Source: a virus. From it: a DNA stretch of 20,429 bases. Positions 1 to 20,429 of the stretch are shown piece after piece. Under the pieces are notes generated by a model. It saw nothing but the letters and a program-made list of their open reading frames with translations, was not told the DNA's origin and made no database searches. Location: positions 1 through 20,429 of IMG/VR virus record IMGVR_UViG_3300032011_003906; one strand, written 5' to 3'. Numbering within the stretch: position 1 is the first letter of the stretch; each line of letters opens with the position of its first letter. The translations under genes were made by a program, and so were the position numbers.

Positions 1-181
1 GAGTCGGACTGACGAAGTCGTCAGCCTCGTACACTTCCTCGCACTGAGACTCAGCAACGAAGTCGTGCTGCTTCAGTTCGCGCACCAGCATCCGTGTCTG
101 CTGCATGTTGCTCTGCATGTCGCGCAGGTTCCCCTCAATCTTGTTGAGGTAGTCGATGTATTGATCTTTCATCATTCCCAT
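1..181 (-). CDS. Partial unknown protein, coiled-coil-like, cut by left edge
   Basis: A leftward reading frame starts at ATG 181-179 and stays open to the window edge (60 codons seen), so the C-terminus is missing. The visible protein begins MGMMKDQYIDYLNK and is rich in Gln, Glu and Asp with heptad-like spacing, suggesting an alpha-helical or coiled-coil protein; I do not recognise a family. A near-consensus promoter lies just upstream (192-220) and places the transcription start only a few bases before the ATG, so the message is nearly leaderless unless the in-frame ATGs at 175 or 172 are used. I counted 96 G+C in the first 180 bases (53%), clearly above the AT-rich rest of the window. That could mean a recently acquired gene, a different module, or an assembly join. 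The plus-strand frame at 65-313 is its shadow. Confidence 0.6.
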   Translation of the reverse strand, partial: MGMMKDQYIDYLNKIEGNLRDMQSNMQQTRMLVRELKQHDFVAESQCEEVYEADDFVSPT

Positions 182-191
182 AACGAAGAAG

Positions 192-220
192 AGCATACCA
201 TAGTCGGTGGTACTTGTCAA
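192..220 (-). promoter_or_regulatory. Sigma70-type promoter, leftward
   Basis: On the minus strand TTGACA (220-215) is followed after exactly 17 bases by TATGCT (197-192). It faces the partial gene at 181. The -10 to ATG gap is 10 bases, so the transcript would carry almost no leader. The rest of 182-384 holds no gene I can support. Confidence 0.75.
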
Positions 221-384
221 CACTTTAATACCCCTATTTATGAAAAAGGTTTCCAGAATGAGTTACGTGTGAGCGCGGGGTGGCCCTTTTATCATTCTCC
301 CCGAGCCTTTTAGGTGTTTGTAATATTGCATCTTGAAAAAATCCCCGGCGGCTATTTAAAAAAAAGTGTTTGTTACATACAAAA

Positions 385-394
385 TGTGTAAATA
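385..394 (+). promoter_or_regulatory. Phage octamer promoter for the 400-1702 operon
   Basis: TGTGTAAATA lies 5 bases before ATG 400. There is no recognisable -35 hexamer 16-18 bases upstream. If the octamer TGTAAATA (387-394) is read like a T4 late box (-13 to -6), transcription would begin at the ATG itself. It matches the copy at 5554-5563 base for base. Confidence 0.5.
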
Positions 395-399
395 ACGTT

Positions 400-591
400 A
401 TGATAGAGAACAACCCGTTGGCTGAGGAGGTTTTTCGCAAAGATATAGAGAGAATAATCAAAAGGGGAGAAAGAACAATATGCGTAAACCCCAAATGTTT
501 TGATGAATGCTGCCAAGGAGATTGTGAAGAGGATAATGAAGATTGCCCTAACGAGGAATGTCGCTGTCGTAAAGATAAAAAGGAACAATAA
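400..591 (+). CDS. Small Cys-rich protein (63 aa)
   Basis: The protein has an N-terminal helical half with many charged residues (residues 1-26) and a C-terminal half with eight cysteines at 28, 33, 37, 38, 42, 49, 54 and 56, among acidic residues, ending in a basic Lys tail. The spacing suggests metal binding or a redox-active knuckle, but I recognise no family. I chose ATG 400 rather than the upstream TTG 370 because the promoter octamer at 385-394 lies inside the extension. It is the first gene of a six-gene rightward run; the next gene starts 1 base after its stop. The long minus-strand frame at 234-716 is a shadow. Confidence 0.6.
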   Translation: MIENNPLAEEVFRKDIERIIKRGERTICVNPKCFDECCQGDCEEDNEDCPNEECRCRKDKKEQ

Positions 592-592
592 T

Positions 593-784
593 ATGCCAAT
601 ACCAAGCCCCAAAGGACCAGAACAAAAAAAAGATTTTGTAAGTAAATGTATGAGCGACTCCGTAATGTCAAACGAGTTCCCTGAAGAAAAACAAAGAGCC
701 GCTGTCTGTTTCTCAAAATGGAAAAAGTCTAAAAGTTCCGAGTACCTACCCGAAGACGAAGATTCAGATGTAATAATTTATTAA
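593..784 (+). CDS. Conserved small phage-type protein with CM...EFP.KQR.AVC motif (63 aa)
   Basis: The start at ATG 593 has a good ribosome binding site (AAAAGGAA, about 8 bases upstream). The sequence begins MPIPSPKGPE and carries FVSKCM (residues 15-20), EFPEEKQRAAVCF (28-40) and SKW, a pattern I know from small uncharacterised phage proteins and from short regions near phage capsid/protease proteins; the role is unknown to me. The acidic tail ends in DVIIY. An upstream ATG at 500 in the same frame would overlap the previous gene and lacks support. It sits 1 base after the Cys-rich gene and 1 base before the coiled-coil gene, so the three are very probably co-transcribed. Confidence 0.65.
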   Translation: MPIPSPKGPEQKKDFVSKCMSDSVMSNEFPEEKQRAAVCFSKWKKSKSSEYLPEDEDSDVIIY

Positions 785-785
785 A

Positions 786-938
786 ATGAGTAAAGATGAG
801 CAGATAGTAGACTTGGTAAAACAAGTCATAAGTCTAAAAACAGAGTTAAAAGATGTAACAGGGGGTTACAGAGATCAAATTAAAGATCTTGAAAGACAAA
901 TAAAAGATTTAATAGATGAAGAAGCTTCCAAATCATGA
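786..938 (+). CDS. Short coiled-coil protein (50 aa)
   Basis: ATG 786 begins 1 base after the previous stop and the frame ends at TGA 936-938, overlapping the next ATG by four bases (ATGA at 935-938). The product starts MSKDEQIVDLVKQ and is a continuous run of heptads with Leu/Ile/Val at a/d positions and Lys/Asp/Glu elsewhere, so a coiled coil over nearly its full length. No family is recognised. The tight packing on both sides is the main evidence that it is a real gene. Confidence 0.6.
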   Translation: MSKDEQIVDLVKQVISLKTELKDVTGGYRDQIKDLERQIKDLIDEEASKS

Positions 939-1426
939 TAAATGATATAAAAACTATAAAAGTTACAGAATTAAAAAAAATAATTAATAAAATATTCCCT
1001 AATACAAAATATATATCAATCACAGACAGGGATTACGCCTACATAGACCTAGATTGGGTAGAAGACGATGCATATAAGGGTTACGAAAAGTGGCTATCTA
1101 TATTCTCCTTTAACAGAAACATAAATAATTCAAGTTGGAAGAAAAATTTCGATTGCGAGGATTTATCTAATTCTTTTAAATTATATTTAAAGCTCTTACA
1201 TGCCGAAGCCAATCCTAATACGTTTTCGAGTGGGAAAAAGAACACGTCAGAGACTGAATCGGTGCTGGTTGGTAATATTTCATATGATAATTCAAAGTCA
1301 ACGGCGCATTCTATTAATATTTTCTTTGATGGATTAAATAATGCCAAATTCTTTGAACCAATGTACGGAAAATTTATAAATTTTAGTGAAAAACAAAAGG
1401 AGCAGACATGGTACGTAAGTTTTTGA
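935..1426 (+). CDS. Transglutaminase/papain-like fold protein, putative cysteine peptidase or amidase
   Basis: This 163-residue protein carries the sequence marks of the transglutaminase-like/papain-like fold: FDCEDLSNSF with a candidate nucleophile Cys74 followed by an acidic pair, AHSINIFF with a candidate His125, and FFEPMYG with Glu141 where the third catalytic residue is expected. Phage proteins of this type are usually written as DC(E/D)DFA ... HA.N ... EP. It has no signal peptide or membrane segment. Its ATG overlaps the stop of the upstream coiled-coil gene (ATGA). The assignment rests on motif order only; the substrate could be peptidoglycan cross-links or protein, and this cannot be told from sequence. 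Confidence 0.5.
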   Translation: MINDIKTIKVTELKKIINKIFPNTKYISITDRDYAYIDLDWVEDDAYKGYEKWLSIFSFNRNINNSSWKKNFDCEDLSNSFKLYLKLLHAEANPNTFSSGKKNTSETESVLVGNISYDNSKSTAHSINIFFDGLNNAKFFEPMYGKFINFSEKQKEQTWYVSF

Positions 1427-1503
1427 GTAAACTTTTTGGTATTAAAACTCTTGAAGAGTACAAAAAAAATTGTATTCTCAAGCCTAAATACGTAAAAAAA
1501 TAA
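1408..1503 (+). CDS. Basic micro-protein (31 aa)
   Basis: ATG 1408 follows a textbook Shine-Dalgarno (AAGGAG, 5-base spacer) located inside the end of the transglutaminase-like gene, which it overlaps by 19 bases in another frame. The product begins MVRKFLSKLFG and is strongly basic, with an amphipathic N-terminal helix and one Cys. It is too short to assign. The strong ribosome binding site is the reason to call it. Confidence 0.5.
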   Translation: MVRKFLSKLFGIKTLEEYKKNCILKPKYVKK

Positions 1504-1537
1504 TAGATAGCGCGATTAATTTAGAATACCCTTCAGC

Positions 1538-1702
1538 ATGAATAAAAAATCAGGCGACGTCCATACTTTAACTAATCAGTTGATTTCTCAACTCACATAT
1601 TGCAATTCTAGAATACCAACAGAGAAACTAGAAAAAATAGCAAAAGAAATTTTATCTTTAACTTGTACTTATAGAAAAAGAGTCAGAAGTCTAAGCAAAT
1701 AG
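1538..1702 (+). CDS. Small basic protein (54 aa), unknown
   Basis: The frame runs from ATG 1538 to TAG 1700-1702. The product begins MNKKSGDVHTLTNQ, is predicted mostly helical, has two cysteines and a basic C-terminus (RKRVRSLSK). There is no clear Shine-Dalgarno, and a 34-base gap separates it from the micro-protein. It is the last gene of the 400-1702 run and is followed by an AT-rich gap. Family unknown. Confidence 0.45.
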   Translation: MNKKSGDVHTLTNQLISQLTYCNSRIPTEKLEKIAKEILSLTCTYRKRVRSLSK

Positions 1703-1790
1703 CCTGTATTTCTTTGCTAATTAGTTTATATTAAAACTTTTTAATTTATTTTTATTTATTTTTATAAGTAGGCGTGTTTAAAAGGGAACT

Positions 1791-1809
1791 TTTGCGCTTT
1801 AGCGCGAAA
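1791..1809. promoter_or_regulatory. GCGC hairpin upstream of the barrel promoter
   Basis: TTTGCGC, loop TTTA, GCGCGAAA: a 4-bp GC core extended by one wobble and two A-T pairs. It is followed by an A run, not a T run, so it is not a rightward terminator. It ends 7 bases before the -35 hexamer at 1817 and could be an operator. Confidence 0.25.
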
Positions 1810-1816
1810 AAAAGAC

Positions 1817-1845
1817 TTGAAAAAAGTGTAAGCTAGTGGTACAAT
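1817..1845 (+). promoter_or_regulatory. Sigma70-type promoter of the outer-membrane barrel gene
   Basis: TTGAAA (1817-1822), a 17-base spacer and TACAAT (1840-1845). Start of transcription near 1852 gives a leader of about 37 bases containing GGAGA (1866-1870), which is too far from ATG 1889 to be an ordinary Shine-Dalgarno. Confidence 0.65.
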
Positions 1846-1888
1846 TCTAAAACAATTCTCCTTGTGGAGAAAAACCTATTTTTTTATC

Positions 1889-2611
1889 ATGAAGAAATTA
1901 GTAGCAGCATTATTGCTCACAGTTGGTCTGCATAGCACATATGCAGAAGATTCAGCCGCAGGTACTTCTTTAAGTCTTGAGGCTGGTTACGTAGATACTC
2001 TATACATCAATGGTGTCCCTAGAGTTTCTGAGGCTCCGTTTGTTGGCGGAAGCTTTACTTCACCAGACGCTTTGTTTGGAGGTACTGCTTTGTCGCTAGA
2101 TATCACAGGCGGTGCTTTATTGGCAGTTCCCGAAGAAAATAATTCCGAATCTCATTGGAATTTGGGAGTTGGAAAAACACTTGGCTTCGATAACTTCGGT
2201 TTGAGAGTTGGAGCGGAACTTTGGAGGCATCAGAGTGGTGTTTCTAACATTCCTGACAGCACAGAGATCGCAGCTAAAGTTGGTTTGGTAAACCCTGTAT
2301 TAAGTCCTTATGTTAAGCTTGTGAATGATTTCGAGCTGGGTCAAAAAGGTTATGCTATTGGAGCAGAAACTTCTTTCGATCTTTGGGGTCTTGGTATAGC
2401 ACCAAATGTGTCTTGGAATCAGTTTGACGACTATGATTCGGTTGTTGCTTCCGCAACAGTTACTTATGAGACAGACTTCCTTGGAGGTTTGACTCCTTTT
2501 GGTACCGTAAATTGGGTTGATAACGACTTTGATACGACTAACTTCGATTTTGCTTCTTATGAGGCAGACGGAGATTGGTCTTGGCTTGTGGGCCTCAAAT
2601 ACGATTTCTAA
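1889..2611 (+). CDS. Phage-encoded outer-membrane beta-barrel (porin-like) protein
   Basis: The 240-residue product starts with a classical Sec signal peptide (MKKLVAALLLTVG, cleavage expected after STYA, residues ~17-19). The mature part is made of alternating hydrophobic/polar strands with turns rich in Gly, Asn and Asp, many aromatic residues, and ends in YDF: a C-terminal Phe preceded by alternating hydrophobics is the signal read by the BAM insertion machinery. The size suits an 8- to 12-strand barrel. ATG 1889 is preferred over TTG 1862 because it opens the signal peptide. The gene stands alone between its own promoter (1817-1845) and a strong terminator (2643-2671), upstream of the amt and pit genes, so an uptake role is inferred. 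Receptor masking or superinfection exclusion is an alternative. Confidence 0.8.
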   Translation: MKKLVAALLLTVGLHSTYAEDSAAGTSLSLEAGYVDTLYINGVPRVSEAPFVGGSFTSPDALFGGTALSLDITGGALLAVPEENNSESHWNLGVGKTLGFDNFGLRVGAELWRHQSGVSNIPDSTEIAAKVGLVNPVLSPYVKLVNDFELGQKGYAIGAETSFDLWGLGIAPNVSWNQFDDYDSVVASATVTYETDFLGGLTPFGTVNWVDNDFDTTNFDFASYEADGDWSWLVGLKYDF

Positions 2612-2642
2612 GGCGGACGCCAAGGAAACGCTACAAACCCCG

Positions 2643-2671
2643 AACCCTCGCCTAACGGCGGGGGTTTTTTT
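2643..2671 (+). terminator. Intrinsic terminator after the barrel gene
   Basis: AACCCTCGCC, loop TAAC, GGCGGGGGTT: a 10-bp stem with one T.G wobble, followed by a T run to 2671. Confidence 0.9.
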
Positions 2672-2749
2672 GTGTTCCTTTTTTGTGGAAAGTGTGTAAA
2701 ACAATAAACACTATCCTAAAAGTTAAGGAATAGTGGTTTGTGCAATAAT

Positions 2750-3052
2750 ATGAAGAAATTGACAATCAATAGAATCGGCGTAATTCCTTTTGCAAACTTT
2801 GCAGGTTTGTTAGGTGCAGTTACGGGTGTAGTCTCAGGAATCCTTTTACCTGTCTTAGCTGTCGTGGCTGCTGGCAACTTAGGAGACGTGGACGGAGCAA
2901 TCAAAAGTGTTAGTGACGCAGCAACAGGCGATTTAGGCAAAGTTGTTGGGTTAGGCATCGGCGGATGGATCGGTGGCGCTACTTACGCTTGGATTACTAA
3001 TATAGCTTTAAAATTTACTAAAGGCATCTCTTTTGAGATATCTTCTAAGTGA
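2750..3052 (+). CDS. Small two-TM membrane protein, DUF3566-like
   Basis: The 100-residue protein begins MKKLTINRIGVIPFANF, with a long Gly/Ala/Val hydrophobic stretch (about residues 14-43), a polar middle, then a second Gly-rich hydrophobic stretch (about 65-88) and the ending KGISFEIS. This matches the arrangement of small archaeal and bacterial membrane proteins of the DUF3566 type (K..I....AK ... GALIYN....GGIEIE). Function unknown. I chose ATG 2750 over TTG 2738. A TGTGTAAAAC element (2693-2702) and an imperfect inverted repeat (CACTATCC / GGAATAGTG, 2709-2735) lie upstream. Terminators flank it on both sides, so it is expressed on its own. Its position between the barrel and amt suggests a membrane-related role in the island. 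Confidence 0.65.
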   Translation: MKKLTINRIGVIPFANFAGLLGAVTGVVSGILLPVLAVVAAGNLGDVDGAIKSVSDAATGDLGKVVGLGIGGWIGGATYAWITNIALKFTKGISFEISSK

Positions 3053-3085
3053 TAGTATTAAGTAATCTTTTATAAATAACCTACG

Positions 3086-3118
3086 AACCCCTCGCTTACC
3101 ACAGTGAGGGGTTTTTTT
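3086..3118 (+). terminator. Intrinsic terminator after the DUF3566-like gene
   Basis: AACCCCTC (3086-3093) pairs with GAGGGGTT (3106-3113) around a 12-base loop and is followed by a T run to 3118. Confidence 0.88.
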
Positions 3119-3125
3119 ATCATCA

Positions 3126-3133
3126 TGTATAAA
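3126..3133 (+). promoter_or_regulatory. Octamer promoter upstream of amt
   Basis: TGTATAAA directly follows the terminator and has no clear -35. It is 7 bases before ATG 3141 of a short open frame and about 80 bases before the amt start at 3214. Confidence 0.45.
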
Positions 3134-3140
3134 ACCCTTC

Positions 3141-3338
3141 ATGTCGATACTGGCTTTTATTGCTATTTACGTGGTTTTTTTGAATGGCATATCAAATGCT
3201 AAAGTAATTAGATATGGAAGACGTAAAATTCATTATAGACAACCTTTGGATTTTGATATCAGCTTTGTTGGTATTTATTATGCATTTAGGTTTCTCAAGT
3301 TTAGAGGTCGGCTTGACAAGACAGAAAAATACAGTTAA
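3141..3338 (+). CDS. Possible short upstream ORF overlapping amt (doubtful)
   Basis: A 65-codon frame starts at ATG 3141, 7 bases after the octamer at 3126-3133, the same geometry as other genes here. The first 20 residues (MSILAFIAIYVVFLNGIS) would form a signal or membrane segment, but the rest overlaps the amt start by 125 bases in a different frame and looks like shadow sequence (rich in Arg, Tyr, Phe). It could be a leader peptide coupling translation to amt, which lacks an obvious Shine-Dalgarno, or it could be chance. Confidence 0.22.
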   Translation: MSILAFIAIYVVFLNGISNAKVIRYGRRKIHYRQPLDFDISFVGIYYAFRFLKFRGRLDKTEKYS

Positions 3339-4428
3339 TGTTTTGTTCAAGAATCTTTTTATTATTAGTATTGGTTTAATCAGTTATGCTTTAATAGGTT
3401 TTAATACAATGTATCCCGGTGAGCTATTTAATGGCTGGCTGAGCATAGGCGGGCCTATCGGCTTTTCAGATGATACTGCAAATCTAACAAAAGCATATGC
3501 TGACTATACATATTGGACAGATTTTCTGTTTCAAGCTATGTTCGCAGCAACAGGAGCAACAATAGTGTCAGGAGCAGTAGCGGAGAGGGTAAAATTATCT
3601 TCTTTCTTATTATTTGCTACTTTATTAGTTGCTATTGCTTATCCTATTTCTGGAGCTTGGAAATGGGGAGGAGGATTCCTAGATAAAATGGGATTTTATG
3701 ATTTCGCAGGTAGTAGTGTTGTGCATGCCTTCGGAGGGTTTGCTGCTTTAGCTTGTGCTTGGCTTTTAGGGCCTAGGGCAGATAAGTATAAGGACGGTAA
3801 AATAAACGCTCTACCGGGCCATAGTATGCCTTTAGTGGCTATTGGCGTTTTCCTACTGTGGTTTGGTTGGTATGGGTTCAATGGGGGTAGCGTATTAAGC
3901 GCAGATCCCGCCTCTGTATCCCTTGTATGCGTTACGACATCCCTTTCGGCTGCAGCCGGTGCTCTATCTGCGATGCTTTTTTCTTGGTTTAAATCAAAGA
4001 AGCCAGATTACACTATGACAACGAATGGCGTGCTAGCCGGATTAGTGGGCATAACCGCAGGAGCAGACGTAGTTGGCATTTGGAGTGCATGTGCAATCGG
4101 GGCTATCGCCGGTATTATATTATGTTTCGCTTCCTCTTTTATTGAGAGAGTAATTAAGATTGACGATCCAGTCGGTGCTATCGCTGTTCATGGAGTGTGT
4201 GGCGTATGGGGAACCGTTGCCGTAGGCATATTTTCTTCAGAGCATTCAATACTAATTCAATTATTTGGAACATTAATAATAAGTTTATTTTCTTTCTTAT
4301 TTTCTTTGTTAGTATTTGGTAGTATTAAAAAGACATTAGGAGTTAGAATAAATGGTGAGCTAGAGGCTAAGGGTCTAGATCTTCTAGAACATGGGCATAC
4401 AGCTTATCCAGATTTTCAAGTAAGTTAA
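3214..4428 (+). CDS. amt: Ammonium transporter (Amt/MEP/Rh family)
   Basis: The 404-residue inner-membrane protein has about 11 hydrophobic segments and the Amt signatures in order: TRQKNTVN near residues 35-42, the SGAVAERVK stretch (119-127), the signature DFAGSSVVHAFGG with D163 and H171, and DDPVGAIAVHGVCGVWG with H326. H171 and H326 match the twin pore histidines of E. coli AmtB (H168, H318) and D163 matches D160, so the channel should conduct. Length is normal for the family. No signal peptide is seen, as in the MEP-like branch. It is preceded by a terminator and an octamer box and followed by a perfect terminator, so it is monocistronic. Presence beside terminase and portal genes makes it a phage auxiliary gene for ammonium uptake or for control of N metabolism. 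Confidence 0.95.
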   Translation: MEDVKFIIDNLWILISALLVFIMHLGFSSLEVGLTRQKNTVNVLFKNLFIISIGLISYALIGFNTMYPGELFNGWLSIGGPIGFSDDTANLTKAYADYTYWTDFLFQAMFAATGATIVSGAVAERVKLSSFLLFATLLVAIAYPISGAWKWGGGFLDKMGFYDFAGSSVVHAFGGFAALACAWLLGPRADKYKDGKINALPGHSMPLVAIGVFLLWFGWYGFNGGSVLSADPASVSLVCVTTSLSAAAGALSAMLFSWFKSKKPDYTMTTNGVLAGLVGITAGADVVGIWSACAIGAIAGIILCFASSFIERVIKIDDPVGAIAVHGVCGVWGTVAVGIFSSEHSILIQLFGTLIISLFSFLFSLLVFGSIKKTLGVRINGELEAKGLDLLEHGHTAYPDFQVS

Positions 4429-4451
4429 TAATAAAATAATATTATTGCAAG

Positions 4452-4474
4452 CCACCCTTCGGGGTGGTTTTTTT
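4452..4474 (+). terminator. Intrinsic terminator after amt
   Basis: CCACCC, TTCG tetraloop, GGGTGG, then seven T (4468-4474). The UUCG-type loop makes this a very stable terminator. Confidence 0.93.
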
Positions 4475-4490
4475 GTTACACAGTTGTTAC

Positions 4491-4519
4491 TTGAGTTTGG
4501 CGTAAGTCTACTGTATAAT
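4491..4519 (+). promoter_or_regulatory. Sigma70-type promoter of pit giving a leaderless mRNA
   Basis: TTGAGT (4491-4496), a 17-base spacer, TATAAT (4514-4519). Only 8 bases separate the -10 from ATG 4528, so transcription should begin at or within two bases of the start codon. The -10 also forms the octamer TGTATAAT, and TATAAATA overlaps it at 4519-4526. Confidence 0.75.
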
Positions 4520-4527
4520 ATAAATAG

Positions 4528-5481
4528 ATGAACATAGAATCTCTTTATGTGATTGTCGGTTTTCTATTAGCTTCTTATTCTGTTATCGCAAATGATTCAG
4601 TCCAAACATTAGGAACGTGGATAGCTTCTAATTCTAAAAAAATTAAATGGTATTATTTATGGAGCGCCGCGAGTTCGGTTCTTCTATTTACTATTTGGTA
4701 TGGGTGGACAGTAAACGATGGCGACATATCATACGGAAGACTAGAAAAGATACCTTACCAGACTGTTCAATGGTATCATGCTCTAGCGCCTTTAATATTA
4801 GTGGCTTTAACTAGGTTCGGGGTTCCTGTAAGTACCACCTTCTTAGTGTTGTCGGCTTTCGCCAGCACTCTTATTTTAGAGAAGGTTTTAGTTAAGTCTG
4901 CTATGGGATATGCGGTCGCAGCGTCAGCAGCTTATGTTATATGGCTAGTTGTGTCTAAATATTGGGAAACTGATAAAGACATACCTGAAGAAAAAGAAAA
5001 ACTATGGAGGATTGCTCAATGGGTGACAACAGGCTGGCTGTGGTTCACGTGGCTTTCTCACGATATGGCTAATATAGCAGTTTTCTTACCTAGGCAAGTA
5101 CCTGTAGAAACTATGATTTTAGTAAGTACCGTTTTCGTGGTCGGCTTGGGTTATATGTTTTTTGAAAAAGGAGGTAGGATACAAAAGATAGTACTTTCTA
5201 AAGCTAATGTAAATTATGTTAGGTCTGCTACTATTGTTGATTTAGTTTACAGCTTAATACTTTGGTTCTTCAAAAGCTACAATAGCATACCAATGAGTAC
5301 TACATGGGTATTTGTGGGTTTACTTGCCGGGAGAGAGTTAGCTTTTGTTACGACTAACTCCTTAGGAGACAAACATAACATGAAAGTAGTTTTTCCCATG
5401 TTGTTAAAAGATTTTCTTAAAATGATGGTGGGCCTTGCTATATCGGTTGCTATGGTATTATCTATTCACTACTTGCTTTAG
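4528..5481 (+). CDS. pit: PiT-family inorganic phosphate transporter
   Basis: The 317-residue inner-membrane protein has the duplicated PiT signatures: ANDSVQTLG (residues 21-29) with GVPVSTTF (98-105) in the first half, and SHDMANIAVF (177-186) with SIPMSTTWVFVG (253-264) in the second. These are the phosphate- and cation-binding halves of the low-affinity Pit/PHO4 carriers. Length is at the short end; the central cytoplasmic loop is reduced to about 20 charged residues. ATG 4528 is chosen because it follows a sigma70 promoter with no room for a Shine-Dalgarno. It follows the amt terminator, so N and P transporters are switched separately. No strong terminator follows. Phage-borne phosphate uptake fits a virus whose nucleic acid demands much P; the effect on flux is inference. 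Confidence 0.92.
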   Translation: MNIESLYVIVGFLLASYSVIANDSVQTLGTWIASNSKKIKWYYLWSAASSVLLFTIWYGWTVNDGDISYGRLEKIPYQTVQWYHALAPLILVALTRFGVPVSTTFLVLSAFASTLILEKVLVKSAMGYAVAASAAYVIWLVVSKYWETDKDIPEEKEKLWRIAQWVTTGWLWFTWLSHDMANIAVFLPRQVPVETMILVSTVFVVGLGYMFFEKGGRIQKIVLSKANVNYVRSATIVDLVYSLILWFFKSYNSIPMSTTWVFVGLLAGRELAFVTTNSLGDKHNMKVVFPMLLKDFLKMMVGLAISVAMVLSIHYLL

Positions 5482-5553
5482 ATGTAGGCTTTAAGGAGCC
5501 GTAAATAGCCCTCTAAGGCATTTTTGTAATAAACAGGTATGATTTCATACATT

Positions 5554-5563
5554 TGTGTAAATA
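5554..5563 (+). promoter_or_regulatory. Octamer promoter for gene 5570
   Basis: TGTGTAAATA, identical to the copy at 385-394, 6 bases before ATG 5570, without a -35. A leaderless transcript is predicted. Confidence 0.5.
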
Positions 5564-5569
5564 CAGGTT

Positions 5570-5890
5570 ATGGGAAGGATTATATTTTACGAGGGTATAG
5601 TTGAGCCACCGACAGAGACTTTAGCGATAAGAGGTCTATGTTTATATGCAAACTTTTTTGGCAGAAAATCAGAAATATTACTTGAAACAAAAAAAGAGCA
5701 TAGAGACTTATATTTTGAATGGAGTAAAAAAACAGGTCTTTGGGATTTTATAGAAGAGATTGTTTTTCCTGAATATAAGGTAAAAGGTTTTAGGATAGCT
5801 GCAGAAAAAGTAGATCCTCCTTATTTAAAGGTTGATAGAATATCTTTTGATAATTTAAATGATATTTTGTCTAGAGTAGAAAGTGTATAA
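5570..5890 (+). CDS. Unknown protein (106 aa)
   Basis: The product begins MGRIIFYEGIVEPP and continues with a short helical part (HRDLYFEWSKKTGLWDF, near residues 45-61), then alternating beta-type segments (IVFPEYKVKGFRI, KVDPPYLKVDRISFD). It looks like a compact soluble alpha/beta protein; the opening beta strand followed by a later G-hydrophobic strand recalls HAD-like or nuclease-like folds, but catalytic residues cannot be identified, so no function is given. The start is fixed by the octamer 6 bases upstream. The stop at 5888-5890 lies inside the octamer promoter of the ferredoxin gene. Confidence 0.65.
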   Translation: MGRIIFYEGIVEPPTETLAIRGLCLYANFFGRKSEILLETKKEHRDLYFEWSKKTGLWDFIEEIVFPEYKVKGFRIAAEKVDPPYLKVDRISFDNLNDILSRVESV

Positions 5891-5891
5891 A
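5884..5891 (+). promoter_or_regulatory. Octamer promoter for the ferredoxin gene
   Basis: TGTATAAA overlaps the stop of the upstream gene and lies 11 bases before ATG 5903; no -35 is evident. Confidence 0.42.
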
Positions 5892-5902
5892 ACTTTAGTA
5901 AG

Positions 5903-6157
5903 ATGGCAGAAATAGAAAATAAATATGAAGACAATGTAGAAGGTAAATACTTCGTGGACGACGAATGCATAGACTGTGACGCATGTAGAGAAATGGCTCC
6001 TAGTAACTTTATAAGAAATGAACAAGAGGGATACTCTTACGTCTACAAACAACCCGAAAATGACTTAGAAGAAAAAGAATGCCAAGAAGCCATGGAGGGG
6101 TGCCCTGTAGAGGCTATAGGGGAATATGTTAAGAACAGGCCCTTTTCCGCAGATTAG
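5903..6157 (+). CDS. Single-cluster [4Fe-4S] ferredoxin
   Basis: The 84-residue acidic soluble protein carries CIDCDACREMAP with Cys22, Cys25 and Cys28 and the distant CPVEAIG with Cys67, the C-x2-C-x2-C...CP pattern of one-cluster bacterial ferredoxins. Cys60 is an extra cysteine. The middle (QEGYSYVYKQPENDLEEKE) fits the family where a second cluster has been lost. It would carry one electron at low potential in the cytoplasm; the phage or host partner (reductase, ribonucleotide reductase, desaturase, nitrogen or sulphur enzyme) is not in the window. It lies just downstream of the transporter island and has its own octamer promoter. Confidence 0.88.
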   Translation: MAEIENKYEDNVEGKYFVDDECIDCDACREMAPSNFIRNEQEGYSYVYKQPENDLEEKECQEAMEGCPVEAIGEYVKNRPFSAD

Positions 6158-6165
6158 TGTATACT
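6158..6165 (+). promoter_or_regulatory. Octamer promoter for the Lys-rich peptide gene
   Basis: TGTATACT begins at the base after the ferredoxin stop and ends 9 bases before ATG 6175. Confidence 0.4.
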
Positions 6166-6174
6166 AAATTTACT

Positions 6175-6279
6175 ATGTGGAGCAAACTTAAAAACCTATT
6201 CAAAAAAACAGACAAAACAACCAAACCAAACAAAGCTACAAAGACAACACAACCTATAAGACAGAAGAAAAAGGGCTAG
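6175..6279 (+). CDS. Lys/Thr-rich micro-protein (34 aa)
   Basis: The frame runs from ATG 6175 to TAG 6277-6279. The product begins MWSKLKNLFKKTD and is then almost only Lys, Thr, Pro, Asn and Gln, ending QKKKG. The N-terminal third could be an amphipathic helix; the remainder is disordered and very basic, so nucleic-acid or membrane contact is plausible. No Shine-Dalgarno; the octamer promoter 9 bases upstream supports it. Its stop shares a CTAG palindrome with the stop of the convergent HTH gene. Confidence 0.45.
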   Translation: MWSKLKNLFKKTDKTTKPNKATKTTQPIRQKKKG

Positions 6280-6626
6280 TAACGCCTCTTGCCCCAAAAT
6301 TTATGTTCGTAGTCAGGAGTGTTCTCTTTAGTCATCGCTTCTATCCATTCTGGGTTAGAGTCTTTATCTATGAGAATATGGCGTCCTGTATTAGTGTCCT
6401 TGTGGGGTTCCCACCTTCTAGCGAGTTCAAAAAGTTGAGCCTGTTCATAACTTAGAGCACGGACTAGCACGCAGAATTTTTTAAGTACAGACTGTTTGGG
6501 GGGAGGATTTATTCCTCGTTCAATCTTGCGCCATACTTCCTTTGATACGCTAAGCATAACGCACATTTTATTCGAGTCTTTGAAAGTTTTCATTCTAAGC
6601 TGTTTTAAGTATAAATGAAATTTCAT
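6276..6626 (-). CDS. HTH (XRE/Cro-like) DNA-binding protein
   Basis: The 116-residue protein has a helix-turn-helix region in residues ~5-50: LKQLRMKTFKDSNKMC, then LSVSKEVWRKIERG, where the V..WRKIERG pattern matches the recognition helix of Cro/C1-type repressors (S...W.kiErG...P). After it comes a helical AR(R)W segment and a basic C-terminus ending WGKRRY. It is the last gene of the leftward cluster that starts at 7558, 13 bases after the lipoprotein gene. As a regulator it may control its own cluster or divergent early genes. Its stop overlaps the stop of the convergent peptide gene. Confidence 0.6.
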   Translation of the reverse strand: MKFHLYLKQLRMKTFKDSNKMCVMLSVSKEVWRKIERGINPPPKQSVLKKFCVLVRALSYEQAQLFELARRWEPHKDTNTGRHILIDKDSNPEWIEAMTKENTPDYEHKFWGKRRY

Positions 6627-6639
6627 TTTAGTTAGCTGC

Positions 6640-6930
6640 TTATTTTCTATTGAGAGGTTCAGGATCTTTAGGAGGAATACTTCTTGTTATATTTCTAGAC
6701 GGGGGAGGAGTTGGATTTAATGGGCGAGATTTAGGGGGAGCGAACTTACGAGTAGAGCGGCTACTTCTTTCGTTTCTATGGTGGTGATCGTCGTTATGGT
6801 AATGGTGGTGGTCTGTATAAAAATAATGAACGTCGTTATGGTGATGGTGAGAGTCTACGCTTTCCCAACCCCAAGAAGAACAACCTGAAAAAGCAACGCA
6901 TGTAAAAATAAGCAAAATAAGTTTTTTCAT
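6640..6930 (-). CDS. His-rich, Pro-rich lipoprotein
   Basis: The 96-residue product starts MKKLILLIFTCVAFSGC, a lipoprotein signal peptide with lipobox FSGC and lipidated Cys17. Residues 28-51 hold 12 histidines (clusters HHHH, HHH, HHH interleaved with Asp, Asn and Tyr). The C-terminal half is basic and Pro-rich (PTPPPS, PPKDPEP). Small Pro-rich lipoproteins are typical of phage outer-membrane spanins (Rz1-like), while the His block suggests Zn/Ni/Cu binding in the periplasm. Its ATG overlaps the stop of the preceding membrane gene (ATGA), so translation is coupled. Role not assignable; outer spanin or metal-binding lipoprotein are the two candidates. Confidence 0.72.
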   Translation of the reverse strand: MKKLILLIFTCVAFSGCSSWGWESVDSHHHHNDVHYFYTDHHHYHNDDHHHRNERSSRSTRKFAPPKSRPLNPTPPPSRNITRSIPPKDPEPLNRK

Positions 6931-7082
6931 TTTTTTTGTTTTAATTTATTAATCAACCATTCAAGAGAGGATTTTGTTCCGTGATAAATCCAGCCAATAA
7001 CGTACATTAAGTATAACAGTATTGATTGAGGGTCTACTTTAGATAATATACTAGATTTACGTTTATTGTCTTTGTTAACCAT
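6927..7082 (-). CDS. Small membrane protein (51 aa; perhaps 76 aa)
   Basis: From ATG 7082 the frame encodes 51 residues with one hydrophobic segment (ILLYLMYVIGWIY, residues 21-33) between a basic N-terminus and a basic C-terminal helix. The same frame is open further upstream with sensible sequence (ISWEDERWSASKED), and a strong Shine-Dalgarno (AGGAGGGG on the minus strand, 7172-7165) lies before it, yet no ATG, GTG or TTG occurs in frame there; an AUA at 7157-7155 has the right 7-base spacing. The true start is therefore unsure. The stop overlaps the lipoprotein ATG. Function unknown. Confidence 0.5.
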   Translation of the reverse strand: MVNKDNKRKSSILSKVDPQSILLYLMYVIGWIYHGTKSSLEWLINKLKQKK

Positions 7083-7156
7083 TTTATTTATATTTTTTAA
7101 ATCTTCTTTGCTGGCGCTCCATCTTTCGTCTTCCCAAGAAATGACTGTTGTTTTTA

Positions 7157-7558
7157 TTACCTTACCCCTCCTGCTTCTTTATGTTGTAATGGCAAGGTTT
7201 GAGGCATAAAAGGATGAGGGGGGTTGTGTAACTCTTCTTGTTGCACGGACTTTATTCTAAGGGAGTCAACATGAGCTTCCATTATTTCCATATCTTTTTC
7301 TATAAATCTTAAACGCATATTTTGTTCTGCGTCGTCAGGAAGTGCTCCAAGTTGCCCTAGGGGCCATTTTACTCTAAATTCTGAATTCATAGTTACGCTA
7401 TCTTTCATTCTCATTACGTCTATTTCTAATTGAGAGATTTTAGAAGTTAATCCAAAATAACCATATACCGCAGCGCCTGCCAGCACTATAATTTGTATAA
7501 GCCATTTAAGGTTTATACCTAAGCTAGTTTCATCATTTACCTTTGTTTCAGATTCCAT
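7157..7558 (-). CDS. Membrane-anchored coiled-coil protein (133 aa)
   Basis: From ATG 7558 (MESETKVNDE) the protein has a cytoplasmic N-terminus, one membrane segment (about residues 18-37, LKWLIQIIVLAGAAVYGYFG), a coiled-coil-like stretch (SKISQLEIDVMRMKDSV) and a second helical part (MRLRFIEKDMEIMEAHVDSLR), then a Pro/Gln-rich tail. I moved the start from TTG 7576 to ATG 7558 because the octamer promoter occupies 7566-7575. N-in/C-out topology with periplasmic helices is what inner spanins show, and the lipoprotein two genes on would be the outer partner, but other phage membrane proteins share this layout. It leads the leftward cluster 7558-6276. Confidence 0.65.
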   Translation of the reverse strand: MESETKVNDETSLGINLKWLIQIIVLAGAAVYGYFGLTSKISQLEIDVMRMKDSVTMNSEFRVKWPLGQLGALPDDAEQNMRLRFIEKDMEIMEAHVDSLRIKSVQQEELHNPPHPFMPQTLPLQHKEAGGVR

Positions 7559-7565
7559 AATATGA

Positions 7566-7575
7566 ATATTACACA
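7566..7575 (-). promoter_or_regulatory. Octamer promoter of the leftward cluster
   Basis: Minus-strand TGTGTAATAT, 7 bases before ATG 7558, with no -35. It is identical over ten bases to the plus-strand copy at 8660-8669. Confidence 0.5.
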
Positions 7576-7622
7576 AATATTTTTGCCTAAAAGCTAAAAG
7601 TTCCTACAACTAATAAGAGAAT

Positions 7623-7853
7623 ATGGCAAAGAAAGTTCTAATTACATGGGAGGCTTCTCACGAAGCAGTCTTGGGTTTATCCTTGGATGAAGACATAGAT
7701 ATACAAAGTTTTGAAAAAGAATTAAACGAAAGCGACCCTTCTGATCCAAATGGAGCATTAGCTAAAGTTGAGCATATGACACGAGAGGGAAACGTGGACT
7801 TTCAGAATATGGCAAACGTTAACCTGCAGAATTTTAAAGTTAGAGAACTCTAA
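7623..7853 (+). CDS. Unknown small acidic protein (76 aa)
   Basis: The frame begins MAKKVLITWEASHEAVLG and continues with an acidic middle (LDEDIDIQSFEKELNESD) and a C-terminal part with repeated Asn/Gln (NMANVNLQNFKV). No membrane segment, signal or known motif. AAGAGA lies just before the ATG as a weak Shine-Dalgarno. It stands alone between two leftward clusters: it diverges from the one starting at 7558 and converges on the coiled-coil gene at 7872, with an ACTCAA/TTGAGT inverted repeat (7856-7880) at the convergence. Confidence 0.6.
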   Translation: MAKKVLITWEASHEAVLGLSLDEDIDIQSFEKELNESDPSDPNGALAKVEHMTREGNVDFQNMANVNLQNFKVREL

Positions 7854-7871
7854 TAACTCAAGAAGACACCT

Positions 7872-8177
7872 TTATTGAGTATCTTCTACTCCCCTTGATT
7901 TATTAATTCTTACAGGTATTCTACTAGATATTTTTTCTAGTTTAGCGTCTAACTTATCAAATCTATCATGTATAATATCGATAGCATGCATAAGGTCATC
8001 TTTGGTGACGTAGTTTTTAGGTAACTCAATTGCCATTGCCGTCAGCTTTTCCGTCATCTCGTCGTGCTTTTTCCATAGCTCATCTATGCTGTGATAAGCT
8101 CTTTTAACTATTAAGCCAACCATAAAGCCACCTGCGGCTAATACTCCTTCTATGATATAATGTACTGAATTATCCAC
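7872..8177 (-). CDS. Membrane-anchored coiled-coil phage protein (101 aa)
   Basis: Start GTG 8177, 4 bases after the upstream stop. The product has one N-terminal membrane segment (about residues 8-26, IIEGVLAAGGFMVGLIVKRA) and then a long helix with ELPKNYVTKDDL (51-62) followed by heptads (IIHDRFDKLDAKLEKI). The LP.NYV.K.D pattern plus coiled coil is common in small phage membrane proteins of unknown role, often near lysis genes. It is the second gene of the leftward pair with the MscS-like protein at 8182-8619, so the two may act together. Confidence 0.65.
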   Translation of the reverse strand: MDNSVHYIIEGVLAAGGFMVGLIVKRAYHSIDELWKKHDEMTEKLTAMAIELPKNYVTKDDLMHAIDIIHDRFDKLDAKLEKISSRIPVRINKSRGVEDTQ

Positions 8178-8181
8178 AATG

Positions 8182-8619
8182 TTATTTTAGTTCTTTTTTT
8201 AGCTCCTTAATAAGCTCAGGAAGATTTTCTTTTATCTCGCGCTTCTCAAGTTGTTTATCATACCCCGCTTCTCCCGCTTTGTATAAATATGGGTAAGATC
8301 CGTTTTTGGGAAGTTGTTTTTCAATTACAAGTAATTTTAATCTGTCATTTGGAACTATCATTTTGGTCCCGCGATCTGTCATGTAAAAAATTGTTTTTAA
8401 AAAACCGACACGGACTATGCGAGCCTGCCTTCCTGAGATATATAAAATATCATCGTTACAGAAGTCTTTGCCTATGCATATTAAGAGGCCTTCTGCTGCC
8501 TTATGAATAGCGTCTTTACCTAAAATAGCGAGAAAGGCAAAAACCACTAACCATCCATACTTCCCCATTATATGCTCTATTAATTTAGTAGTCGCGGGGT
8601 CTATAATTGTTTGTTCCAT
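8182..8619 (-). CDS. Mini-MscS-like protein A: one TM helix plus MscS beta domain
   Basis: The 145-residue protein has an N-terminal amphipathic part, one membrane segment (about residues 22-50, YGWLVVFAFLAILG followed by AAEGLLICIG), and then NDDILYISGRQARIVRVGF (55-73), TIFYMTDRG and TKMIVPNDRL (85-94). This follows the middle beta domain of the mechanosensitive channel MscS, where FR.GE.VDLGG.AG.V and the VIPN motif occur; VPN is intact here. A Lys/Glu-rich helical tail ends it. MscS itself has about 286 residues and three TM helices, so the first two helices and the large C-terminal cage are absent. It is a paralogue of 8678-8998, divergently transcribed from a 58-base shared region. Confidence 0.6.
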   Translation of the reverse strand: MEQTIIDPATTKLIEHIMGKYGWLVVFAFLAILGKDAIHKAAEGLLICIGKDFCNDDILYISGRQARIVRVGFLKTIFYMTDRGTKMIVPNDRLKLLVIEKQLPKNGSYPYLYKAGEAGYDKQLEKREIKENLPELIKELKKELK

Positions 8620-8633
8620 TTTTCGAGCATAAA

Positions 8634-8641
8634 TAATTACA
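8634..8641 (-). promoter_or_regulatory. Octamer promoter for mini-MscS A
   Basis: Minus-strand TGTAATTA, 14 bases before ATG 8619; no -35. It is back-to-back with the plus-strand box at 8660-8669. CATAAATA on the plus strand (8629-8636) overlaps it. Confidence 0.38.
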
Positions 8642-8659
8642 CCTCCATTTAGGAAAAAA

Positions 8660-8669
8660 TGTGTAATAT
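8660..8669 (+). promoter_or_regulatory. Octamer promoter for mini-MscS B and phoH
   Basis: TGTGTAATAT, 8 bases before ATG 8678; no usable -35. It would drive the 8678-9777 pair. Confidence 0.5.
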
Positions 8670-8677
8670 ATTGTAGT

Positions 8678-8998
8678 ATGGAAGATCAAATCGCAAATGC
8701 CGGTCAAAATTTCATCGGCGAAAACGGTTGGTTACTCGTTGCGGGAGCAGCGGGTTTAATTTTTAAAGAGACTATAACTAGCTTTGCAGCTGCTATATCC
8801 ATGTCTCTTTTCGGAGGAATCAAAACTGATGATGTTTATAGTATGGGCGGAAGAGCCTGTAGAGTAGTGAGAGTTGGAATAAGATCCACAACTTTCTACT
8901 TCGCAGACACTAAAACTCGCGTAGACATAGCAAACGAAGACATTAAAGGTTTAAGACTCGAAAAGAAGATAGCCCCAATGGACGGAGAACGCAAATAA
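8678..8998 (+). CDS. Mini-MscS-like protein B: one TM helix plus MscS beta domain
   Basis: The 106-residue product has a short polar N-terminus, one Gly/Ala-rich membrane helix (about residues 17-46, with GWLLVAGAAGLIF), then KTDDVYSMGGRACRVVRVGI (49-68), STTFYFADT and RVDIANEDI (81-89). This aligns with the MscS middle domain (GE.VDLGG.AG.V..V.I.STT...D.K...IPN..I) with IPN changed to IAN. The start ME..I and the order of parts match protein A at 8182-8619, so the two arose by duplication and inversion or separate gain. Lone TM3-plus-beta units could form a small pore, act as holin-like proteins, or modulate host MscS; all three are inference. It is followed 11 bases later by phoH. Confidence 0.62.
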   Translation: MEDQIANAGQNFIGENGWLLVAGAAGLIFKETITSFAAAISMSLFGGIKTDDVYSMGGRACRVVRVGIRSTTFYFADTKTRVDIANEDIKGLRLEKKIAPMDGERK

Positions 8999-9009
8999 GC
9001 TAGTTTATC

Positions 9010-9777
9010 ATGCCTAAAATAAAATTTGACCAGTTGGCTAATTCTTTTGATTTAGACACTCCTAGGGGTAAAATCCTACAAAGAGAGCCTATAAGACATA
9101 GGGAGAAGTTTCATATAGAAAACTTTGACTGGACTGATAAGCAAAGAGAGTTTATCAAAATTGCCTTAAGCAAGGAGTCTAAGATTCTGTTTGGGAAAGG
9201 TCCGGCAGGATGCTCTAAGACTTTGTTAAGTGTTTATTGCGCTCTTCATCTACTCAACGAAGGAAAAGTCTCCGAAATTGTATACATAAGGTCTGCGGTA
9301 GAGAGCTCTGATTCCAGAATGGGATTCCTTCCCGGAGATGCAGACCAAAAGCTTCATTTTTATAATCTTCCGTTCTTACATAAAATGGAAGAGCTTGTCT
9401 GCCCTAATGTTATTAAAAAACTACAAAAAGATGAAAGAGTTTCTACTTATCCTGTTAACTTTTGCAGAGGTATGAGCTGGAATTCTAAATGTCTTATATT
9501 CGATGAATGCCAAAATAGCACCATCAAAGAGATTGTAACAGTATTAACCAGATTAGGAATGGGATCTAAATGCTTTATCTTAGCTGACCCAGCTCAAACA
9601 GACTTGAAGAATGGAGCTAGAGGAGGGTACGAAAAAGCAGAAGCCTTATTCGCAGATAAAGAAAGCAGAGATTTTGGAATAAATACTTTTAAGTTTGATG
9701 AGTCAGATGTTGTTAGATCTGAACTTGTAAGATTCTTAGTTACAAAGTTTAAAGATCTTTCAATTAATATCAATTAA
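9010..9777 (+). CDS. phoH: PhoH-family P-loop ATPase
   Basis: The 255-residue protein has the PhoH core: Walker A GKGPAGCSKT (residues 62-71), YIRSAVESSDSRMGFLPGD (92-110), which is the family's long signature, FCRGMSWNSKCLIFDECQN (151-169) with Walker B, and MGSKCFILADPAQTDL (184-199). PhoH proteins bind ATP and are linked to RNA metabolism (a fused form is a PhoH-PIN ribonuclease/helicase); the phage role is unsettled and the tie to phosphate starvation is not general. It is very common in marine phages. It follows mini-MscS B by 11 bases in an apparent operon. Its stop TAA shares a TTAA palindrome with the stop of the convergent gene. Confidence 0.93.
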   Translation: MPKIKFDQLANSFDLDTPRGKILQREPIRHREKFHIENFDWTDKQREFIKIALSKESKILFGKGPAGCSKTLLSVYCALHLLNEGKVSEIVYIRSAVESSDSRMGFLPGDADQKLHFYNLPFLHKMEELVCPNVIKKLQKDERVSTYPVNFCRGMSWNSKCLIFDECQNSTIKEIVTVLTRLGMGSKCFILADPAQTDLKNGARGGYEKAEALFADKESRDFGINTFKFDESDVVRSELVRFLVTKFKDLSININ

Positions 9778-10070
9778 CTATCTTTATAAAAGAATTTATC
9801 TTCCTTCCGCCAGCCATCTTGATGAAGGATTCTGGTAGCAGTAGAACAGAATTTTCTAACTTGTTTTTCTGATATATCCCAAAAGAAAGCGTGCATAATT
9901 TCTTCTAAAACCACGGCCATTTCCCTTCTTGGGGGTAAATCCTGAGCTACGTGTATTTTAGGGTTTTTGTATTCTGGAGGGTCGCATAGCCCATCAGCAT
10001 CATACATTTTATGTGGTCTTCTTTTTATTATTGTGTATTTAACTTTATCGTTATTAGTGAAGGAAGCCAT
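9774..10070 (-). CDS. Zincin-like protein with altered HExxH (EEIMH)
   Basis: The 98-residue protein resembles a small phage zincin family: KYTIIKRRPHKMYDADGLCDPP at the N-terminus corresponds to the usual Y.I....L.D..G.CDPP, and VLEEIMHAFFWDISEKQVRK (53-72) corresponds to HELLHA..W...E..V, followed by the helix TATRILHQDGW. In the normal motif HExxH the first His binds zinc; here it is Glu (EEIMH), while the second His and the later Glu stay. It may bind metal differently or be a non-peptidase form. The gene is leftward, single, and starts after an AGTATACT box. The start ATG 10070 has AGAAAG upstream. Confidence 0.5.
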   Translation of the reverse strand: MASFTNNDKVKYTIIKRRPHKMYDADGLCDPPEYKNPKIHVAQDLPPRREMAVVLEEIMHAFFWDISEKQVRKFCSTATRILHQDGWRKEDKFFYKDS

Positions 10071-10085
10071 AATTTTCTTTCTAAA

Positions 10086-10105
10086 AGTATACTTAGTTGT
10101 AATAA
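10086..10105. promoter_or_regulatory. Divergent promoter region between zincin-like and zinc-ribbon genes
   Basis: AGTATACT (10086-10093) is a perfect palindrome and can serve as a -10-type box on both strands; leftward it is 15 bases from ATG 10070. TGTAATAA (10098-10105) is a rightward octamer variant 24 bases before ATG 10130. Confidence 0.35.
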
Positions 10106-10129
10106 CTAATTGCTTGGTTTTAAAATAAT

Positions 10130-10450
10130 ATGTCTAAATATAAAAAAGTAACTTACTGTGATCAATGCGGCTGCTCTAACCCTTGGGTTCTTTCGAAGGT
10201 CTCTTCTTTAATGGAGTCTCCGAATTTTTGTTGTTCTTGCGGAAAGCCGCTCAAGAAACAAGCCTTAAAAAAAGAAGAGAATAAAGCCAAAACAATCATA
10301 GAAGAGAAAAAGGAGTCTTTTGTTGTCCCGGATGATATAGAGCCTCTTGAATTAGATATCGAAGCTTGTGTCTTCGGGGCAAAAAACTCTCAGCCATTGT
10401 CAAATTTATTGAAACCTGTACCGCAAGAAAAACCAGAAGATGGCGGCTAA
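10130..10450 (+). CDS. Zinc-ribbon protein (106 aa)
   Basis: The N-terminal 40 residues form a zinc ribbon: CDQCGC (Cys10, 13, 15) and CCSCGK (Cys34, 35, 37), the CxxC...CxxC pattern with knuckle turns. The middle is Lys/Glu-rich, the end acidic and Pro-rich, both probably disordered. It would bind nucleic acid or RNA polymerase; placement immediately upstream of the sigma-like gene, which it overlaps by 11 bases, makes a transcription-related role attractive but unproven. Confidence 0.65.
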   Translation: MSKYKKVTYCDQCGCSNPWVLSKVSSLMESPNFCCSCGKPLKKQALKKEENKAKTIIEEKKESFVVPDDIEPLELDIEACVFGAKNSQPLSNLLKPVPQEKPEDGG

Positions 10451-11138
10451 AAAAACAAAAAAGAAAAAAATAGATTTTGAAGGCAGTATAGATACTATAA
10501 ATGAAGAGATAAACAAAAGAAAAGGGAAATGGACTCTAACCTCCATAACTTGGATGGATTTCGAAGACATTTCTCAGATTTTAAAAATCCATATATTTAA
10601 AAAATGGCATTTATATGACCAGTCCAAACCTTTATTACCTTGGCTTAATAGGATAATATCCAATCAATTAAAAAACCTAGTTAGAAATAACTACACAAAC
10701 TACTGCAAACCTTGCGTTAGATGCGCAGCGGCCGAATCAGAGTCGGCTTGTTCTATATACGGAACACAAGATACTAGATGCCCCCTTTATGAGCGCTGGG
10801 TATCGAAAAAGAAGTCGGCTTACGATGTGAAGATGGCTCTCCCGCTAGAAAACCATAAATCAGAAATAGACAACAGAACCGAGGAGTCTATGAACATTGA
10901 AAATGCTATACTAAAAATGCACCAAAAACTCAAAAAAATATTAAAGCATAATGAGTGGGTTGTTTACGAGGGTTTTTATATAAAGAATAAACCTGAGCAA
11001 GAAATAGCTAAAGAATTAAATTTTAAGACTTCAGAAAAAAATAGGTGTCCCGGATACAAGCAAATTAAAAATATTCAAAAATCTATTATAATTAAGGCTA
11101 AAAAAATCTTAGAAAAGGATGACGTAGACTGGATATGA
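10440..11138 (+). CDS. Sigma-factor-like protein, T4 gp55-type, with Cys insertion
   Basis: In this 232-residue protein, after a very basic start (KKTKKKKK), residues ~36-88 look like sigma region 2: WMDFEDISQILKIHIFKKW then LLPWLNRIISNQLKNLVRNNY, the D(I/L)SQ..... PWL.RI..N pattern of core-binding and -10 recognition helices. A cysteine-rich insert follows (Cys89, 92, 95, 104, 114), probably a zinc knuckle. The C-terminal 183-222 (PEQEIAKELNF ... YKQIKNIQKSI) is a helix-turn-helix like region 4. Small phage sigmas of this size, such as T4 gp55, direct late transcription from TATAAATA boxes with no -35. Such boxes occur near the structural genes here. It is the first gene of the run leading into the packaging module. 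Confidence 0.62.
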   Translation: MAAKKTKKKKIDFEGSIDTINEEINKRKGKWTLTSITWMDFEDISQILKIHIFKKWHLYDQSKPLLPWLNRIISNQLKNLVRNNYTNYCKPCVRCAAAESESACSIYGTQDTRCPLYERWVSKKKSAYDVKMALPLENHKSEIDNRTEESMNIENAILKMHQKLKKILKHNEWVVYEGFYIKNKPEQEIAKELNFKTSEKNRCPGYKQIKNIQKSIIIKAKKILEKDDVDWI

Positions 11139-12244
11139 ATACAGAAGATTTTAAATTAAACGAAGAACAAAAAGCTGCTCTAATAGAAGTTAAGGATAAA
11201 TTTTTAGCGGGAGAAAAGGTGGACGTATCGTTGATGCACCTGATTCAAGACGTTGCAGGCTTTTCTGGAAGAGACGGCAGAAGCAAAGAAGGCAGAGCTG
11301 TTAAGTCTTTTTTATCAGAAATAGATCTGAGCGCGATACCAGCTAGTGAATACCAAAAGGTTGACAAACCTAGCCTGTCAGACGAGCACAAAGAATTCAT
11401 TAGAAATAACAAAGATACGATGAAGTATGTGGAAATGTCACGCATACTTTTCTTAAACGATAAGCTTACAAGCTTAAGCGCGGAGACAAGAATGGTTACT
11501 GAATACTGTAAGAGTTTAGATGGAGAAGACTTCGAGGAATCCCAAAACAGAGAAGAAGAAAGCTTTGAATATAAACCACCTAAACATCCCGATAGAGTAC
11601 TCAGTAGAATAAATAAGTTTATTTTAGATAGCGGGATAGATAAAGATAAAGTTACTCCTAGGCAGAAAAAAGACATAGAGAGATTGATGGGCTATCTCCA
11701 TACTTTTCGCTTTATACATCAAATGAGCAACTATCGAAACGAAACAGAAAGGGAATTATTCGAATCTTCTTTCGTGAGATATACTTATAACAAGCCAGAC
11801 TTAACTCAAGAAGAAGTAGATCAATATATTGTGCTTTCAGGAGAAGTAGTTATAGCTTCCAATATACAAAGAAGAGTAGGTAGGTTGCAACGCTTACTCG
11901 ATGAAACAGCAAGCGACAACGAAGGCAGAAGAATATCTATGAGCTTGGTGGAGGCAATTAATACCGCACAAGGTGAGTACAACTCTTGTGTTAACAGGCA
12001 ACATAAACTACTTAGTGATTTAAAACAGAAGAGAAGCGACAGGCTAAGCAAACAAGTCCAAGACAATGCTAGTATTCTCAATTTAGTTGAGACTTGGAAA
12101 GAAGAAGAGAGCCGAAAAGAATTGATTAAAATGGCGGAACTACGTAAGAAGGTAATACAAAATGAAGTAGATAAGCTTTCAACTATGGATGACGTGAAGG
12201 CTAGAATATTTGGCCTATCAGAAGAGGAGGCCATAAATGGTTAA
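11135..12244 (+). CDS. Unknown packaging-region protein, helical (369 aa)
   Basis: The start overlaps the sigma-like stop (ATGA). The protein is almost entirely helical and charged. Residues ~80-130 (SDEHKEFIRNNKDTMKYVEMSRILF...AETRMVTEYCKSL) look like a helix-turn-helix-type DNA-binding segment; residues ~235-345 form long coiled-coil helices (RRVGRLQRLLDE, LLSDLKQKRSDRL, EESRKELIKMAELRKK). A DNA-binding part plus an oligomerising helix, two genes before the large terminase, would suit a small terminase subunit or packaging accessory, but sequence similarity does not prove it. Two minus-strand frames inside it (11245-11676, 11821-12234) are shadows. Confidence 0.6.
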   Translation: MNTEDFKLNEEQKAALIEVKDKFLAGEKVDVSLMHLIQDVAGFSGRDGRSKEGRAVKSFLSEIDLSAIPASEYQKVDKPSLSDEHKEFIRNNKDTMKYVEMSRILFLNDKLTSLSAETRMVTEYCKSLDGEDFEESQNREEESFEYKPPKHPDRVLSRINKFILDSGIDKDKVTPRQKKDIERLMGYLHTFRFIHQMSNYRNETERELFESSFVRYTYNKPDLTQEEVDQYIVLSGEVVIASNIQRRVGRLQRLLDETASDNEGRRISMSLVEAINTAQGEYNSCVNRQHKLLSDLKQKRSDRLSKQVQDNASILNLVETWKEEESRKELIKMAELRKKVIQNEVDKLSTMDDVKARIFGLSEEEAING

Positions 12245-13193
12245 GGATTTAAAAGATTGTTTGAGAATGTCTTATACATGCAAAATAGATGGAGAAGAGT
12301 TTGAAACAGAAAAGCAGCTACATATGCATCTCCGCAAGCATAAAATGCGTATGGCTGAATATTACCAAGAGTACTATCCGCGTAGAGATTTACTAACTGG
12401 AGACTTAATTAAATTTAAAAATAAACCTCATTATTTTTCTAACTATTTTAATTCTAGACCAAATATGAAAAAGTATTTAGAGTCTGCTCCGGAAGATAAG
12501 GCTAGAGAATTTTGCATCCAAGTCATTAAAGATAGAATAGAAAGAAGGAATATAAAAAGCTCTCCTACGCAGGTGGAGATGAGGACCTCAATGATGCCTC
12601 CAATATTCTATTATCAAAAACTTTTTGGCAATTATTATAATATGTGTCATAAGTTAGGGTTATCTAAAAGATTTGAAAATATACCCAAAGACAAGATAGA
12701 AGAAAACATTGAAGAAGGTTACGAAATAGTAGTTGATACTAGAGAGCAAAAACCTTTAAATATAAATTATGGAACCAGAAGAGAAGGACTTAAGTTCGCT
12801 GACTACTGGCTAGATAAAGAAGGAAACGACTGCTATGTCGAGAGAAAAGAGACCAAAGATTTTATAGGTACATTCTCTGGAGGTTACGAAAGATTTTGCA
12901 GAGAAATGGATAGAGCTAAAGAGCAAAACGCTTATGTTGTAGTTGTTGTAGAAAACAGCTTAGATAATATGATGAAGTTTAATTATCTAAAGTTTATAAC
13001 CAAGAAGGTTCAGGTTACGCCAGAATATGTTATGAGAAATGTCAGGGATATAATCCAAAGATACGATAACATACAATTTCTCTTTGCAAAAGGTAGGACC
13101 GAAGCTACAAGAGTTACCAGAAAAATATTCTTCTCTGGCAATGCTTATAAAGAATTAGATTTGCAGTTAGCTTACGACCTAAAACTTTTATAA
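12237..13193 (+). CDS. XPF/ERCC4-type nuclease with degenerate zinc finger
   Basis: A textbook Shine-Dalgarno (GAGGAGG, 12224-12230, 6-base spacer) fixes ATG 12237; it overlaps the previous gene by 8 bases. Residues ~12-36 resemble a C2H2 finger (YTCKIDGEEF...LHMHLRKHK): Cys15, His31 and His35 are present but the second Cys is replaced (Asp18). Residues ~162-285 hold the ERCC4 nuclease domain: IVVDTREQKPL (D167, R169, E170) and CYVERKETKDF (E202, R203, K204, D208), the V.D.RE ... ERK..D signature, followed by FSGGYERF. XPF-type domains cut branched DNA or flaps. Immediately upstream of the terminase, it may resolve concatemer branches before packaging, as T4 gp49 (an unrelated enzyme) does. 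Confidence 0.78.
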   Translation: MVKDLKDCLRMSYTCKIDGEEFETEKQLHMHLRKHKMRMAEYYQEYYPRRDLLTGDLIKFKNKPHYFSNYFNSRPNMKKYLESAPEDKAREFCIQVIKDRIERRNIKSSPTQVEMRTSMMPPIFYYQKLFGNYYNMCHKLGLSKRFENIPKDKIEENIEEGYEIVVDTREQKPLNINYGTRREGLKFADYWLDKEGNDCYVERKETKDFIGTFSGGYERFCREMDRAKEQNAYVVVVVENSLDNMMKFNYLKFITKKVQVTPEYVMRNVRDIIQRYDNIQFLFAKGRTEATRVTRKIFFSGNAYKELDLQLAYDLKLL

Positions 13194-13196
13194 AAC

Positions 13197-15050
13197 ATGT
13201 GGTCTTCTCCGGAAAAATACCTCAGAGAGGTCGATGACGTTAACACTAGATTAGCGAAACTAGAAGGCTTCCTAGAAGACAAAGAAGCTAAGATAAGTCT
13301 AGCAGAATTCCTAAGAAACAATTTATATTTTACGACATATCTCCTTACAGGAATAAAGTTAGCCCCTTTTCAGGAGATCACTTTAAGGGGTATGTTTAAT
13401 AGAAACTTTAGTATGTGTGTCTGGGGCCGTGGTTGCGGTAAGTCGTTTATTGCTTCTGTATATTGCTTCCTTCAGTGTATATTTGAACCTAACACAAAGA
13501 TACTTATAGCTGGCCCAACTTTTCGTACAGCTAGGTTTATTTTTAACAACATAGAAAAAATCGTTGAAACAAAAGAGGCTATTTTATTAGCTCAAGCTTT
13601 CGGAGCTAAGACGAAAAGAAACGACCAATACGAATGGAAAATAAATGGAGGCACTATAACAGCTATCCCGTTAAGTGGTGAAAAAATACGTGGTTTCCGT
13701 GCTAATATACTTGTCCTAGATGAGTACCTTTTATTGCCAGAAGATATTATCAGAAATGTTTTAATGCCTTTCTTGGTTGCCCCTCAAGATATGAAGCGTC
13801 GTATGGAAGTTAAAGAAGTAGAGGATGATCTTATAAAGAAAGGGGCGCTTAAAGAAGAAGATAGAACTAAGTTTGAAAATAAATCCAAGATGATAGCTTT
13901 GTCTTCTGCTAGCTACACCTTTGAGAATTTATACAAAACTTACCAAGAATGGATTGCTAAAATTCAGTCCCCAGAGGACCTAAGTGACGCAAAATACTTT
14001 GTGTCCCAAATGGGGTACGAAGCCTTGCCAGAAGAGATGATCGACAGAACAATTATTGAGGAGGCTCAAGAAGGAGGAGCTTCTCACTTTTCCTTCCAAC
14101 GAGAATATTGTGCTCAATTTACTGACGGAAGCGATAGCTATTTTAGTGCTAAAAAAATGGAGACATGCACACTAAAGGGAGAGGAAGAACCTTGTACATT
14201 AATGGTGGGCAGAACAGGTAAGCGCTACGTATTAGGTATTGACCCTAATATGAGCGATAGTCCGACGGCCGATTACTTTGCTATTGCCGTAATGGAAATT
14301 GATGACAACACGGGACAGGGAACTTTGGTTCATTCTTACGCGGGGCTAGGCAGTTTAAATAATCATGTAAAATATTTAGCTTATTTACTTCAAGCTTTTA
14401 ATATTGTTTTTATATGCCTTGATAATGCTGGATCTGATACTTATTTAGATAGTTGTAACGAGTCTCAATTTTTTAAAGATGCTAGAGTAAATTTAAAAAC
14501 CATACCCTTAAACTCAGACGCAGAAGGCTTAGAGTATCAAAAATCGCTAAGAACAGCTAAATTAAAATATAATCAAGAAAATAATCAGATTTGTTTTAAT
14601 CAAGTTTTTACTAGTAATTTTATTCGTAGAGCTAATGAGTATCTTCAAGCTTGTATAGATTATAAGAAAATTTGGTTTGCTTCGAGAACAGCTTCCAATG
14701 AGGTCTTCTTTAATAGGACTAGCTCAATTAGACTACCATATCCCAAAAAACTTATATTTATAGAAGATAGAAAAGAATGGTCAATGCTTGATTTTATTGA
14801 GCATCAAGACGATATGATCTACCAAACCAAGAAACAATGTAGTTTAGTGGAGCATAAAGCTACCTCTAGGGGCTCTCAGAATTTCGACCTACCACAACAC
14901 CTCAAAAGGTCTACCTCCCCTAACAAGGCTAGAAAAGATAATTATTCTGCTTTAATGTTGGCAAATTGGGGGCTTAAGCTGTATAACGATATAAATAACA
15001 CAGAAAGTACAATTAATAAGGAAAGTTTTGAGCCTATTATGTTCTTTTAA
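13197..15050 (+). CDS. terL: Terminase large subunit
   Basis: The 617-residue protein has the two terminase domains. ATPase: Walker A WGRGCGKS (residues 76-83), LIAGPTFRTARF (103-114), Walker B ILVLDE (171-176) and coupling motif IALSSAS (233-239). Nuclease (RNase H fold): VLGIDPN with D349, then FICLDN with D409 and acidic residues near the end (IEHQDDMIY). It cuts concatemeric DNA and pumps it into the prohead through the portal. Start ATG is 3 bases after the XPF stop. TATAAATA at 14990-14997, within its end, may be a promoter for the fibre and portal genes. The adjacent nuclease, portal and structural genes confirm a packaging module. Confidence 0.95.
   Translation: MWSSPEKYLREVDDVNTRLAKLEGFLEDKEAKISLAEFLRNNLYFTTYLLTGIKLAPFQEITLRGMFNRNFSMCVWGRGCGKSFIASVYCFLQCIFEPNTKILIAGPTFRTARFIFNNIEKIVETKEAILLAQAFGAKTKRNDQYEWKINGGTITAIPLSGEKIRGFRANILVLDEYLLLPEDIIRNVLMPFLVAPQDMKRRMEVKEVEDDLIKKGALKEEDRTKFENKSKMIALSSASYTFENLYKTYQEWIAKIQSPEDLSDAKYFVSQMGYEALPEEMIDRTIIEEAQEGGASHFSFQREYCAQFTDGSDSYFSAKKMETCTLKGEEEPCTLMVGRTGKRYVLGIDPNMSDSPTADYFAIAVMEIDDNTGQGTLVHSYAGLGSLNNHVKYLAYLLQAFNIVFICLDNAGSDTYLDSCNESQFFKDARVNLKTIPLNSDAEGLEYQKSLRTAKLKYNQENNQICFNQVFTSNFIRRANEYLQACIDYKKIWFASRTASNEVFFNRTSSIRLPYPKKLIFIEDRKEWSMLDFIEHQDDMIYQTKKQCSLVEHKATSRGSQNFDLPQHLKRSTSPNKARKDNYSALMLANWGLKLYNDINNTESTINKESFEPIMFF
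14990..14997 (+). promoter_or_regulatory. T4-like late promoter box inside the terL end
   Basis: TATAAATA, an exact match to the T4 late octamer, 79 bases before ATG 15077. It encodes residues of terL as well, so it could be chance in an AT-rich genome. Confidence 0.35.
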
Positions 15051-15051
15051 G

Positions 15052-15059
15052 TGTAAATA
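15052..15059 (+). promoter_or_regulatory. Octamer promoter for the fibre-portal genes
   Basis: TGTAAATA starts 2 bases after the terL stop and lies 17 bases before ATG 15077; same octamer as at 387-394 and 5556-5563. Confidence 0.45.
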
Positions 15060-15076
15060 AATCGAAAACAGCTCTT

Positions 15077-16108
15077 ATGCCATTTAGTATTAACACAGGT
15101 CAAATAGATGCGCCAGCTTTTAGGCGCTATTTTAACGAAAAGCTTTCTGGTTCAAATTCTTACCTTTCAGGATTCTATACTCATGATAATAGGTCAGGTT
15201 TTATTTCTTTAACAGAAGGAGGACCGAACTCTTTTACTGGGTATAGTGGGGATATTATGTCTAGGGTTTCTGGCTTGTCTTCTCAACTTAGTGGCACTTT
15301 GGATGTTTCTGGAGAGTTAGCTTGGCAAAAGTCCGTAGATGTTTCAGGACATGCCGAAACATATACTAATTCTGCGAGCGGTTACCTACAATCAGAAATA
15401 GAAACAGCTTCTGGTAATTTTGCTACAGTTAGCGGCGAGTTCCTTAAGTCTGGAAGTTTTTATCATTCTGGGTCGGGGGACTTTAAGGCTTCCGATACGA
15501 TAACAGGGGCTTTAGCTTTTTCTTCCGGGCATGACGATAGTTTCGGTCTTTTTGTTGCTAGTGGAGATACAACGACCAGCGCAGGATGGATGAAGTTAGC
15601 AGGCTACCCAGAAATGACTGGTTATGTTTCTGCCTCTAGCGGAGATATAAAAAGTAGCCTTAACGCTACTGGCCTTGATCTTAATAATTCCATATATAAC
15701 ATAACCTCAGAATCTTCTACTGTCTTTGGAGCGGAGAAAACTTTTAACTCAGGAATAAAGACTGATAAAGTTACTTTTGGTAACGGGGCGGTTAAACTCA
15801 TAGCTAATGAAAATGAATCTATAACTTTTAATGATGCTAGCGGAGCGTTACTTACGCTTGCTGGCGGATACGGAACTGACGCTCCAGTCTTTTCTGTCAC
15901 AGATAAAGCAGGCATGCCTTTAATGGACATTTTCGAAGATGACGTAATTAATATGGGTCCATACGGCAAAAATATATTTAGCATCAGTGGGCAAAAGATA
16001 GCGATGCAGAATCTACCAGTTTACCCTAACACTGGAGGCTTAGACAACGGAACATTGTATGTTAGCGGTAGTACTACTGCTGGCGGAAAACATTTAATGA
16101 TAATTTAA
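15077..16108 (+). CDS. Fibre-like structural protein with SG repeats (343 aa)
   Basis: The protein is rich in Ser, Gly, Thr and Asp. Residues ~20-160 repeat a short pattern in which an SG dipeptide follows a hydrophobic strand (SGFISL, VSGLSSQLSG, LDVSGELAW, SASGYLQSE, TVSGEFLKSG), suggesting a trimeric beta fibre. Residues ~225-343 (FNSGIKTDKVTFGNG, ASGALLTLAGG, GTLYVSG) look like the beta-strand repeats of tail-fibre or appendage proteins. No enzyme motif. Its place between terminase and portal is unusual for a tail fibre, so a head fibre, neck whisker or decoration fibre is possible. The portal ATG follows 1 base after its stop. Confidence 0.6.
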   Translation: MPFSINTGQIDAPAFRRYFNEKLSGSNSYLSGFYTHDNRSGFISLTEGGPNSFTGYSGDIMSRVSGLSSQLSGTLDVSGELAWQKSVDVSGHAETYTNSASGYLQSEIETASGNFATVSGEFLKSGSFYHSGSGDFKASDTITGALAFSSGHDDSFGLFVASGDTTTSAGWMKLAGYPEMTGYVSASSGDIKSSLNATGLDLNNSIYNITSESSTVFGAEKTFNSGIKTDKVTFGNGAVKLIANENESITFNDASGALLTLAGGYGTDAPVFSVTDKAGMPLMDIFEDDVINMGPYGKNIFSISGQKIAMQNLPVYPNTGGLDNGTLYVSGSTTAGGKHLMII

Positions 16109-16109
16109 A

Positions 16110-18014
16110 ATGACAAAGAAAGAAAATAAAAAAGAGGAAGTAAAACCAATGATGACAAGCTTTGCCTCGTCTGCTTATACGACTACGGAACAGTCTTCGA
16201 GGACACGTAGGAATGTAGGAGGACAAATAGAGAGGACAAATAGGTTTGAAAATATTGAGAATGGTTTAGTTCCTTTTAAGTACACAAAAGGAGTTAAGAA
16301 TAAAAGCTCTCTTAACGTAAGAGATGCAGTTGTACTTTGCCAAAAAGCTTATTATAATTTTGCTGTTTTCAGAAATGTTATTGATTTGATGACGGAGTTT
16401 TCTTCTACTAATTTATACTTTACAGGAGGAAGCAAAAAGTCAAGAGATTTTTTAAGCGCTTTATTTAAAAAGATTGACATGCAAAGTTTCCTAGATAGAT
16501 TCTTTAGAGAATATTATCGTTCTGGAAACGTATTCATACATAGGTTTGATACTAAACTTCAGCCCGAAGATTTTAAAAAGATAACTCAAACTTACGGAGC
16601 CTCTTCCTTGTTGAGCAGCTCTTCTGAAGGGACTTTGCCTTCTAGGTATATAATTCTTAATCCAGCCGACATAGAAATGGGAGGAAATATATCTTTCTTC
16701 TCTGGTCAGTACTACAAAGTTCTTAGTGACTACGAATTAGAGAGACTTAGGAACCCAAGGACAGAAGAAGATAAAGAAGTTTTCGATTCCTTAGATCCAG
16801 ACACGAAGAACGCCATCCAACAAATGAGAAAAGGAAAGAGTCTAGGTTTACTATCTCTTAAACTAGATCCTAAAAAAGTTACCCCTGTATTCTACAAGAA
16901 GCAAGATTACGAACCCTTTTCTGTTCCGTTGGGGTACCCTGTTTTGGAAGACATAAACTGGAAGTCTGAAATGAAGAAGATGGATATGGCTATAACTAGA
17001 ACGACAAACCAAGCTATACTTTTAATAACTATGGGCTCTGAGATGAAAGACGGAAGCCTTAATGTTAATCAAAGAAGTATAGAGACAATGCAGAAACTTT
17101 TTGAAAACCAGTCTGTTGGTAAAGTTTTAGTATCCGATTATACTACTCAAGCTAAATTTGTTATTCCTGATATCGCTGGTATATTAGATCCTAGGAAATA
17201 TCAAGTTGTTAATCAAGACATACAAATGGGGCTTAATAATATTCTAGTTGGTGAAGAAAAGTTTGCTAACACTAGTATCAAAGTTCAAGTTTTCATAGAA
17301 AGGCTAAAGCAAGGACGAGACGCTTTTATAAATCAATTCTTAATTCCAGAAATAAAAACAATTTGTAAATCTTTAGGCTTTAAGAATTTTCCAACGCCTC
17401 ATTTTGAGGAAATAGAGCTGAAGGATAAGACTACTTGGAATAGAGTTGTTGCCCAACTTCTTCAATACGGAGTATTAACACCTGAAGAGGGCATGCAAGC
17501 TATAGACTCTGGCAGACTACCAGAGACCAGCGAGTCGATAGATTCACAAAAGAGATTTAGGGATCTAAAAGAAGAGGGATTATATTCTCCTTTAATTGGC
17601 GGCGGTAACCAAGATGGCAACCAAGCTGGAAGACCAGAAGGAGAGACTTCTCCTCAAACCACAAAGAAGGTTTCTCCTATAGGGGAAAATACTGTGGGGA
17701 GCGCTAAATTTAGCGTAGAAAAAATAAAAGAGAACCTTGCTACAGCTCAGAAACTTGAGGCTCAGGTTCAAGAAAGCTTAAAGCTGAAATATGAGAATAA
17801 AAGAGTCACCAATAAGATTAGATCAATATCAGATCAAATCTGTAAAGTGATTATGGCTAATGAACCAATAGATAAATGGCTTGAAAAAAGTAAAGATTAT
17901 ATTGAGAATCCAGTAGACACAAATCATAACAGAGTAGAGGAGATAGAGGCTCTAGCTTGCGAACATCAAGTAGATGACTATTTAGCTAGCTTGCTTCTAG
18001 AAAGTAAAATTTAA
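16110..18014 (+). CDS. Portal protein
   Basis: The 634-residue protein follows the fibre-like gene in the order expected after terminase. It has a disordered, charged N-terminus, then typical portal sequence: VRDAVVLCQKAYYNFAVFRNVIDLM (residues ~70-95), FLDRFFREYYRSGNVFIHRF (~125-145), a core with DINWKSEMKKMDMAITRTTNQ (~280-300), and INQFLIPEIKTICKSLGF near 400-418. The last ~110 residues form helices that would be the crown. Dodecameric portals join head and tail and are the channel for DNA. The first ATG has no Shine-Dalgarno; ATG 16149 has GAGGA about 9 bases upstream and could be the real start, giving 621 residues. Confidence 0.85.
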   Translation: MTKKENKKEEVKPMMTSFASSAYTTTEQSSRTRRNVGGQIERTNRFENIENGLVPFKYTKGVKNKSSLNVRDAVVLCQKAYYNFAVFRNVIDLMTEFSSTNLYFTGGSKKSRDFLSALFKKIDMQSFLDRFFREYYRSGNVFIHRFDTKLQPEDFKKITQTYGASSLLSSSSEGTLPSRYIILNPADIEMGGNISFFSGQYYKVLSDYELERLRNPRTEEDKEVFDSLDPDTKNAIQQMRKGKSLGLLSLKLDPKKVTPVFYKKQDYEPFSVPLGYPVLEDINWKSEMKKMDMAITRTTNQAILLITMGSEMKDGSLNVNQRSIETMQKLFENQSVGKVLVSDYTTQAKFVIPDIAGILDPRKYQVVNQDIQMGLNNILVGEEKFANTSIKVQVFIERLKQGRDAFINQFLIPEIKTICKSLGFKNFPTPHFEEIELKDKTTWNRVVAQLLQYGVLTPEEGMQAIDSGRLPETSESIDSQKRFRDLKEEGLYSPLIGGGNQDGNQAGRPEGETSPQTTKKVSPIGENTVGSAKFSVEKIKENLATAQKLEAQVQESLKLKYENKRVTNKIRSISDQICKVIMANEPIDKWLEKSKDYIENPVDTNHNRVEEIEALACEHQVDDYLASLLLESKI

Positions 18015-18016
18015 TC

Positions 18017-19177
18017 ATGAGCGAAAATAAAGATAATATTCAAGATGTGAACCAGTATATGGGCGGGGTAGATATAGACTTGGTTGTTCCCGACATACCC
18101 TTACCTCCTGAACCAGAAGAAAAGAAAGAGGTTAAAGATGAAGTAGAAGGAGCTTTTAAGTTTGCTTTTATTGGCGCTGGACAAGGAGGATCTAGAATAG
18201 CAGAGAGCTTCCATAAACTCGGCTACAGAAAGATAGGCATTGTTAACACAGCCCAACAAGATTTAAATACTATCAATGTTGAGAATAAACTTTGCATTGG
18301 AGCAGGTGGAGCCGGAAAGGACAGAGCTGTTGCCGCAAAGTGCTTCGACGAAAGAAGAGACGATGTTTTAGATTTTATGAGAAGGTCTTTTGGAGAAGAC
18401 GTAGATAGAATCTTTGTTTGCGCAGGAGCAGGAGGAGGTTCTGGCGCGGGGACTTTAGTTCCTTTAGTGAAGACAGCTCAGGAGTTACAGGAGACTATCC
18501 ACTCTGATTCGAAAAAGGTAGGAGTTATTCTTGCCTTGCCTAAGTATTCAGAGGGCAGGAGGGTCAACGCTAATGCTTATGCCACACTAAAAGAAGCTTG
18601 TGACTTAGTTGAACAGGGAGTTGTTTCTCCGCTAGTCATCATAGATAACGAAAAAACTAGCAAGATATATTCTAATGTCTCTGTATCGAATTTTTGGCAG
18701 ACTGCTAATATGAGTACAGCTGGAGTATTTCATCTATTTAATATGACAGCTTCAAAAGATAGCTCTTATTCTTCTTTTGACTCTAGTGATTATAAAAGTG
18801 TGCTAGATTCTGGAATTACTATTTTCGGCGCTACTCCGGTTCCTCAATGGGACGACCCGGTAAGTATTTCTAGAGCTGTTAGAAGTATAGCTCAAAGCGG
18901 AAGTATGTCTGGCGGCATTGACGTCTCTACCGCAAACGCAGCAGGAGCCATTCTCATTGGCGGAAAAGAAGTTCTTGATAACATTCCCCAATCTAATCTA
19001 GATGAAGCTTTTGACCAATTAACTAGAATTTTAAAGTCTGGAAGTGTAGTACATAGAGGAATATATAGTGGAGACAAAAATAATTTGACTGTATTCACTA
19101 TTATTGGCGGCATTTCAACTCCTAGCGACAAATTGAAAGAACTAATGAAGCTCGGGGATTTAGAAGAAACCTCTTAA
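18017..19177 (+). CDS. Tubulin/FtsZ-like GTPase in the structural module
   Basis: The 386-residue protein carries the tubulin-superfamily GTPase motifs in order: FIGAGQGGSRI (51-61, nucleotide-binding loop T1), NTAQQDL (77-83), IGAGGAGKDR (94-103, T3-type loop), the signature CAGAGGGSGAGT (135-146, T4) and SFDSSDYKSV (253-262), which matches the T7 loop with acidic residues needed to hydrolyse GTP across a filament contact. A C-terminal FtsZ-like half follows (IFGATPV, AILIGG, VFTIIGG). The first ~45 residues are acidic and Pro-rich. Phage relatives are PhuZ and TubZ, but here the closest loops are FtsZ/CetZ-like. It starts 2 bases after the portal stop, so it is expressed with head genes. 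Role in capsid placement or blocking host division is inference. Confidence 0.88.
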   Translation: MSENKDNIQDVNQYMGGVDIDLVVPDIPLPPEPEEKKEVKDEVEGAFKFAFIGAGQGGSRIAESFHKLGYRKIGIVNTAQQDLNTINVENKLCIGAGGAGKDRAVAAKCFDERRDDVLDFMRRSFGEDVDRIFVCAGAGGGSGAGTLVPLVKTAQELQETIHSDSKKVGVILALPKYSEGRRVNANAYATLKEACDLVEQGVVSPLVIIDNEKTSKIYSNVSVSNFWQTANMSTAGVFHLFNMTASKDSSYSSFDSSDYKSVLDSGITIFGATPVPQWDDPVSISRAVRSIAQSGSMSGGIDVSTANAAGAILIGGKEVLDNIPQSNLDEAFDQLTRILKSGSVVHRGIYSGDKNNLTVFTIIGGISTPSDKLKELMKLGDLEETS

Positions 19178-19206
19178 AAAAATATTTCCAAAATAGGAAA
19201 AACTAA

Positions 19207-19233
19207 TGTAATATCGAATATAAATAACAGGAG
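19207..19233 (+). promoter_or_regulatory. Tandem octamer boxes and strong RBS of gene 19243
   Basis: TGTAATAT (19207-19214) is followed by a perfect T4 late box TATAAATA (19219-19226) and a Shine-Dalgarno AGGAG (19229-19233) 9 bases before ATG 19243. A start about 6 bases after the TATAAATA box would fall at ~19232, so transcripts from that box would lose the Shine-Dalgarno; those from the first box would keep it. Confidence 0.55.
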
Positions 19234-19242
19234 AAATTTATT

Positions 19243-19836
19243 ATGGCATCAAAAGACACAGTATTCAATTTAAACACGCAAAAAGGAAGTAAGCTAACGT
19301 ACTTGACTGACCCTACAGCAGCGGGAAAGATAAAGTACCTAGCTGGTACTACAACCCCACAAAGCGCAGCAGATGTAGACACAGGGATAACAGGAATAGT
19401 CATTCCAATCGGACACGGGGCTTTAGATTTAGGTCAAGGCACTTCAGATGGGTTAAACCAAATTGGCGACCCCGCAGAGAAAAATTACTCTTTAACAAGT
19501 GGAGATTTTCAAATTACAGGACCTTCTGCCGGTATAGCAGAAAAAGACGGAGGAGCTCAGAAGTTTGTAAACGCTGTTCTCGATAGCGCTTATGTTGCTT
19601 ACGACTCGGGCGTTAAGCAAGGAAGCGGTCTTTCTAGCATGACTATTTCAAGAGGAGACCTAACTTTAAACAATAGTAAAGTAACTGGTATTTCTGGAGT
19701 AGTCAATACTTATTCAAGGAGTTATAGCGTAACATTCGGTTATAAACAGTCAGGTATGCTAACTGCTGGAGCCACTGCGGCATTACCAGATATTTCTAAC
19801 GATTTAGCTACTGAAGGTGGAGATGGACCGTTCTAG
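19243..19836 (+). CDS. Probable abundant virion protein (197 aa)
   Basis: The protein begins MASKDTVFNLNTQKGSKLTYL and is beta-rich with many Gly, Ser and Thr, few Cys or Trp, and a C-terminal part (RSYSVTFGYKQSG) of strand type. It has the strongest expression signals in the window: two promoter boxes, AGGAG, a good ATG context and a perfect terminator directly after. That fits a major virion component such as a tail tube, decoration or small capsid protein; I cannot choose among them. At 197 residues it is short for a major capsid protein. A minus-strand frame at 19203-19403 is a shadow. Confidence 0.6.
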   Translation: MASKDTVFNLNTQKGSKLTYLTDPTAAGKIKYLAGTTTPQSAADVDTGITGIVIPIGHGALDLGQGTSDGLNQIGDPAEKNYSLTSGDFQITGPSAGIAEKDGGAQKFVNAVLDSAYVAYDSGVKQGSGLSSMTISRGDLTLNNSKVTGISGVVNTYSRSYSVTFGYKQSGMLTAGATAALPDISNDLATEGGDGPF

Positions 19837-19865
19837 TCCACTTAGTTAGTTCTGTTATTTATAGA

Positions 19866-19892
19866 AAACCCCCAATTCACTTGGGGGTTTTT
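19866..19892 (+). terminator. Intrinsic terminator after gene 19243
   Basis: AAACCCCCAA, loop TTCAC, TTGGGGGTTT: a perfect 10-bp stem running into a T stretch to 19892. It closes the structural transcript. Confidence 0.93.
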
Positions 19893-19924
19893 GTTTTATT
19901 TTTTTTAAAATTTTTAAAAATAGG

Positions 19925-19932
19925 TGTATAAT
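19925..19932 (+). promoter_or_regulatory. Octamer promoter for gene 19945
   Basis: TGTATAAT, 12 bases before ATG 19945. TTAAAA near 19905 could act as a weak -35 at about 17 bases. Confidence 0.5.
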
Positions 19933-19944
19933 ATTTTAGGCCGA

Positions 19945-20376
19945 ATGAATCATTTAGACGTAGAGTTTTATTGTACTGGACAAGCCGAACCCTTAAATAG
20001 GGAAGACGAGGCTATAGAGTTCTCTTCAAAGCTAGCAAAAGCTCTACAAAATAAGATGGAAAAGCATAATCTATCTAACGATAAGAATATAACCTTAGAT
20101 ACGTTGAAGATGGCTTTTACGAACGCTTTAACTCATTCCCTTAGTTCTTCTTGGGCTTTAGCAAAAGTTAATATGTTTCTAAATTCTTCTAGCGCTGGCT
20201 ATATAGATGACTCTGATCATTTTGAACCTTCTATGGAAGAGATTAAAGAAGCAGAGAGAGAAATTAAAAAATATGGCTTAGAGAATTATGAATTCAATAG
20301 CGCCGACGATTTATATCTACAAACAGACAAAGAGCTTAGGGCAGATGCTCAAAAGTGGATAGACAACTTAAATTAA
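19945..20376 (+). CDS. Unknown helical acidic protein (143 aa)
   Basis: ATG 19945 is chosen over the in-frame GTG 19924 because the promoter octamer lies within the extension. The product begins MNHLDVEFYCTGQ and is mostly helical and acidic, with a Ser/Ala-rich middle helix (LTHSLSSSWALAKVNMFL, near 61-78) and a Lys/Glu-rich C-terminal helix (EEIKEAEREIKKYG). No signal, membrane segment or known motif. It starts a new transcript after the structural terminator; another gene begins 6 bases after its stop. Confidence 0.65.
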   Translation: MNHLDVEFYCTGQAEPLNREDEAIEFSSKLAKALQNKMEKHNLSNDKNITLDTLKMAFTNALTHSLSSSWALAKVNMFLNSSSAGYIDDSDHFEPSMEEIKEAEREIKKYGLENYEFNSADDLYLQTDKELRADAQKWIDNLN

Positions 20377-20382
20377 AATATT

Positions 20383-20429
20383 ATGAAGTATACAACTATT
20401 TTTAGTTCAGAAATAAAGCCGATTATATC
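20383..20429 (+). CDS. Start of an unknown gene, cut by right edge
   Basis: ATG 20383 opens a frame (MKYTTIFSSEIKPII) that stays open to the end of the window, 6 bases after the previous stop. Only 15 codons are visible, so no function can be given; it is likely co-transcribed with 19945-20376. Confidence 0.4.
   Translation, partial: MKYTTIFSSEIKPII

Follow-up and report, generated by a model that had tools for sequence, protein, structure and literature searches.

A portal-linked tubulin-like GTPase in uncultured marine siphovirus-type phages and its possible role in virus assembly

Phage tubulins have been described chiefly in jumbo phages that form a nucleus and in plasmid-like TubZ systems; TubZ acts together with TubR to move plasmid DNA. 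The TubZ of phage c-st partitions a plasmid prophage, while PhuZ filaments deliver empty capsids to where packaging takes place (PMC7950403). PhuZ is non-essential and missing from a whole clade (PMC11724907), and TubZ needs a flexible C-terminal tail (PMC5322520). A further tubulin-like gene is described here from a stretch of 20,429 nucleotides of viral DNA (IMG/VR record IMGVR_UViG_3300032011_003906, positions 1 to 20,429; hereafter the window). The gene at 18017-19177 of the window is referred to as TUB, and literature searches found no paper describing its family.

The TUB GTPase site and predicted fold

The features of TUB, in window coordinates, are the following:

18017..19177, + strand: TUB, tubulin/FtsZ-superfamily GTPase, 386 aa (ORF, Pfam, PDB, AlphaFold model, relatives)
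18017..18154, + strand: disordered N-terminal tail, aa 1-46 (pLDDT <50 over aa 1-38)
18077-18106, + strand: D-x3-P-D-I-P-x-P motif (PDIPxP) in the tail, aa 21-30 (conserved in relatives)
18173..18196, + strand: T1 loop GAGQGGSR, aa 53-60 (mean column conservation 98.6%)
aa 77-82 of TUB: T2, NTAQQD
aa 97-102 of TUB: T3, GGAGKD
18422..18451, + strand: T4 loop AGAGGGSGAG, aa 136-145 (alignment of relatives)
18773..18793, + strand: T7 loop SFDSSDY, aa 253-259, with D255 and D258 catalytic (aligned to FtsZ NVDFADV)

An earlier note on this DNA had read the gene as a tubulin-superfamily GTPase with intact T1, T4 and T7 loops, and both parts of that reading were borne out. The ORF is intact from its ATG start through 386 aa in the ORF listing of the window, and its product matched Pfam Tubulin PF00091 (E=7.1e-11; 43.2 bits, cut-off 33), Tubulin_2 PF13809 (E=4.6e-8) and, among PDB sequences, TubZ 4ei7 (E=2.4e-14) followed by further TubZ and FtsZ entries. 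Judged by sequence, the superfamily match is far beyond chance. Residue conservation was counted over 63 distinct complete relatives, in which T1, T3, T4 and the two aspartates of T7 show practically no variation. D255 and D258, aligned to the FtsZ NxDxxD motif, are each present in 63/63, as are the T4 glycines G137, G139-141, G143 and G145. The T4 signature GGG[TS]G[SAT]G occurs in TUB as GGGSGAG, with S or T at position 142 in all 63, and T7 position 253 of the family is S, A or T, i.e., without the Asn of FtsZ. Broken T4 or T7 loops, named beforehand as evidence against a filament-forming GTPase, were thus not encountered.

An AlphaFold2 model built from 27 family members (pLDDT 81, pTM 0.82) displayed the two-domain tubulin fold with a central helix H7; the GTPase domain begins at about residue 48, H7 spans aa 223-246, and the C-terminal domain covers about 265-366. 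The model gave 994 fold matches in the PDB at E<=0.001, of which the top 50 are all TubZ, FtsZ or CetZ; the best solved match is the B. thuringiensis TubZ protofilament (TM 0.74, E=3.7e-24), with FtsZ and CetZ next. Among predicted viral structures the best match is A0A6J5RW92, an 'FtsZ Cell division GTPase' of an uncultured Caudovirales phage (E=1.7e-32, TM 0.81, 26% identity), which is longer than TUB (452 aa vs 386 aa). Support for the fold and for the active site is good, and TUB is very probably a polymerising GTPase, with polymerisation itself a property that we infer.

The two tails of the protein differ in length. The N-terminal tail measures 40-76 aa across the family, and its motif retains P25, P28 and P30 in 63/63 relatives and D26 in 60/63, with E at that position in 3/63; the C-terminal tail extends only 2-17 aa beyond the last helix in the 63 relatives.

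Relation to known tubulins

In a superfamily tree, the TUB sequences grouped as a single clade (bootstrap 100), set off by a long stem and lying apart from cellular FtsZ. An approximately unbiased (AU) test rejected a position of TUB inside bacterial FtsZ (p=0.0005) but did not discriminate among the other groupings, whose p values were 0.51 with TubZ, 0.61 with TubZ plus the phage-G type, 0.31 with the phage-G type, 0.16 with all FtsZ as one group, which is not rejected, and 0.057 with CetZ, represented by one sequence only. TubZ entered this comparison through PDB alignment rows and other plasmids, in place of the c-st and pXO1 records. A recent copy of a host ftsZ, set out in advance as the outcome that would overturn the reading, is rejected by the tree and the AU test. 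By sequence comparison and in view of the AU results, TUB is an ancient lineage of its own, built like TubZ, and no recent host gene; to the phage and plasmid tubulins, a known kind, it adds a new branch.

TUB shares with FtsZ and CetZ the GTPase core, T1-T4 and the two T7 aspartates, and its GGSRIA and NTA-QDL resemble CetZ. The earlier note had placed the loops closer to FtsZ/CetZ, but this was not supported: plasmid TubZ is the best match in sequence as well as in fold, T7 is without the FtsZ Asn, and the score against the FtsZ equivalog TIGR00065 lies below the cut-off (54.1 bits vs 295). The C-terminal tail is also too short for an FtsZ C-terminal peptide.

The TubZ proteins compared were those of B. 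thuringiensis (2xka), B. cereus (4ei7) and phage c-st (3v3t), which belong to type III plasmid partition. TUB resembles them in its best sequence match (the 4ei7 score when searched alone, 6e-18 as a profile), in its fold, in a T7 of the type F-D-x-x-D/E, and in being encoded by mobile or viral genomes; however, identity is about 20%, TUB is portal-linked, and its short C-terminal tail contrasts with the long flexible one of TubZ. These likenesses, together with the partition role of c-st TubZ, would fit a TubZ-type function in which TUB filaments act on the phage genome, segregating or centring it via an unlinked DNA-binding adaptor. On plasmids, small ORFs immediately precede tubZ-like genes, which also speaks for such a function; however, no TubR-like small ORF was found adjoining TUB, and repeats near TUB were two- or three-copy ones at chance level, with no iterons among them. 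A TubZRC cassette is accordingly rejected for want of a TubR partner or iterons near TUB. Neither integrase nor ParB was detected in 12 large records of TUB phages, on which basis a plasmid-prophage lifestyle was rejected as well. With the gene in the virion block rather than in a replication or maintenance region, and with no long C-terminal tail, DNA positioning is an unlikely explanation, albeit one deserving consideration.

PhuZ of phiKZ-like phages resembles TUB in being a phage tubulin, in the late cargo positioning proposed for it, and in having whole clades without the gene. It differs in a weaker fold match (TM 0.54, E=3.9e-13), in that TUB carriers encode a siphovirus-type tail-tip J protein, and in gene position: phuZ has no portal neighbour in the stretch of phiKZ that was read, and the contrast with PhuZ drawn in the earlier note holds as far as this check extends. 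The phiKZ shell protein (chimallin) had no sequence match in 8 incomplete carrier records, with the phiKZ record matched as a control; a phage nucleus in TUB carriers was rejected on these 8 records, and since no phiKZ-like shell protein was detected by sequence search, the PhuZ delivery target is probably absent or different here.

In a search of 50,697 phage records, the sole tubulin match was gp138 of Bacillus phage G (E=2e-7, 23.7% identity), a putative FtsZ-like protein of the same superfamily; however, its gene lies among nucleotide-metabolism and uncharacterised genes without an adjoining annotated portal, and it groups with a Pontibacillus plasmid protein. A relative of phage G was also present in IMG/VR (3300042923_001771, 175 kb), with an FtsZ-like protein 66% identical.

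The portal neighbourhood, selection and the clade without TUB

TUB is carried by about 95 IMG/VR loci of an uncultured siphovirus-type lineage, on contigs of up to 158 kb; a single-sequence search gave at least 63 loci, and a profile search was taken to the best 80 of 200 candidate relatives. Genes for DNA polymerase, ribonucleotide reductase, RIIA, a clamp loader and the central tail fibre J protein occur in large relatives, which indicates that the carriers are large siphovirus-type phages. TerL matches in the same 50,697 phage records reached at most about 30% identity among the matches listed. No bacterial-genome or proviral relative of TUB was found in genome contigs with the family alignment, in a scan that depends on short conserved peptides. 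The phage records are fragments, and partners missing here could sit elsewhere in the genomes.

The neighbourhood of TUB in the window comprises the following features:

10440..11138, + strand: sigma-factor-like protein, first gene of the conserved block (phrog_1740, E=1.4e-6)
13197..15050, + strand: terminase large subunit, TerL (Pfam Terminase_6N, E=2.7e-7; phrog_2, E=9.2e-25)
15077..16108, + strand: fibre-like gene in the variable TerL-portal slot (comparison of loci)
16110..18014, + strand: portal protein of 634 aa, ending 2 nt before TUB (PDB fold matches)
19219..19226, + strand: TATAAATA, late-promoter-like motif before the gene following TUB (8/41 relatives keep the motif at 21-25 nt)
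19243..19836, + strand: fast-evolving 197-aa ORF after TUB (dN/dS about 0.2)
19864..19892, + strand: strong intrinsic-terminator-like hairpin past the end of the 197-aa ORF, ahead of the following head gene
19924..20376, + strand: 150-aa ORF, first of the downstream head block (19924 homologue, cl6, cl9, cl10 and cl12 in relatives)

The model of the upstream protein is itself weak (pLDDT 59), and portal PHROGs were matched weakly by two relatives of the gene; all 27 of its PDB fold matches at E<=0.001 are phage portals, connectors or neck complexes, among them the G20c, T4, HFTV1 and T1 portals. The earlier statement that TUB lies 2 bases from the portal in the head block was therefore upheld. 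Genes downstream of TUB had no family matches in Pfam and PHROG-type searches and are called head genes by position only. Across the loci, the order is sigma-like gene, 369-aa gene, ERCC4 nuclease, TerL, a variable fibre slot, portal, in some cases c23, and TUB, followed by a variable slot, the 19924 homologue, cl6, cl9, cl10 and cl12. TUB follows the portal in every locus examined, either immediately or after a single tail-fibre-like gene (c23), and the gap is a few nt in most of the directly adjacent loci; the portal-GTPase linkage, proposed earlier as a check in relatives, is thus kept in all of them. The TerL-portal and TUB-19924 slots are two insertion hot spots holding differing fibre-like or accessory genes (e.g., in loci L048, L064 and L193).

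The 2-nt gap leaves no space for a promoter or terminator between portal and TUB, TUB has no TATAAATA of its own, and the two genes are likely co-transcribed. A T4-type late motif is enriched within the window; however, among the relatives compared the motif is not conserved upstream of TUB, portal or TerL, and for this reason late expression of TUB is put forward as presumptive.

Conservation of TUB was compared with that of its neighbours over 20 loci. Mean pairwise identity was 0.714 for TUB, 0.718 for TerL, 0.625 for the portal and 0.650 for the cl10 family; by this measure TUB equals TerL in conservation and exceeds the portal and the cl10 family. The dN/dS of TUB against close relatives was 0.015-0.031, with synonymous sites near saturation. 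A sister clade shares the TerL, portal and head genes but lacks TUB, which was present in that position in 0/80 loci of a second scan with portal homologues (at least 80 loci in all). Relocation of TUB elsewhere in this clade was considered and rejected, as the family profile and Pfam found no TUB in its records of 132, 118, 109 and 97 kb, all of them incomplete. In TerL, portal and joint trees, rooted on a distant outgroup or at the midpoint, the TUB-less clade is nested among carriers, and the window clade joins the TUB-less clade with support 1.0. Because of this nesting, the trees suggest that TUB was lost once, in the TUB-less clade, and on that reading TUB appears dispensable in some settings, like PhuZ. 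Head assembly as such would not need TUB, as the sister clade keeps TerL, portal and head genes.

These observations bear on two further explanations. A static part of the procapsid, i.e., a scaffold or portal-associated core that retains the tubulin fold but forms no dynamic filament, would suit a gene between portal and head genes, the usual site of core and scaffold genes; however, the catalytic aspartates and the entire GTP site are invariant, and TUB is missing from the sister clade, whose head genes are the same, so that this explanation is very improbable. Slightly better, but still improbable, is a host-division blocker that disturbs the host Z-ring late in infection, for which only the superfamily relation to FtsZ can be cited, although a loss in one clade would fit a host-dependent role. 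A simple poison would, however, have no need of the intact GTPase site and T7 that TUB keeps under strong purifying selection, and TUB is distant from FtsZ by its equivalog score, which makes TUB-FtsZ co-polymerisation unlikely. Known phage division inhibitors, e.g., lambda Kil, are small, unrelated peptides. Kil is named in PMC9372555.

In gene content, only TUB and a ClpP-like family are present in 5/5 large carriers and 0/4 large non-carriers. The family includes a ClpP-family protease at L151:5671-6414, which fell into one cluster with L391:12513-13334 (Pfam CLP_protease, E=1e-27). A role as head protease is conceivable, and the family is offered as a lead to a partner only.

A possible role in assembly or packaging

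The reading we favour, at somewhat under an even chance, is that a TUB filament organises virus assembly or packaging in the cell, the choice of cargo being a guess. It is favoured because of the portal linkage and because TubR, iterons, integrase and ParB were not found in the searches above; against it count the lack of a sequence match to the phiKZ shell and the sister clade with its head genes but no TUB, and gene position by itself is no proof of function. In this view, TUB would be a tubulin built like TubZ that hydrolyses GTP and forms filaments, produced alongside the portal from the head-assembly transcript and presumably expressed late. Subunits would polymerise head to tail, with the T7 aspartates of one completing the GTPase site of the next, and the dynamic filament would move or position an assembly cargo, which could be procapsids, the packaging site marked by the portal, or the pool of viral DNA present at that site. 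This cargo may be recruited via the conserved N-terminal tail rather than via a C-terminal tail or TubR, and the N-terminal tail is a likely cargo or anchor site. Positioning of procapsids or of packaging sites by TUB, suggested in the earlier note, is a plausible and leading idea, with the capsid transport by PhuZ as a precedent. It is possible, though doubtful, that the portal-linked filament represents a third functional class of phage tubulin that joins procapsids and DNA for packaging in nucleus-less phages, with an N-terminal proline motif as anchor in place of the customary C-terminal tail. If the assembly reading is true, filament-based spatial organisation of bacterial virus assembly is wider than thought, and the TUB-less clade offers a natural comparison for changes in assembly or host upon loss.

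Several other genes of these phages were observed. In the window, an ammonium transporter (PF00909, E=2e-115; 3214-4428) adjoins a PHO4-type phosphate transporter (PF01384, E=1e-5; 4528-5481), and TATAAATA precedes both genes; the best homologues of the AmtB are from Neomarinimicrobiota and Bacteroidota at 58-59%, which is not decisive for the host. A small 4Fe-4S ferredoxin (Fer4_13, E=3e-21; 5903-6157) lies beside the transporter genes, and a divergent pair of paralogues is found at 8182-8619 (- strand) and 8678-8998 (+ strand), one of them weakly like the MscS beta domain. A 116-kb relative encodes a Radical SAM/SPASM enzyme (L152:5792-7123, E=3e-15) between its head and tail genes.
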